Program-made: the position numbers and the translations under genes
The notes under the pieces: model-generated
Seen by the model: the letters and a program-made list of their open reading frames with translations, nothing else
What the model was told of the DNA's origin: nothing
Database searches by the model: none
NCBI GenBank assembly: GCA_023248215.1
Contig: JAHFEW010000018.1
Location: 1 to 59,420 of the forward strand
Direction of reading: 5' to 3'
Length of the DNA stretch: 59,420 bases
DNA from: Nitrospira sp.
Lineage (GTDB): Bacteria; Nitrospirota; Nitrospiria; Nitrospirales; Nitrospiraceae
Shown here: positions 1 to 59,420 of the stretch, in pieces
Layout: each line of letters starts with the position of its first letter
How positions within the stretch are numbered: position 1 is the stretch's first letter

Positions 1-20
1 GGCAGGCAACCGGACTAATC

Positions 21-932
21 ATGCTGGTGGCGACATTGTGTGTCGTCGGCCTGTTCTGGCCAACCTTTCGATCGATGATTGACGTATGGGAGCGATCCAG
101 AACCTTTGCGCACGGATTTCTGGTGTTGCCTGCCGCTGGGTACCTCATCTGGTCCTATCGAGACAAGCTGATGCCACTGGTGCCGGCCCCGAGTGCCTGG
201 GGTGTGTTCGCTCTCATCCTCGCAGGCGCTGGTTGGGTCGCAGGCTATCAGTTGAATCTGACCTGGCTACAACAGGCTTCGGTGGTCGCGTCGCTACCCG
301 GTTTGGTCTGGGCCGTCTTGGGGACCGAGGTCTTTCGGACCATTGCATGGCCTTTGGGGCTTCTTTTATTTATGCTTCCCATCGGGACCTCCATTGAACC
401 CTGGCTGCAAGACTTCACCGCGTGGTTCATTCTGGCAGGGTTGCAGCTAACCGGCATTCCGTATCTCTACGAGAACTATCGCATTGCCATTCCCTCAGCT
501 ACCTGGGAAGTGGCGCCTGACTGCGGAGGGTTGCGCTATCTCCTTCCCGGTCTCGCGCTCGGGTATGCCTTTGCCACCCTCGTCTATCGCAAGCCGGCCC
601 GGCGTATCGCATTTCTGGTTGTCTGTGCTGCGATGTTGATGCTGGCGAACGGCGTCCGGGCGTATGGCGTGATCGTTGGAGATCACTTTGGAATTGCCGA
701 GGGCGCTGACCATCGTGTGTTCAGCTACACCATCTACGGTCTCACCATTCCGTTGCTGTATTGGCTAGGGATCAAATGGACGGAAAGTAAGACTATTGCT
801 TTATATCGTGATGATGCGCCCGCCGTGCATCATCGCCACGATATGCAAACGACCATTTTCATGGCGATCGCAGCAGTTGCCCTTCTGGCCGTTGCACCCC
901 TGTGCGTTTGGCTCCTGGGAGGTCCTCGTTAA
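21..932 (+). CDS. Exosortase family transpeptidase (membrane)
   Basis: Exosortases are integral-membrane cysteine enzymes that process proteins carrying PEP-CTERM-type tails, usually alongside exopolysaccharide production. The 303-residue product is rich in membrane helices. It keeps the family triad in order: Cys168 in APDCGGLRYL, Arg213 in NGVRAYG and His231 in DHRVFSY. The residue after the Cys is Gly, where many family members have Ser. No stop codon lies between the window edge and the ATG at 21, so the real start may be further upstream. No EpsI-like C-terminal domain is visible: the protein ends soon after the last helix. The downstream sugar and chain-length genes are the typical neighbourhood. 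No PEP-CTERM substrate is seen in the window. Confidence 0.85.
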   Translation: MLVATLCVVGLFWPTFRSMIDVWERSRTFAHGFLVLPAAGYLIWSYRDKLMPLVPAPSAWGVFALILAGAGWVAGYQLNLTWLQQASVVASLPGLVWAVLGTEVFRTIAWPLGLLLFMLPIGTSIEPWLQDFTAWFILAGLQLTGIPYLYENYRIAIPSATWEVAPDCGGLRYLLPGLALGYAFATLVYRKPARRIAFLVVCAAMLMLANGVRAYGVIVGDHFGIAEGADHRVFSYTIYGLTIPLLYWLGIKWTESKTIALYRDDAPAVHHRHDMQTTIFMAIAAVALLAVAPLCVWLLGGPR

Positions 933-1255
933 ACATGAACTTGCGTTCCTCCCCAAAGCCACACCTTGTCCCTCTTCGAGTCGGAAGGCTCAGTGCTATC
1001 TGTGGGCAAATCTGACAGACGGGACATTGGGGCACGGTGCCAGGGTCTACATGAAACTGGCATTGATCGGCCAAGGCCCGGAGAGATCCGTCTTCCTGTA
1101 CTCATCTCGATTCTGATCGCTCCTCACTTCACCAGCACTCCGTAACCCGTTCAATCTGAAAGAAGTCGAATCTGCTGTAAGACAGAGGAGGGGGACGGCT
1201 GTCCTCAAGCCTGGGGACGTGACAGTTTAGCCTACTGTTTCGGAGGTTGTATCAC
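933..1255. other. Intergenic stretch, no convincing gene
   Basis: About 320 bases lie between the exosortase stop and the aminotransferase. A reading frame continues from inside the exosortase gene to about 1116, but it is out of frame with it and has no ribosome binding site. No clear terminator is seen. A GGAGG at 1242-1246 belongs to the next gene. Confidence 0.5.
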
Positions 1256-2413
1256 ATGGCCGAATTTCTGCCTTTTCATGCCCCTGAAATCGGTGAGGAA
1301 GAGATCGACGCCGTCGTCGACGTGCTGCGATCCGGGTGGTTGACAACGGGCGCCAAGGCCAGGCAGTTCGAACAGGAGTTCGCGGCTATGGTCGGAGCGC
1401 GTCATGCCATCGCGGTCAACTCCTGCACGGCAGCGCTCCATCTTGCTCTCGAGGCGGTCGGACTCCGCGAAGGCGATGAAGTCATTGTCCCCACCATGAC
1501 CTTCACGGCAACGGCCGAAGTCGTCACGTACTTCAAGGCAAAGCCTGTGTTGGTGGATTGTACAGGGGATACGCTGAATATCGATCCCGATAAGATCGAG
1601 CAAGTTATCACGCCGAGGACGAAGGCCATTATCCCGGTCCACTTTGCCGGTCATCCCTGCGAAATGGACCGCATCCTGGATATTGCCGGCCGGCACCATC
1701 TTCGCGTGATCGACGACGCGGCCCATGCATTCCCTGCTCGATATCAGGGGAAGATGGTCGGGGTCATCGGCGACTGCACCTGCTTCTCCTTCTATGCGAC
1801 GAAAAATATCACCACTGGTGAGGGAGGCATGATCACGACCGACAATCCAGACTGGGCGGCACGAATCCGGATGATGAGCCTGCATGGATTGAGTCGTGAT
1901 GCATGGAAGCGTTACGCGGCCCAAGGCTGCTGGTTTTATGAAGTCCTCTCGCCGGGATTCAAATACAACCTCACCGATATTGCGGCGGCCCTGGGCGTCG
2001 CGCAACTCAACAAATCCGATCGACTCTGGAAAACACGAGCGCACTATGCAGCGCTCTACGACGAAGGACTTCGAGATCTTCCGGAAATCACTCGTCCATC
2101 CTCCGCCGCCCATGTGCAACACGCATGGCATTTGTATGTGATCCAACTGGATCTCGAGCGACTCCGGATCGGACGAAACGAGTTCATTGAGCAGCTCGCG
2201 GCGGAGAATATCGGTTGTAGCGTCCACTTTATCCCTCTCCACCTGCATCCGTACTACCGGAACACGTGGGGTTATCGTCCTGAGGACTTGCCGGTGGCCA
2301 ATGAAGCCTTCCAACGGATTGTGTCCCTGCCGCTCTATCCCAAGATGACCGAGCGCGACGTTCAGCGCGTCATTTCGGTAGTGCGCGACGTGACCAAAAG
2401 GTACCGACGATGA
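1256..2413 (+). CDS. DegT/DnrJ/EryC1-family PLP sugar aminotransferase
   Basis: It likely transfers an amino group to a 4-keto (deoxy)sugar nucleotide, giving an amino sugar for an envelope glycan. The 385-residue length is normal for the family. The PLP lysine is K183 in the motif SFYATKNITTGEGG, and the upstream VIDDAAHAF segment matches the cofactor-binding Asp region. ATG 1256 is preferred over TTG 1247 because GGAGG ends nine bases before it. The stop overlaps the next start (ATGA at 2410-2413), indicating translational coupling with the phosphoglycosyl transferase/dehydratase fusion. The dehydratase product, a 4-keto-6-deoxy sugar, would be the natural substrate, as in PglF/PglE chemistry. 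Exact sugar specificity cannot be read from the sequence. Confidence 0.88.
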   Translation: MAEFLPFHAPEIGEEEIDAVVDVLRSGWLTTGAKARQFEQEFAAMVGARHAIAVNSCTAALHLALEAVGLREGDEVIVPTMTFTATAEVVTYFKAKPVLVDCTGDTLNIDPDKIEQVITPRTKAIIPVHFAGHPCEMDRILDIAGRHHLRVIDDAAHAFPARYQGKMVGVIGDCTCFSFYATKNITTGEGGMITTDNPDWAARIRMMSLHGLSRDAWKRYAAQGCWFYEVLSPGFKYNLTDIAAALGVAQLNKSDRLWKTRAHYAALYDEGLRDLPEITRPSSAAHVQHAWHLYVIQLDLERLRIGRNEFIEQLAAENIGCSVHFIPLHLHPYYRNTWGYRPEDLPVANEAFQRIVSLPLYPKMTERDVQRVISVVRDVTKRYRR

Positions 2414-4974
2414 TGAAACGTACGTTTGATTTGCTCGCTGCCGTCCTCGGCCTGCTGGTGAGCTGGCCGCTTTGGGTGGTTGCCGGGGTGCTCATCAAAT
2501 TGGATTCTCCAGGCGCGATCCTGTTTCGGCAGACGCGGATGGGGAGGGGACTCAGACCGTTCTCCATCTACAAGTTTCGAACGATGGTCGAAGACGCTCC
2601 GAGCAAAGGGGGCCCGATCACGGTCGGGGAGGATGCGCGCGTCACACGTGTGGGAAGGGTCTTGCGGAAAACAAAGCTCGATGAGCTACCACAGCTATTG
2701 AATATTCTCCTGGGCGATATGAGCGTGGTGGGTCCCCGGCCGGAAGTTCCATACTATGTCGAGCTCTTCCACACAGACTTTTCGGAGATTCTCACCGTAC
2801 GCCCCGGGCTCACCGACCTGGCTTCCTTACGATATATCGACGAGGCAAGTATCCTGGAACAGGCTGAGCATCCGGAGATTGAATATCGCCGGACGATTCT
2901 CCCTGAGAAGATCCGGTTGGCCAAGCTCTACGTCAGGCATGCCTCCCTCCTCCTCGACTTGGCGATCAGCGTGCAAACATTTCTGCATCTTGTTGGAATC
3001 CCGGTACAGGTGTGTGAACTGTCTGGGCTTCAGCCATCGGTCGGAACGGCGCCGTGGTCACAAGGCAAGCGAGTCCGGGCTTTCATACTGAAGTGGCGGC
3101 GTGCCTTGATCGTCACGCTTGACCTCGGCTTGATTATCCTGGCGAACTACCTGGCATTCTGGCTCAGGTTCGATGGAGCCATCCCCCTTGAAGAGACAGA
3201 GCGCTTCGCGCGCATGCTTCCCTGGCTTGTCGCCATCCGCGGCGGAGCATTCGCGGTTTTTCGTTTGAACGAGGGCCTGTGGCGCTACACCGGCATTTGG
3301 GACTTGCAGAATATCGTTGCCGGTGTCCTGGCCGGCACGGTTGCCTTTTATGGTGTAGTTCATTGGGGCATGGGTATGTCCGATTATCCTCGCTCCATTT
3401 TCATCGTCGACAGCATCCTGCTGATAGGATTTGTCACCGGTGTGCGCCTTCCTCGCAGGATTCTGCGAGAGAAACTGGTGTTTCGAGCGAAAAAGAAGGT
3501 CCTGATAGTAGGCGCCGGCGATTCCGGTGAACGCATCGTGCGCGAAATGAAAACACGTTCGTTGTACCAGTACGAACCGGTTGGCTTTCTTGACGACAGC
3601 CTGTCTCTTCTCAATCAACGGATACACGGCGTCAAAGTACTCGGTCAACTCGCCGACCTTCACAGAATCGTCGCCGAATATAAGCCGGCAGAAGTCGTCC
3701 TGGCCATGCCTCATGCGACCCAGGCACTCTTGCGGCAGATTTTCGCAGAGTTGGAACCCTTCAAGGTTTCAATAAAGATGTTGCCGGGCATCAAAGACCT
3801 GGTAGCCGACAAGAGTGTCATCAGTCAGATCCGGAACGTGTCCCTGAGCGACTTGTTACCGAGGGCGGAGGTACGCTTGGAGGCAGAGGGTCTGCGCGAT
3901 ATGGTAACAGGGGCGAGGATCCTGATCACCGGTGCGGGCGGGTCGATTGGATCGGAACTCTCCCGGCAGATCGCTGCCTTACACCCAAAGGCGCTCGTCC
4001 TCTACGAGCGTCATGAGAACAGTCTTTATGCGATAGCCAAACACCTGGAAGATGGCGGTTTCTCGTCCTTTGTCCATCCGGTTATCGGCGATGTCACAGA
4101 CGTGCGTCGGCTGTCGATGGTTCTCGAGCAATACCAACCCAGTATCGTGTTCCACGCGGCTGCCCACAAGCATGTGCCTCTGGTCGAGTTGAACGTCGCC
4201 GAGGCCTTGAAGAATAATTGCATGGGAACACGCATTGCCGCCGAAGCGGCCCATCGATATGGCGTCGAGCGATTTGTGCTAATCTCAACGGACAAGGCGG
4301 TGAATCCATCCAGTGTGATGGGGGCTTCGAAACGTGTGGCCGAACTCATTGTCCAGGAGATCGCCCGACGCAGCAGGACTCGTTTTCTCACGGTGCGGTT
4401 TGGCAATGTGCTCGGCAGCAGTGGAAGCGTTCTGCTCCGGTTTCAGGAGCAGATCAAGGCCGGCGGCCCAGTGACGGTGACTCATCCGGAGATCCGCCGG
4501 TATTTTATGCTGATACCAGAAGCTGTCCATTTGGTCCTCCAGGCCGCATCCCTTCGTGAGCAGGGTGGAAGCTATGTTCTGGACATGGGGGATCAGATTC
4601 GTGTGCTGGATCTGGCGAAAAATCTGATTCGCCTGTCAGGATTTGTTCCGGGACAAGAAATTCCCATCGAGTTCACCGGCCTTCGGCCGGGAGAAAAGCT
4701 CCACGAGGAGCTTGTTGGGGAGAATGAAATAGCGGAGCCGTCCAGCATAGACAAAATTTTACGTATTCGAACCACAGCCCCTTCCACCCTGGAATCATTT
4801 CGAGAGAAGGAAATGGCGTTGGAGGCGGCGGCCCATCTGAACAATCCTGCTTGGGCAATCGAACGATTACAAGACATCGTTCCGACCTTTCGCTTGTCCA
4901 AATCATCAGGCAGTCATTCGGAATACGAGACCGTTGAGGAGCTTAGCGACGGAGCAGCCATGAGACAATTGTGA
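2410..4974 (+). CDS. Fused monotopic phosphoglycosyl transferase and PglF/WbpM-type 4,6-dehydratase
   Basis: The 854 residues contain two enzymes. Residues 1-200 are a bacterial sugar transferase (PglC-like): an N-terminal membrane-associated helix, KFRTM at 55-59, the catalytic Asp-Glu pair D91-E92 in KLDELPQ, and VGPRPE at 107-112. It would move a sugar-1-phosphate onto undecaprenyl phosphate. After a linker come several membrane helices, a CoA-binding-like Rossmann fold (GAGDSGER), and an extended short-chain dehydrogenase domain with GAGGSIG at 508-514, TDK at 627-629, and M637/K641. Met replaces the usual Tyr, which is characteristic of the long PglF/WbpM/CapD class of UDP-GlcNAc 4,6-dehydratases. 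These enzymes are usually separate, and the frame here is continuous with no sign of frameshift. Together with the overlapping aminotransferase gene it could make and load an amino-dideoxy sugar. Confidence 0.87.
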
Positions 4975-5118
4975 AATGCGACTCAGGTACGTACGTTAAC
5001 GGTCCCTTCAGAATCTCTCCTCAATGGACAGCCGGAATCAGGGAAGCGAATGGTGGCGTCCGGAACCGTCTGATATGAAACGACATTCATTTACGCAGAA
5101 AACACTGGGAGCACAATA

Positions 5119-7455
5119 ATGTCATTGATTCCTTTCCAGCCTCCTCTCCAAATGTCGTTGCCTCCGATCCAGCCTCACATGGAGCCATCGGCCATGGATA
5201 TGCTGAAGGAATACGCGAGCATGGCCTGGCGTCGGAAATGGACGATTGTCGGAGCGCTTGCGGTGGCCATGACGGTTGCCATCACATACTGTCTGCTCGC
5301 TCCTAAGTTGTATCGTTCCGAAACGCTGATCTTGGTGGAAGACCAAAAGATCGCTCAGGGTTATGTGCAAAGCGTCGCGGAGGGGAATCTCGAGCAACGG
5401 ATTTTCCTGATTCAGAAGCAGGTCACGAGTCGTGGATTGCTGGCGGATGTGGTGAAGGAATTTGACTTGTATCCGGAGATCGTCCGAGAGCAAGGACTCG
5501 ACGCCGCTATGGCGTTCCTGGCGGATGCGATTATGGTCGACATGGTAACGGGGAGTGTAACGAGAGACAATTTCACCGCGCGGAAGGGCATTGATGCATT
5601 CACCATCTCGTTTTTGCACGAGGACCCGGCTATCGCCATGAAGGTGACCGGCCGGATTGCATCAAAGTTCATAGAAGAAAACCTGAAGTCCCGAGAGCAC
5701 ATGGCCGAAAGCAATACGGAATTCCTTGACACGGAGGTACGGGCTGCCAAGGCTGAACTTGAACGGAGAGAAGAGGCGATCAGCCGGTTCAAAACTCTGT
5801 ACCTTGGCGAACTCCCTCAGCAAATGGAGGCCAATTTACGCGCCTTGGATCGCATCCAAATGGAGATTACCACGGGCAATGAAGGCATTCAGCGATTGTC
5901 GGATCGGCTCGCGCTGGTGGACAAAGCCATTCAGGATTATCAACGATTCGGCAGGACGACTCTGGCTCTGGCTTCCGGCCCCATCGAACCGGATCCTCTC
6001 TTCCGAAGACTGAAGGAACTCAGGGAAAAGCTGGTCAAGCTCCAAGCCGAATTCTGGGACACCTATCCGGAAGTGACTCTCACGAAGGATGAAATGAAGC
6101 ACGTGGAGAAACAACTTATTGAGTTGTATGGACCCCAAGTCCTGAAGCCGGGGGAGGCGCCGCCTGACCCCTATCTCCAGGATCTCACCAGGCAGCGGAG
6201 CGAAATTAAGAGTGAACTCGCGTTAGGCAAAACACGTCACCAAACGCTCTTGGCCGAACAAAAGGACCGTGAGAAACGCGTGGAACGAGCCCCGGAGATC
6301 GAGCAGAACCTTCTCGTGCTTGAGCGCGACTACAGTAACGTGAAGAACAGTTATTCGTCGCTTCTTGAGAAGCGGCTCAATGCCAGAGTTGTCGAGAATC
6401 TCGAAAAACGACAAGAGGGTGGCCAGTTTCGGATTGTGGATTCTGCAAATTTCCCCCGAGTGCCCTCCTTCCCGAATCAGCGACGTATCCTGCTGTTAGC
6501 CTTCCTCCTTGGTGGCGGCCTCGGCATAGGGATTGTGGTGATACAAGAGCAACTGAACCCACAGTTCCGGAATCCAGAGGATATTGAGTACATGCGGGGG
6601 TCTCAGCTCCTAGCGGCGATTCCCGATTTTTCGTTCGAGTTGAGGCGGATGGCCAGGCGGGGCTTTCTCCCTGCCTATACTGCACCTGCCGACGCCAACG
6701 AACAAACTCCGCCCGCGACAGGGCAGTTAGTAGGCTGGAAGCGCTTCGTGAAGCATGGAAAGGGAAAGGGCCAGACTCATGAGCTGGGTTTTGTAACGAA
6801 GTTGTGGCCCACATCAATTATGTCAGAGCAATATCGCGTTGCTGCCACCAGACTTGCCTTGCTCAACGGTAAAGAGCAATCGACAATCGTGGCTGTCACA
6901 AGTGCGGTAAAAGGAGAGGGGAAAACTACCACCACGCTCAATCTCGCATATACCCTGGCCCGTGATCTTGGAAAACGTACCCTGCTTCTGGATTGCGATT
7001 TTGGCTGTCCATTGCCCAGCCACTACCTTGTGACACCTCCCCAATGGGGTCTCGCTGATCTTCTACTCAGGGATGTTCCGTTCGAGGAATGCCTGTCAGG
7101 GTTTGGCGATGTGCCCTGCTGGATTATGCCTGCCGGCGCGACTGAATTCACCGCGAGTGACCTGTTGTTGAAGGCCGAGCGGTTTAACCAGATCCTGGCT
7201 CGATGCCGCGAGCGGTTTGAGTATGTTCTGATCAACACGCCGCCCATTCTCCCCCTTGCCACGATGAACATGTTGGAACAACACGTGGACCTCTTAGTGC
7301 TGGTCGTTCGGGCCTCATCGACGGCACAAGACGTTGTGAAACGTGCTCTGACCTCATTGAGAACCAATCGGCCCGTCCACGTGGTGCTCAACGCTGTTGA
7401 GAGTCAATCACTTCCGTATTACATGTATGGCACCTATTCATCTTCTGCTTCTTGA
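5119..7455 (+). CDS. Wzz/Wzc-type polysaccharide co-polymerase with BY-kinase-like ATPase domain
   Basis: It controls chain length and export of an envelope polysaccharide from the inner membrane. The order is: a cytoplasmic N-terminus, TM1 near residues 41-60, a long periplasmic coiled-coil region (about 180-440), TM2 near 455-475, then a MinD/Wzc-like cytoplasmic ATPase. Walker A is S595-T604 (SAVKGEGKTT) and Walker A' is LLLDCD with D625 and D627. The Walker B position reads LINTPP with Asn706, where BY-kinases normally have Asp. The C-terminus carries a tyrosine cluster (YYMYGTY), the usual autophosphorylation site. The N-terminal 25 residues are proline-rich. It follows the sugar genes after a 144-base gap. 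Whether it still phosphorylates itself is uncertain because of Asn706. Confidence 0.88.
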   Translation: MSLIPFQPPLQMSLPPIQPHMEPSAMDMLKEYASMAWRRKWTIVGALAVAMTVAITYCLLAPKLYRSETLILVEDQKIAQGYVQSVAEGNLEQRIFLIQKQVTSRGLLADVVKEFDLYPEIVREQGLDAAMAFLADAIMVDMVTGSVTRDNFTARKGIDAFTISFLHEDPAIAMKVTGRIASKFIEENLKSREHMAESNTEFLDTEVRAAKAELERREEAISRFKTLYLGELPQQMEANLRALDRIQMEITTGNEGIQRLSDRLALVDKAIQDYQRFGRTTLALASGPIEPDPLFRRLKELREKLVKLQAEFWDTYPEVTLTKDEMKHVEKQLIELYGPQVLKPGEAPPDPYLQDLTRQRSEIKSELALGKTRHQTLLAEQKDREKRVERAPEIEQNLLVLERDYSNVKNSYSSLLEKRLNARVVENLEKRQEGGQFRIVDSANFPRVPSFPNQRRILLLAFLLGGGLGIGIVVIQEQLNPQFRNPEDIEYMRGSQLLAAIPDFSFELRRMARRGFLPAYTAPADANEQTPPATGQLVGWKRFVKHGKGKGQTHELGFVTKLWPTSIMSEQYRVAATRLALLNGKEQSTIVAVTSAVKGEGKTTTTLNLAYTLARDLGKRTLLLDCDFGCPLPSHYLVTPPQWGLADLLLRDVPFEECLSGFGDVPCWIMPAGATEFTASDLLLKAERFNQILARCRERFEYVLINTPPILPLATMNMLEQHVDLLVLVVRASSTAQDVVKRALTSLRTNRPVHVVLNAVESQSLPYYMYGTYSSSAS

Positions 7456-8024
7456 GAAAGCGCCCTACTCGACAACCTTCCTCCTCCCCAACCGAACGGG
7501 CCTTGAGCGAGTAGCGCGCTCGTCACGTCATCGTGCCGGCCGTCTTCTGACATGCTGTGTTGGTTTCGAAGAGGACGCTGGGGGGACTATCGCGCCCCCC
7601 TAGATGTTGAGCCCCCGTAGTCCTTGTCCTAAGCGTGGCTCGGGGAGGCGGGAATTACAAATGTGAGTGGGGCTGGCTGCGCACACTCCAAAGTGTGCGG
7701 AGGTGCGCCGGCTAATTCGTGCCCGGGTACACAGCTCCAACCAATACGGCATCAGCAGGCCATGGGCTGCCGAAGTCCGGTCCGCTTCTGTGCACGACAC
7801 GAAACCACAGTAGCTTGATTCCAAAAGCGTACTGCGCAGCGGTAACTGAGCTCGCAATCATCCTTCCATCAGCCGGCTTCCCGTCGTTCTTTGCCGTCCG
7901 ATTGGCTTTTCCAGATTTTCCAGTGAATTGCGCTGTAGATCAGTCCATTCGAGGATTAGACAGTTGAACCATGCGAGGTCGTATCTCAACAAACGAAGTA
8001 GCCCGAAACCTAAGGAGATAAAAC
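7456..8024. other. Intergenic region with hairpin and possible gene remnant
   Basis: No confident gene lies here. A perfect 8-bp stem with a CCAA loop sits at 7680-7699. On the minus strand one frame open from about 7935 to a stop at 7712-7714 reads like protein; from an ATG at 7861 it would give 49 residues (starting MIASSVTAAQYAFG). It has no recognised domain and could be a gene remnant. The hairpin lies just beyond its stop but has no T-run. Confidence 0.35.
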
Positions 8025-8297
8025 GTGAGTACTCAGACTTGGATTGTGAAGAGCGGCATCGGCATTGACTGGGGACTGATCAAGAGATTGATCATTGATC
8101 GAACAACGCGACAAATCAGCTATGTGGATCTTGTCGTCGTCCATACGGGCGAGATTGTCCGTTTGCCGTGGGACACTTTTGAGATCCGTAATGAAGAGAT
8201 TAGGCTGTGTATGTCCGAGGCACAGGCTTCTGCCAGGGGCGCAAGGGCTTCCGAGCTAACGGCGGGGGAAGCTGTCTCAATGGACGTGTGGCCGTGA
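8025..8297 (+). CDS. Small PRC-barrel-like protein
   Basis: A 90-residue soluble protein starting at GTG 8025, chosen because AAGGAG stands seven bases upstream. Residues about 12-65 have the rhythm of a PRC-barrel domain: a segment ending LIIDRTTRQISYV, then a strand with VHTGEIVRLPWDTFEI. PRC-barrel proteins serve in RNA processing, photosynthetic complex assembly and other roles, so no specific function is claimed. It has no signal peptide or membrane helix. It stands alone, with more than 500 bases of non-coding DNA on each side. The gene call is fairly safe; the family assignment is a pattern judgement. Confidence 0.6.
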   Translation: MSTQTWIVKSGIGIDWGLIKRLIIDRTTRQISYVDLVVVHTGEIVRLPWDTFEIRNEEIRLCMSEAQASARGARASELTAGEAVSMDVWP

Positions 8298-8894
8298 CTC
8301 GTCGACAAAAGCCTCTCAAACATGCGATTCGATGCCATCCCCCTCGCTTCGTGCCAGACTAGCCTCAATCCACCCCATCCTGTTTGAGGGGTAGATCCTT
8401 CCGAGAGTGCTCCGCTTTGTCGCCAATAGAGTCCCCGGTGACACCGGCTTGACGGGTTGGAATCCAGTAGGGGGCATTCAGCCACTGGAAATGCGTAAGC
8501 GTGGAGATTTTATACCATGGGCAAACTAGGCCCGCATTGCTGGTCTGGTGATACTACTACACTCAAAAGAGCCGGCTGCTCAATCGAGAATCCATCGCCA
8601 CGCTTGGTTGAAACCATGTGTGAGAATTACAGATTGACAATCGCCTTGCCGGATGACAACACCCTACTAGCATGAAGGGTCTTTTCCTAGCCGACATCCT
8701 GATCTGATACGATACGCTCTGGACCAGAATCCCCCACGGCTCACCAGCAGCCCCAGAAACCACCCACCTCGCTGCCAGCTGTCACCTCTTCAGCCTCTCC
8801 TCCCGCCGTCATCCCTTGTTCCTTCTCTCCATTCCGTCACCTATAGCAATCCACCGAAGAGCTTCGCTCTGGCGAGCCTGGCCCTGCGGATTCC
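8298..8894. other. Intergenic region, nothing recognised
   Basis: About 600 bases between the PRC-barrel-like gene and the convergent lipoprotein gene. Open frames here are short, lack ribosome binding sites and do not resemble known proteins. No repeat or RNA signature was recognised. Confidence 0.4.
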
Positions 8895-9269
8895 CTACGA
8901 CTTCGGCGGCTCCGCTCCCGGAATACATTCCGTCGGCATGAGTTCGCCGCCGTGGAAGTGCGTGAGTTGCCTCCAACGGAGAAGCACGGTCTTGTCGTCG
9001 AAGGTGAGGAGATACTGTTCGCACCATATCCCTGGTGCTGTGAACCGGTTACCTGACTGTTGCTCTAGCAGCTCGTAGACCCAAATGGTTTCCCCACCCT
9101 GGGCTTGCCGTACCGCCTTGGGAGCTCCCAATTCCTGCCGGACCTCGGCCTGTGTGCCTCGTCCCTTGACCGAATCCAAATAGGCGGCTTCTTTGTTTTG
9201 GAAATGACTGCAGGCTGTTGCCCAGATGGAGATAGCCAAGATGCCGATTGACCAGGTGATCTTCATCAT
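8895..9269 (-). CDS. SmpA/BamE-like small lipoprotein
   Basis: A 124-residue exported protein. Residues 1-20 form a signal peptide ending in a lipobox-like ATAC, so Cys20 would be lipidated. The segment GRGTQAEVRQELGAPKAV followed by WVYEL matches the SmpA/OmlA/BamE pattern, in which a turn motif precedes a Gly-x-Pro and a Trp/Tyr strand. Known members are outer-membrane assembly lipoproteins or unassigned envelope lipoproteins. GGAGGG precedes the tandem ATG codons on the minus strand. No partner gene adjoins it, so membership of the Bam complex is not supported beyond fold resemblance. Confidence 0.65.
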   Translation of the reverse strand: MMKITWSIGILAISIWATACSHFQNKEAAYLDSVKGRGTQAEVRQELGAPKAVRQAQGGETIWVYELLEQQSGNRFTAPGIWCEQYLLTFDDKTVLLRWRQLTHFHGGELMPTECIPGAEPPKS

Positions 9270-9354
9270 GCTCCCTCCGATTTGACGGTGACCGATGTGG
9301 TGTCATCTGTACGTTTGTCCGGGGATTGTACACCGTTGGCGCCGATACGTCTCC

Positions 9355-9629
9355 CAGCAGGATGGTGAAAAAGGCCGCCAGCGGCGTTCTCGCGGGACAC
9401 TGCCACCTCACATCTCGGCGGCGTTCACAAACGTGACGCGCTTTATTCAGCGCGTCGTGAACCTCAGAGACTCAATGTACGGCTCAAAGTACGCTTCGTC
9501 TCTTTGCTCACTGCGGCCTCGCTGGACGACCTTTTTGACCATCCTGCGGGCGCTCTCCATGCCGTCTCCGACGACGCGTACTTTGTGCTTTCGTAGGTTG
9601 CCGAAATGGTTTTTCAACAGCCTGCTAGA
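9355..9629. repeat. MITE-like repeat, divergent copy
   Basis: It begins with CAGCAGGATGGTGAAAAAGG (9355-9374), has an internal inverted end CTTTTTGACCATCCTGC (9531-9547), and finishes with TTTTTCAACAGCCTGCTAG near 9610-9628. These ends match the copies at 50582-50899 and 52035-52351. The interior differs except for the stretch just before the internal end. It spans most of the gap between the lipoprotein gene and rpmB, and no protein is encoded. Confidence 0.7.
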
Positions 9630-9754
9630 GTGGATGTACCATGGATCAACAGAGATTCAGGGAAAGCAGAAGTGTAGTCGGGAACGGTGCGCGGGGGGAT
9701 TGATTGTCGCGTGCGAGGCTCTGAAGAAATCGGCCAGAGGGCATGTCGGGAAGG

Positions 9755-9776
9755 CGCACCTCGAATGTGAGGTGCG
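9755..9776 (-). terminator. Hairpin downstream of rpmB, possible terminator
   Basis: A perfect 8-bp stem (CGCACCTC/GAGGTGCG) with a 6-base loop lies about 40 bases beyond the rpmB stop. No T-run follows on either strand, so intrinsic termination is only a possibility. Confidence 0.35.
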
Positions 9777-9814
9777 ATGACAAACTGACGATACGGGGGA
9801 AAAGTGCGGAACGA

Positions 9815-10006
9815 TCAGACGGCTTTTTTGACCAGCCCGGACCGCAGACAGCGGGTGCACACGCGGATGCGCAAGGCCGAACCGTTCACGAGTGCCTTCA
9901 CGCGTTGCAGATTGGGATTGAAGACGCGCTTCGTCTTGTTGTTCGCGTGGCTGACGTTATTTCCAGTCTGATGCTTTTTCCCACAGAGATCACAGGCAAA
10001 TGCCAC
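9815..10006 (-). CDS. rpmB: 50S ribosomal protein L28
   Basis: A 63-residue basic protein of the large ribosomal subunit. It opens [11 protein letters not shown] and contains the conserved [15 protein letters not shown] segment. It keeps both zinc-binding cysteine pairs (CDLC near residue 5 and CTRC near residue 51), so it is the zinc-containing form. The gene stands alone, divergent from the SemiSWEET gene, with AAAGGAG upstream of the start on the minus strand. Confidence 0.95.
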
Positions 10007-10166
10007 GGCCCTACTCCTTTGTTGCGGCGTCGTTCAACGACTAGTCCTTGGATGGGAAGGGATGCTACCATAGCGCCACGGGCCATGACAAGCTGCAGAG
10101 GTGAATTCTCATTCCATGATGGCCCCTCTCGCCCACTCCGTCGTCAAACCCATCGAGGTCTCGCAC

Positions 10167-10424
10167 ATGGATCAGGTGACGCTCATCGGATTGCTCGCAG
10201 GCACCCTCACGACCATCGCCTTCATCCCCCAACTCCAGCAGACCTGGCGCACCCGCTCGGCGCAGGACGTTTCCCTGGGAATGTTGCTGACGTTCACCAC
10301 GGGCGTATTTCTCTGGCTGATCTATGGACTGCTGCTCGGCGCCCTGCCCATCATTCTGGCGAATCTCATTACCTTGGTGCTGACGCTGGCCATCCTCATC
10401 TTGAAGGTGCGCTACCGTTCGTAG
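10167..10424 (+). CDS. SemiSWEET / MtN3-type sugar transporter
   Basis: A three-helix membrane protein of 85 residues. Such proteins dimerise to form a sugar-conducting pore. The PQ-loop signature is visible in the first helix (TIAFIPQLQQTWRTRSAQD), followed by SLGMLLTFTTGVFLWLIYG and a third helix. The open frame extends back to 10101, but ATG 10167 with an upstream GAGG gives the normal family length and puts helix 1 at the N-terminus. It lies just upstream of the first cobalamin riboswitch but is not obviously part of that unit. The transported substrate cannot be deduced. Confidence 0.8.
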   Translation: MDQVTLIGLLAGTLTTIAFIPQLQQTWRTRSAQDVSLGMLLTFTTGVFLWLIYGLLLGALPIILANLITLVLTLAILILKVRYRS

Positions 10425-10554
10425 GTGACTGTCCCGTTTCGTGAGAGCATCGTGCCCGGCGGACGAACCTGTCCATCGCGGTTTCGGCTCTACGGGACAA
10501 GTTTCAACTTGACAAGGTTGACCGTGCTCTCCTAGAGTTCCACCGTTCACATAC

Positions 10555-10700
10555 ACCTTGGGTCAAGGGAAGAGGGTGAAATACCCTCGCGGTCCCGCCG
10601 CTGTAAATGGGGACGAAACCCGCAGGCGCCACTGTTCACCTCGGTGAACGGGAAGGCGCGGGGAGTAGGACGAACCATAAGCCAGAAGACCTGCCCAAGG
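10555..10700 (+). promoter_or_regulatory. Cobalamin riboswitch 1 (upstream of btuFCD)
   Basis: Recognised by its conserved elements in order: GGGTGAAATACCC, GCGGTCCCGCCGCTGTAA (the conserved GCC-CTGT core), a variable arm, GGAAGGCGCGGGG, and the B12 box AGCCAGAAGACCTGCC at 10680-10695. It binds adenosyl- or related cobalamin and would shut off the downstream uptake genes when the vitamin is plentiful. The platform is a terminator at 10759-10797. A competing GAGGAT at 10738-10743 can pair with ATCCTC at 10759-10764 as an antiterminator. Confidence 0.92.
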
Positions 10701-10758
10701 AGAGACCCTTTATTCCCTCGTGGGCTGGGGAATAGGCGAGGATGACGATGCGGGTGCA

Positions 10759-10797
10759 ATCCTCAGGGTTCCATGAAGGCCCTGGGGATTTTTTTAT
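10759..10797 (+). terminator. Riboswitch-controlled intrinsic terminator
   Basis: The ten-base arm ATCCTCAGGG (10759-10768) pairs with CCCTGGGGAT (10780-10789), with one G-U wobble, and is followed by seven T residues from 10789. It sits between riboswitch 1 and btuF. The 3' arm contains the GGGGA that would act as the ribosome binding site of the TTG start at 10798, so the hairpin could block both transcription and translation. Confidence 0.82.
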
Positions 10798-11820
10798 TTG
10801 CGCGCCGATCGAACCGCCTGCTTTCGCCAGTTCGTAGCCGGATTCACTGGAATCGTCTGCTATGTCCTGCTGCTCTGCTCAGCCATCGCTCTTGGAGCGT
10901 CTGCCGAGGATCCGACCGTGATGAAACGTCGGCAACAGGGCATCCTGACGGGCATGCCGTTCATGGCGAACATCACCCCGCGCACGTTCATCGACGATGC
11001 CGGGAGAAAACTCTATGTCGCCAAGGCTCCCACGCGCGTTGTTTCACTGGCGCCCAGCATCACGGAGATGCTGTTTGCGTTGGGGCTGGATGAACAGATC
11101 GTCGGGGTGACGGAGTTCTGCGATTTTCCTGCGGCGGCGGCGGCCAAACCTAAAATCGGATACGCCAATCCCAACCTGGAATCCCTCCTTGCCCTCCGGC
11201 CGGACATGATCGTGGCCCCGCGCGAGTTCCACCGCGCGAACGTCGTGGCGAAGCTGGATGAGCTCAAGGTGCCGATCTTCCTACTCGAAGCCACGTCACT
11301 GGAAAACATTTTTTCCCACATTCACCAGCTGGGGCGAATTTTCGATCGCTCGACGGCCGCCCATGCCATGACGCTCGCCATGCGAAAGCAGATGGCGGAC
11401 ATCAGCAACCGCGTCGAATCCCTCCCGCGTACGAGAGTGCTCTATGTTCTCAACAGCCAGCCGCTGATTACAGTTGGGCCAGGCAGCTACATCCATCAGA
11501 TGATTGGCCTGGCCGGAGGAATCAATATCGCGTCCGGAGCCTCGACGCCCTATCCACGGCTCACGATGGAAACCGTGTTGAAAGAAGATCCCGAAGTCGT
11601 GATCTTTCCGATGGGTTCGGTGGAAACGGTTCCCCGAAGCGAACAACAGGAATGGCGGCGCTGGACGACCTTGACCGCCGTGCAGCAGAACCGCTTGCGG
11701 GAGGTCTCGGCGAACGCGCTCAATCGTCCCGGTCCACGTGTGATGGAGGGACTTGAGCAACTCGCCAAGGTGATCCATCCTGAGGCCTTCCCTTCCGATG
11801 CGGCGCCTGTACGCCCATGA
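10798..11820 (+). CDS. btuF: Periplasmic cobalamin-binding protein of ABC importer
   Basis: It captures cobalamin (or cobinamide) in the periplasm and delivers it to the BtuCD transporter. The 340 residues begin with a positively charged stretch and a hydrophobic signal segment (FVAGFTGIVCYVLLLCSAIA) with an Ala-Ser-Ala-type cleavage site near residue 36. The mature part has the class III binding-protein pattern RVVSLAPSITEMLFALGLDE, a long linking helix, and two lobes. TTG 10798 is chosen because the next in-frame starts (GTG 10918, ATG 10921) fall after the signal sequence. It is controlled by riboswitch 1. Its stop overlaps btuC (ATGA), so the three transporter genes form an operon. Confidence 0.85.
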   Translation: MRADRTACFRQFVAGFTGIVCYVLLLCSAIALGASAEDPTVMKRRQQGILTGMPFMANITPRTFIDDAGRKLYVAKAPTRVVSLAPSITEMLFALGLDEQIVGVTEFCDFPAAAAAKPKIGYANPNLESLLALRPDMIVAPREFHRANVVAKLDELKVPIFLLEATSLENIFSHIHQLGRIFDRSTAAHAMTLAMRKQMADISNRVESLPRTRVLYVLNSQPLITVGPGSYIHQMIGLAGGINIASGASTPYPRLTMETVLKEDPEVVIFPMGSVETVPRSEQQEWRRWTTLTAVQQNRLREVSANALNRPGPRVMEGLEQLAKVIHPEAFPSDAAPVRP

Positions 11821-12971
11821 TGCCCTCCGCCGGCCATTCCACGTCGCCTGCTCCAGCTCCCTCGCTGGCCTCGCCGCCACTGCCCTCGCCATCCATTCAG
11901 ATCGCCGGGTATGACCAACCGTTTCAGGGCGCAATTCTGACCGCATCACGCTGGTGGGTCATCATGGGGGCTCTGTCGACCGTGGCCCTCCTGCTTGCCC
12001 TCGTTTGTCTGCAACTCGGGACCCAATATGTGGGGCTGGGCCAGATGGCCCGGGTCTTCACCTCCGCACTCTTCGGATTAGCCGGCGACAACGAGACTGC
12101 CGTTACGACCAGTGTCATTCTCCTGCAGGTACGACTGCCCCGGGTCTTTCTGGGGTTTCTGGTGGGAGTCTGTCTCGCGTCGGTTGGTGTGGCCTTGCAA
12201 GCCTTGCTCAGGAATCCCTTGGCCGATCCCTATGTGCTTGGCGTGTCGAGCGGGGCGGCGCTGGGGGTGTCGCTCGCGGTGTTGTTCGGGATCGGCACGA
12301 CCGTGCTCGCCCTCTCCGCATTGCCGATTTGTGGATTTCTGGGCGGACTCCTGGCCCTGCTCGTCGTCTATCGTATGGCCGCGACGTATGAGCGCCTGCC
12401 GATTCATTCGGTGCTCTTGGCCGGCGTCATCCTCAATGCCATTTTCTCGGCACTGATCATGTTCATCGCCTCCATCATGGAGCCGAATCGCTCCTTCGGC
12501 ATGATGGCCTGGCTCATGGGCTCCCTCACAGCGCCCGCCTATCCGGCGCTGGCCGCGCTCTCGGTTTATTTACTCGTCGGTCTCGTGCTGCTCTTCAAGC
12601 AGGTCCGCGTGCTGAACATTCTGGCCTTGGGTGAAGAGCCGGCACGGTCACTGGGGATCGATACCGAACGGACCAAGCGATTCATCTTTCTCGTATCAGC
12701 GTTGCTGACCGGGGCGGTGGTGTCGGTCAGCGGCATGATCGGGTTCATCGGCATGATCATTCCCCACGCCGTGCGTCTGGTGGTCGGAGCGGACCATCGG
12801 TTGCTCCTGCCGGCCTCGGCATTGGTAGGCGGAATGTTCTTGATGGTCGCCGACACGATTGCCAGAACTTCTTTTGTGCCGTCGGAAGTCCCGGTCGGAA
12901 TCATCACGGCCTTGGCCGGCGGTCCATTCTTCGTCTACCTCCTGGTGTGGCGAAAGGATCGATTGGCATGA
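11817..12971 (+). CDS. btuC: FecCD/BtuC-family permease of cobalamin importer
   Basis: The inner-membrane channel subunit: 384 residues, about ten membrane helices, and the hallmark PLADPYVLGVSSGA motif. The cytoplasmic coupling region containing LGEEPARSLGI contacts the ATPase. The first 45 residues are an unusual Pro/Ser/Ala-rich cytoplasmic extension before helix 1. Both ends overlap their neighbours by four bases (ATGA with btuF and with btuD), so co-translation is expected. The family also contains iron-siderophore permeases. The two flanking cobalamin riboswitches make cobalamin or cobinamide the likely substrate. Confidence 0.88.
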   Translation: MMPSAGHSTSPAPAPSLASPPLPSPSIQIAGYDQPFQGAILTASRWWVIMGALSTVALLLALVCLQLGTQYVGLGQMARVFTSALFGLAGDNETAVTTSVILLQVRLPRVFLGFLVGVCLASVGVALQALLRNPLADPYVLGVSSGAALGVSLAVLFGIGTTVLALSALPICGFLGGLLALLVVYRMAATYERLPIHSVLLAGVILNAIFSALIMFIASIMEPNRSFGMMAWLMGSLTAPAYPALAALSVYLLVGLVLLFKQVRVLNILALGEEPARSLGIDTERTKRFIFLVSALLTGAVVSVSGMIGFIGMIIPHAVRLVVGADHRLLLPASALVGGMFLMVADTIARTSFVPSEVPVGIITALAGGPFFVYLLVWRKDRLA

Positions 12972-13864
12972 GCAGTCCCATCGGTCAGGCACCCACGGTT
13001 GAGGCAGCAGTTTCCTCTGGCAGGAGCGGCGCCCATGCCTATGATGTGCAGGGATTGTTTTTCTGTTACGGCAAACTGCGTGCGCACGATGTTCGTTGGG
13101 TGCTCCGGGACGTGAACCTTCATGTCGAAGCAGGTGAAATCCTCGGCATCGTCGGCCCCAACGGATCAGGGAAGACATCATTGTTGAAACTCTTGGCCAA
13201 GCTCGCTGCGGCTCAACAGGGAGACATCGCCTTATTCGGGACAAGCTTGGCCGGCCTCTCACAGGAGGATATGGCACGAACGGTGGCCTTCGTCCCGCAG
13301 GAGAGTGCCCAGATGTTTCCCTTCACGGTCGCAGAAACGGTGTTGATGGGGCGATTTCCCCATCGTCGGCGGACGCGATGGAATTTAGGCTTCGGGTGGG
13401 AAGATCGGGACGATTGTGCAGCGGCGGCGCAGGCCATGGCCACCATGGACATCAGCCATCTTGCTCCACGCGCGGTCACCGATCTATCCGGCGGCGAACG
13501 CCAACGGACCATGATTGCTCGTGCCCTCGCTCAGACGCCCCGAGTGCTGCTGCTTGATGAGCCGACGGCGTTTCTCGATCTTCAGCACCAGATCGAAATT
13601 TGTTCGGTTCTGCGCCGATTGAGAGATGACCATGGCCTCACCGTCGTCATCGTCTCGCACGATTTGAACCTCGCGAGCCAGTATTGCGACCGGATCGTGA
13701 TGATCAAAGAGGGTGCAGTCCGTTCGGTGGGAACGCCGTCAGAGGTGATGTCGGTCGAGGTGCTGCGCGAGGTCTATGGATGTGAGGTGTTGATCGATCC
13801 GCATCCCGAGTCGGGACTCCCGCGGATCACGCTGCCGAGACAGTATGTGCCGTTCAATGTGTGA
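12968..13864 (+). CDS. btuD: ABC transporter ATPase for cobalamin
   Basis: It powers uptake through BtuC. From ATG 12968 it has 298 residues with Walker A GPNGSGKTS, Q-loop VPQES, signature LSGGERQR, Walker B VLLLDEPTAFLDLQ and switch His in VIVSHD. A GTG at 12948 would add seven residues, but ATG overlaps the btuC stop in the coupled ATGA arrangement. The first 25 residues are a flexible extension before the ATPase core. Resembles the FecE/BtuD/FhuC class; assignment to cobalamin rests on the riboswitches. Confidence 0.88.
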   Translation: MSSPIGQAPTVEAAVSSGRSGAHAYDVQGLFFCYGKLRAHDVRWVLRDVNLHVEAGEILGIVGPNGSGKTSLLKLLAKLAAAQQGDIALFGTSLAGLSQEDMARTVAFVPQESAQMFPFTVAETVLMGRFPHRRRTRWNLGFGWEDRDDCAAAAQAMATMDISHLAPRAVTDLSGGERQRTMIARALAQTPRVLLLDEPTAFLDLQHQIEICSVLRRLRDDHGLTVVIVSHDLNLASQYCDRIVMIKEGAVRSVGTPSEVMSVEVLREVYGCEVLIDPHPESGLPRITLPRQYVPFNV

Positions 13865-13909
13865 GTAGTGAATAGATTGTTGCGGGATGGGTTCGTGCCC
13901 GGCCCACCC

Positions 13910-14100
13910 GTGTGAAGAAAGGGGCACGAGATCATTGGAGAGCGGAGTGTCAGGAAGACGCCGTCAGCGTCGGGGAAGATGGTGAAAAACCATCACGGTG
14001 CCGCCACTGTAAGCGGGGAGTGACCTTGCCATTACGTCACTGTGTGCCGAGCACATGGGAAGGCGCAGGGAATCAATGATCCGCGAGTCAGGAGACCCAA
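13910..14100 (+). promoter_or_regulatory. Cobalamin riboswitch 2 (upstream of btuB and the cobalamin operon)
   Basis: Conserved elements are GGGAAGATGGTGAAAAACC, then GGTGCCGCCACTGTAAGC (14 kb region, 13998-14015), GGGAAGGCGCAGGGAA, and the B12 box GCGAGTCAGGAGACC at 14083-14097. No T-rich terminator follows. Instead a hairpin covers the btuB ribosome binding site, so control is probably at translation. Confidence 0.93.
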
Positions 14101-14116
14101 CTGACGGGTGTTTCGA

Positions 14117-14146
14117 CTGATCCCTTCGAGCGAAAGGGAGATTCAG
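14117..14146 (+). promoter_or_regulatory. Shine-Dalgarno-sequestering hairpin of riboswitch 2
   Basis: CTGA-TCCCTT (14117-14126) pairs with AAGGGA (14134-14139) and, after a three-base bulge, TCAG (14143-14146). The AAGGGAG ribosome binding site of btuB (ATG 14148) is inside the stem. Confidence 0.7.
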
Positions 14147-14147
14147 C

Positions 14148-16130
14148 ATGCTGTGCGTTGCCAGGGAGTGGTCCGTCCGTTGTGTGCTCGTGCTTGTGGC
14201 CTGTGCACCGTTCATCTGGACGGCTGCGGTGTTCGCCGAGGAACCAGTTGACCACGATCCCGTGGTGCAAACCGAAGAAGTCGTAGTGTCGGCCACCAAG
14301 ACGCCGGTACCGGTGAGCCAGGTGACCAGCGCAGTGGAAGTCATCACCGAGCAGGATATGAAAAAGCAGAACATTAAGAGGGTGGTCGATGCGCTTCAAT
14401 TGGCTCAAGGAGTGGCGATCTTTTCGAACGGAGGGCCAGGCACGGAGGCCAACGCGAGAATTCGTGGAGGAAGTTCGAGTCAAACGCTGGTGCTCATCGA
14501 TGGTGCGATCGTCAATAGCGCGACCCTGGGTAGTTATGACTTCGCCAACCTGACGACCGACAACATCGAGCGAATTGAGATTCTGCGTGGCGCGCAGAGC
14601 ATGTTGTGGGGGTCCGACGCCATGGGAGGCGTCATCAACATCGTGACGAAGCGGGGCCAGGGACCGCTTTCCGCGACCGGGTTTCTGGAATACGGGTCTT
14701 TCGCGTCCCTTCGTGAAGGGGGCACGGTATCGGGGAAGCATGGCGCGGTCGATTACAGTCTTTCGCTCTCCCGCTGGGACACGTCCAGTTTTTCAGCGGT
14801 CAATTATCGGCGCGGCGCGACCGAGCGTGACTCCTACCGCAACTGGCAGGGGTCGGGACGGATCGGGGTCGACCTTCCGCATGACGGCCGACTCGATTTC
14901 AACATGCGCTGGATGAATTCCGATGTGCAGCTCGACAGCCTGTCGGCGACCGCTCCGAGTGATGTCTACGGATCGAAGAGTCGGACTCAGCAGTACGTGT
15001 TCAGCGGGAGTTATGAGCAGCCGATCACCAGCTGGTGGTCCCAGAAGTTGACGCTGGCGCGCTCGCAGGAAAATTCGCTCTTTCTGCCTGGGACCCTGCA
15101 ACGCAATCTCGTCACCGGCGCCTTCAGCACGCCGTTCGGAGATCCGAACGAAACCCGTGTGGTATCCAATCGCTTGGAGTGGCAACACAACTTCCAGATC
15201 ACCAAACTGCTGTTGCTTAGCGCGGGGTATCAATTTCGTGAACAACAGGGAGAGAACGACAGTGGGCTTACCAACAGTGTCCTGAGTTCCAATGCCGGAT
15301 TTGCGCAGGCGCAGTTCAACCTGTGGGATCGTGTATTCGCGACGGCAGGCGTACGATATGACAGTTACAACGTGTTCGGCGATGCCACGACCTATCGGCT
15401 GACCGGCGGATATTACCACAAGGAAACCGACACCAAGCTTCGTGCAAGCTATTCCACCGGATTTCGAGCACCCAGCATGAACGAATTGTTCTTTCCCAAT
15501 TTCGGCAACCCCAATCTGGGGCCGGAAAAGAACCAAAGTATGGATGTGGGGATCGATCAATATTTTCTGTCCAAACAATTCAAGCTTACCGGCGGGTTCT
15601 TTTGGAACCGCTATCGGAATCTGATTGTCACGACGTTTGATCCGGCCTTTTGCGCGCCGTTCAGTACGTTCGGCTTCTGCCCGCAGCAACTGGGTGAGGC
15701 GTCCACGAAGGGATGGGAAGCCGGACTGTCGTACACCTATTCAAGCGACAGACCGTTCCTCAAGAGCGTCGTGCTGCAGGCCCAATATACCAATACGCTC
15801 ACGCGTGATTTGGATACCCAAAGCCGTCTTCCTCGTTGGCCGACCGACCAGTGGAGCGCCACCATTAGCTACCAGCCCATCGATCCCCTCTGGATCACCG
15901 TGACCGGCCGCTATGTCGGATCACGGTTCAATACGACCGGCGACCGGCAAAACCTGCCGGCGTTCGATGTCTGGTCATTGGCCGTGACGTACGATGTGAC
16001 GAAGCAGATGCAGGCCTATCTCCGAGCCGAGAATTTGTTCAATGAGAAGTACGAAGAAGTTGCCAGCGCCGGCACGCCGATCCGTTCTATTTTCGGCGGC
16101 GTGCGTCTCACCTTCGGCGGGAAATCATGA
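14148..16130 (+). CDS. btuB: TonB-dependent outer-membrane cobalamin receptor
   Basis: It imports cobalamin across the outer membrane using TonB energy. The 660 residues comprise a signal peptide (cleavage near residue 30), a TonB box (EEVVVSATK, about 45-53), a plug domain with RIRGGSSSQTLVLIDG and IERIEILRGAQSMLWGSDA, and a 22-strand-type barrel ending in the aromatic-rich strand IFGGVRLTFGGKS. The ATG has AAGGGAG eight bases upstream, which riboswitch 2 can hide. The upstream riboswitch and the downstream cobalamin genes make this the B12 receptor rather than a siderophore receptor. An in-gene long antisense frame is ignored. Confidence 0.9.
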   Translation: MLCVAREWSVRCVLVLVACAPFIWTAAVFAEEPVDHDPVVQTEEVVVSATKTPVPVSQVTSAVEVITEQDMKKQNIKRVVDALQLAQGVAIFSNGGPGTEANARIRGGSSSQTLVLIDGAIVNSATLGSYDFANLTTDNIERIEILRGAQSMLWGSDAMGGVINIVTKRGQGPLSATGFLEYGSFASLREGGTVSGKHGAVDYSLSLSRWDTSSFSAVNYRRGATERDSYRNWQGSGRIGVDLPHDGRLDFNMRWMNSDVQLDSLSATAPSDVYGSKSRTQQYVFSGSYEQPITSWWSQKLTLARSQENSLFLPGTLQRNLVTGAFSTPFGDPNETRVVSNRLEWQHNFQITKLLLLSAGYQFREQQGENDSGLTNSVLSSNAGFAQAQFNLWDRVFATAGVRYDSYNVFGDATTYRLTGGYYHKETDTKLRASYSTGFRAPSMNELFFPNFGNPNLGPEKNQSMDVGIDQYFLSKQFKLTGGFFWNRYRNLIVTTFDPAFCAPFSTFGFCPQQLGEASTKGWEAGLSYTYSSDRPFLKSVVLQAQYTNTLTRDLDTQSRLPRWPTDQWSATISYQPIDPLWITVTGRYVGSRFNTTGDRQNLPAFDVWSLAVTYDVTKQMQAYLRAENLFNEKYEEVASAGTPIRSIFGGVRLTFGGKS

Positions 16131-16151
16131 GGAAGGGATGAGGGCAGCCTA

Positions 16152-17546
16152 ATGCAACGTCCTCGTGTGGTCATAGCCGGCACCCATAGTGGTGCCGGCA
16201 AGACGACGGTGACCTTGGCGCTCATGGCGGCGTTGAAGGCCAAGGGGCGTCTGGTCCAACCATTCAAGGTCGGGCCGGACTTTATCGACCCCGGACACCA
16301 CCAGGCCGTCACCGGTCGGCCCTCGCGCAACCTGGACGGCTGGATGTTGGGGGAAGCCGTCAACCGCAGCATCTTTTCGCGCGCCTCTGCTGACGCGGAC
16401 CTGTCGATCATCGAAGGGATGATGGGGCTCTTCGACGGCAGTTCGCCGCTGCATGAAAAGGGCAGCACGGCCGAATTGGCGAAGCAGCTGAACGCACCGG
16501 TTCTTCTGGTGATCGATGGCAGCGCGATGGCCCGCTCGGCTGCGGCCATGGCGTCGGGTTATGCGAGGTTCGATCCTGGGTTGTCAGTGCAGGCCGTGCT
16601 GTTCAATCGAGTGCAGAGTGAAGGGCATTTCCGATTGTTGCGTGACGCCGTGGAGGCGGAGACAGATCTCATGGTCGTCGGTTATGTACGGCCCGATGCA
16701 TCCGTGACGATTCCGGATCGGCATCTCGGTCTCAGGACTGCGATTGAACAAGGCCAGACTGATCTCTATGACCGGCTGGCTCGATCCGCCGCAGAGACGG
16801 TCGATCTTGATCGGGTGGAAGCCTTGGCCAGATCGGCGGGTGATTTTGTAGTCGACTTCACAGCGCCTGTCACAGGGGGGCAGCTGTCGCAGGTTCGCAT
16901 CGGCGTCGCCTATGATGCGGCCTTCTGCTTTTACTATCAGGACAATCTGGACTTGCTGGAAGCGGCGGGGGCGGAGATCGTGAGGTTTTCACCCTTGTAC
17001 GATGCCGAGTTGCCGGAGGTTGATCTGCTCTATTTCGGCGGAGGATACCCGGAACTTCATGGTGACGCGCTGGCTGGAAATGTGGCGATGCGCACGGCTG
17101 TTCGACAGTATGCGGAGCGAGAGGGCGCGATCTATGCCGAATGTGGTGGGCTGATGTACCTGACACAGGCGATTCGCGACTGTGACGGCCGGCGGCACGA
17201 GATGGTCGGGGTGTTTCCGGCTGAAGCGGTCATGCGCAAAGCCGGTCTCACCCTGGGCTACCGAACGGCCGCGGTCACTCAGCCCTGCCTCCTCGGACAG
17301 CCAGGCACGTCGCTGCGAGGGCATGAGTTCCATTATTCCATGCTGGAGCCGAAGGACACCTTGCACTATGCCTGCACCCTGTCGGATGCAGAAGGTAGGT
17401 CGATCGGTCAGGATGGGTTGATGGTGGGGAATACCATCGCGCTCTACAGTCACCTGCACTTCGGGAGTCGACCTGAGGCGGTCTCGACATTGGTCACCGC
17501 TGCGCATGGATCACGAACGCGTAGGACTTCTGTCGGAAAGGCGTGA
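16152..17546 (+). CDS. cbiA: Cobyrinate a,c-diamide synthase
   Basis: It amidates the a and c side chains of cobyrinic acid (or hydrogenobyrinate) using glutamine and ATP, in the cytoplasm. The 464 residues begin with a DTBS-like P-loop domain (AGTHSGAGKTTVTLAL, residues about 9-24) and end with a class I glutamine amidotransferase domain whose nucleophile is Cys331 in YAECGGLMYL; HEFHYS follows. Length is normal for CbiA/CobB. It starts 21 bases after btuB. The corrin-ring-building enzymes that would supply its substrate are not in this window. Confidence 0.93.
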   Translation: MQRPRVVIAGTHSGAGKTTVTLALMAALKAKGRLVQPFKVGPDFIDPGHHQAVTGRPSRNLDGWMLGEAVNRSIFSRASADADLSIIEGMMGLFDGSSPLHEKGSTAELAKQLNAPVLLVIDGSAMARSAAAMASGYARFDPGLSVQAVLFNRVQSEGHFRLLRDAVEAETDLMVVGYVRPDASVTIPDRHLGLRTAIEQGQTDLYDRLARSAAETVDLDRVEALARSAGDFVVDFTAPVTGGQLSQVRIGVAYDAAFCFYYQDNLDLLEAAGAEIVRFSPLYDAELPEVDLLYFGGGYPELHGDALAGNVAMRTAVRQYAEREGAIYAECGGLMYLTQAIRDCDGRRHEMVGVFPAEAVMRKAGLTLGYRTAAVTQPCLLGQPGTSLRGHEFHYSMLEPKDTLHYACTLSDAEGRSIGQDGLMVGNTIALYSHLHFGSRPEAVSTLVTAAHGSRTRRTSVGKA

Positions 17547-17547
17547 G

Positions 17548-18147
17548 ATGACGGATCAGAGCGACCATCAAGCGAGGATGCAACGATTGAAAGCCTCTGT
17601 CGATCGGCGGATCGAGGCAGCCCAGGAAGAGAAGGGTCTGCTGATCGTGTACACCGGTGCGGGCAAGGGGAAAACAACTGCCGCACTCGGCATGGCGCTT
17701 CGCTGTCTCGGCCACGGCATGAAAGTGGCGATCGTGCAGTTCATCAAAGGCGCCATCGACACGGCTGAGGAGCGGGTGCTGAAGTCGTTCGGTGACCGCG
17801 TGACGTTTCTCCGCATGGGCGAAGGGTATACCTGGGAGACGCAGGATCGGGAGCGGGATACAGGATTTGCGCAGGCAGCCTGGCAGAAGACCTGCGAGTT
17901 CATGGGTGATCCCTCCTATGCGATGGTGATTCTGGACGAGTTCAACATTGCGCTCCAACAGGGGTATGTGGACGTGAACAAGGTCTTGCCATGCCTACAG
18001 GAGCGGCCGCCGATGCTACATGTGGTGATCACCGGTCGCGGCGCTCCTCCTGAACTGATCGAAGCCGCAGATCTGGTGACCGAGATGAAACAGGTCAAGC
18101 ATCCGTTTCGAAGGGGTATCAAGGCGCAGGCGGGAGTGGAATTTTGA
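17548..18147 (+). CDS. cobO: CobO/BtuR-type corrinoid adenosyltransferase
   Basis: It transfers the 5'-deoxyadenosyl group from ATP to cob(I)yrinate diamide or related corrinoids. The 199 residues contain the family P-loop TGAGKGKTTAALGMALR (near residue 35), VQFIKGA and VILDEFN. ATG 17548, one base after the cbiA stop, is preferred to an upstream ATG at 17506 because the protein then has normal length and GGAAAGG lies seven bases upstream. A second, unrelated adenosyltransferase of PduO type is encoded at 19071-19667. Confidence 0.92.
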   Translation: MTDQSDHQARMQRLKASVDRRIEAAQEEKGLLIVYTGAGKGKTTAALGMALRCLGHGMKVAIVQFIKGAIDTAEERVLKSFGDRVTFLRMGEGYTWETQDRERDTGFAQAAWQKTCEFMGDPSYAMVILDEFNIALQQGYVDVNKVLPCLQERPPMLHVVITGRGAPPELIEAADLVTEMKQVKHPFRRGIKAQAGVEF

Positions 18148-18155
18148 GAGGGCCG

Positions 18156-18359
18156 GTGACCAAGACCTGTGAGCACTGTCGACAGCCATTTTCCTGTGGC
18201 GGCTATCAATGCTGGTGCGGGAAGATCGGTATTACCGAAGAGCAGATGGACTGGATTGCTGCGCGTTTCAAGGATTGTCTCTGCCCCACCTGCCTGCAAC
18301 AGGTAGCGGACGGAGCACTTGGACCAGAGGCTTTGAATGGCGACCCTCATGGCACGTGA
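18156..18359 (+). CDS. Cysteine-rich CWC-type small protein
   Basis: A 67-residue protein with eight cysteines arranged CEHC...FSC...QCWC...DCLCPTC, which matches the cysteine-rich CWC family pattern and suggests binding of zinc or another metal. GTG 18156 is the best start: GAGAGG of the preceding stop region is just upstream. TTG 18144 would overlap the cobO stop. The end overlaps bluB by 23 bases, so it is embedded in the cobalamin operon between adenosylation and lower-ligand synthesis. Its function is not known. A role in metal handling or as a small redox or chaperone partner is only a guess from position. Confidence 0.75.
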   Translation: MTKTCEHCRQPFSCGGYQCWCGKIGITEEQMDWIAARFKDCLCPTCLQQVADGALGPEALNGDPHGT

Positions 18360-19125
18360 CGAACGGGAGCGGCTGGCTCGAACAGCCATGGATCCTCACC
18401 AACCGTTTTCCGAAGTCGAGCGTGAGGCGGTCTATCGCGCTATTTTCGAGCGCCGGGATGTCCGTCGAAATTTTCTGCCGACGCCGATTCCCGATGAGGT
18501 CCTCGCGCGACTGCTGAACGCGGCGCACCATGCCGGGTCGGTGGGGTTCATGCAGCCTTGGGATTTTGTCGTTGTTCGTGCGCGTGAGACGAAGCGGGCG
18601 GTCAAGCAGCTCTTTGACAAGACAAATAAGACCGCGGCCCTGCGCTACAAGAAACCCCGCGCGGAACTGTATCGCAGTCTCAAACTGGAAGGCATTGAAG
18701 AATCTTCGGTCAATCTCTGTGTGACCTGCAGCCGGCAACGAGGCGGTCCTCATGTCCTCGGACGTTCGACGGCACGGGATACCGATCTGTATAGCACCTG
18801 CTGCGCCATTCAGAATCTCTGGTTGGCGGCGCGCGCCGAAGGGATCGGGGTCGGGTGGGTGAGTATTTTGAATCATGCCGCGCTGAAGCAGGTGCTCGGT
18901 GTTCCGAGGCCGGTCAAAGTGCTGGCCTACCTCTGTCTCGGTTACGTATCGGAGTTTGCGGCGAAGCCCGATCTTGAAACCGCGGGCTGGAGGATCAGAC
19001 TTCCGGTGCAGGAACTGGTGCACTACGAGGCATGGGGAAACAGGATGCAGGAGAGTGGGAGGAAAAAGGGATGCGGATCACCAAAGTCTATACGAGAACG
19101 GGCGACGCAGGCCAAACGAGGTTAG
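18337..19125 (+). CDS. bluB: 5,6-dimethylbenzimidazole synthase
   Basis: BluB splits reduced FMN with oxygen to make dimethylbenzimidazole, the lower ligand of B12. The 262 residues belong to the nitroreductase fold and carry the BluB hallmarks ERRDVRRNF, AAHHAGSVGFMQPWDFV and LEGIEESSVNLCVTC. Oxygen dependence implies the host meets oxygen. ATG 18337 (preceded by AGAGG) is chosen; ATG 18349 is an alternative. The last 55 bases overlap the pduO frame, and about 20 C-terminal residues beyond YEAWGN look non-conserved. CobT, which uses the product, is encoded three genes downstream. Confidence 0.93.
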   Translation: MATLMARDERERLARTAMDPHQPFSEVEREAVYRAIFERRDVRRNFLPTPIPDEVLARLLNAAHHAGSVGFMQPWDFVVVRARETKRAVKQLFDKTNKTAALRYKKPRAELYRSLKLEGIEESSVNLCVTCSRQRGGPHVLGRSTARDTDLYSTCCAIQNLWLAARAEGIGVGWVSILNHAALKQVLGVPRPVKVLAYLCLGYVSEFAAKPDLETAGWRIRLPVQELVHYEAWGNRMQESGRKKGCGSPKSIRERATQAKRG

Positions 19126-19667
19126 CCGGAGGGCAACAGGTCTGGAAAGACTGCCTGCGCGTCGAAGCCTACGGGACGGTCGATGAATTGAATGCGTCCG
19201 TCGGGTTGGTACGAGCGATGAACGCCGAAGCCGCCACGAAGTCTGCCGCCTCGACGCAAGTGGAAGAGGACCTGCGCTGGGTTCAGAACAAGTTGTTCGA
19301 TGTCGGCAGCATTCTCGCCACGGCCCCGGGCCAAACGTTTGCCAATATGCCGACGGTCACGGCGAAAGATGTGACGAGGCTTGAGCGGATGATCGATCGC
19401 TGCCAGGAAGATCTGGCGCCGCTCAAGGAATTCATCCTCCCAGGCGGGGGCAAGGTCTCGGCGACGCTCCACCAAGCGAGAACGATTTGCCGCCGCGCCG
19501 AGCGGATCTGCATTCGGTTGGCGCGCGAGGAAACGGTGGCAGCCGAGCTCAACAAATACTTAAACCGTCTGAGCGATGCGCTGTTCGTCTTGGCTCGATG
19601 GGTGGCGAAGACGCAGGGCGAACCGGAATTTCTGTGGCAACGCGAATCCGGCACGTCCGCCGAATGA
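19071..19667 (+). CDS. pduO: PduO-type ATP:cob(I)alamin adenosyltransferase
   Basis: It makes adenosylcobalamin from cob(I)alamin and ATP. It is unrelated in fold to CobO (a trimeric five-helix bundle). The 198 residues have the N-terminal ATP-binding signature VYTRTGDAGQTRL, AYGTVDELNA, and the C-terminal LPGGG and ARTICRRAERICI motifs. ATG 19071 follows GGGAGGAAAAAGGG and is preferred over ATG 19032. It overlaps the bluB end by 55 bases. Presence of both CobO and PduO types in one operon suggests separate duties, such as de novo intermediates versus imported cobalamin. Confidence 0.92.
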   Translation: MRITKVYTRTGDAGQTRLAGGQQVWKDCLRVEAYGTVDELNASVGLVRAMNAEAATKSAASTQVEEDLRWVQNKLFDVGSILATAPGQTFANMPTVTAKDVTRLERMIDRCQEDLAPLKEFILPGGGKVSATLHQARTICRRAERICIRLAREETVAAELNKYLNRLSDALFVLARWVAKTQGEPEFLWQRESGTSAE

Positions 19668-19671
19668 ATGT

Positions 19672-20208
19672 ATGAAACGGAACGTGAGCAGGCGATCGCG
19701 GCTCATTCTGGTTGTGGGGGGAGCTGCATCCGGAAAAAGTCAGGCGGCGCTCGATCGAGCGGGCCGGACCGGACCGAAGGTTTTTGTGGCGACGGGGCAG
19801 GCGTTGGATCGTGAGATGGCGGCGCGGATTGCGCGGCATCGCGCGACGCGGTCCGCGGATTGGATGACGGCAGAAGTGCCGCGTGACCTGGCGGCTTGGT
19901 TTCGATCGGATGGCAAGGCCTATCGCACGATCGTCGTGGATTGCCTGACGCTCTGGTTGAGCAATGTGTACGGGCGTCGTATCGCCGGTGCGGACGTGGT
20001 CGGGCGGGTCGATGATGTGCTGGAGGCCATTCGCGCCGTTCCGGCCAAGGTGGTGCTGGTGAGTAACGAATTGGGATTCGGTCTGGTACCGACCAGCCGC
20101 AGCGCGCGCGCCTTTCGCGATGTCGCCGGGCGAGTCAATCAGCAGATCGCCGAGGCGGCAGACGAGGTCTATGTTGTCATCAGTGGCCAATCGCTCAGAC
20201 TCAAATGA
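19672..20208 (+). CDS. cobU: Adenosylcobinamide kinase / adenosylcobinamide-phosphate guanylyltransferase
   Basis: It phosphorylates adenosylcobinamide and then adds GMP to give AdoCbi-GDP. The 178 residues contain the P-loop GGAASGKSQAAL, the conserved RIARHRATRSADWMT segment with its catalytic His region, VVDCLTLWLSN, and VSNELGFGLVP. ATG 19672 lies four bases after the pduO stop; a longer frame from 19576 runs through pduO and is not needed. Confidence 0.93.
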   Translation: MKRNVSRRSRLILVVGGAASGKSQAALDRAGRTGPKVFVATGQALDREMAARIARHRATRSADWMTAEVPRDLAAWFRSDGKAYRTIVVDCLTLWLSNVYGRRIAGADVVGRVDDVLEAIRAVPAKVVLVSNELGFGLVPTSRSARAFRDVAGRVNQQIAEAADEVYVVISGQSLRLK

Positions 20209-20223
20209 AATGGGAGAATCTTG

Positions 20224-21276
20224 ATGATGCTCGATGAGGTGTTGGCGCGTATTCAGCCGGTCGATCGTGAAATAGCGGCGCGGACCCAGGCTCGCCTTGA
20301 CCGGTTGACCAAACCCTTGGGGAGTCTTGGACGGCTGGAAGAAACCGCCGTGCGTTATGCCACCATCACGGGCGAGGTGAAACCGAACGTGCCGCGCGGG
20401 GTCGTGTTCACCTTCGCGGCCGACCATGGGGTGGCCACAGAAGGGGTGAGCGCCTACCCGCGCGAGGTCACGCCGCAAATGGTGCTGAACTTTCTCCGCG
20501 GTGGCGCCGGCGTGAATGTGCTCGCGCGTCATGTCGGGGTTGAGGTGCGGGTCGTGGATATCGGCGTGGCGTATGAATTCGGCCCTGTGCCGGGACTCAT
20601 TCAGAAGAAGGTCATGGCGGGGACGAAGAATTTGCTGGTGGAAGCGGCGATGAGTCGTGAGCAGGCCATGGAAGCCCTGCAGGTCGGCGTCGACTTGGCC
20701 ACCGAGGCCGCGCGCGAAGGCATCGGCCTGATCGGGACCGGTGATATGGGCATCGGCAACACCACGCCGAGTGCGGCGATCACGGCGGTGATGACCGGTC
20801 GGTCTGTGGCCGAGGTGACCGGCCGCGGAACCGGGATCGACGAGGCGGCCCACGCCCACAAAGTGGCGATCATTCAGCAGGCGCTCGATCGACATCGCCC
20901 GAACCAGGCCGATGCGCTTGATGTGCTGGCCAAGGTCGGCGGTCTAGAGATCGGCGGTTTGGCCGGGCTCATACTCGGCGCTGCGGCGACCCGGGTGCCG
21001 GTGGTCTTGGATGGGTTCATTGCGGGCGCTGCGGCATTGATCGCGGTGGGATTGCAGCCACGGTGCCGGGACTATGTGATTGCGTCGCATCGATCGGTGG
21101 AACGGGGTCATCAAGCCATCCTGGATCATCTGGACCTGAAACCCCTTTTCGATCTCGATCTCCGGCTCGGGGAAGGGACGGGCGCTTGTCTGGGCATGAG
21201 CATCGTGCAGGCGTCGATCAAGATTCTCACCGAGATGGCGACCTTCGATGAAGCGGGTGTGTCGGAACGTGACTGA
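20224..21276 (+). CDS. cobT: Nicotinate-nucleotide:dimethylbenzimidazole phosphoribosyltransferase
   Basis: It activates dimethylbenzimidazole (made by BluB) to alpha-ribazole phosphate. The 350 residues contain DRLTKPLGSLGRLE, FAADHGVATEGVSAYP, IGTGDMGIGNTTPSAA and the catalytic-glutamate segment LRLGEGTGACLG near the C-terminus. GGAGAA precedes the tandem ATG codons at 20224/20227. It is placed between cobU and cobS, the usual late-assembly order. Confidence 0.95.
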   Translation: MMLDEVLARIQPVDREIAARTQARLDRLTKPLGSLGRLEETAVRYATITGEVKPNVPRGVVFTFAADHGVATEGVSAYPREVTPQMVLNFLRGGAGVNVLARHVGVEVRVVDIGVAYEFGPVPGLIQKKVMAGTKNLLVEAAMSREQAMEALQVGVDLATEAAREGIGLIGTGDMGIGNTTPSAAITAVMTGRSVAEVTGRGTGIDEAAHAHKVAIIQQALDRHRPNQADALDVLAKVGGLEIGGLAGLILGAAATRVPVVLDGFIAGAAALIAVGLQPRCRDYVIASHRSVERGHQAILDHLDLKPLFDLDLRLGEGTGACLGMSIVQASIKILTEMATFDEAGVSERD

Positions 21277-21286
21277 TATTGCCACC

Positions 21287-22042
21287 ATGACCAGGCCCTT
21301 TGTCTTCGCCTGGCATTTTCTGACGGCGATCCCCATCAGCCGGAGTCATCATGAACCGACGGCCAGCGAGTTGGCTGCGTCGATGGCCTGGTATTCCACG
21401 GTCGGCCTCATGATCGGCGGTCTGCTCGCGCTGGCCGACAACGGATTGCGTTGGTTTCTGACGGCCGAAGTCGTGAATGTGCTGCTGATCGTGCTGCTGG
21501 TGGTCCTGACGCGCGGTTTGCATCAAGACGGACTGGCAGACACCTTGGATGGATTGGCCGGCGGTCGCACGGCAGCAGACCGGTTGCCAATCATGCGTGA
21601 TCCGCGGGTCGGCGCGATCGGAGCTACAGGATTGTTTCTATCTTTGTTGCTGCGTTACGCCGGGTTGCTCGCCCTTCCCCCGTCGTTGCGTCTTCCCGTC
21701 CTGGTCTGTATGCCGGCGCTTGGCCGCTGGGCGATGGTGACCGTCGCCTGGTCTTCTCCCTATGCGAGGAGCGAGGGCGGACTTGCCGCGCCGTTCCTGG
21801 CACATTTGTCCTTGCACCATGTGCTGGTGTCGAGCCTCGTCCTGGCCTTGGCGCTGGCGGCAGGATTGGGCCCCCTCGCGGCGCTTGCGACCATGGGCGC
21901 GGGTTTGGCGTTGGTTGTCCTGGTGCGAAGCGGCTGCCGTGAATGGTTCGGGGGAGTGACCGGAGACATGCTCGGCGCTACGAATGAGTTGATCGAGATC
22001 CTCTTCTTGCTGCTGGTTCCGGCATTGGTGATCGGACGATGA
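21287..22042 (+). CDS. cobS: Adenosylcobinamide-GDP ribazoletransferase (cobalamin synthase)
   Basis: This integral-membrane enzyme joins AdoCbi-GDP to alpha-ribazole (phosphate), closing the nucleotide loop. The 251 residues have multiple helices and the family motifs HFLTAIPI near the N-terminus, RGLHQDGLADTLDGLAGG, DPRVGAIGATG and GDMLGATNELIE. ATG 21287 gives the family-typical N-terminus; ATG 21248 inside cobT would add 13 residues. Its stop overlaps cbiB by four bases. Confidence 0.92.
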   Translation: MTRPFVFAWHFLTAIPISRSHHEPTASELAASMAWYSTVGLMIGGLLALADNGLRWFLTAEVVNVLLIVLLVVLTRGLHQDGLADTLDGLAGGRTAADRLPIMRDPRVGAIGATGLFLSLLLRYAGLLALPPSLRLPVLVCMPALGRWAMVTVAWSSPYARSEGGLAAPFLAHLSLHHVLVSSLVLALALAAGLGPLAALATMGAGLALVVLVRSGCREWFGGVTGDMLGATNELIEILFLLLVPALVIGR

Positions 22043-22995
22043 CCGGCGGCGATCTGTTGCTGGCGGCGGCGCTGGACGCGGCGGTGGGAGATCCCCGCTG
22101 GTTTCCTCACCCGGTCAGGGGGATGGGTGTGGTCATTGCTTGGTTCGACGATCGAATCAGAAACCTGTGCCGGACCGATCAGGCCCTTCGAATTGCCGGT
22201 ATCTGCCTTGCCATAGGACTGCCGGCGGGGGTCTATGCTGCTGCGACCTTCGTCATCGCACGGGCGGCCTCGTTCTCGCCTGTGCTGGGACAGGCAGTCG
22301 GAATCGGATTGGCCTACACGACACTCGCGGGGCGTGATCTCTTCGACCATGTCCAGGCAGTCAGCCGCGAATTGGAGCGTGGAAACCTCGCCGGAGCTCG
22401 TGAGGCAGTTGCCATGATCGTAGGCCGCGACAGTGCCACCCTGGCGGAGCCTGAAATCGTGCGTGCGACTGTGGAGACGATTGCAGAAAGCTCGTCGGAC
22501 GGCATTATCGCGCCTCTCGTATATCTGACCCTGGGAGGCGCGCCGCTGGCATTGGCCTACAAGGCGATCAATACGCTCGACTCGATGGTCGGCCACCGCG
22601 ATGCCCGCTACGAATATTTCGGCTGGGCCTCCGCGCGGCTCGACGATGTGATGAATTGGATTCCTGCTCGGCTGACCGGCAGCTTCATCGCGCTGGCGGC
22701 GGGCTTGGCAACCGGGCAATGGCATCGCGTCCGAGCCAGCTGGTACATCCTGCATCGAGACGGGGACAAGCATGCCAGTCCGAACAGCGGGAGACCGGAA
22801 GCCGCCATGGCCGGCGCGTTGGGTGTGCAACTCGGCGGCCGGAATTATTATGACGGGGTGCCTCACGATCGCCTGCTGATCGGCGACGGTACAGTCACTC
22901 TGACCCCAGCCCATATCGCACAAGCTACGCGTATCATGGTGGCAACCTGGGGACTGGGTCTCTTCCTTGCCTTGCTCTCATTGTGGGTCTCATGA
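22039..22995 (+). CDS. cbiB: Adenosylcobinamide-phosphate synthase
   Basis: This membrane enzyme attaches the aminopropanol (phosphate) arm to adenosylcobyric acid. The 318 residues have several helices and characteristic motifs: DAAVGDPRWFPHPVRGMG at the N-terminus, VGRDSATLAEPEIVRATVE, and ESSSDGIIAPLVY followed by KAINTLDSMVGHRD. It is coupled by four-base overlaps to cobS and to the aminotransferase-fold decarboxylase gene after it, which supplies the aminopropanol phosphate. Confidence 0.94.
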   Translation: MTGGDLLLAAALDAAVGDPRWFPHPVRGMGVVIAWFDDRIRNLCRTDQALRIAGICLAIGLPAGVYAAATFVIARAASFSPVLGQAVGIGLAYTTLAGRDLFDHVQAVSRELERGNLAGAREAVAMIVGRDSATLAEPEIVRATVETIAESSSDGIIAPLVYLTLGGAPLALAYKAINTLDSMVGHRDARYEYFGWASARLDDVMNWIPARLTGSFIALAAGLATGQWHRVRASWYILHRDGDKHASPNSGRPEAAMAGALGVQLGGRNYYDGVPHDRLLIGDGTVTLTPAHIAQATRIMVATWGLGLFLALLSLWVS

Positions 22996-24101
22996 CGGGC
23001 ATCGGTCACGGCGGGGATGTGTATGCTGCGGCTCGCGAGCTGAGGCGAGGACTCCATCGCCTCCTGGATTTCAGCGCCAGCATCAATCCATTGGGACCTT
23101 CGCCCGCCGCGTTGCGGACGATCGCTGACGCAGGAGAACTGCTCCAGCACTATCCAGATCCGACCTGCTGGGATCTGCGTCAGGCGCTGGCCATCCATTG
23201 GCAGCGCCCAGCCGAGGAGTTTCTTATCGGAAACGGCTCTACCGAGTTGATTCATCTGCTGCCCAGGGCCTTGCAGATTCGGCACCTTCTGGTAGTCGGT
23301 CCGACGTTTTCAGAATATGCCGCGGCGATGAAGCAATGCGGGGGACATGTCAGCATGGTGATGGCGGATCGCGCCGAAGGCTATCGTCCGCCGCTTGAGC
23401 AGGTCTTTGCTCCCGCTCATGGAATTGGGCAGACAGGTGTGGACCGTCCTCCCATCGATGCGGTCCTCCTATGTAATCCCAATAGTCCTACCGGCTACGC
23501 CTGCGATGCCGCAGTAGTGAGGAGGCTGGCGCGTGAGGCGGCGCGTCGCCGGCTCTGGTTTCTCGTGGATGAAACCTTTGCCGAGTATTGTGGTGATGCG
23601 TCGATTCTGTCACAGGCTCTTCCGGCGCGCACGATCGTGCTGCGCAGCTTTACGAAATTCTATGGGCTGCCCGGACTTCGCGTGGGGTATGTGGTGGCGA
23701 ATTCGCACGTCATCGAACAAATCGCGGCGCACCAACCTCCTTGGTCCGTGAACATGCTGGCTCAGCGAGCTGCTGAGGCCGCTTTGCACGATGTGCGGCA
23801 TGCCCGGCGGAGCCTCCGATTCATGGACCGAGAGCGAGCGAGGCTGCTGAGGGCACTCACTCGGCTGCCGGGTTGTTCAGTGTTCCCCTCTGCCGCAAAT
23901 TTCATCCTGATGGAATTACCGGTCGGGCAGAAGATGGCGGAGACGGTGGCCGCCCTTCGTCGGCGGGGCATCTTGATTCGGGATTGCTCGCAGGTGCCTG
24001 GATTGGTTGCCCGTTCGGTGCGGGTGGCTGTTCGAACGAGGGCCGACAATGACCGTCTTCTGTATGCTTTGACCGCCGTCATTCGTGGTGGTGGCTCATG
24101 A
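22992..24101 (+). CDS. cobD: Threonine-phosphate decarboxylase (CobD/CobC type, PLP)
   Basis: It decarboxylates L-threonine phosphate to (R)-1-aminopropan-2-yl phosphate for the nucleotide arm. The 369 residues have the class I/II aminotransferase fold: LDFSASINPLGPS near the start, NPNSPTG, VDETFAEY, and the PLP lysine in RSFTKFYGLPGLRVGY. ATG 22992 overlaps the cbiB stop (ATGA); a GTG at 22983 is less likely. Histidinol-phosphate aminotransferase is the main look-alike, but position between cbiB and cbiZ fixes the role. The name follows Salmonella usage. Confidence 0.9.
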   Translation: MTGIGHGGDVYAAARELRRGLHRLLDFSASINPLGPSPAALRTIADAGELLQHYPDPTCWDLRQALAIHWQRPAEEFLIGNGSTELIHLLPRALQIRHLLVVGPTFSEYAAAMKQCGGHVSMVMADRAEGYRPPLEQVFAPAHGIGQTGVDRPPIDAVLLCNPNSPTGYACDAAVVRRLAREAARRRLWFLVDETFAEYCGDASILSQALPARTIVLRSFTKFYGLPGLRVGYVVANSHVIEQIAAHQPPWSVNMLAQRAAEAALHDVRHARRSLRFMDRERARLLRALTRLPGCSVFPSAANFILMELPVGQKMAETVAALRRRGILIRDCSQVPGLVARSVRVAVRTRADNDRLLYALTAVIRGGGS

Positions 24102-24847
24102 AGGCGCCTCTTTCCGATCACCTCTCGACTCGTTATCGCATCGCCGAAGGCACGCTCATCGTCGATCTTGGGACTCGCATGCGCGTCTTATCTTCCGCCC
24201 CAGGAGGAGGAGGGCTTCGAACGACCCGCTATATTTTGAATCATCAAGTTCCGGCCGACCCTATTCGGACTCAGGTCTCGGGGCGGAACTTCAAGGAACG
24301 GCACTGGGGCGACCCGGCCCGTTATCTTCGAGGGGTTGCGGAGGCGCACGGTGTGGACCGAGACTGTGTCGGTCTCATGACGGCCGTTCCGATGAAACAG
24401 GTAGTGACCGGCCGCGAGGGACAGAATGAAATCTGGGTCGAATGTTTTGCCACGGTCGGTGTGACCAACGCCGTGCGGGCCGGTGAGCCGCCTCGGCGCG
24501 CGCAAGGCGAGAGCGTTGATCGTGCGGCTGGTACGATCAATCTCATTCTGATTACGAATGCCTGTCTGACTGTTCCTGCCTTGGTCTGTGCCGTCCAGGT
24601 TGCGACGGAGAGCAAGACCGGGGTGCTACGTGACCATGCCGTTCCCAGCTGGACTGGTCGTCCCGGCGCAACGGGAACGGGAACGGATGCCGTGGTCATT
24701 GCTTGCGCTCTGCGGGGCGACGGACCATGGCACCCCTACGCCGGCACCCACACCGATATCGGATCCATGATTGGGCGGGTCACCGCCGATTGCCTCACGC
24801 AAGGCCTGGCGCGCGCGACGCAGTGGGCCGCGCAACGCCGACCGTAA
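24098..24847 (+). CDS. cbiZ: CbiZ-type adenosylcobinamide amidohydrolase
   Basis: CbiZ removes the aminopropanol arm of (pseudo)cobalamin precursors to give adenosylcobyric acid, allowing salvaged corrinoids to be rebuilt with the preferred lower ligand. The 249 residues have the family patterns LMTAVPMKQVV, CFATVGVTNAVRAG, RPGATGTGTDAVVIAC and YAGTHTDIGSMIG. It begins inside the aminotransferase stop (ATGA) and is followed by cobQ after 27 bases. Its product is also the CobQ product, so it feeds the pathway at the CbiB step. Confidence 0.88.
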   Translation: MKAPLSDHLSTRYRIAEGTLIVDLGTRMRVLSSAPGGGGLRTTRYILNHQVPADPIRTQVSGRNFKERHWGDPARYLRGVAEAHGVDRDCVGLMTAVPMKQVVTGREGQNEIWVECFATVGVTNAVRAGEPPRRAQGESVDRAAGTINLILITNACLTVPALVCAVQVATESKTGVLRDHAVPSWTGRPGATGTGTDAVVIACALRGDGPWHPYAGTHTDIGSMIGRVTADCLTQGLARATQWAAQRRP

Positions 24848-24874
24848 ACCATTCTCACTGTCTGGCGACAGCCC

Positions 24875-26446
24875 ATGCCACATCCTGCTCGTGCCAATGC
24901 GATCGCGGTTTTAGGAACCGGCTCCGACGTCGGGAAGAGCATGATTACGTCAGGATTATGCCGGCTCTTGCGTCGGGCCGGCTTTCGAGTCGCCCCCTTC
25001 AAAGCCCAGAATATGTCATTGAACTCCTTCGTCACGCCGGAGGGCGGTGAGATCGGGCGCGCCCAAGCCCTGCAAGCCGAAGCCTGTGGGATTCCACCCC
25101 ATGTGGATATGAATCCCATTTTGCTCAAACCGGAATCCAATTCCCGGTCCCAAGTCATTGTGCAGGGGCGAGTCTTTGCCACGCTCGATGCCCAAGCCTA
25201 TTTCGCCCGGACCCAAGATTCCGATTTGTTTCGCGCGGTGCGAGAGAGCTACGCGCGCCTGGCGTCGCAGTATGAGGTCATCGTCATCGAAGGCGCCGGC
25301 AGCGCGGCGGAGGTCAACCTTCGCGATCGCGATCTGGTGAATTGGCCGGTCGTCGAAATGGCCGATGCCCAGGTTGTGTTGGTGGGAGACATTGATCGTG
25401 GGGGCGTGTTCGCTCAAATCATCGGGACGCTCGACCTCATCGCACCAGAGGAACGCGCACGGGTATGCGGCATCGTTATCAACAAGTTTCGAGGGGACGT
25501 GGCACTTTTCGCCGATGGAATTCGTTTTCTCACGGAGCGGACGGGGATTCCTGTCCTGGGTGTGCTGCCGTTTCTGCGGGACCTCGCCCTCGATCAGGAG
25601 GACAGCCTCGATGTGGACCTGCGGCGGCAGATTCCTTTTGCAGCGGACCGCATCAATATTGCCGTCCTGCTCGTGCCGCACATGAGCAACTTCACCGATT
25701 TCAACGCGCTGACCGAAGAGTCGGATGTGCTGTTGCATTATGTGGCTGTCCCCGAGGAGGCAGCCGGCGCCGATGTCATCCTGATTCCCGGTACGAAGGC
25801 GACGCTGGCGGACCTCGGCTATCTACGCGAGAATGGGTTTGAACCGCTTTTACAAGGTCACATTCAACGCGGGGGAGAATTGGTCGGCATCTGCGGAGGA
25901 TACCAAATGTTGGGGCGACAGATCGCCGACCCCGATGGCCTGGAATCTGGAGGGACGGGAGAGGGTTTTGGATTTCTACACCTCACCACCCTGTTGAAAC
26001 GGGACAAAATTACCGAGCAAGTCGCGGCGCGTCCCTTACACCTCAGTGACCAGGATGCGCCGCCGGTTCAGGGTTATCTGATCCACATGGGGCGGACGAA
26101 TCGCCATGAGCACCGGCCTTGCTTTCTACTTCACGATGCAAAAGAAGTATCCGAGCGTCCCGGCGAAAAGACCGGACAAGACGACGAGTGTTTGGATGGC
26201 GCGGTGCGCGACGACGGCTTGGTCTGGGGGACCTACATTCATGGTCTGTTCGATCAGCCGTCGTTTCGTCGCGCCTGGCTGAACAGGTTACGTACCCGCA
26301 AGGGACTTCCCGCTCTCGATCTTACGCTCTCACAGCTGGTGAACGACAAGCGGCGGGACGCGCTGGATCGATGGGCTGACTATGTCGAACAGCATCTTGA
26401 CCTGGGCCTGATCTGGGACCTGGTGGGAAAGAAGGGGAGGGCATAG
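24875..26446 (+). CDS. cobQ: Cobyric acid synthase
   Basis: It amidates side chains b, d, e and g of adenosylcobyrinate a,c-diamide using glutamine and ATP. The 523 residues have the N-terminal P-loop GTGSDVGKSMITSGLCR, the signature FKAQNMSLNSFVT, IEGAGSAAEVNLRDRD, DIDRGGVFAQIIGTL, and the glutamine amidotransferase nucleophile Cys340 in GICGGYQMLGR. It is the last gene of the cobalamin run. No strong terminator is seen after it. Confidence 0.96.
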   Translation: MPHPARANAIAVLGTGSDVGKSMITSGLCRLLRRAGFRVAPFKAQNMSLNSFVTPEGGEIGRAQALQAEACGIPPHVDMNPILLKPESNSRSQVIVQGRVFATLDAQAYFARTQDSDLFRAVRESYARLASQYEVIVIEGAGSAAEVNLRDRDLVNWPVVEMADAQVVLVGDIDRGGVFAQIIGTLDLIAPEERARVCGIVINKFRGDVALFADGIRFLTERTGIPVLGVLPFLRDLALDQEDSLDVDLRRQIPFAADRINIAVLLVPHMSNFTDFNALTEESDVLLHYVAVPEEAAGADVILIPGTKATLADLGYLRENGFEPLLQGHIQRGGELVGICGGYQMLGRQIADPDGLESGGTGEGFGFLHLTTLLKRDKITEQVAARPLHLSDQDAPPVQGYLIHMGRTNRHEHRPCFLLHDAKEVSERPGEKTGQDDECLDGAVRDDGLVWGTYIHGLFDQPSFRRAWLNRLRTRKGLPALDLTLSQLVNDKRRDALDRWADYVEQHLDLGLIWDLVGKKGRA

Positions 26447-26846
26447 GCAATTATCGAGTTTTTCGACGAGATCCCCTGATGCCGCTCTGACAGTTGGCCT
26501 CAAAAACGACTAAACTTTGGCGCGTCTGCCGAAATCTTGAACAATAGCGCGGCCCTCTCAGCCTATCTGAGCATAGTGGGTATAGTTGATAGTCCACACC
26601 TAATCATCCACGAAATCACAGACTTCATTCATTCTGCCCTCGTTCCTCATATCGATCCTAAGTAATTGATTTTGTTTGGCACCGATCGTGCACAAGCAGG
26701 CCGAGGCTAAATCGTCATTGAGCAGACGCGCTGTGTCATTGAAATTGTCAACGAAGAATTTTGCGCTATCTTTGTCAGAGAGTCATCTGAGTGTCAGGGG
26801 CATACATCCCCGTCAGGGCGACCAGAAACAGGCAGGAGGAGGAGGC
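26447..26846. other. Intergenic leader of the chemosensory operon
   Basis: About 400 comparatively AT-rich bases hold no convincing gene. A frame open from 26676 merges with the DUF3365 gene but has no ribosome binding site and lacks a signal peptide. A sigma-54-type promoter candidate lies at 26677-26692, leaving a leader of about 140 bases. Confidence 0.5.
26677..26692 (+). promoter_or_regulatory. Candidate sigma-54 (-24/-12) promoter
   Basis: TGGCACCGATCGTGCA has the GG and GC dinucleotides at the exact spacing of the sigma-54 consensus (TGGCAC-N5-TTGCA), with one mismatch in the -12 box. It sits about 150 bases before the first gene of the chemosensory cluster. No sigma-54 activator gene is visible nearby. 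Confidence 0.4.
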
Positions 26847-27581
26847 ATGGCGAACAATTTCATCAAGAAATCCGTAGTGGTTGCACTGATGTTGACCTGT
26901 GTGGGTGCGGCCGGTCCCGCACCCGCCAATACCGAGGTGGAAACGGCAGAGCTGCTCATCAAGCTCGTGCAGGTGGGGCGTGGTCTCATCTCTGAACACC
27001 AAGCAACGATCAATGACGCCGGCAAAGGCGATAAAGGTTTTACAGGCGACTATGTCGCCAATCAAGTGATCGAACGGTTTCGCAAGGCGACGAAAATCGA
27101 TCTGAGCCGTCCTAATAGCACTCCACAAGCTCCGCTCTTTCTCGCCATGGTCGAATCGGAGAAGGAAGTGATCGACGAGGCCCAGCCGGTCATCAATAAG
27201 CAGGGAGTCGGATTCAAAGGCGTGATTCCCGCCGTCTTTGCCCGCAAGGCAGGAGATCGCTTCTATCGCAAAACCGGGATTCGCGTAAAGTTAACGAGCG
27301 CAGATTATCGGTTCCCTGGCAACCGGCCGGATGATTTCGAGTCGGAAGTGCTCCGGATTTTTGCCGACACGCGCCATCCCAAGGGACAGCCCTATAGCAA
27401 AGCCACGATGCTCGACGGGAAGCCGGTGCTGCGGATGATGGATCCTGAGTATGCCGCGGCTACCTGCCTGGGGTGCCACGGAAGCCCCAAAGGAGAGCGC
27501 GACATCACGGGCGCGAAGAAAGAAGGGTGGCATGAGGGCGACTTGGCGGGCGCCATCAGCATCGTGATTCCCATGCGGTAA
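26847..27581 (+). CDS. Secreted monoheme c-type DUF3365 (Tll0287-like) protein
   Basis: A 244-residue exported heme protein. An AGGAGGAGG site precedes ATG 26847. Residues 1-31 form a signal peptide (KKSVVVALMLTCVGAAGPAPAN). The rest is one DUF3365 domain ending with a CLGCH heme-binding motif (Cys207, Cys210, His211), followed by the family-typical GDLAGAISI strand. DUF3365 is often the periplasmic sensor part of chemoreceptors and kinases; here it is a free-standing protein at the head of a chemosensory operon. It may sense redox state or a gaseous ligand and act on the MCP encoded three genes later. That partnership is inferred from position only. Confidence 0.82.
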   Translation: MANNFIKKSVVVALMLTCVGAAGPAPANTEVETAELLIKLVQVGRGLISEHQATINDAGKGDKGFTGDYVANQVIERFRKATKIDLSRPNSTPQAPLFLAMVESEKEVIDEAQPVINKQGVGFKGVIPAVFARKAGDRFYRKTGIRVKLTSADYRFPGNRPDDFESEVLRIFADTRHPKGQPYSKATMLDGKPVLRMMDPEYAAATCLGCHGSPKGERDITGAKKEGWHEGDLAGAISIVIPMR

Positions 27582-27650
27582 CCGTCATCACCTAATTCGA
27601 CAGTATCTACACCTCGCACATTTACCTGGGTTGAAGGGGAGGATGCATTC

Positions 27651-28013
27651 ATGAGCAAGATTGTTGTCGTCGATGATTCCTATGCCGAGCTGCAGTTGAT
27701 CGAAGGATATCTCAAATCCGCCAATCATACGGTCGTGTCGTATCCCAACACGGACAAACTCGAAGATAAACTGGCGGTCGACAAGCCGGATCTGATCGTG
27801 CTCGATGTCGTGATGCCTGGGCGCAACGGGTTCCAGACCTGCCGTGACCTCAAGAGCGACGACCGTTTCAAGGGCATTCCGATTGTGCTCTGTACTTCGA
27901 AGGGGCAGGAAAGCGACAAGTTTTGGGGCCAGCAGCAAGGCGCGAACGGCTACGTCGTGAAGCCGTTTAAAGCAGAAGATTTGGTTGCAGCCGTGAAACG
28001 GGCGCTGAACTAA
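27651..28013 (+). CDS. PilH/CheY-like single-domain response regulator
   Basis: A 120-residue receiver. It has the acidic pair DD at 8-9, phospho-acceptor Asp52 in LIVLDVVMPG, Ser/Thr in LCTSKG, and Lys in YVVKPF. The WGQQQGANGYVVKPF segment resembles PilH-type receivers of Pil/Chp systems more than flagellar CheY. It would accept phosphate from the large CheA at 30587-33970 and influence a motor or an enzyme. GGGGAGG lies a few bases before the start. Confidence 0.88.
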   Translation: MSKIVVVDDSYAELQLIEGYLKSANHTVVSYPNTDKLEDKLAVDKPDLIVLDVVMPGRNGFQTCRDLKSDDRFKGIPIVLCTSKGQESDKFWGQQQGANGYVVKPFKAEDLVAAVKRALN

Positions 28014-28016
28014 CCC

Positions 28017-28562
28017 ATGAGTGACGTCCCGACGACCCATTCTCAAACGCTCGAATCATCCCCGGCTCACGGATCCTCTCGTCCATCGAGATTCTCCGCT
28101 GCGACGACCGACGGAACCCTGCGGATGTGTGTGTTGACGCTGGGTGGGGAACCGTTCGCCATCGATCTCCGTCATGTCAGCGAAGTATTCGAGGTGGAAT
28201 CCGTGACCGTCGTTCCTGGCATGCCCAGTCTGCTGACGGGGGTGACCAATCTTCGAGGTACGGTCATTTCTCTGATCGATCTGCGCGGAATGCTCGGCCT
28301 GACGATGAACAATGCCGCGCTTCCGTTCGCGGTCGTGATTCGTCAGGGCCCAAGACAGATCGGCGTACTTGTCGACCACGTTCCCGAGATTCACACCGTC
28401 TCTCGCGAGCACCTGCTGCCGGCCATGCAAGCCGGACCGGCCGGCGCGCGCCCCTGTGTGTCGGCCGTTCTTCGCCTGGACAAGCGTCTGGGAGGAGTTC
28501 TGGAGGTTCCGCAAGTTTTTGCCCAGGTCGATGGAGGCAGTACCGCATTGTCGGCAGCGTAA
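28017..28562 (+). CDS. CheW-type adaptor
   Basis: A 181-residue CheW-domain protein that couples receptors to the histidine kinase. After about 35 disordered residues the fold is clear: [44 protein letters not shown], and [13 protein letters not shown]. It starts three bases after the receiver stop, so both are translated from one message. Two further CheW-type proteins are encoded after CheA. Confidence 0.9.
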
Positions 28563-28659
28563 AAGGCAGTGGCTTGAATCTTCGCGGGCGTGCGTCGCCG
28601 GAGATTGTGCGACCGGTCGCCGAACGTTGAGGGAAGCAGCGAACAAGGAGGAGTGCACC

Positions 28660-30534
28660 ATGATCGGGCAAGGCGTCAAGAATCGATTCCAAGATATGAA
28701 GACCCAGTCGAAACTGCTGGTCAGTTTCGGTCTCGTCAGTTTCATCATCATGATCATGGCCAGTGTCGGTGTGTTCACCCTGCGCCAGCTCAGTAGTCAG
28801 TCACAAACGGTGTATGCCGACTATACCGTGCCGCTGGCCGAATTTGCTCAGATGGGAACTGCGTTGACCAAACATCACCAGATCTTGCTGGATGTCGCGG
28901 TGGCAACCAAGCAAGCCGACTTCGCCCAGGAGGCGACCAGGCTCCTCCCTCTGAAGGCAGAGGTCGAGAAAGCATTGGCTAACTACAAGGGTACAACCTT
29001 GCGCTCGTCGCGTTCCGGCCGTGATGAAATGAGGGACCTGGCGCTGTTTGAGCCGGCCCTGAAGAAATACTTCCAAGACTCAGACGGTGCCTTGAGCGCC
29101 ATGGCGGACAGCTTCGACCGAACCAAATTGACCTCTGGACAGGCCGAACAAATGCGGGCTCTTGGCGTCTTGGCCTTAACCGTCAACCTGACGCCGTCAT
29201 TCGAAAATGCCGTAAAGCGCCACAATGAACAGGTCACCAGCATTGAAGCGGTCGCTAAGGATCTCAACGACGACGCGCAGACCCTGGCCTCCACCGGTAC
29301 GTTCATTCTGGTCGTCGGCGGTCTGGTGGCCGTAGCGCTCGGAATTTTTGTCGGATACGTCCTTGCGACCTTCCTGTCACGTGGTATCACGCACATCGCC
29401 AACGTCGCGACCCAGGCCGCCGGCGGCAATCTTCAAGCTCGCGCGAAAATTCAGTCGCACGATGAGTTGGGCCAGATGGCGACGGCGTTCAACTCCATGC
29501 TCGACCGTATTACGACTCTCGTGTCTACCGAGGAAGAACGCGACACCATGCAGAAACGCCTCATGCAGTTTCTTGTGCTCGTCTCCGAGGTCGGTAAAGG
29601 AGACCTGACCAAGCGAGGTGAAGTGACGGCGGACATGTTCGGTAACCTTGCGGACGGGTTCAACCTCATGATCGCGCGGTTCGGACAATTGTTGAAGCAG
29701 GTGCGTGAAGCAGCCGACCGTGTGAACAAGTCAGCCGGTACCCTGCGGGATTCAGCCGGTCAGATGTCCGGAACCGCCCGGACGCAGGCGGAAGAATCCG
29801 TGCGTACCCTGGGCGCCGTTGAACAGCTGGCGGCCGGTATGCGTCAAGTGGCGACCACCGCCGGTGCGTCTTCCGACTCCGCCAAGCAGGTGCTTTCGGC
29901 GACGGAACGAGGCAACGTCGCGGTGCAAGAAACTGTGCGGGACATGCAGAGCATTCGGTCCGCCGTGCAACGCATGTCCAAGCAGGTGAAGGGTCTCGGC
30001 GATCGTTCACTCGAAATTTCCCAGATCGTGTCGACGATTCGGGATATCGCCAATCAAACGAACTTGCTGGCGCTCAACGCCGCCATCGAGGCGGCCGGCG
30101 CCGGAGAGGCCGGTGCGCGATTCGCCGTCGTCGCCGACCAGGTCCGAAAGCTGGCGGAAAGTTCCACACAGGCCACGCGTGAAATCGCCGACCTCGTGAA
30201 AGTGATTCAAACGGAAACGCAGGACGCGGTGGTCGCCATGGAACATGAAACGCAGGCGGTGGAAGCCGGGTCCGCCTCGGCTCTCCGAACCGGTGACGTG
30301 TTCGCTGAAATTTCGGACATTGCCAAGCGGTCGTCCGAGTTGGCCCAGAACATCGCGAGCGCGGCGTCGGAACAGACCGCGTCGACGGAAAAAGTCGGTC
30401 GAGCCATTAAGGAGTTCACCGGCGGCGCCGTGGCGACGCAGAAGCAAACGGACTCAACACGGCTCACGATCGAGGACATGGCAAAATTAGCCGAAGGCCT
30501 CAACTCATCAGTCGCCCAGTTCAAACTCGCGTAG
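28660..30534 (+). CDS. Methyl-accepting chemotaxis protein
   Basis: A 624-residue inner-membrane receptor. ATG 28660 follows AAGGAGGA; a frame extending back to 28369 lies over cheW and is discarded. TM1 is about 19-41, then a four-helix-type periplasmic sensor, TM2 about 213-235, HAMP about 236-290, and a long cytoplasmic coiled coil. Its tip (about 462-500, [20 protein letters not shown]) contacts CheA/CheW. No CheR or CheB gene lies in the cluster, so adaptation, if any, must use enzymes encoded elsewhere. The nearby DUF3365 protein may supply the input. Confidence 0.93.
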
Positions 30535-30586
30535 AGGAACTCTTGAAGAGCGGTAATGTGTATCCGCTCGGATGTTGTGTGGGTCA

Positions 30587-33500
30587 ATGACCTCTGATTT
30601 TGATCGCGACCAGTTGCTGGACATTTTCGTTGCCGAGGCCGGCGACGACATGGCGCGGTTCTGGAAGGCGTTGCATCCCGAGGGGAAGGCGTATCCGGAA
30701 CCAGGCGAAGTGGCCGAGTTTCATACGGTCGGCCACAAGTTGAAGGGCGCGGCGCTGTTGTATGGATTTTCGGGCCTCGGCCAACTTGGGGCGTTGCTCG
30801 AAGAAACACTGGAACAGGTTCAGGAGATTCCTTCCGAACGATGGCTCGTCGTCCTTCAATTGATTCGGGACATCGTGGCCTCCTTTCGGAGTCAGGTGGA
30901 GCAGATTGGACGCGGCGGAGGCGAGGACCCATCCGTTGTCGAGAATTTCGTCCGACGATGTGGTGAGGTGGTGCCGGCTGGTTCGGCCGAGGTCTCTGCC
31001 GACTCTGGTGAAACCTCGGATAGACCGGCGGAAGACTACCTGATTCCCGGTGTCGACGAGGAAGTCCTCTCCTACTTTTCCCCGGAAGCCGAAGAGTATC
31101 TCGACACCATTCAGACACTTCTGCAGCGGTTGGAAGCCGACTCGCAGGATCCCGAGACGATTCACCAATTGTATCGGGTCGCTCACACCCTGAAGGGGTC
31201 GGCCTATACCGTCGGGTTTCAGGTAGTTGGAGATATCGCCCATCCGATCGAAGCCTGCATGATCGCCGTTCGGGAAGGACGTGCGGCCATCGCTCCACAT
31301 TGGATCACCGTGATCCGGCATGCTGTTGAGGTGATCCGCTCCCTTATGGCGCGAGACGCGCAATTGGGACCTCGCTTACAGCAGGAGGTTCCTCGCATCA
31401 AGACATTGCTTTGGGAGTTGGAGGAAGGCGTGGGTCAAGCCCCGGCCGCAGCACCTGCGTCCGATCACCTTGAGGCGACACCGGTGCAAGAGGTGATGCC
31501 ACCCGCCACGTCCGTCGCCACCACAACCGTTCAACCTGTGAGCGCGACCCACTCAAGCGTGCTCACGGAAGACTATCTGATTCCAAACCTTGATCCCGAA
31601 GTGATGTCGTATTTCGCGCCGGAAGCCCAGGAGTATGTGGAGAATCTAGAGGCCGATCTGTTGCGCGTGGATAAGGACGCGGCCAATCCAGAGACGATCC
31701 ATCAACTGTTCCGCACGGCCCATACACTCAAAGGGTCGGCTTATACCGTGGGATTCCAGGCGATCGGGGATCTGACGCACCACATCGAAGACTTCATGGG
31801 GGCTGTCCGTGAGGGACACCTTCAGGTTCTGCCCGGTCACACGGATTTGCTGTTGCGTGCGATCGATGTCATTCGTGCCCTGATGCGACGCGATCCATCA
31901 ATACTGGGGCGCACGCGACAACGATTTGCCGCATCACTACAGGAGTTGAAGCAGCTGGGCCAAACCCACCCAGCAGCTGACGAAACACAACAGACTGTGC
32001 CGTTGGCGTCCGAGGCTGCCTCCACAGAAGACCTGAGCGAAACCGTCGGCATCGAGTCGGCGAAAGGCATGGACGGCAAAACCGGTGAAGAGCGGGAGGT
32101 GATCCGGGTCAGCCGTGATCGCTTGGAGCGTCTCCTGAATCTGGTCGGCGAATTGGTCATCGACCGTGGACGCCTCGAGCAGCGACTGAGGACGTTGGAT
32201 CAACTGGCCTCGCAAGTAGTGGCCAACAAGAGCCGGTTGATCGACGCGGTTCGAACGTTCGAGGACAAGCACACCTTCTCATTTCAGCCGTCGCCCACGT
32301 CACAAGGCGAAGAGGTGCCACAATCCCTTCCTGGGGTCAGTGATTTCGGAAGTTTGGAGTTCGACAAGTACGACGACTTCAACATCTTGGCTCGGCGCAT
32401 CAGCGAGGTGACTGCAGATATCACCGAATCCATGTCGCAGTTGACTGGATCGATCCACCGTGCTCAGGACGACATGGGCCAGTTACAGCAGTTGACACTG
32501 GGTATGCGTGACGAAATCGCTCGCGCTCGAATGGTGCCGATTGGGACGCCGTTTACGCGGTTCCGCCGTGCAGCGCGTGAGATGGCGCGCGCCACGGGCA
32601 AGGAAGTCAACCTGGTCACATCCGGTGAACATACCGAAATCGACACCGGCGTCGTCGAGCGTCTCGTCGACCCACTTGTTCACCTGGTAAGGAATGCGGT
32701 CTACCATGGGATTGAGCCCGCTGGCGCTCGCCTCCGGCAAGGCAAGCCGGCGGTCGGCACGATTTATCTTCATGCGGCTCATCGAGGAAACTCGGTGCTC
32801 ATCGAAGTTGAGGACGATGGCGCGGGTCTCGACATCACGAAGATCAAGGTGAAAGCCGTCAAGCTGGGACTCGTGAGGCCGGATGTCGCGGAATCATTGC
32901 CTGAGAGCGAAGTCATCAAATTTATTTTTCTGCCTGGATTCTCCACCGCGGATACTGTCGGCGATCAAGCGGGTCGGGGAGTCGGAATGGATGTGGTCAA
33001 GCGTGTCATCGAGACGATGAACGGTCACATCGAAGTGGAATCGGTACGCGGGCAGGGGACCAAGTTTACGATGCATCTGCCGCTCACCCTCTTGATCGCG
33101 ACCGCCTTGCTCGTCCGGGTCGAGAAGGATCGGTATGCGATCCCCCTGCCGAGTGTGCGTGAAGTCACGATGTCGACCGCGTCTACGATCCAGCAGATGG
33201 GTGATCGCTCGGTGATGCAGATCGGCGACGAGGCCATCGAGGTGTTTCCCCTCGGGAGTCTCATTCGTCGGGAATCAGGCACCATTGATGGTTCCAAGCC
33301 CGTGGTGGTCGTGCGGACATCGACCGGGGCGCTCGGCTGCGCCGTCGATGAGTTGCTGGGCCGGCAAGAAATTGTCATCAAGTCGTTAGGGGCGTTGAAG
33401 CCGTTTGAGCGTTCGGTGTTCGGGGGGGCCACCATCGATCCCGAAGGACGCATCGTGCTGGTGCTGGATGTCAGTCGGTTGACGACGCGTGAACACCATG

Positions 33501-33970
33501 AAGCCATGCCGACCGGGCAGAGCGGTCCCGCGTCGCCGACGCTCGACGAACCGGTGCAGGCTATCCCAGCACAGCCTTCGGACAGACGCCTGCCGCTGTT
33601 GTTGATCGACGACTCGCTCAGTATCAGAAAATTCGTTGGACGCATGCTTGAAGCGGCCGGGTATACCGTCGAAACGGCAACGGACGGGGAGGAGGGATGC
33701 CGCAAAGCATTGATGCAGAACTACCAGCTCATTATCACCGATCTCGAAATGCCGAAATTGAATGGGTATGAAGTGATTCAAGCGCTTCGCGCGAGGCCTC
33801 AGACGCACGCGACCCCGATTCTCGTGATGACTACGCGGGCCGGAGAGAAACATCGCCAGATGGCCGTCAGTGTGGGCGCGTCTGGCTACATTGCCAAACC
33901 GGTTGAAGAACGGGCCTTGATTCAGGAAGTTCAGAGATGGACGGGCCGTGAAGCCGCAGTGAGAAAATAG
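30587..33970 (+). CDS. CheA-type hybrid histidine kinase with three Hpt domains and a receiver
   Basis: A 1127-residue ChpA-like kinase. Hpt1 (about 8-110) has VGHKLKGAAL. Hpt2 and Hpt3 (about 145-265 and 320-440) each have AHTLKGSAYTVGF and share the preceding EDYLIP linker, so they look like a tandem duplication. A dimerisation domain follows (about 505-590), then a GHKL ATPase with HLVRNAVYHG and GRGVGMDVV, a CheW-like domain, and a C-terminal receiver (about 1003-1120) with LIITDLEMPKLNG. ATG 30587 begins MTSDFDRDQ; ATG 30572 is possible. It is the hub of this array. Confidence 0.93.
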   Translation: MTSDFDRDQLLDIFVAEAGDDMARFWKALHPEGKAYPEPGEVAEFHTVGHKLKGAALLYGFSGLGQLGALLEETLEQVQEIPSERWLVVLQLIRDIVASFRSQVEQIGRGGGEDPSVVENFVRRCGEVVPAGSAEVSADSGETSDRPAEDYLIPGVDEEVLSYFSPEAEEYLDTIQTLLQRLEADSQDPETIHQLYRVAHTLKGSAYTVGFQVVGDIAHPIEACMIAVREGRAAIAPHWITVIRHAVEVIRSLMARDAQLGPRLQQEVPRIKTLLWELEEGVGQAPAAAPASDHLEATPVQEVMPPATSVATTTVQPVSATHSSVLTEDYLIPNLDPEVMSYFAPEAQEYVENLEADLLRVDKDAANPETIHQLFRTAHTLKGSAYTVGFQAIGDLTHHIEDFMGAVREGHLQVLPGHTDLLLRAIDVIRALMRRDPSILGRTRQRFAASLQELKQLGQTHPAADETQQTVPLASEAASTEDLSETVGIESAKGMDGKTGEEREVIRVSRDRLERLLNLVGELVIDRGRLEQRLRTLDQLASQVVANKSRLIDAVRTFEDKHTFSFQPSPTSQGEEVPQSLPGVSDFGSLEFDKYDDFNILARRISEVTADITESMSQLTGSIHRAQDDMGQLQQLTLGMRDEIARARMVPIGTPFTRFRRAAREMARATGKEVNLVTSGEHTEIDTGVVERLVDPLVHLVRNAVYHGIEPAGARLRQGKPAVGTIYLHAAHRGNSVLIEVEDDGAGLDITKIKVKAVKLGLVRPDVAESLPESEVIKFIFLPGFSTADTVGDQAGRGVGMDVVKRVIETMNGHIEVESVRGQGTKFTMHLPLTLLIATALLVRVEKDRYAIPLPSVREVTMSTASTIQQMGDRSVMQIGDEAIEVFPLGSLIRRESGTIDGSKPVVVVRTSTGALGCAVDELLGRQEIVIKSLGALKPFERSVFGGATIDPEGRIVLVLDVSRLTTREHHEAMPTGQSGPASPTLDEPVQAIPAQPSDRRLPLLLIDDSLSIRKFVGRMLEAAGYTVETATDGEEGCRKALMQNYQLIITDLEMPKLNGYEVIQALRARPQTHATPILVMTTRAGEKHRQMAVSVGASGYIAKPVEERALIQEVQRWTGREAAVRK

Positions 33971-34017
33971 GAACGTTTTGTCTATTCGCTGTTTCACTGG
34001 CAGAATAAAGGTCAATC

Positions 34018-34590
34018 ATGGGTCTCCGGGGACATAAGACTGCAGCTGCGTCGGGTGGACAGACGGTCAGGTGTTTGGTAGCGCTCATCGGGCCCACGCA
34101 TGTCGCCTTTCCTGCTCACTGGGTTCGTGGCATCATCACGCCTGCCGAAGCGGGATCTGGTGGACGTGTCACCTGGGCGAACTCCTCCTACGAGCGGACT
34201 GATCTCGCCGGCCGGCTCACCATCGGCGCTCAAATGGTAACGGCCGAGACCCGGATCATTTTATACGGCAATGAGCTGCGCTCTCGATCGTTTATGGTGA
34301 ATGGGGTCTTGGGCCTTATCGACGTCGAACGAGCGCAGATTCAGCCACTCCCGTCACAGTTTCGAGGAGGGGAGCGCGACCGACTGCTCGGCCTTTTTTC
34401 AGGTACGGCCTATGTCGCACTCATTGCCAATCCTTTCTGGGTGCTTGAACTCCCACCTCGCAAGAATGCCCTGGATGCCTTCGTCTTTCAGGCCTCTGAA
34501 CGCCGAGCGGGAGAGTTTGACTCCAGGCTTCGCCTGTCGTCCGCCACCCACGAAGACGCCGTCCCGACACCAGCGGGTCATGAGACGTAG
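34018..34590 (+). CDS. Divergent CheW-like protein
   Basis: A 190-residue cytoplasmic protein whose first 150 residues follow the CheW strand pattern: LVALIGPTHVAFPAHWVRGII, NGVLGLIDV. The typical central motif of CheW (a segment like NLRG followed by LIDL) is degraded, and the C-terminal 40 residues are hydrophilic. It lies 47 bases after CheA and 16 before another CheW-type gene. It may be an adaptor that binds a different partner. The family call is less certain than for its neighbour. Confidence 0.65.
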   Translation: MGLRGHKTAAASGGQTVRCLVALIGPTHVAFPAHWVRGIITPAEAGSGGRVTWANSSYERTDLAGRLTIGAQMVTAETRIILYGNELRSRSFMVNGVLGLIDVERAQIQPLPSQFRGGERDRLLGLFSGTAYVALIANPFWVLELPPRKNALDAFVFQASERRAGEFDSRLRLSSATHEDAVPTPAGHET

Positions 34591-34606
34591 AAACCGAGGT
34601 TGACCC

Positions 34607-35086
34607 ATGTTACGCGCTCAGTTACGCAGGCAGGCCCAAGTGGGGACGAAGGGTACCGCGGAGGCGCGGATGCAGGGCCTGGTCGTGTTCTCAGTGGCAG
34701 GGCAACGGCTCGCCGCCAGGACTGACGAGATTGGCGGCGTCATGCCATGGCCTGGCGCGACGGTGGTCCCCAGCGACACGCCATTCGTCGCCTCGCTTGT
34801 CCGTCAGGAGAAACATTGCCTCCCCGTGTTCGACCTCGCCGCAAAGTTCAGCCGTACCATGCACGAGAATGAGCCGCTCTGTCTGATTGTCAAACACGTA
34901 GATGGTCCCCTCGCAATCTGTATCGATTCCCAGGTTCCATCACTGCACATGGTGGCGCGCTCCGCAATGCACTATCGTGTCGGGAACGACCCCGACATCG
35001 CCGGGACGTGCGTTGCCGGCGATGAAGAACTTCCCATCATCAACCTGACGACCTTGGGGGTCTCATCGATCCGTCCAGCGAGATGA
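34607..35086 (+). CDS. CheW-type adaptor, second clear copy
   Basis: A 159-residue protein with a CheW fold: GLVVFSVAGQRLAARTDEIGGV, a segment ending LVRQEKHCLPVFDLAAKF, LAICIDSQVPSLHMV and ELPIINL. A basic N-terminal tail of about 22 residues precedes the domain. It sits between the divergent CheW-like gene and the receiver/coiled-coil gene in one transcription direction with short gaps. Confidence 0.78.
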   Translation: MLRAQLRRQAQVGTKGTAEARMQGLVVFSVAGQRLAARTDEIGGVMPWPGATVVPSDTPFVASLVRQEKHCLPVFDLAAKFSRTMHENEPLCLIVKHVDGPLAICIDSQVPSLHMVARSAMHYRVGNDPDIAGTCVAGDEELPIINLTTLGVSSIRPAR

Positions 35087-35111
35087 GCCCTGCATTGTCT
35101 AGAGGAACGAC

Positions 35112-36593
35112 ATGCCAAAGATTTTGATCGCCGATGACAGTATCGCAGTTCGCAAGGTGGCCGAACGTCTCCTGACCGAGGCCGGAATGGGGGTCACCCT
35201 GGCTGCCAACGGATCGGAGGCGCTGGCGCTCCTCAGTAAGGATCGTCCGGATTTGATCGTGTCCGATGTCATTATGCCGGACAAGAGCGGCTATGAGGTC
35301 TGTGCATTCATCCGGGCGCAGGCAAACCTCGCGGACATTCCCGTGCTCTTGATCAGCGGGATTGTGAACGACGAAGTATCTCGGCAGGCGGAATCTTGCA
35401 AGGCCGATGGGGTATTGAAGAAGCCGTTTCAGGGAACGTCGCTGAAAGATCGGGTGCTGGATTTGCTCATGAAGCGGCAGCCCAAACCCGCGCCGGATCC
35501 CCAACCATCTCCAAGTCCAGCCTATGCGGAGAAGTCCGTCATTGAGGAGCATCCTATCGCGCCGATCGCATGCACGCCCGAAGATGCTGAACACACTCTT
35601 GTGACAAACCAGGAGTGTCAGCAACAGAACGAATCTGTCATGATCAGTCTTCCAGAGCCGGACTTGATGCCGCTTTCGGCGGACAGCCACGAGGCCGTAG
35701 CACCCATGGCAGATCATCTGCCTGTTGCGCCGAGTGTCTTGCAGGAAGTCGACGATCGACACGCGGAGGTTCTGGCACAGCGCGATGCTCGGATCACAGC
35801 ACTTGAGGAACAACTTGCGTGTGAATGCCGACAGAGCCATGAACAGATACAGCAGATGCAGAGTGCGCTGGATGAACAACGCCTGCAGGTCGCAGACTTA
35901 TCCTCACGCACTGGAGCACTCGATCAGGCACTGACGGAGGAACGGGCGCAACGGGCCACCCTTACGGAACAATTGAAAGAAGTATCGAGGCAAGCTCATC
36001 GGGCCGATGAGCTGGAAACCGCCTTGGCTGAGGCGCGTCATTGCAACGAGGACCTCTTACAACAAGTCTCGGACAATGCCCGCAATGCTTCGCGTATTCT
36101 TGAATTGGAGGCGCATCTTGCGGCAGAGCGTGGCGCAGCTACCCAATTGGTCCAGCAGATCACCACACTTGAGCATGCCGAACAACGCGCGCATGAGCTC
36201 GAAACGACCCTCGCGAACGAGCGCGAGCAAGCGGAGGCTTGCCGAAAGCAAGGCGCCGCATTAGAGGAACTCGCTGCCCGGGTACCGGTACTTGAAGAGG
36301 CCCTTGAACATGAGCGCGCACGCATTGCGGAACTCGATGGCATACTCGCGACAGAGCGGGAGACGGCGGCCTTGGTGATGACACAGGTCAAGCAGTTGGA
36401 AGCGGCCGTTCAGCGTGCCCATGACCTCGACCTCGCATTGGCCGGTGAGCGGGAACGTTCAATGCAGCTGACGAAACGTGCGACGGAAGCGGAGCACGTG
36501 GCCGAACAGTCCAATCGGCGATTTGAAGACATGGCACGGAAGCTGGGCGAGATCGCGGGACTCGCCTCCCAACTGGGGAACGGAAAACGCTAG
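35112..36593 (+). CDS. Receiver domain with long coiled-coil tail
   Basis: A 493-residue cytoplasmic protein. Residues 1-122 are a complete receiver: acidic pair 8-9, Asp52 in LIVSDVIMPDKSG, and Lys in GVLKKPF. Residues about 123-215 are a Pro/Glu-rich linker. Residues about 217-490 are a nearly continuous heptad-rich coiled coil dominated by Ala, Glu, Gln, Arg and Leu. There is no DNA-binding or enzymatic output domain, so phosphorylation by the cluster's CheA would most likely change scaffold assembly or localisation. An AGAGGA site is upstream. Confidence 0.8.
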   Translation: MPKILIADDSIAVRKVAERLLTEAGMGVTLAANGSEALALLSKDRPDLIVSDVIMPDKSGYEVCAFIRAQANLADIPVLLISGIVNDEVSRQAESCKADGVLKKPFQGTSLKDRVLDLLMKRQPKPAPDPQPSPSPAYAEKSVIEEHPIAPIACTPEDAEHTLVTNQECQQQNESVMISLPEPDLMPLSADSHEAVAPMADHLPVAPSVLQEVDDRHAEVLAQRDARITALEEQLACECRQSHEQIQQMQSALDEQRLQVADLSSRTGALDQALTEERAQRATLTEQLKEVSRQAHRADELETALAEARHCNEDLLQQVSDNARNASRILELEAHLAAERGAATQLVQQITTLEHAEQRAHELETTLANEREQAEACRKQGAALEELAARVPVLEEALEHERARIAELDGILATERETAALVMTQVKQLEAAVQRAHDLDLALAGERERSMQLTKRATEAEHVAEQSNRRFEDMARKLGEIAGLASQLGNGKR

Positions 36594-36628
36594 CAGGCCT
36601 TCACCCGTCCACCCTTCCGGGCGAGTGC

Positions 36629-37600
36629 ATGAGTCAGGGGCAGGATGCCACCGTGTCGACCGAACCAGAACAAACCGAAGACGATTTTCAAAAAGAGCTG
36701 GTTGAACTCTTCGGCCAAGAAGCTCACGAGTGGCTCATTCAAATCCATTCGGCACTGACCGAGCTCGAGAGTCAGCCTGATCTCGATCGACATACCCAAC
36801 TCGTGGACGCGGTCGTACGAGGCATTACCAGTCTAGGCGGCTCTGCGGCCACGGTCAATCTCTCCGATGTGGAACGTGCCACCTTTGCCCTTCTCCCGTT
36901 CATCGACACCCTCAAAGACCGGACCACGGCCACCAGGCAGGACTATGCCACAGTCCGTGAACAGTTCCGTATCGTCATCACGTCCGTGACGACGGCGACC
37001 GGAATTACACTTGATCTTGGACCTTCGCAGGAGGCACCGCCACAATCCGAACCGGCGGCCGATCTCCTGACGCTTCTGAACGCGCTGCGCACCCTTCAGG
37101 ATGACTACGCCGTGAGTGGTCCTTCCTCCCGCAGCCTGATTCCTCAGGTCATGCAGCGTCTGGAGCATCAGGCAAGGCAAGGGGCCGGGCAGATTCAGGC
37201 GACGAGCTTTCGTCAGATGCTGCGTGATCTCCAAGAGGCGGATGCGCAATGTTTGGAATCCCTCCGACAACAATTGCCGGACATTGCCCAGGACCTGAGC
37301 AGGCTCCGCATTGAAGGATTGACGGCACTGGAGCCTAGCAATATGTTAGGCGGATGTATCCAGAACATCGAACGCCTCCAAGGCGTTGCCAAGCAGACGC
37401 ATGCCACCCCCCTCGTCACCTTTCTGGGCGGTCTCCAAAGTTTTCTTTCCCTCATCGTCCAGCATCGCATTGTCATCACCTCGCAGCGGGTGCATTCGGT
37501 GGAAACACGAATTCGCACCGTCCTTGTTACCATCGAGGGATGGATCACCGCAGGACAACAGGAACGGGATGCGATGGGAAGACTGCTGCCGGTGGCCTAA
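36629..37600 (+). CDS. His-less Hpt-like protein with conserved C-terminal helical domain
   Basis: A 323-residue, all-helical cytoplasmic protein. Residues about 20-115 resemble an Hpt domain (ELFGQEAHEWLIQIHSAL, then a segment ending in LGGSAATVNL), but the phosphorylated His position is Thr67 and the following Lys is Gly70. It should therefore not accept phosphate. Residues about 145-323 form a second helical domain that recurs at the C-terminus of the HD-GYP protein encoded next (shared FLxGLxxFLxxxVQH and LLPVA/ILPMA endings). It may bind CheA, CheW or the receiver coiled-coil protein. No family name is claimed. Confidence 0.7.
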   Translation: MSQGQDATVSTEPEQTEDDFQKELVELFGQEAHEWLIQIHSALTELESQPDLDRHTQLVDAVVRGITSLGGSAATVNLSDVERATFALLPFIDTLKDRTTATRQDYATVREQFRIVITSVTTATGITLDLGPSQEAPPQSEPAADLLTLLNALRTLQDDYAVSGPSSRSLIPQVMQRLEHQARQGAGQIQATSFRQMLRDLQEADAQCLESLRQQLPDIAQDLSRLRIEGLTALEPSNMLGGCIQNIERLQGVAKQTHATPLVTFLGGLQSFLSLIVQHRIVITSQRVHSVETRIRTVLVTIEGWITAGQQERDAMGRLLPVA

Positions 37601-37924
37601 CCAGAACTACACCTAACCGGCGTCTTCGTGCCGGCCCTTTGACAAGGTATCGAATTCCCACGGACCTATTCCTGCCGCCGCCCATGAGGCCGCCCGGCGA
37701 CGGTTTCTTGACGAGTCCGGGCCCATGAGGCGCTGTGGGGCTGACGAGCGCCAAGAAGCGTCTCCGCGAATGTCGTGCCACTTGCGTGTCAACGCAGATG
37801 TGCGGAAGATGGGCTCCTGTGTCAGGTGAAGATGCTACTCATGGCGAGATGGTATCAGTAGTCAGCGCCGCAGGGGCATTTGCCGAGTAACCAATTCCCT
37901 GTGGGCAGAAGGAAGAGGAGCGCA
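37601..37924. other. Gap inside the chemosensory cluster
   Basis: About 320 bases without a credible gene. CCGGC-GTCTTCGT-GCCGG (about 37618-37635) can fold as a short hairpin after the upstream stop and may end transcription, though no T-run follows. The next gene has GGAAGAGGAG before its ATG, so it may have its own promoter in this gap; none is recognisable. Confidence 0.4.
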
Positions 37925-40012
37925 ATGGGGGAGACGGAACAGAATCGCTACCGGCAGGCCGAAGAGGCACTTATGCAGGTGGCCGCCGCCGTTCAGCGGC
38001 AGGAGCGGGTGGATCTCACGAAGATGACCCATCTTGCCGGCACCATCGTCGATTCGATTCAAGAAAACGATCAGTTGGTCGTCGAGGCGCTCTCCAGTCC
38101 CGCAGGCCCTCCGCTGGTGACCAATCTCGTCAACGTCGGCATTCTGGCCACGAAGGTCGGCATTGGCCTCGGGTATTATGGTGCAGAATTGCGACGACTG
38201 GCATTGGCCGGACTGGTGCACGACATCGGTATTTTCGCCGTACCGCAGAACCTGCTCACAAAAACCGGACGCCTGTCCCCCGATGAGCGAGCCCTGGTCG
38301 AGCAACATCCGCGTCTGGGGTGCGGGGTGATCCAGCGTCTCGGAGCGGACTACGCCTGGCTGGCTGAAGTCGTGCTGCAGGCCCATGAGCGGGGGAGGGG
38401 ACAGGGGTATCCCAATCGCTTGAAGGGACGTGAGATCAACGAGCTGGCGCAGATCATCGGCCTCGTTGATATTTTCGATGCGCTCGTCAGTCCACGTCCC
38501 TATCGTCGGCGCCTGCTGCCGCACGAAGCCATCCGCGAGTTGCTGAACACGGAACGCACTGCGTTTCCACGTGAAATCATGAAAGGCTTGGTGGAGCAGC
38601 TGTCGGTCTATCCGTTGGGAACGAAGGTACGTCTGAACAGCGGAGAGGAAGGAGTGGTGGTTCGCATCACGCCCGCGTACCCCTCGCGTCCAGTCCTTCG
38701 TGTCACCGGTGAGCAAGAGGAGTCCGGGACCGCCGCGCCGCGCTATCTCGATCTGAGTCTGTTGCCCCATGTGTCGGTGGCGGACACCGTCGATCCGCCG
38801 GCGCTCGAGCGGATCACGTTCCCATCTACCCCGCCATCTGTTGAAGCGGCCGGGTCGTCTGCCAACGCATCGGAGCAGTTTGCCGCATTACTGGAGAGCC
38901 TTGATGCCATTGCCGGCGTGATTCAAGCCGCGGTGGAGAAGTCCCCCGCTCCTGCCTTCATCGACCAGGTTCCGCCGGCAGTCGATCCCTCTGAACAGAC
39001 GACGCATGTACGACGGGAGATTCTCGGCCTGTTTGTGCTGGAAGCTCGCGAATGGCTCAACCAAATTCAGACGGCTCTGGAGCGACTGGATATGACGAGC
39101 GAGCAGCCTCGCCGAGCCAAGCTGGCCACGATTCTGTGGCAGAGTGTGAGCAACCTCGCCCGATCCGCCGCGACCGTCGGCCTGACCGCCGTGGAGGACA
39201 TGGCCACGACGCTCCTTCCGATCCTCCAAGCGGCAGGTAAGCATGAACGGGTCGTGGCGGCCCATCATGTGGCCTCGCTTCGAGAGGGTCTGCTGCAAAT
39301 CACCAAGACCGTGCAGGAGCTCGAACAGGTCGAGAGCAGACAGCATGAAGGCGCCGTCGCAGTCCCATCCGAACCGGAGCAGATGCAACGCGGTGAATTG
39401 CTTCAACCGTTGAGCACAGAAGCAGATGTGCCCACGGAGCCCTCCCAGCAGGAGATGGCCCCGGGCGTGCTACCATCCACCCCCATTCTCGATGCCTTGC
39501 GGCAATTGCATGTCGCCCGAGGGCGGTCGCTTGAACCCGTGCGCGATGTACTGGAGACGGTCATTCAACGGTCCGAGCGCAAGATGGAAGGCAGCGCAGA
39601 GGTCGTGGATGCGCGAACCATCGGCCGTATTCTGAAAGACTTGGACGAGCTGGATGAACAATTTCTCGCGCACATGCAGACGCATGTCCCGGCTGTACTC
39701 GCCACGCTCAGCCACATCGGTCGTGCAAGCGAGGAGCGCGCCCTCCCTCCACAAGCGTTGGAGCCCATTTTTGACCATATCGACATTCTCTCTGATGCGG
39801 CGGAACGGGTCTCAGCCGCAAACATCACCCTGTTCTTACATGGCTTGCGCACGTTTCTTCGGGTCACTGTCCAACATAAGCCTTCTGCCGTGAGGGAACG
39901 ATTGGCTGCAGTGGAGGAACGATTAGTGGCTCTGGTTCCGTTGGCTCAACAGTGGGTCGATATCGGTCGAGTGGAACGGGCGGCAATTTTTGACATTCTT
40001 CCCATGGCGTAG
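37925..40012 (+). CDS. Divergent HD-GYP domain fused to His-less Hpt-like and helical domains
   Basis: A 695-residue protein. Residues about 60-230 are an HD-GYP domain, a family of cyclic-di-GMP phosphodiesterases: VHDIG at 98-102, EQHPRLG, and the GYP motif at 161-163. The canonical HDIGK reads HDIGI, and HHExxDGxGYP reads AHERGRGQGYP, with Ala153 for the first His and Arg158 for the Asp, so activity is doubtful. Residues about 235-280 are a small beta domain. Residues about 360-480 resemble Hpt but with Ser409 at the His position. The last 190 residues are homologous to the C-terminus of the protein at 36629-37600. ATG 37925 is preceded by an AGGAG. Confidence 0.78.
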   Translation: MGETEQNRYRQAEEALMQVAAAVQRQERVDLTKMTHLAGTIVDSIQENDQLVVEALSSPAGPPLVTNLVNVGILATKVGIGLGYYGAELRRLALAGLVHDIGIFAVPQNLLTKTGRLSPDERALVEQHPRLGCGVIQRLGADYAWLAEVVLQAHERGRGQGYPNRLKGREINELAQIIGLVDIFDALVSPRPYRRRLLPHEAIRELLNTERTAFPREIMKGLVEQLSVYPLGTKVRLNSGEEGVVVRITPAYPSRPVLRVTGEQEESGTAAPRYLDLSLLPHVSVADTVDPPALERITFPSTPPSVEAAGSSANASEQFAALLESLDAIAGVIQAAVEKSPAPAFIDQVPPAVDPSEQTTHVRREILGLFVLEAREWLNQIQTALERLDMTSEQPRRAKLATILWQSVSNLARSAATVGLTAVEDMATTLLPILQAAGKHERVVAAHHVASLREGLLQITKTVQELEQVESRQHEGAVAVPSEPEQMQRGELLQPLSTEADVPTEPSQQEMAPGVLPSTPILDALRQLHVARGRSLEPVRDVLETVIQRSERKMEGSAEVVDARTIGRILKDLDELDEQFLAHMQTHVPAVLATLSHIGRASEERALPPQALEPIFDHIDILSDAAERVSAANITLFLHGLRTFLRVTVQHKPSAVRERLAAVEERLVALVPLAQQWVDIGRVERAAIFDILPMA

Positions 40013-40356
40013 CACATATGTGGAGGGCGTAGCATCAACTCCCGTTCTGCATCTCTGGACTCCCGACGAATTCCCACCCGCTCAAAACTGAACAGCTCGC
40101 TATCCTGCTGACAACTCACGATTCACTCCGCCTAATCCTTGAGCAGATTGCGTGCATCCTCGCGCAGCCCCTTCATCGGTTGCCTATCCACACGGTTGCG
40201 CACAGCCCGTCCACAGTTCTTGTGGACAGGTGAACATGTGAATCCGTTCAAGAATGACCGTCTGAGGGGACCTGCTGGCGTGCGTCACGCGTATTTGTTC
40301 GCGCGGCATGCATTTTCCCTTGCGGTTGAGGTTGGGATTGTACGACCATCACGGCC
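40013..40356. other. Intergenic region with an inverted repeat
   Basis: No convincing gene. GTCCACA-GTTCT-TGTGGAC at 40209-40227 is a perfect inverted repeat that could be an operator or hairpin upstream of the small membrane-protein gene. A short open frame at 40139-40372 has no ribosome binding site and overlaps the next gene. Confidence 0.4.
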
Positions 40357-40881
40357 ATGCCAAAACTCGTGACAGTCAAACAACAAGAAGGACAGGACGC
40401 AAAAGCGACGGCCTACGTCAAAGCCTATATTTTATTTCCAGCCGGCATTCTCGGCTTGGTCTCCATGGTCGGGGGTGTAGGCGCCTTGGGGTATCAGCTC
40501 ATTGCAACCGACACCTATACCTGGGAGACGTTTCTGCAAAGTTGCGGGCTGTTAGTGCTGGGAGGGGGGCTCGGTTGGTTGCAGACGACGTACCACCGGT
40601 CGATCCTGCGCAATCGCCCTGAGGTCTTCGCCGCACGGATGCGGCAACCGACGACCAAAAAGGGGGGACGTCCCAAGCGTGAGGGAGGGTCGACCCAGGA
40701 CTCGCCCAGCGGGTCGCCATGGGCTCCTGTCGCCTACATGGCTGGCCTGGCGCTGCTCCTGTTTGGATCGACGGTCGGCGTGGTCTATGGTGCGGTGTAT
40801 CCGGTCGCTGCGTATTTCTTGCCCTGGGCAGGATTTTTTTGGGCGAAGTTGTTTTTTTGGCGGACGGTTCTAAAGAACTGA
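40357..40881 (+). CDS. Hypothetical four-helix membrane protein
   Basis: A 174-residue protein with two hydrophobic pairs. Helices lie near residues 28-50 and 60-78, then a basic loop with KKGGRPKREGG, then helices near 124-145 and 148-168. No motif identifies a function. It converges on lpxD with an eight-base gap. It could be an envelope-associated protein; nothing more can be said from sequence. Confidence 0.6.
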   Translation: MPKLVTVKQQEGQDAKATAYVKAYILFPAGILGLVSMVGGVGALGYQLIATDTYTWETFLQSCGLLVLGGGLGWLQTTYHRSILRNRPEVFAARMRQPTTKKGGRPKREGGSTQDSPSGSPWAPVAYMAGLALLLFGSTVGVVYGAVYPVAAYFLPWAGFFWAKLFFWRTVLKN

Positions 40882-40889
40882 CGATCAGG

Positions 40890-41972
40890 TTACTTGCGAC
40901 GGGGCTTACGAGGCCTGGCCGGAGCTTGGCGGGCCTGTTCGAGTGTGCTGAGCCGTTCCTCTAACTCGCGAACGCGTTGGCGCAACTCGGGCAACTGCGG
41001 AATCACCGCCTGCGCTTTGAGAAACGTGGCGTGCGGCATGACCGGGGCGCCGGACACGACTTGGTTGGGCTCAAGACTTCTGGTGACGCCGGACTTCGCC
41101 GCAATCATGACCTGATCGCCGATCTGCAAATGATCGGCGAGACCGGCCTGGCCGCCAACCATTACATGCCGCCCCAACGTTGTGCTCCCTGCAATGCCGA
41201 CCTGCGCCACGAGGATGTTGTGCTCACCCACCACCACGTTGTGCGCGATCTGCACGAGGTTGTCGATCTTGGTTCCATGCTTGATGACGGTGTTCCCGAA
41301 GGTGGCGCGATCCACGGTTACATTGGCGCCCAATTCCACGTCGTCTTCGATGAGCACTCCACCGAGCTGGGGGATTTTCTGATGCCGTCCCTGATACTGG
41401 ACGTATCCGAATCCGTCGCTGCCGACGACCGTGCCACTATGCACAATCACGCGAGACCCGAGGCGGCAGCCTTCACGCACCACCACATTCGGGTAGAGGA
41501 GGGCATCGTCGCCGATGACGCTGTCGTCACCGATGAACACGCCCGGATAGAGCGTCACCCGCGCTCCAATCGAGACGCGGTCTCCAAGTGTCACCCCGGG
41601 CCAAATTGAAACATCAGGTCCGATGGTCACATTCTCTCCGCGGACGACCTCCTGGGCGATACCGCGCATGCGAGCAGGCCGCACAAAAAACTGCTGGGTG
41701 GCGCGCGCAAAGGCATAGGCAGGATTGTCCACCACAAGTTGGGGAGAGTCGAAATCGGGCAGGCGTCGCCCGACGAGCAGGGCTCCAATGGACTTGCTCT
41801 GTAGGGTTTTCAGGCTGCGCTCTGAAGCCAGGAAGGCGAGGTCTCCCGGTCCGGCCTGTTCCAGACTCGCTATGCCGATGACCGTGGCGTCCGGCGAACC
41901 GATCAGCTCTCCACCCACAAACTCGTGGAGCTGCCGGAGCGTCAGCGGGTCGCGCCTTGGTGCGGTCGTCAT
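40890..41972 (-). CDS. lpxD: UDP-3-O-(3-hydroxyacyl)glucosamine N-acyltransferase
   Basis: The third step of lipid A synthesis: it transfers a hydroxyacyl chain from ACP to UDP-3-O-acyl-glucosamine. The 360 residues have the N-terminal uridine-binding domain, then a left-handed beta helix of hexapeptide repeats (GVTLGDRVSIGARVTL and many more). The catalytic-His segment NLVQIAHNVVVGEHN and AQVGIAGST are present. A C-terminal coiled coil with a basic tail follows. ATG 41972 lies four bases after the acyl carrier protein stop; an open frame reaching 42065 overlaps that gene and is discarded. The adjoining ACP and FabF genes could feed it. Confidence 0.95.
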   Translation of the reverse strand: MTTAPRRDPLTLRQLHEFVGGELIGSPDATVIGIASLEQAGPGDLAFLASERSLKTLQSKSIGALLVGRRLPDFDSPQLVVDNPAYAFARATQQFFVRPARMRGIAQEVVRGENVTIGPDVSIWPGVTLGDRVSIGARVTLYPGVFIGDDSVIGDDALLYPNVVVREGCRLGSRVIVHSGTVVGSDGFGYVQYQGRHQKIPQLGGVLIEDDVELGANVTVDRATFGNTVIKHGTKIDNLVQIAHNVVVGEHNILVAQVGIAGSTTLGRHVMVGGQAGLADHLQIGDQVMIAAKSGVTRSLEPNQVVSGAPVMPHATFLKAQAVIPQLPELRQRVRELEERLSTLEQARQAPARPRKPRRK

Positions 41973-41976
41973 CCTC

Positions 41977-42282
41977 TTAGGCCTTCTTCCCTTTGGTCGA
42001 GCGCTTGACCGTGGGTTTTTTTGCGGACGTTGGAGGAGGGGCCACCCGACCCTGCACGTAGGCAATCACCTGTCCGACCGTGGTCAGGCCGACCAGATCC
42101 TGGTCGGGGATCTGCAGATTGAAGACCTCTTCGATCCGATACAACATTTCGATCACCGCCATTGAATCCAGCCCAAGATCTTCACGCAGATGATGGGTCG
42201 AATGGATCGACGCCGCGTCTCGTTTCAGGTAGTCCGCCAACGCCTGAATGATCTTGTCGGAGACCTCTGTCGTCTTGCCCAT
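41977..42282 (-). CDS. Acyl carrier protein
   Basis: A 101-residue carrier with the phosphopantetheine serine in LGLDSMAVIEM, embedded in a normal ACP helix pattern (SDKIIQALADYL; YRIEEVFNLQIPDQDL). It has a basic C-terminal tail (KKPTVKRSTKGKK), unusual for the acidic housekeeping ACP. ATG 42282 with an upstream GAAGGA is preferred over the ATG at 42318. It sits between fabF and lpxD, so it may be dedicated to a hydroxyacyl or other envelope lipid chain. A housekeeping ACP would be expected elsewhere. Confidence 0.88.
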   Translation of the reverse strand: MGKTTEVSDKIIQALADYLKRDAASIHSTHHLREDLGLDSMAVIEMLYRIEEVFNLQIPDQDLVGLTTVGQVIAYVQGRVAPPPTSAKKPTVKRSTKGKKA

Positions 42283-42346
42283 AGCCGATGTCCTTCGTTC
42301 CTCTCCGCCACGCATCATCTGCGCGAACGCGGTCGCCTGACGCGGG

Positions 42347-43603
42347 TCAGGTCGATACTTTTTTCAACACGACCGCAGCATTGTTGCTGCCGAATCCAAA
42401 TGCATTGACGAGCGCCACCTTGGCCTTTCGGGTCTGCGGCCGCGTGGAGAGTCCCGCGAGGGCGCAAGCCGGATCCGGATCGTCTAAGTTGAGCGTCGGG
42501 TGGATCTGCCCGCCGTCGAGGGTCAAGGCCGACACGATTCCCGCGAGAGACCCGGCCGCGCCCAGCGTATGGCCCACGAGCGACTTGGTCGCGCTGACGG
42601 CGATTTTGTCCGCTCGCGACTTGAACAACAGGCGAATGGCTTTGACCTCGACCGCATCGCCCACCGTCGTCGAAGTGGCATGGGCGTTGATATAGTCGAC
42701 TTGCGCAGGGGGGATGCCCGCATCCTTCAAGGCCATGCGCATCGTGGTTGCCACCTCCACGCCATCTTCTCGGGGGATCACCATGTGATAGGCTTCGCTG
42801 GTCGCCGCGTAGCCGGCCACTTCCGCATACATCCGAGCCGTGCGTTTTTTGGCGTGGGCCAGCGATTCAAGAATCAAGGCACCGGCACCTTCACCCATGA
42901 CAAACCCATCACGTCCCCGGTCAAAGGGGCGCGACGCTCGTTCCGGCGCATCGTTATACTTCGTCGACAGGGCGCGAAGCGAGCAAAATCCTGCGAAGAC
43001 CAGCGGCGTGATGCTGGCATCGGCGCCGACCACAATCACGGCATCCGCCGTCCCGGCGCGAATGCAATTCATGGCCTGTCCCAGCGCATGGGCGCTGGAA
43101 GAACAGGCCGTCGAAATGGTGAAGTTCGGGCCCTTGGCTCCGTACGCCATCGCCACGATGCCGGAGGCAGAATTCAGCGTAATTGCAGGGATAAAATTCG
43201 GATGCACGCGGTGCGGTCGTTTGTGCTCGTACAGTTGGGTGATCTCCCGCTCGCCCATGACCATGCCGCCCATTCCCGCGCCGACGATCACACCGACGCG
43301 ATGCGGCTCTTCTCGCTCCATGCGGAACTCCGCATCGGCGAGGGCCTCTTTGGCGGCCACGAGGGCGAATTGGGCGTAGCGGTCCACACGGTCACCTTGG
43401 CCGGCCGGCAAATACTGGTCGGGTGAAAACTCCAGAATTCTTCCGGCGATGCGCGATCGGTAGCCTTCCAGCGGGAAGGGGTCGAAGGAGGTAATGGCCG
43501 AGATGCCGGACCGGCCTTCCAGCGCCGCCTTCCAAAACTGGGGCACACCGATGCCGATGGGTGAGACCACTCCAAGACCTGTGATGACGACTCGTGTCGG
43601 CAT
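42347..43603 (-). CDS. fabF: Beta-ketoacyl-ACP synthase II
   Basis: It condenses malonyl-ACP with acyl-ACP in fatty acid elongation. The 418 residues contain the full thiolase-fold catalytic set: Cys in ISTACSSSAHALG, His in NAHATSTTVGD, and His in SLVGHTLGAAGSL, plus the C-terminal NAFGFGSNNAAVV. It is the first gene of the fabF-acp-lpxD run. It could be the housekeeping KAS II or a specialised enzyme paired with the adjacent basic-tailed ACP. Confidence 0.94.
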   Translation of the reverse strand: MPTRVVITGLGVVSPIGIGVPQFWKAALEGRSGISAITSFDPFPLEGYRSRIAGRILEFSPDQYLPAGQGDRVDRYAQFALVAAKEALADAEFRMEREEPHRVGVIVGAGMGGMVMGEREITQLYEHKRPHRVHPNFIPAITLNSASGIVAMAYGAKGPNFTISTACSSSAHALGQAMNCIRAGTADAVIVVGADASITPLVFAGFCSLRALSTKYNDAPERASRPFDRGRDGFVMGEGAGALILESLAHAKKRTARMYAEVAGYAATSEAYHMVIPREDGVEVATTMRMALKDAGIPPAQVDYINAHATSTTVGDAVEVKAIRLLFKSRADKIAVSATKSLVGHTLGAAGSLAGIVSALTLDGGQIHPTLNLDDPDPACALAGLSTRPQTRKAKVALVNAFGFGSNNAAVVLKKVST

Positions 43604-43720
43604 AAGAACCGTTCGTTGCCTCCCTGTGTTGCTCGCGCGGCCTGTCTACTTACCGGAAGGTGGCGCCACAGTCAATGACGGAAGCATTTCATGCGCTCGA
43701 GATCTGCCGGCGCGCAGTGG

Positions 43721-43782
43721 AAATGTTCAATGCTCAGTTCTCAATCTTCAATTGAACATTTAACATTGTGAATTGAACATTT
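43721..43782. repeat. AT-rich 11-base repeats
   Basis: ATTGAACATTT occurs at 43751-43761 and 43772-43782, and its inverse AAATGTTCAAT at 43721-43731. The stretch is strikingly AT-rich against GC-rich surroundings and lies between lptG and fabF on the transcribed strand. No function is known; a protein-binding site or a remnant of a mobile end is possible. Confidence 0.5.
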
Positions 43783-43806
43783 GTCGGCAAGCCGAGCGCT
43801 GCTGGT

Positions 43807-43829
43807 GGACTTTTTCAGCATCCTGTTAG
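43807..43829 (-). repeat. Solo end of the MITE-like repeat at the lptG stop
   Basis: Read on the minus strand, the sequence after the lptG codon for the final Tyr is TAACAGGATGCTGAAAAAGTCC. This matches the first 20 bases of the copy at 50582 except for one base. The lptG stop codon is the TAA of this motif. No other part of the element is present. Confidence 0.65.
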
Positions 43830-44917
43830 TAGCGCACCTTCAGCAAGAGATAACAGCCGAAGGTCAGAAACACCAGGTTGGCCATCCATCCTGCCAGCAT
43901 CGGTGAGAGCGCGCCGCCGCGGCCCAGGGCGATTGCCACGGAATGGGTCGCCCAGAAGAAAAATCCCACCGCCATCGCCTGTCCGATTCCCATCGCCATG
44001 CCGCTGCCGCGCACGCCGGTCCGGCGAAGGCTCAACGCAATGCCGACCACCACCATGATGAAGGTCACGCAGGGAAACGCGATGCGCCCGTAATAATCCG
44101 TCAGCAGGCGCGGCAAGAGGGTGCCATTCAACTGGAGACGGTCGACATAGGCGCGGATATCCCTGAGCGTCATCGTTTCCGAGTCCAACTCCAGCCAGGT
44201 GGTAAAGTCGTCGGGAATTTGCGCGAGGGGCAAGGGTTCTGTCTGAAAGGTGCTCACCGACACGACGCCATCCTGCCGAAAGACTCGTCTGATGCCGTCT
44301 TCTAAAACCCAGCCTTGCGGGGAGTAGACCGCCCGCTGCGCCTCTGCGATCTGTTCCAATTGAAACGTGGGGCTCAGGCGATAGAGTCGCACCTTCCGCA
44401 ACACGGCGCCCCCCGGTTCGATGCTGTCGATGTTCATCAGCGTCTGGCCGCCGAGGCTCACCCACGGCTGTGTGGCTTTCAGTGAGACCGGGACCGCTCG
44501 TTTTTCGATCTGGGTGGTCTTGATCTGTTCCGCGCGTGCGAGCGCGAGGGGAATGACGGTTGAGCTGAACAGAAACAGGACCAGTGCCAGCACCGTTCCA
44601 AAAAACAAAAACGGGGAGGTAATCCAATAGAGACTGATGCCGCAGCTCCGCATGGCGGTGATTTCATGGCTGCGCGACAACAGGCCGATGGTGAGCAAGG
44701 TCGCCATCAAGACCGCCAGCGGCGCGATCTGATAGGAAATGGCCGGCATCTTGAGCACGAAGTAGGTCAGCACGTCGAGCACACGGGCGTCGTAACGTAG
44801 GAATCGGCGGACCTTTTCAAAGAAGTCAATGACGAGATAGATCGTCATGAGCCCTGAGAAGCACATGCCGAAGATCTTCACGTACTCACGCAGCATGTAT
44901 CGAAAGAGAATGGTCAT
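43826..44917 (-). CDS. lptG: LPS export permease LptG (YjgP/YjgQ family)
   Basis: With LptF it forms the membrane part of the LptB2FG transporter, which extracts LPS from the inner membrane. The 363 residues show three N-terminal helices, a periplasmic beta-jellyroll-like domain (about 140-255), and three C-terminal helices (AFPCVTFIMVVVGIALSLRR). It follows lptF after four bases. The assignment between F and G is by order and general resemblance. Its stop codon coincides with the end of a repeat fragment. Confidence 0.85.
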   Translation of the reverse strand: MTILFRYMLREYVKIFGMCFSGLMTIYLVIDFFEKVRRFLRYDARVLDVLTYFVLKMPAISYQIAPLAVLMATLLTIGLLSRSHEITAMRSCGISLYWITSPFLFFGTVLALVLFLFSSTVIPLALARAEQIKTTQIEKRAVPVSLKATQPWVSLGGQTLMNIDSIEPGGAVLRKVRLYRLSPTFQLEQIAEAQRAVYSPQGWVLEDGIRRVFRQDGVVSVSTFQTEPLPLAQIPDDFTTWLELDSETMTLRDIRAYVDRLQLNGTLLPRLLTDYYGRIAFPCVTFIMVVVGIALSLRRTGVRGSGMAMGIGQAMAVGFFFWATHSVAIALGRGGALSPMLAGWMANLVFLTFGCYLLLKVRY

Positions 44918-44921
44918 AGGG

Positions 44922-46007
44922 CTACTGCCGGCTCACGCGATAAAACCAAAGGATGGTAACGAGTGCGAAGATCACGTTGGGCAACCAGGCGCCGGCGAAC
45001 GGGGAAATCCACAGCGTGGTGACCAGAAACTCGCAGGCGACATTGAGGACATAGTAGACGATCACCACGATCACCCCGACCGCAAATCCACCGATGCTGC
45101 CCGATCGTTTCGAGACGATTCCTACCGGAACGCCCAGGATGCAGAACACCAGGGAGGCCGCAGGAAAGGCCAGATCTTTATAGTATTCCATCAAACGCCG
45201 GAGCGCGTTGGTATCCGTCCAGCCGGAACTGTCCAATTTGGCTCGAATGACCTCCATCGGCGTGCGTTCCTCGGCGCCGTACAGGCTCGCGCTCACGCTG
45301 AGTTTGAGATCATAGGCGGTAAAAGAAATCTTCTGGTACTCCTCGGCGTTTTGGGGCCGGCTATGGATCACGCCGTTCATGAGCCGCAGCGCGACCTGGC
45401 TGCTGGCGGGATCGGTCATGACCTGGTACTGCTGCGCGACGATGATGCGCGGATCATCGGGATTTCGCTCATCGGCCACGAAAATGCCTTTGGTGTCTTG
45501 TCCCTGCTGGGCATCCGGCACATAGATCACCATTTTTGGAATGGCCTCGTTGAACACCCCGCGATCGAGCTCCAGGACGAGTTCGTCGCGTAAGAGGTTG
45601 AGCGCCACTTTCTTGAGATTCACATTGCTCCAGGGCTGTCCCCACTGCGCCATGACCATGGTCAGGCCGCAGACCAGCGCGGCAAAGAGAAAGACCGAAT
45701 GGGAGAGCCGTAACAGGCTGAATCCGGCGGCGCGCATCGCCACGAGTTCTTTGTCGAGAGACAACCGGCCGAAGGCCGTAATGGAGGCAATGATGCCCGC
45801 GATGGGCAAGGTGAGGACCAGAAACGAGGGGAGCAAGTGGGCGAACACCTTCAAGACCGACAGAAAGCCGATCCCCTTCGTTACCAGGAGTTCCACCAGC
45901 CGCAGGAGCTCTTTGGTGAGCATCACGAAACAGAGCGCAGCCAAGCTGATGCAAAACGGGGAGAGGAGCTCGCGGAAAATATAGCGATCGAGGATGGTGT
46001 GCAGCAC
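44922..46007 (-). CDS. lptF: LPS export permease LptF (YjgP/YjgQ family)
   Basis: Partner of LptG. The 361 residues have the same plan: N-terminal helices (LDRYIFRELLSPFCISLAALC), the conserved ITAFGRLSLDKELVAMRAAGFS segment at the cytoplasmic coupling helix, a periplasmic domain, and C-terminal helices with AFPAASLVFCILGVPVGI. The start is GTG 46007 with no strong ribosome binding site, so the exact N-terminus is uncertain. The cytoplasmic ATPase LptB is not encoded here. Confidence 0.87.
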   Translation of the reverse strand: MLHTILDRYIFRELLSPFCISLAALCFVMLTKELLRLVELLVTKGIGFLSVLKVFAHLLPSFLVLTLPIAGIIASITAFGRLSLDKELVAMRAAGFSLLRLSHSVFLFAALVCGLTMVMAQWGQPWSNVNLKKVALNLLRDELVLELDRGVFNEAIPKMVIYVPDAQQGQDTKGIFVADERNPDDPRIIVAQQYQVMTDPASSQVALRLMNGVIHSRPQNAEEYQKISFTAYDLKLSVSASLYGAEERTPMEVIRAKLDSSGWTDTNALRRLMEYYKDLAFPAASLVFCILGVPVGIVSKRSGSIGGFAVGVIVVIVYYVLNVACEFLVTTLWISPFAGAWLPNVIFALVTILWFYRVSRQ

Positions 46008-46156
46008 GAGGGCGGTCGAGGTCCTACATCGAAGTCTTCAGTTACCGCACTATAGAAGAGTCTGCGGGGCTTGTAAACAGATGAGATGACAGATCCCTAA
46101 ACTATGGCTATTATGTTGCACGTGACACTCATTCATGAAATCGGTATACTCCGGTC

Positions 46157-47098
46157 ATGAAAACGACTGGAGGCAAGCCGGTGACGACCAAGCCGACCAT
46201 GACACTGGCGCAATTGACCGCCCGCTTTCCCACGGAGGAATCCTGCAAGACGTTTCTTCGTGATATGCGATGGCCGGATGGGGTGCGATGCCCGCGCTGC
46301 CACAGCGAGAAGGTGTACACCTTGAAGGCCCGCCCGTTTCATTGGGTCTGCAAGGGCAAGGATTGCGGCGGACGGAACGGCTATCGCTTCTCCGTGATCT
46401 CGAAAACCGTGTTCGAGAATACCAACTACGATCTTCGCGTCTGGTTCCAGGTGATTTACCTCATGACCCAGAGCAAGAAAGGCATCAGCGCCATGCAAAT
46501 CCATCGGCAAATCGGAAGCGGCGACTACCGGACGGCCTGGTATATGTGCCATCGTATCCGAGCCGCCATGCAGGATGGTGGCTTTGCCAAGCTCATGGGC
46601 GAGGTTGAAGTGGACGAGACCTATATCGGCGGTAAAGCCAAGAACCGCCACGGGCGAGGGATCGGAAGCGGCTTTGCGAAGGGTGAGGGTGGCCGTGGCG
46701 CCTCCGGCAAGATTGCGGTGATCGGCGCGATTGCTCGCAAGGGTAACGTGGTCTGCCAGGTCATTGAAAACGCCGACCGTATCACCATGAGCAACTTTGT
46801 CCGCAAAACCGTTGATACCCAAGTCTCGTTGGTCGCCACGGATGAAGCTTCTGGCTATGCCAAATTGAGCACGTCTTATCCTCATCATGTGATCAAGCAT
46901 CGGGAACGTGAATATGTGCGCGGGAACATCCATACGGCCAACCTGGATAGCTTCTGGAGCTTGCTGAAGCATGGCATCATGGGCACCTATCACAATGTCA
47001 GCAAGGCCTATTTGCCGCTGTATCTGGCAGAGTTCTCGTATCGGCACAATAACCGCAAGAATCCTGATATTTTCAACGCGGTCGTAGCAAGCTGCTGA
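46157..47098 (+). CDS. IS1595 (ISXO2-like) DDE transposase
   Basis: A 313-residue transposase. The N-terminus holds a zinc ribbon (CPRCHSEKVYTL ... CKGKDC). The catalytic domain has EVDETYIGG with the first Asp, ATDEASGY with the second, and the typical C-terminal segment NLDSFWSLLKHGIMGTYH with YRHNNRK. Length and motif order are intact, so the gene may be functional. It is inserted beyond lptF, transcribed away from it. A compact follow-on ORF at 47175 resembles the accessory ORF often seen next to such transposases. Confidence 0.93.
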   Translation: MKTTGGKPVTTKPTMTLAQLTARFPTEESCKTFLRDMRWPDGVRCPRCHSEKVYTLKARPFHWVCKGKDCGGRNGYRFSVISKTVFENTNYDLRVWFQVIYLMTQSKKGISAMQIHRQIGSGDYRTAWYMCHRIRAAMQDGGFAKLMGEVEVDETYIGGKAKNRHGRGIGSGFAKGEGGRGASGKIAVIGAIARKGNVVCQVIENADRITMSNFVRKTVDTQVSLVATDEASGYAKLSTSYPHHVIKHREREYVRGNIHTANLDSFWSLLKHGIMGTYHNVSKAYLPLYLAEFSYRHNNRKNPDIFNAVVASC

Positions 47099-47174
47099 GC
47101 ACGCCGCCGGTACAGCGGGCTCAGATGAAATATGACGCGAGGAATGTTCAATTGCGTTTGCTATTGGAGGGCTT

Positions 47175-47342
47175 ATGCCAAAAGCGAAACCAGTCTCACT
47201 CCACCCATTAAGCTTTGATGAGGCCATAAAAGCGATCATTCGCGTTGATCCTGAAAAGGCTGGGCCGGTAAAACCAAAGCGCAAAGTTAGGTCTCAATCT
47301 GGAAAGAATGTAAATTTCAGTCGAAATAGCCAGACTCAATAA
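47175..47342 (+). CDS. Small accessory ORF of the IS element
   Basis: A 55-residue basic protein beginning MPKAKPVSLHPLSFDEAIKA. TGGAGG lies a few bases before its ATG. The LHPLSFxEA pattern is familiar to me from small ORFs next to ISXO2-type transposases, although I cannot verify it here. It begins 76 bases after the transposase stop, and its 3' end overlaps the convergent gene at 47317-48006 by 26 bases. Function unknown. Confidence 0.6.
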   Translation: MPKAKPVSLHPLSFDEAIKAIIRVDPEKAGPVKPKRKVRSQSGKNVNFSRNSQTQ

Positions 47343-48006
47343 TTTTCCCTCTATATTTTCTGACATCTGCAAGACTATGAATGACGGGCATGTCTATTTC
47401 TTTCGGAATCAATACTGTCATGAACCATATTGTTCGCCTGTCGGTAGATGCTTTCATTTGGTCGCTGAATTGCGCCAAGATGTCTATGTTGTTTGGGGGA
47501 ATGTTGAACTTATTGCTTATTGATATTGTTTTATCCGTTAGCCTATCGACGCTTGGACTCCTAACGCCACACATCATCGCTACATCATACTTATCTTTAA
47601 ACCTTTGAAGCGACGACACATCCAAAGTGGCAAGGCAACCACCAAGACGCGGGTCTGTTCCCCATCCAACTATAGTTCTTGGTACTTTGTCAGTTACCAT
47701 CAGCGCAACGAGCACACCCCAAAGAAATGCTATTAAGGCAATTACCAGCACAGTCTCTTTCCATGACGGTCTCGCGATCCACCGTTTTTTAATTCCATAC
47801 CCCCATACCAGTGCTAAGACTGGCAATGCGAAGCTGCCGTAATCATAGAACCACTCGAAAGCTTCCTTGAGTCTGTGCGTTTGAATTGACATGAGAAAAT
47901 CTATGTTGGACAAATGTCCAATCCCCCTCCACAGAGCAGACCCCCAAAATAAAACGTGCGGGCCGGAGAATTTACTTGGTGGATTGATCTGTATTTGTTG
48001 TGGCAT
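47317..48006 (-). CDS. Hypothetical AT-rich membrane-anchored protein
   Basis: A 229-residue protein of lower GC than its surroundings. Hydrophobic segments near residues 57-72 (GSFALPVLALVWGYG) and 84-106 (TVLVIALIAFLWGVLVALMV) give two helices; the C-terminal 120 residues are soluble. No family is recognised. Composition and position behind a transposase suggest horizontal arrival, perhaps as passenger cargo. It converges on the small IS ORF. Confidence 0.55.
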   Translation of the reverse strand: MPQQIQINPPSKFSGPHVLFWGSALWRGIGHLSNIDFLMSIQTHRLKEAFEWFYDYGSFALPVLALVWGYGIKKRWIARPSWKETVLVIALIAFLWGVLVALMVTDKVPRTIVGWGTDPRLGGCLATLDVSSLQRFKDKYDVAMMCGVRSPSVDRLTDKTISISNKFNIPPNNIDILAQFSDQMKASTDRRTIWFMTVLIPKEIDMPVIHSLADVRKYRGKIIESGYFD

Positions 48007-48291
48007 AGCGAACCCCCTGGTTTAAGCGGGGCGACAGTACCGTAAACCATAGAGGGTGTCAAGATCAACACAATCTCCCAAACTATCCGCTTGACAAGAT
48101 TTTCACCCCATGGTACATCGCTCCGCACTTTTCAGCAGGTCAAGATGGGTCGGGTTGATAATTGTCTGAACTCCCCGCAAAAGCCGCCGCGCTTGCGCTG
48201 TTATTTCTCCTTTTATCGTCATCATTCCATGCGATTCAGCTGACGAGCTGACGCGCTCATTATGTCTGTGCGTTAAGAAAAGGAGGACCGT
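48007..48291. other. Leader region of the cold-shock gene
   Basis: About 285 bases without a gene. Long untranslated leaders are common before cold-shock genes. An AGGAGG at 48281-48286 serves the GTG start. An antisense frame over the cold-shock gene and this region is judged a shadow. Confidence 0.4.
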
Positions 48292-48510
48292 GTGAAGACT
48301 AAAGGGACAGTGAAATGGTTCAATGATCGTAAGGGGTTCGGGTTTATCCGGCTTGATGGCGGGGACGATGTGTTCGTCCACTATTCCGCCCTTCAGGGTG
48401 ACGGATTCAAGACGTTGAAAGAGGGTGAGAGCGTCGAGTTCGACATCGTACAGGGGGCCAAAGGTCCTCAAGCGGCGAATGTCTTGAAGGATCTCGCACC
48501 GGCTTCATAA
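48292..48510 (+). CDS. Cold-shock domain protein (CspA family)
   Basis: A 72-residue RNA/DNA-binding protein that acts as an RNA chaperone. Both nucleic-acid-binding motifs are present: KGFGFI (RNP1) and DVFVHY (RNP2), after the usual [11 protein letters not shown]. The GTG start has AGGAGG five bases upstream. A GC-rich hairpin lies just downstream (48530-48562). Confidence 0.95.
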
Positions 48511-48529
48511 ACGGCCGAGACAATCACGT

Positions 48530-48562
48530 CCGCGGCCCCTCTGTCGCATGGAAGGGCCGCGG
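48530..48562 (+). terminator. GC-rich hairpin after the cold-shock gene
   Basis: A perfect nine-base stem CCGCGGCCC (48530-48538) / GGGCCGCGG (48554-48562) with a 15-base loop, 20 bases after the stop codon. A T-run is absent, but its strength and position fit a termination or mRNA-stabilising role. Confidence 0.55.
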
Positions 48563-48685
48563 GCCTCTCCTCGTTGAACCCCGCTCTGGATGCCGCGTTT
48601 GCGGTGTCTGTCTTTTCCCCATTTGTTTGACAAAGAATAGGCAGACTGTTAGCGTTGACTCTCAACGTCGGGGTGAGGAGTCTCC

Positions 48686-50584
48686 TTGGCTGTCGACCGT
48701 CGAACAGTTCTCCAGAACGCGCAATTGTTCGCCTCCAAAGGCCAGTACGACGCTGCCATTGCCGAGTGGCGGAAGCTGACCATCGACACCCCTGCCGACG
48801 GCACTATTTTTAACTCCATCGGCGATCTCCAGCTCAGGCGTAATGCAAACGGGGACGCAGTCACCGCCTTTCTTCAGGCCGCCACCGCATTCCGCGCCGA
48901 AGGGTCCATCCTCAAGGCCATTGCAGCCTATAAAAAAATCCTCAAGGTCGACCCTGCACGGGTGGAGATCTACCGACATCTCGGCGACTTGAATGCCGAA
49001 CGGGGGTTACTGAGCAGCGCCGTCCAAGATTATGTGACCTTGGGCAAGCACTATCTCAAGGAGGGTCGGAGCAAAGAGGCCCTGGAGGTCTATCGCAAGA
49101 TCGTCTTGCAGGACCCCTCGAATCTAGATGCGCAGCAACGCGTGGCCGAACTCTGTGTCCAGGAAAACTTGCTGGATGAAGCTATCCGGGTATACCTCCA
49201 ACTGGGTCGAGAGCGCTCGGCCTCACAACGCTACAACGAGGCGAAAGACGCGTACATGGCGGCGCTTCGCCTGGACCCGTTGAATGCCGAAGCCAAAGAA
49301 ATTATCGCGATGATTGAGGCGGGCGGAGGCGCACCCGTGAATGTGGCCCGTGCCGCCAAACCGGCTGCGGCAACGGCCAAGGCGGGTGAGGGCAGCGATC
49401 TTATGGCTGAAGCCACCCGCCGGATCGATGAAGGGCAATATGCGGGCGCCGAAGCCATGCTCACGCAACTCTTAAGCCGAGAGCCGGGAAACCCTGAGAT
49501 CTGCCAGCTCCTCGCGCGGTTGCATCTGTTGCAAGGTAATCTTCGAGTAGCCCTCGGTGAATATCGATTCTTGGCCGGGGCGGCGCTTCGTGCTCAGGAC
49601 TATACGATGACTGAGTCCCTGATCATCGAATATCTCAAGGTCGAACCGGCGTCGGTGCCGATGTTGGAATTGCTGGGTGAGTTGTACCAAGAAAAAGGAG
49701 ACCCAACCACGGCGGCCCAGCATTTCGGCAGGGCCGTGGAGATATTGTTGGAACATCCGGAACCGGGCATGCCTACGCTCCCGGCCGAACTCTTTGAGAA
49801 AGTCCAAGCACTGGCCCCGGGGAGTGCGATCGCTCGCAAGCTGGCTCCAGCGTTCGATCCCAATGCGGCGGCAGCCTCGTCGCCGGACCAGCCGGAGGCG
49901 GCTGAGCCGATGGTGGTATCGGCGGAGCCCGTCGCACCCACGCCGGATCCCATCCCGGTTATAGTGATGCCGGCCGCAGATATGCCCTTCAAGCTACGGG
50001 AGCCATCGGCGGCGTCAGCCGCTCCCACTCCGGAGAAAACGCCCGTGGTTGCACCGGCGCATACGCCGGCTCCACCGGCAGCGACTCCGCAGCCGCCCGT
50101 CTCGCAAGTCGCTCCCGTTCAGGCCCCGCTTGCCGCCGCTGTGCCGCCCGCCGACAGCGTGGATGCGGAAACCCGCTATGCTCTGGGCATGGCCTACAAA
50201 GACATGGGATTGTTGGAGGAGGCGAAAGAAGAGTTTCTTTTCTCGATGAAGGACTCGGGGTTCTTCGTCGATTCATGTCTGATGATGGGGTTGTGTTTAA
50301 AAGAGCAGAGTCAGTCCGACCAAGCCATCCAATTGCTTGAAAAGCTCAGGGGGGATTCACGCTGTCGAGGCGGAAACGCGCAACTCGTGCGCTATGAACT
50401 CGGATTGCTGTATGAGAAGATGGGGTTGTGCGATCGCGCGGTCGCCATGTACCAATCCATTCCCTCATTCCAGGATGTGCCTCGCCGTCTTGAAACCTTG
50501 CGTGACCACGGCTCCAACGGGGTTGCCCATCCCCGACTCTCCGCATCCAAGCCTCCCAGTCCACTGCCGTTTGCCGGCCCCTAG
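48686..50584 (+). CDS. Tetratricopeptide-repeat protein
   Basis: A 632-residue protein without signal peptide. The N-terminal 200 residues are consecutive TPR units (for example AAYKKILKVDPARVEIYRHL and ALEVYRKIVLQDPSNLDAQ), with more TPRs to about residue 360. A Pro/Ala-rich linker (about 395-490) follows, then C-terminal TPRs (RYALGMAYKDMGLLEEAKEE). The TTG start at 48686 has GAGGAG six bases upstream; the first residues align with the repeat pattern, so no earlier start is needed. It probably serves as a protein scaffold. Its TAG stop is part of the repeat copy that begins at 50582. Confidence 0.82.
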   Translation: MAVDRRTVLQNAQLFASKGQYDAAIAEWRKLTIDTPADGTIFNSIGDLQLRRNANGDAVTAFLQAATAFRAEGSILKAIAAYKKILKVDPARVEIYRHLGDLNAERGLLSSAVQDYVTLGKHYLKEGRSKEALEVYRKIVLQDPSNLDAQQRVAELCVQENLLDEAIRVYLQLGRERSASQRYNEAKDAYMAALRLDPLNAEAKEIIAMIEAGGGAPVNVARAAKPAAATAKAGEGSDLMAEATRRIDEGQYAGAEAMLTQLLSREPGNPEICQLLARLHLLQGNLRVALGEYRFLAGAALRAQDYTMTESLIIEYLKVEPASVPMLELLGELYQEKGDPTTAAQHFGRAVEILLEHPEPGMPTLPAELFEKVQALAPGSAIARKLAPAFDPNAAAASSPDQPEAAEPMVVSAEPVAPTPDPIPVIVMPAADMPFKLREPSAASAAPTPEKTPVVAPAHTPAPPAATPQPPVSQVAPVQAPLAAAVPPADSVDAETRYALGMAYKDMGLLEEAKEEFLFSMKDSGFFVDSCLMMGLCLKEQSQSDQAIQLLEKLRGDSRCRGGNAQLVRYELGLLYEKMGLCDRAVAMYQSIPSFQDVPRRLETLRDHGSNGVAHPRLSASKPPSPLPFAGP

Positions 50585-50899
50585 CAGGATGCTGAAAAAG
50601 TCCGCCAGCTTCCTTCTCGCATTGATCAGACCCTCAACGTACGGCCATGGGAAAAGAGTCTGCCCCATCAGGCGCGGGGCGGGCGGGTAAGAACGTGACG
50701 CCTCGGCCCGGGACACGGCCGGCTCACCGTCTCGCCGGCGCCAAGCGTGGCGCTCATTATTCTTCGCGCCGTGGACTTCGCTGTGGCCGCGCTGGACGGC
50801 CTTTTTGACCATCCTGCGTTCACGCCGAACACCCTTTTCAACTCCTGCATTCCTGTATTTTTGAAGGTCTCCAAAGGGTTTTTCAACAACCTGGTAGTT
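50582..50899. repeat. MITE-like repeat copy A
   Basis: The core is 50582-50817. It starts TAGCAGGATGCTGAAAAAG and ends CTTTTTGACCATCCTGC, which are imperfect terminal inverted repeats. An extra module runs to about 50899 and ends TTTTTCAACAACCTGGTAG. The core is nearly identical (about 95 percent by eye) to the reverse complement of 52113-52351. The outermost dinucleotides are TA. No intact protein is encoded; together with copy B it brackets the dehydrogenase gene as a long inverted pair. Confidence 0.85.
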
Positions 50900-50992
50900 C
50901 GCTGTTCGTGAAGCGTCTCTCGGCTCCCGCTTCGGATCATCATCTCTGATGGACGAAGGTCGCGAGAAGCGTCGGCCCCTCCTCCCGTAGAG

Positions 50993-51952
50993 TCAGGTCA
51001 CCTGATTCGGCGCCGGGACACCGGCGAACACGGCAGCAATATTCTCCAGGCAGATCATCCCCATGCGCACCCGAGTTGCGAGTGTGGCGGAGCCGAGATG
51101 TGGCAGCAGCACGACCTGGCGAAGCTCTCGCAAGCTGGGATGAAACGCCGGTTCCTGCTCGAAGACGTCGAGCCCGGCGCCGGCGAGCCGGCGTTGCAGC
51201 AAGGCGCTGACCAGCGCGGCCTCATCCAAGACCGGCCCGCGCGACGTATTGATTAAGAACGCCGTCGGTTTCATGAGCGCCAACTGGCCGGGACCGATCA
51301 GGTGTTGAGTTTCGGCGGTGAGCGGCACATGGAGGCTCACAAAATCCGAGTCGCGCAGCAAGTCAGGCAACGTGCGTCGTTCCCACCGAGCGGCCAGCCG
51401 GTCTGGTGCATGGGCCGTCCGCGAGCTGTAACAGATGTGCATGTTGAAACCGGCCGCGCGATGCGCTACTGCTTGGCCAATGCGTCCCATGCCGACAATC
51501 CCGAGCACTTTTCCCGAGACATCCGTCCCCAGCATCTGTGTCGGTGCCCAGCCGGGCCAGGCCCCGGACCGCACGTAGGCATCTCCTTCCGCCACACGCC
51601 GGGCAACCGCCAGCATCAGAGCCCAAGTGAGATCGGCGGTGGATTCGGTCAAGACGTCGGGCGTATTGGTCACTACAATGCCCTGCTTCGTTGCCGCGGT
51701 GAGGTCGATGTTGTTGTACCCTACGGCGTAATTCGCCAGGACTTTGAGTCGCGGCACATCGGTCAGCATGGCGGCATCCACCCGGTCGGTCAGGGTACAG
51801 ATGGCGGCGTCCGCTTCACGGAGACCGGCCTTGACGGCGTCCCACGAAGGAGAGACGTCCCGAGGCTCGTTGAGAAGCTGAAATCGCTGATGTGCGGCGG
51901 TCATGACCGGATCGGGGAGAAGGCGGGAGATATAGAGGGTTGGACGCGACAT
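50993..51952 (-). CDS. D-2-hydroxyacid dehydrogenase (glyoxylate/hydroxypyruvate reductase type)
   Basis: It reduces a 2-keto acid such as glyoxylate or hydroxypyruvate with NAD(P)H, or the reverse. The 319 residues have the nucleotide-binding VLGIVGMGRIGQAVAHR, the catalytic Arg region NTSRGPVLDEAAL, Glu in GLDVFEQEP, and the catalytic His in LLPHLGSAT. ATG 51952 (MSRPTLYI) is preferred to an upstream start at 51997. It is transcribed opposite to its neighbours and lies between two inverted repeat copies. It could trade substrate with the FAD dehydrogenase encoded at 52375, which likely oxidises a related 2-hydroxy acid. Confidence 0.9.
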   Translation of the reverse strand: MSRPTLYISRLLPDPVMTAAHQRFQLLNEPRDVSPSWDAVKAGLREADAAICTLTDRVDAAMLTDVPRLKVLANYAVGYNNIDLTAATKQGIVVTNTPDVLTESTADLTWALMLAVARRVAEGDAYVRSGAWPGWAPTQMLGTDVSGKVLGIVGMGRIGQAVAHRAAGFNMHICYSSRTAHAPDRLAARWERRTLPDLLRDSDFVSLHVPLTAETQHLIGPGQLALMKPTAFLINTSRGPVLDEAALVSALLQRRLAGAGLDVFEQEPAFHPSLRELRQVVLLPHLGSATLATRVRMGMICLENIAAVFAGVPAPNQVT

Positions 51953-52034
51953 AGAGCCTCGCCTGGCTGCCGTGCATCTTAACGAATCGCGCGTCACGCA
52001 ACAACTCCACTCGTCCTCCTCTCTACGGACCCAT

Positions 52035-52351
52035 TAACAGGCTGTCGAAAAAATACTTCACGGCCTCGAAGTACATGAAGTCCTGTACCACGGGGCAGGA
52101 TCAGAAGCGCTCACAGGATGTTCAAAAAGGCTGTCCAGCGCGGCCGCAGCGAGGTCCACGGCGCGAAGAATAATGAGCGCCACGCTTGGGACGCCGGCGA
52201 GACGGTGAGCCGGCCGTGTCCCGGGCCGAGGCGTCACATTCTTACCCGTCCGCCCCGCGCCTGCTGGGGCAGACTCTTTTCCCATGGCCGTACGTTGAGG
52301 GTCTGATCAATGCGAGAAGGAAGCTGGCGGACTTTTTCAACATCCTGCTAG
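52035..52351. repeat. MITE-like repeat copy B, inverted relative to copy A
   Basis: It is the reverse complement of copy A. The core 52113-52351 runs from ACAGGATGTTCAAAAAGG to TTTTTCAACATCCTGCTAG. An outer module from about 52035 starts TTAACAGGCTGTCGAAAAAA. It ends 23 bases before the ATG of the FAD dehydrogenase, so that gene's promoter or leader lies within the element. An open frame through it (from 52186) is not taken as coding. Confidence 0.85.
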
Positions 52352-52374
52352 AATATGACAACGCAATCACGAGC

Positions 52375-55218
52375 ATGACCCTCATTCTTCCCGACACATC
52401 ATCCGCCGTCGCCAGCGACCTTCGGCAGCTTCTCGGACGAGCGAAGGTGCAGAACGACTTTCCCACGCTGACGGCCTATGCCGTCGATGCCAGCATCTAT
52501 CGAATGACCCCGCAAGCCGTCGTCCTCGTGGAATCAGAAGAGGACATCGATGCTGTGGTTCGTTTTGCGGTCTCCCGGGGCATTCCGCTCACTCCGCGCG
52601 CGGCTGGTACCAATCTCACAGGCTCGGCGATCGGTTCCGGCATCATCCTGGATGTGTCCAAGATGGACCGCATCCTCGAAGTGAATGAGCAGGAACGTTG
52701 GGCCCGCGTGCAGCCTGGCATCGTCCTGGCGGAATTGAATAAACAGCTCAGCCGACGCAATCTGCTCTTCGGTCCCGACCCTTCCAGCGGAGACATGTGC
52801 AAGCTGGGCGGGATGGTGGCCAATAATTCTTCCGGTCCCCACACGCTCATCTACGGTGCGGTGAAAGATAACGTGCAGGCGTTGCGGGTCTGCCTGCCTT
52901 CCGGGGCATGGCTCTCCGCTGCGCCGCTGGGACTGAACGACCCGGCGTTGGACCGGACCGTCGCCGCCCATCCTTCACTCAAGCCGATTCTCGACCTCGT
53001 GCAGCAACAGCGCGCCGTGATCGATGGCAAACGGCCGACGGTCAGCAAGAACAGTTGCGGCTACAACCTGTTCGGATTGGCCGACGGTTTGAACCAGGGC
53101 CTCTTCGATCTGCCCAAACTGTTCGTCGGCAGCGAAGGCACATTGGGTGTCATGAGCGAAGCGACCCTCTGCTTGGTGCCCAAGCCGCAGGGTACGCTGA
53201 CCGCGTTGATCCACTTTCGTCGTCTGGAAGACGTGGGGGAGGCGGTGCCGCAGTTGTTGAGCCTCCGGCCGAGTGCGCTGGAAGTCATGGATGCGAACAC
53301 CCTGAACTTGATCGGGCGCGCCGCGCACGGTATTCCGGCCGATGCCGCTGCCACGCTGCTGGCCGAACTCGACAGCCACGAGGGCGAAGCCGATCTGCGC
53401 GAACGGGCTGACCACATGGCTGCCATCTGCCGCCGATACCAACTCTGCGGTGACCTGACGTTCGCCTACGACAAAGACCAGCGCGACCAACTCTGGAAAG
53501 CGCGCAAGGCCCTTTATCCGACGCTCTACCGGTTTGATCCGCGCAAGAAACCGATCAACTTTGTCGACGACGTGGTGGTGCGCGCCGAGCGTATCAGCGA
53601 ATTGATTCGTTATTTAGAAACATTCTTCGAAGGGCAGCATGTGCCGGTGGCGATTTTCGGCCACATCGGCAACGGCAACGCCCACATCGTGCCGCTGCTC
53701 AACGTGAACGACCGGCAGGACTTCGACAAGATGGTGCAGGCCTACCATGAGATCCATCAAACCGTGCTCTCACGGTTCGGCGGATCGATTTGCGGCGAAC
53801 ATGGCGATGGGCGGGTGCGGGCTGAATATGTCCGGAAGATGTTTGGGGAAGAGCTGTATCAATTGTTCGTGCAAGTGAAACAGACGCTGGATCCCACGAA
53901 CGTGATGAACCCTGGGATTAAAATCAGCGACCGGCCCTTCACCGAACATATCGACTACCAGCGGCTCTCCAAATCCTGCGCGACCTGCGCGAAGTGCAAC
54001 TCGGTCTGTCCGGTGTACGACGTGTTCCAGTCGGAAGACATGAGCTCTCGCGGCTGGTTCGAGATCGTCACGGCCAAAGACTATAGTTACCTAAATTCGA
54101 AGCGGGTGGTGGAGGCCTGTTTAAACTGCAAATCCTGTCGGACGATCTGTCCGGCCGGCGTGGACGTCTCGGAATTGATTCTGCAGCGGCGCGCCGAGCA
54201 TCCCAATCAAGGCTCACGGTGGCTCTTTGCCCTTCAAGCGAAGCTGCCAGTATTTGAAGCGATGCTTAAAGTCTTGGCGAAGGCGCAGCCTCTATGGGAC
54301 CGTCCATTCCCGCGTGCGATCCTCGAACGCCTGGCCGCACCCCTCATGAAACGAATCGCTCCCACGGCCAAACTTCCCGCAGATATGCTCCTCCCCAAGC
54401 TCGCCACGACACATTTGCGCGAGCGTTATCCGGAACTCACGCAACCGTTGAAGAATTCCCCAACCCCCCGCATCGCTTACTTCCACGGCTGTGCGGCGAA
54501 CTATTTTCAAGACGGAGTGGGAGATGCGGTCATCGCCGTGTTGCGCAAGCATGGAGTGGAACCGGCCTTGCCGCCGCAGCGTTGCTCCGGCACGCCGATC
54601 GAAACCTACGGGCACGTGGACCTGGTGAAAGAGAACGCCCGGTTCAATGTCCAATCGTTGGCGGGGTATGAGACGGTGGTGACTGGTTGCGCCTCCTGCA
54701 CCCTCATGCTCAAGGAATACAAGAAGTTCTTCGAGAGCGACCCAGAGCGACAGGCAGCGGACAACTTGGCGAAGAAGGTCATGCACATTACGGAATTCGT
54801 GGCGCGCTCCGACAAGCAGCCGGCCATGGGATCGCCGGAAGGCGCAGCGCGTCGCGTCACCTATCATTCCTCTTGTCACCTGCGAGCCGCCGGCGTGACC
54901 AAGGAGCCGCGCCAGATTCTCGCTCGCTTGCCGGGGACGGAATATGTGGAGATGACGGATGCCGATCGCTGTGCGGGCGGGGCGGGTACCTATCTCGTGA
55001 AGGATTACGACACGTCGCAGAAAATCTTCGACCGGAAGCGCCGGAACATCGAGCAGAGCGGAGCAGAGACGGTCGCCACCAGTTGTCCCGCCTGCATGAT
55101 TCAACTCAATAACGGCATGCGCGGGCACGTGGCGGTCAAACATGTCGCGCAGTTGCTCAACGAGGCCTATGAGTCGGCAGCGCAGCAAACTAGAGAACGA
55201 CCAGGAGCCGCTCAATGA
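52375..55218 (+). CDS. FAD-linked dehydrogenase fused to Fe-S and CCG domains (D-lactate/glycolate dehydrogenase type)
   Basis: A 947-residue enzyme that likely oxidises a D-2-hydroxy acid and passes electrons through iron-sulfur clusters. Residues about 40-470 form the GlcD/Dld-type FAD domain (VPTPRAAGTNL-like segment LTPRAAGTNLTGSAIGSG; CGEHGDGRVRAEY). Two 4Fe-4S motifs follow: CATCAKCNSVCP from Cys535 and CLNCKSCRTICP from Cys582. Then comes a CCG region (HGCAANYF, TGCASCTLM, YHSSCHLRAAG, TSCPACMIQL). ATG 52375 is the first credible start after the repeat. The stop overlaps the diheme cytochrome gene (ATGA), pointing to a membrane cytochrome as electron acceptor. Exact substrate is not determinable. 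Confidence 0.9.
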   Translation: MTLILPDTSSAVASDLRQLLGRAKVQNDFPTLTAYAVDASIYRMTPQAVVLVESEEDIDAVVRFAVSRGIPLTPRAAGTNLTGSAIGSGIILDVSKMDRILEVNEQERWARVQPGIVLAELNKQLSRRNLLFGPDPSSGDMCKLGGMVANNSSGPHTLIYGAVKDNVQALRVCLPSGAWLSAAPLGLNDPALDRTVAAHPSLKPILDLVQQQRAVIDGKRPTVSKNSCGYNLFGLADGLNQGLFDLPKLFVGSEGTLGVMSEATLCLVPKPQGTLTALIHFRRLEDVGEAVPQLLSLRPSALEVMDANTLNLIGRAAHGIPADAAATLLAELDSHEGEADLRERADHMAAICRRYQLCGDLTFAYDKDQRDQLWKARKALYPTLYRFDPRKKPINFVDDVVVRAERISELIRYLETFFEGQHVPVAIFGHIGNGNAHIVPLLNVNDRQDFDKMVQAYHEIHQTVLSRFGGSICGEHGDGRVRAEYVRKMFGEELYQLFVQVKQTLDPTNVMNPGIKISDRPFTEHIDYQRLSKSCATCAKCNSVCPVYDVFQSEDMSSRGWFEIVTAKDYSYLNSKRVVEACLNCKSCRTICPAGVDVSELILQRRAEHPNQGSRWLFALQAKLPVFEAMLKVLAKAQPLWDRPFPRAILERLAAPLMKRIAPTAKLPADMLLPKLATTHLRERYPELTQPLKNSPTPRIAYFHGCAANYFQDGVGDAVIAVLRKHGVEPALPPQRCSGTPIETYGHVDLVKENARFNVQSLAGYETVVTGCASCTLMLKEYKKFFESDPERQAADNLAKKVMHITEFVARSDKQPAMGSPEGAARRVTYHSSCHLRAAGVTKEPRQILARLPGTEYVEMTDADRCAGGAGTYLVKDYDTSQKIFDRKRRNIEQSGAETVATSCPACMIQLNNGMRGHVAVKHVAQLLNEAYESAAQQTRERPGAAQ

Positions 55219-55457
55219 CCTTTCGCAAAGTGGATATTATTTTTGTGGTGCTGGCGCTGCTCGTGGTCGGGGGCGTCGCACTGCTGCCCTCTCCGCGTGA
55301 CCGCAACCCCAAGGTGCCGGTCAACAGCGATCACCAGGCGGTGACCGTGGAGAAGGACTGCCTGACCTGCCACGTGCTGATGGGCAGCCGCCCGCTGCCG
55401 GCGCAACATCCCAAGCGACAAGACTGCCTGCATTGTCACGCGCGAGCGCAGAGCTAG
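55215..55457 (+). CDS. Small membrane-anchored diheme c-type cytochrome
   Basis: An 80-residue protein. Residues about 8-24 form an uncleaved membrane anchor (IIFVVLALLVVGGVALL). Two heme motifs follow: CLTCH (Cys49, His53) and CLHCH (Cys71, His75). Spare histidines (HQAV, QHPKRQ) could be distal ligands. It starts within the stop of the FAD/Fe-S dehydrogenase, so the two are made together. It probably carries electrons from that enzyme into the respiratory chain on the outer face of the inner membrane. Its size resembles a truncated NapB/NrfB-like diheme unit. Confidence 0.82.
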   Translation: MTFRKVDIIFVVLALLVVGGVALLPSPRDRNPKVPVNSDHQAVTVEKDCLTCHVLMGSRPLPAQHPKRQDCLHCHARAQS

Positions 55458-55578
55458 GTGGCGAACGTCTTACGTGAAGCGTCGTTCGTATCTCGCATCG
55501 GAAACTCCGCCATCGGTTCCTAGCCATATGCTATAAGCCTTAGGCTCCTATCACCAACTCACGAAGGACATATCCACA

Positions 55579-55857
55579 ATGGTTAAAGTGTTGATTCTTG
55601 GCGTGACGTTACAACAGCGTGTGACGGAAACAGAATTGGATCTTGATGTGGAAGGACCGATGGCCATCAAGACATTGCTCGAGGCCCATCCCGATCAACT
55701 GGCCGCCTTGGCGCCGTTCGCGCTACGCGGCGAATTGCTGGTCACCGTGAATCGAAAGGTCGGCTCGCTCGATTCCGTCGTGAAGAACGGCGACGTGCTG
55801 AAAATCTCCCACCAATCGCGCGCCTCCTACGACGGCACCACCGACATTCCTACGTGA
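55579..55857 (+). CDS. MoaD/ThiS-like beta-grasp protein lacking the terminal Gly-Gly
   Basis: A 92-residue ubiquitin-fold protein. The pattern MVKVLILG...TLQQRV...LLVTVNRKVG...VVKNGDVLKI matches MoaD/ThiS-family sulfur carriers. These end in Gly-Gly, where a thiocarboxylate is made; here the C-terminus is DGTTDIPT, so carrier chemistry is unlikely unless trimmed. An AAGGACA site precedes the ATG. It stands alone between the cytochrome gene and the convergent peptidase gene, with no ThiF/MoeB-type activator nearby. Confidence 0.68.
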   Translation: MVKVLILGVTLQQRVTETELDLDVEGPMAIKTLLEAHPDQLAALAPFALRGELLVTVNRKVGSLDSVVKNGDVLKISHQSRASYDGTTDIPT

Positions 55858-55964
55858 GGCTGCGGGGGAGTTCGTCATTCGTGAAGCGTCGTTCGTGTCT
55901 CCCCGGAAGGTAATAGCGCTTCTGCCGTCAGCCAAATTTCCCTTCCCCACTCGCCAGTAGCCAG

Positions 55965-56966
55965 TCAGGCCGCGGACCTGGGTGCTGAGGCGTCGGCCTT
56001 CGAAAGACAACAGTGTTTGTATTTTTTGCCGCTGCCGCAAGGACAGGGGGCATTGCGACCAACACCCTGGCGACGCCCCGGCAGGGAAGGGAGCAACGCT
56101 CGCGGGTCTTGGTGAAACATGTCCCGCAGCATGGCGTATAAGGCGGGATCTCGACGTTTCAAGATGTCGGGAGACGTGAAGAAATACTCAGCCAACACCG
56201 CGAAGAATTCATGTGAGTTCGTGTAGGCATAGGCGTTGAAGTGGGCATGATGCGCCGGCGGGCGAGCCAGTTCCCGAGCCACGTACCGCACCCACTGCCG
56301 GACCACCATCCAAGGCACCTCGGGCGGGAGCCCATAGTCGCTCGCTTCTCGCTCGACCAGGTGCGCAAACTCATGGAGCCCCACATTCTGCTTGCCTGAT
56401 GAGTGAGCGAATCCCGCCAGGAGAGCCGGCTTGGACAGAATCATCACCCCGCTCAAATGGTGCAGGCCGACCATTCCCAGCATGGCTGCATCCGACCCCT
56501 TGGCGCTCTGGTAGTCCTCGTCGAACGCGTCCGGATAGATCAGCACCTCGCGCAGCCGATGGTATTCCCAGTCGTGGAAGCCGAAGATGGGGATCACCGC
56601 ACTCGCCGCCACCAGGGCCCGAACCGTCTCGTCGATCTCCGTGCGAATGCCCGTGATCCGAACCTCGTCGAGAAAGATCTGCACCAGCTGCCGGAACCGC
56701 GCCTTTCCCTCAGCATCCAGCGTGTCAAAGAACGCCACATGCGCGCGAAGAATCTGCTCCCACTCGTCGGGAAACGGCTGCTGCATGACCGCCAGGCGCC
56801 GGAGACAGCGTCGCCTTATCCACCAGTATGTAAGCGGGCTCAGTCCCAGCAGGAGCCACAGAGGAGAAGAAAACCAGCCCCAAAAACCGACCGCCACGGC
56901 CACGAGAGCCGCGACGACCAGGGCCTGTCGCTGGTTCCGGCTATTGGCCTCCGGCGTCACGAGCAT
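55965..56966 (-). CDS. mtfA: MtfA-family zinc peptidase with C-terminal SEC-C motif
   Basis: A 333-residue protein. Two closely spaced hydrophobic stretches near residues 13-45 suggest membrane attachment. The M90/MtfA-type domain has the zinc-binding LHEFAHLVERE motif (HExxH) and the conserved YANAEHEFFAVL-like segment TNSHEFFAVLAEYFF. The C-terminus carries a SEC-C zinc motif (GRNAPCPCGSGKKYKHCC), as found at the end of SecA, which may bind ribosomes or protein partners. ATG 56966 (MLVTPEANS) is preferred to 57023. MtfA of E. coli binds the repressor Mlc, but no sugar phosphotransferase gene is here. Confidence 0.85.
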   Translation of the reverse strand: MLVTPEANSRNQRQALVVAALVAVAVGFWGWFSSPLWLLLGLSPLTYWWIRRRCLRRLAVMQQPFPDEWEQILRAHVAFFDTLDAEGKARFRQLVQIFLDEVRITGIRTEIDETVRALVAASAVIPIFGFHDWEYHRLREVLIYPDAFDEDYQSAKGSDAAMLGMVGLHHLSGVMILSKPALLAGFAHSSGKQNVGLHEFAHLVEREASDYGLPPEVPWMVVRQWVRYVARELARPPAHHAHFNAYAYTNSHEFFAVLAEYFFTSPDILKRRDPALYAMLRDMFHQDPRALLPSLPGRRQGVGRNAPCPCGSGKKYKHCCLSKADASAPRSAA

Positions 56967-57225
56967 CGTTGCAGTCTCACGGGTGAAGCGGTCGCCAGCG
57001 AGGATTCTACTCTGGACGATCATGCGCTGGCGATGAGCGTAATCCGGCGTGACTACTGGCGCGTCCTATCGCTCTCCATCCTCGCGACGGATATTCACCG
57101 CCGCCGGCGCCTCGAAAGGTCAAGATTCCCACGTGCGTGATCAGCCGTCGGCTTGACGTTCCTGCCATCTCGTCGTAATGTCCCCGACACATCGTGTTGG
57201 GTGTCGCCGAATTGGTGAGTGGGAG

Positions 57226-59337
57226 ATGAAACACAAACTCTCGGCGCAGGATCTCCTCCTCCTCGGTATTATCGCGGCAGCGTTCCTGTTGGACCTGCTG
57301 ATCCGATCCCTGTGGCCTAATCGAATGTGGGTGAACGTTCCGCTCCATTCCACCGTGGAAGCGTTGGGTGGCTTGGCGGCTGTGCTGATGGCCCTCGTGC
57401 TGTTCGCACGGAAAGCCGAACGGAACGATGGGAAGGTGCTGTGGCTGGCCACGGGCTTCCTCGGGATGGGGTTGCTCGAAGTCTTCCATGCCCTCTCAGC
57501 TCCCGGTGATGGTTTTGCGTTGTTGCGCGGTGCGGCCAGCCTGCTCGGTGGATGTGGCTTTTCGCTCGTCTGGCTTGCACCGGGTGAAACCCACCGGCGC
57601 AGATCGTATGTAATCCCCTCCATCGTTGCGACAGGAGCGATGGCCCTCGGACTCTGGGCCCTCGCGTTTTCCGAACAATTGCCACAGATGACCCGTCACG
57701 GCGAATTCGGGTCGGCTGCCATCGCGATGAACAGCCTTGCCGCCATCCTGTTTATCATCGGCGCGACCGGGTTTTGGGTGGAGTTCCGACGCTCGGGCAG
57801 GCCGGAGAGTTATCTGTTGGCCTGCCTGGCTCTCATGTTCGGCTTGGCCGAGATCATGTTTCTCTCTTCGGCTCCGTGGGACAGTGGATGGTGGTTATGG
57901 CACCTGTTGCGGTTGGCCACGTACGTGTTGGTGTTGGTCTTTGTGAGCCGTGGGTACGTTGTCATGGTCGCCGATCTCAAGAGCGCCCTTGCCAAGGCAA
58001 CGTTGTCAGAACGGCGTCTGACCGGGCAATACGTAGCGACCCGGGTCTTGGCCGAGTCGGCTACCCTGAAAGATGCCGGTCAGGCAATCCTCCGAGCCCT
58101 CGGTGAGAGCCTCGACTGGGAATTGGGCATGTTCTGGAGCAGGGATGAACAGATGCAGGTACTCCGCTTTGTCGACCTGTGGCATGCGCCGCACGTGGAG
58201 GCAACCGAATTCGTCGACGATAGCCGGGGCCGGACATTTCAACGCGGTGAGGGACTCATCGGTCGTGTCTGGGCCACCGGCAAGCCGATTTGGATTCCGG
58301 ATGTGGCCACCGACCCCCATTTTCGCCGTGCGAAGATGGCGGCGAGAGTCGGCCTCCGCGGAGGGTTTGCCTTTCCAGTGTGCAAAGGCGAGGAGATGTA
58401 TGGAGTCGTAGAATTCTTCAGCCGGGAGAGCCGTGAGCCGGATCAGGATGTGCTCGATATGGTCGCGGACATCGGGATCAAAGTCGGGCTGTTCGTCGAT
58501 CGCAAGCGGACGGAAGAGGAACTCCGTCGAACCGAGGCCCGACTGGTGGAAGAGCAGAGGCTCGCCGCAGTGGCGAGGGTCTTGGGAGACATCGGGCACG
58601 ATCTGAAGAATATGCTGATGCCCATTGTGACCGGGGCGGGACTCCTTGAAGAGGAACTGAGCGAATGCTTCTCAAAGTTGCCGCAGCCCGCGGTGAGCGC
58701 GGTGAAGCCCAGTCGAGATATGACGCACGACCTCATTGAGATGATCAGGCAAGGATCCCGGCGCATCCACGACCGGGTCAAAGAGATCGCCGATTCCGTC
58801 AAGGGCCTGACGCGGGCCCCCCAGTTTGCGCCCTGCCGCATTGCCGATATCGTCTCAAGCGTGTACGCGACCCTCCATATTCTTGCCGATGAACGCGGGG
58901 TGGCGCTCCATACAGAGGGGCTGGATAACCTGCCCGTGATTCGAGCCGACGAGAGCCGCCTCTTCAATGCCGTCTACAATCTGGTGAACAATGCGATCCC
59001 CGAAGTGCCATCGGGAGGGTCTGTCACCGTGCAAGGCCGCACGGATCCATCGGGAAAGAAGGTGGTGCTGTCCGTCATTGACACCGGCAAGGGAATGTCA
59101 CCCGAAGTCCGGGACAGTCTCTTCACGTACCAGGCGATCAGCCGCAAGATAGGTGGAACGGGACTCGGGACCAAGATCGTGAAAGACGTGGTGGATGCCC
59201 ATGGAGGCAGTATCAGAGTGGAAAGCACGCAGGGTGTGGGGACGGCATTCCATATTACGCTGTCCGTGGACGGTCCTCCCGCTCACTCTCCGGGCACTTC
59301 TCGATCTCCAGCCGAGACGGGCCGCATGACATCGTGA
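57226..59337 (+). CDS. Membrane histidine kinase with GAF domain
   Basis: A 703-residue sensor kinase. Residues 1-260 carry about seven membrane helices without a motif I can name. A short coiled coil leads into a GAF domain (about 285-430; RGEGLIGRVWATGKPIWIPD). The dimerisation region has His458 in GDIGHDLKNMLMPI. The GHKL ATPase has the N box YNLVNNAIPE, DTGKGMSP and GTGLGTKIV. ATG 57226 (MKHKLSAQD) follows a GGGAG directly; ATG 57178 would add 16 polar residues. No response regulator adjoins it inside the window, which ends 83 bases after its stop. Confidence 0.88.
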   Translation: MKHKLSAQDLLLLGIIAAAFLLDLLIRSLWPNRMWVNVPLHSTVEALGGLAAVLMALVLFARKAERNDGKVLWLATGFLGMGLLEVFHALSAPGDGFALLRGAASLLGGCGFSLVWLAPGETHRRRSYVIPSIVATGAMALGLWALAFSEQLPQMTRHGEFGSAAIAMNSLAAILFIIGATGFWVEFRRSGRPESYLLACLALMFGLAEIMFLSSAPWDSGWWLWHLLRLATYVLVLVFVSRGYVVMVADLKSALAKATLSERRLTGQYVATRVLAESATLKDAGQAILRALGESLDWELGMFWSRDEQMQVLRFVDLWHAPHVEATEFVDDSRGRTFQRGEGLIGRVWATGKPIWIPDVATDPHFRRAKMAARVGLRGGFAFPVCKGEEMYGVVEFFSRESREPDQDVLDMVADIGIKVGLFVDRKRTEEELRRTEARLVEEQRLAAVARVLGDIGHDLKNMLMPIVTGAGLLEEELSECFSKLPQPAVSAVKPSRDMTHDLIEMIRQGSRRIHDRVKEIADSVKGLTRAPQFAPCRIADIVSSVYATLHILADERGVALHTEGLDNLPVIRADESRLFNAVYNLVNNAIPEVPSGGSVTVQGRTDPSGKKVVLSVIDTGKGMSPEVRDSLFTYQAISRKIGGTGLGTKIVKDVVDAHGGSIRVESTQGVGTAFHITLSVDGPPAHSPGTSRSPAETGRMTS

Positions 59338-59420
59338 GCCCGACGCGCGGAAGCTCCGCCTCTCGCCAAAGTTGTTGAGCCAGCTTCGGAAGATGGCCGC
59401 CAGGCAGGGAGCACCTCTCA

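Follow-up and report, generated by a model that had tools for sequence, protein, structure and literature searches.

What can Hpt-like proteins contribute to a chemosensory system when they lack the histidine that would carry the phosphate? The purpose of His-less Hpt domains in multi-Hpt CheA systems is an acknowledged open question (PMC10782961), and it is raised anew by a locus of Nitrospira sp. Within the 59,420 nucleotides of contig JAHFEW010000018.1 that we analyzed, hereafter the window, two adjacent plus-strand open reading frames, termed P1 and P2, lie in a chemosensory gene cluster and encode such domains outside of CheA, with P2 carrying an HD-GYP domain in addition (Table 1).

Table 1. 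Features of the chemosensory cluster and domain boundaries of P1 and P2 (window coordinates)
Feature	Position	Strand	Remarks
Single-domain receiver protein	27651..28013	+	Candidate docking partner
CheW	28017..28562	+	
Methyl-accepting chemoreceptor (MCP)	28657..30534	+	4HB_MCP, HAMP, MCPsignal
CheA	30572..33970	+	Three His-bearing Hpt domains, kinase, CheW, C-terminal receiver
Divergent CheW-like protein	34018..34590	+	Under Pfam cut-off
CheW-like protein	34607..35086	+	
Receiver + coiled-coil protein	35112..36593	+	Always adjoins P1; candidate docking partner
P1	36629..37600	+	323 aa, stand-alone; pseudo-Hpt plus helical C-domain
P1 pseudo-Hpt domain	36680..37006	+	Residues 18-126; Pfam Hpt, CheA P1 fold match
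Thr67 codon (P1)	36827..36829	+	At site of phosphorylatable His
P1 C-terminal helical domain	37061..37597	+	Residues 145-323; possible second degenerate Hpt, helices 191-317
P2	37925..40012	+	695 aa; degenerate HD-GYP, pseudo-Hpt, helical C-domain
P2 HD-GYP domain	38072..38620	+	Residues 50-232; alignment to PmGH
P2 pseudo-Hpt domain	38993..39334	+	Residues 357-470
Ser409 codon (P2)	39149..39151	+	At site of phosphorylatable His
P2 C-terminal helical domain	39473..40009	+	Residues 517-695
Small putative membrane protein	40357..40881	+	Last gene of the syntenic cluster in almost all Nitrospiraceae loci that extend this far

P1 and P2 share an Hpt fold that lacks the phosphorylatable histidine

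The two genes lie where the initial annotation had placed them, and its description of them as consecutive paralogs holds: P1 and P2 are co-linear across their Hpt-like and C-terminal regions, with ~27% identity (E ~1e-24). Their nearest relatives are found in Nitrospira genomes. The most likely start codon of P2 is ATG 37925, with an in-frame TTG at 37880. A gap of 324 bp separates the genes, and a simple scan of it revealed no promoter, a result that settles nothing on cotranscription.

P1 matched the Pfam Hpt family (PF01627) with 25.3 bits, above the cut-off of 24.6, and the Hpt-like domain of P2 alone scored 19.5 bits, below it. Each of the 31 aligned family members matched Pfam Hpt with E<=1, and the lowest E-value was 1e-9. 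A profile of the family (90 sequences, without CheA rows) was related to Hpt2/3 of the CheA from the same cluster over 99 columns (profile comparison, E 6e-11). AlphaFold models were obtained with a mean pLDDT of 85 for P1 and a lower 68.8 overall for P2; a whole-protein Foldseek search with P1 gave no match under E 0.001. For the Hpt-like domains, structure prediction bore out the expected helical bundles. Both overlay the P1 domain of Thermotoga maritima CheA (1tqg), with Z 13.2 and rmsd 2.4 over 104 of 105 residues for the P1 protein and Z 15.4 and rmsd 1.8 over 104 residues for P2. By sequence profile and four-helix fold, both proteins thus qualify as Hpt (PF01627), and at the site of the phosphorylatable His they carry Thr67 and Ser409, as had been noticed initially.

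The loss extends to the entire family. In 59 aligned homologs, the site is occupied by Thr (50), Ser (3), Ala (3), Asn (2) or Gly (1) and never by His; five further homologs from shrunken genomes have Ala or Ser there, again never His. Ten matches of the same profile outside the two bacterial families that harbor P1 and P2 were CheA proteins, most of which displayed an evident His motif, which shows that histidines, where present, are not masked by the alignment. Judged by these residues, the Hpt folds of P1 and P2 would be unable to take or pass on phosphate.

Both proteins end in a shared helical domain that the initial annotation did not recognize, and searches of Pfam and NCBIfam likewise assigned it to no family. 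In the AlphaFold model of P1, this C-domain comprises a small helical entry (residues 146-190) and four subsequent helices (191-317) whose order is that of an Hpt bundle. A profile comparison aligned it co-linearly with the N-terminal domain over 97 columns at E 3-6e-4; as controls, reversing the profile gave 0.0025, and the lowest value from 20 shuffles was 0.007. Comparison with the PDB yielded one match across the domain, an unrelated designed bundle. These data are suggestive only, and the four-helix core could be another Hpt in a heavily eroded state.

The HD-GYP domain of P2 is catalytically degenerate

The N-terminal HD-GYP domain first annotated in P2 is present, as seen from its Pfam HD_5 match (96.6 bits), its fold and its GYP motif, which is kept in 29 of 29 HD-GYP sequences. 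To this, the alignment adds that the domain is catalytically degenerate. In the numbering of PmGH (4mcw; residues and mutants from PMC4159591), D183 is replaced by G61, E185 by P63, H189 by N67, K225 by I103 and H276 by A153, leaving P2 without the full metal-ligand and catalytic set of HD-GYP phosphodiesterases. In PmGH, alanine at H189, H276, K225 or D183 abolishes activity (PMC4159591). The replacements are fixed across the 28-29 Nitrospiraceae sequences sampled, fused and stand-alone: N67 and G61 in 28/28, A153 in 28/29 (one Val), and invariably Ile, Leu or Val at position 103. The link to c-di-GMP turnover that had been suggested for P2 is therefore not supported, since residues essential in PmGH are missing in all 28 sequences checked.

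Other parts of the active site are retained. No variation was seen in H221, D222, H250, H277, D305, R314 or the GYP motif, and the c-di-GMP contact sites Y285 (Y162 in P2), R314 (R191) and I294 (I171) are kept in 29/29, 29/29 and 28/29 sequences, respectively; I294 and R314 contact the nucleotide in PmGH. Loss of catalytic ligands together with retention of nucleotide-contact residues is the pattern of a DvhD-like receptor. Moreover, the HD-GYP domain is the most conserved part of P2, with a mean identity to the window of 91% at the genus level, compared to 84% for the Hpt-like domain, 78% for the C-domain and 21% for the linker. In the same kind of alignment, both H189 and H276 are retained by the nine further HD-GYP proteins that this genome encodes, and the degeneracy is thus a property of P2. 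Among these nine, several differ at the K225 or E185 positions, and in one Leu replaces the H of the HD motif.

Given the lost catalytic residues, the preserved nucleotide pocket and the strong constraint, the HD-GYP domain of P2 is most likely a putative c-di-GMP receptor, which fits these sequence features better than a turnover enzyme. P2 may still bind some metal and have residual activity, because H221, D222, H250, H277 and D305 are kept and RpfG is active without equivalents of E185 and H189 (PMC4159591).

P1 and P2 accompany a multi-Hpt CheA cluster

Gene order around P1 and P2 is near-constant: receiver, CheW, MCP, CheA, CheW, CheW, receiver/coiled-coil, P1, [P2], membrane protein. The initial annotation had let P1 and P2 close the operon; the conserved cluster instead runs on to the membrane protein. 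CheA combines multiple Hpt domains with a C-terminal receiver, a trait of the Tfp/ACF class that is meant here as a trait only, following the class trend described in PMC10782961. The genome encodes two PilT-type ATPases over the cut-off, as well as flagellins, and since PilT-type ATPases are present, the output of the chemosensory system could be pili. Just 5' of the cluster, a plus-strand gene (26676-27581) codes for a Tll0287-like protein (PF11845, E 5e-25) that contains the haem-type motif CLGCH. It is retained upstream in most Nitrospiraceae loci reaching that far and could serve the array as a periplasmic redox/haem sensor.

Among 396 genomes drawn from the phylum, the P1/P2 family was detected in 104, all belonging to two families of the Nitrospirales. 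A further 15 same-phylum matches were weak, and the ten of them that were followed up turned out to be CheA proteins, not family members. With the window CheA as query and a threshold of E<=1e-150, a CheA orthologue was found in 97 genomes, 96 of them within the two families, and all of these 96 also contain the P1 family. The anticipated co-occurrence with the triple-Hpt CheA cluster was thus confirmed. Nine Nitrospiraceae genomes without P1 likewise lack this CheA. Eight P1-positive genomes have no CheA at the threshold; five of these possess a divergent CheA beside P1, and two have their matches on short or cut contigs. The eighth (G140) has only a weakly matching stretch (L135:7319-7495) that corresponds to the end of P1, contains a stop codon and directly precedes a gene of the 40357..40881 type. 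It looks like a broken remnant of P1 after loss of the system; the membrane protein gene persists there despite the loss of the CheA cluster.

Five shrunken clusters (L130-L134) indicate which of the neighbors may matter most for P1. Their CheA alignment stops before the C-terminal receiver and the CheW genes are gone, and the receiver/coiled-coil gene and a divergent P1 remain together. Because this pair persists, the receiver/coiled-coil protein is the best candidate partner of P1.

Fusion and separation of the HD-GYP domain

In a phylogenetic tree, P1 forms one clade and the P2 tail another, and single-copy forms, from the sister family and three Nitrospiraceae genera, group apart from both. 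In six genomes of three genera (L100-L104, L119), the HD-GYP domain is encoded by a separate gene of 352-394 aa that comes directly after P1, at the place otherwise taken by the fused P2. These stand-alone domains fall at two positions of the HD-GYP tree, at one of which they are surrounded by fused forms. Fusion followed by secondary separation is thus the likely course, although the tree is unrooted. The occurrence of the HD-GYP as a neighboring gene in some species and as a fusion in others supports its functional tie to the pseudo-Hpt. The coupling is not universal: in some Nitrospiraceae the fused P2 is absent, or a gene of its own encodes the HD-GYP.

Comparison with known signaling proteins

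By the residues that define them, P1 and P2 belong neither to the active Hpt nor to the active HD-GYP proteins. With the CheA P1 domain they share fold and sequence profile (1tqg), but they have no phosphorylatable His and no kinase in the same protein. The Arabidopsis pseudo-phosphotransfer protein AHP6 likewise has an Hpt fold without His; unlike P1 and P2, it is a plant protein with a single domain and acts as an inhibitor. FimL, a homolog of the ChpA N-terminus, binds a PilG-type receiver and the polar hub FimV. In Pseudomonas aeruginosa, it has two Hpt-like domains without His and serves as a scaffold beside a multi-Hpt CheA, holding PilG with ChpA and linking Chp to cAMP (PMC3019171, PMC10519157). 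Like P1 and P2, FimL offers stand-alone, His-less Hpt-like domains next to a multi-Hpt CheA and a receiver, and canonical phosphotransfer is not expected. Differences are that FimL has Gln at both His sites (PMC3019171), a cAMP output and no described HD-GYP, whereas P1 and P2 have Thr/Ser sites and genes inside the CheA cluster, and one copy is fused to a degenerate HD-GYP. Likened by description, not by sequence, FimL would be the closest known protein.

For the HD-GYP portion, the counterpart is DvhD from Desulfovibrio vulgaris, which binds c-di-GMP without metal and does not hydrolyze it (PMC13090378). As in P2, metal ligands are lost and the nucleotide pocket is kept, and DvhD (9rbz) was among the better structural matches of the P2 model (Z 15.0, rmsd 4.3, 182 residues). 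The two differ in that the HD pair itself is missing from DvhD, a PAS protein whose periplasmic domain controls an adhesin protease (PMC13090378), whereas P2 keeps HD, has lost H189 and H276 and is fused to a pseudo-Hpt. The phosphodiesterases Bd1817 (3tmb; Z 19.3, rmsd 3.7, 211 residues) and PmGH (4mcw; Z 14.5, rmsd 4.0, 172 residues) resemble P2 in fold and Pfam HD_5 match, but five catalytic or metal-ligand residues of PmGH are replaced in P2.

A proposed scaffold that may respond to c-di-GMP

By analogy, P1 and P2 may be FimL-like pseudo-Hpt output scaffolds, to which P2 would add a non-catalytic, c-di-GMP-responsive input, a reading to which we give roughly even chances. The two proteins would sit at the output end of a multi-Hpt chemosensory system of the pili-type or alternative class. 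Their Hpt fold would have been retained as a docking surface for receivers, which could thereby be kept close to the CheA array whether phosphorylated or not, much as PilG is held by FimL. The receiver/coiled-coil protein, the single-domain receiver and CheA's own receiver are candidates. The degenerate HD-GYP of P2, whose catalytic loss is seen in the alignment, may bind c-di-GMP without cutting it and thereby make scaffolding c-di-GMP-dependent, with a presumed effect on output. In a more specific version, possible rather than probable, the non-enzymatic HD-GYP would sense c-di-GMP and the fused pseudo-phosphotransfer pair would gate whether receivers are held at the CheA array or released.

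Other roles of the Hpt folds have to be weighed against this. P1 and P2 might be decoys that, like AHP6, compete with the CheA Hpt domains for receivers and damp or time the phosphorelay. Being His-less Hpt folds closest in sequence to Hpt2/3 of the same CheA, in a cluster encoding several receivers, they would suit this task, but the fused HD-GYP, the best conserved part of P2, and the conserved C-domain would be left unexplained, and we regard decoys as unlikely. Phosphorylation of Thr67 and Ser409 in place of His, as in Tpt/Spt domains, appears highly improbable. The prevalence of Thr would agree with it, and ChpA has Thr/Ser domains (PMC12632253), but the His-less domains of ChpA were not phosphorylated in vitro (PMC10782961), and the variation at the site, including Ala, Asn or Gly in several orthologs and Ala or Ser in the shrunken genomes, makes a phospho-Thr role unlikely.

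With respect to the HD-GYP, the initial annotation implied an active phosphodiesterase, tethered to the array such that chemosensing sets c-di-GMP breakdown. The HD and GYP motifs, the retained H221, D222, H250, H277 and D305 and the precedent of RpfG are in its favor; we nevertheless consider it quite improbable, as H276 and K225, essential in PmGH, are lost in all orthologs along with D183, E185 and H189, while neither H189 nor H276 has been lost from the nine paralogs that this genome encodes. Lost metal ligands and a retained GYP motif would also be compatible with a module devoted to protein-protein contacts, docking for example a GGDEF protein through GYP and binding no nucleotide. The fixation of I294 and R314, which touch the nucleotide in PmGH, argues against it and renders it unlikely.

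We found no paper describing the P1/P2 pair or linking Nitrospira, CheA and HD-GYP in this manner. The proposal of an undescribed signaling branch has to be tempered all the same, since a His-less Hpt scaffold is already known in FimL. A fixed cluster in about a hundred Nitrospirales genomes encodes His-less Hpt domains in small proteins of their own, which are convenient in size for testing the docking hypothesis, and one of these proteins comes as a natural fusion with a candidate c-di-GMP receptor. If the gating version is true, it would constitute a c-di-GMP-dependent input into a chemosensory phosphorelay that requires neither phosphate transfer nor c-di-GMP hydrolysis. P1 and P2 may thus connect chemosensory arrays to c-di-GMP in a direct, physical way.
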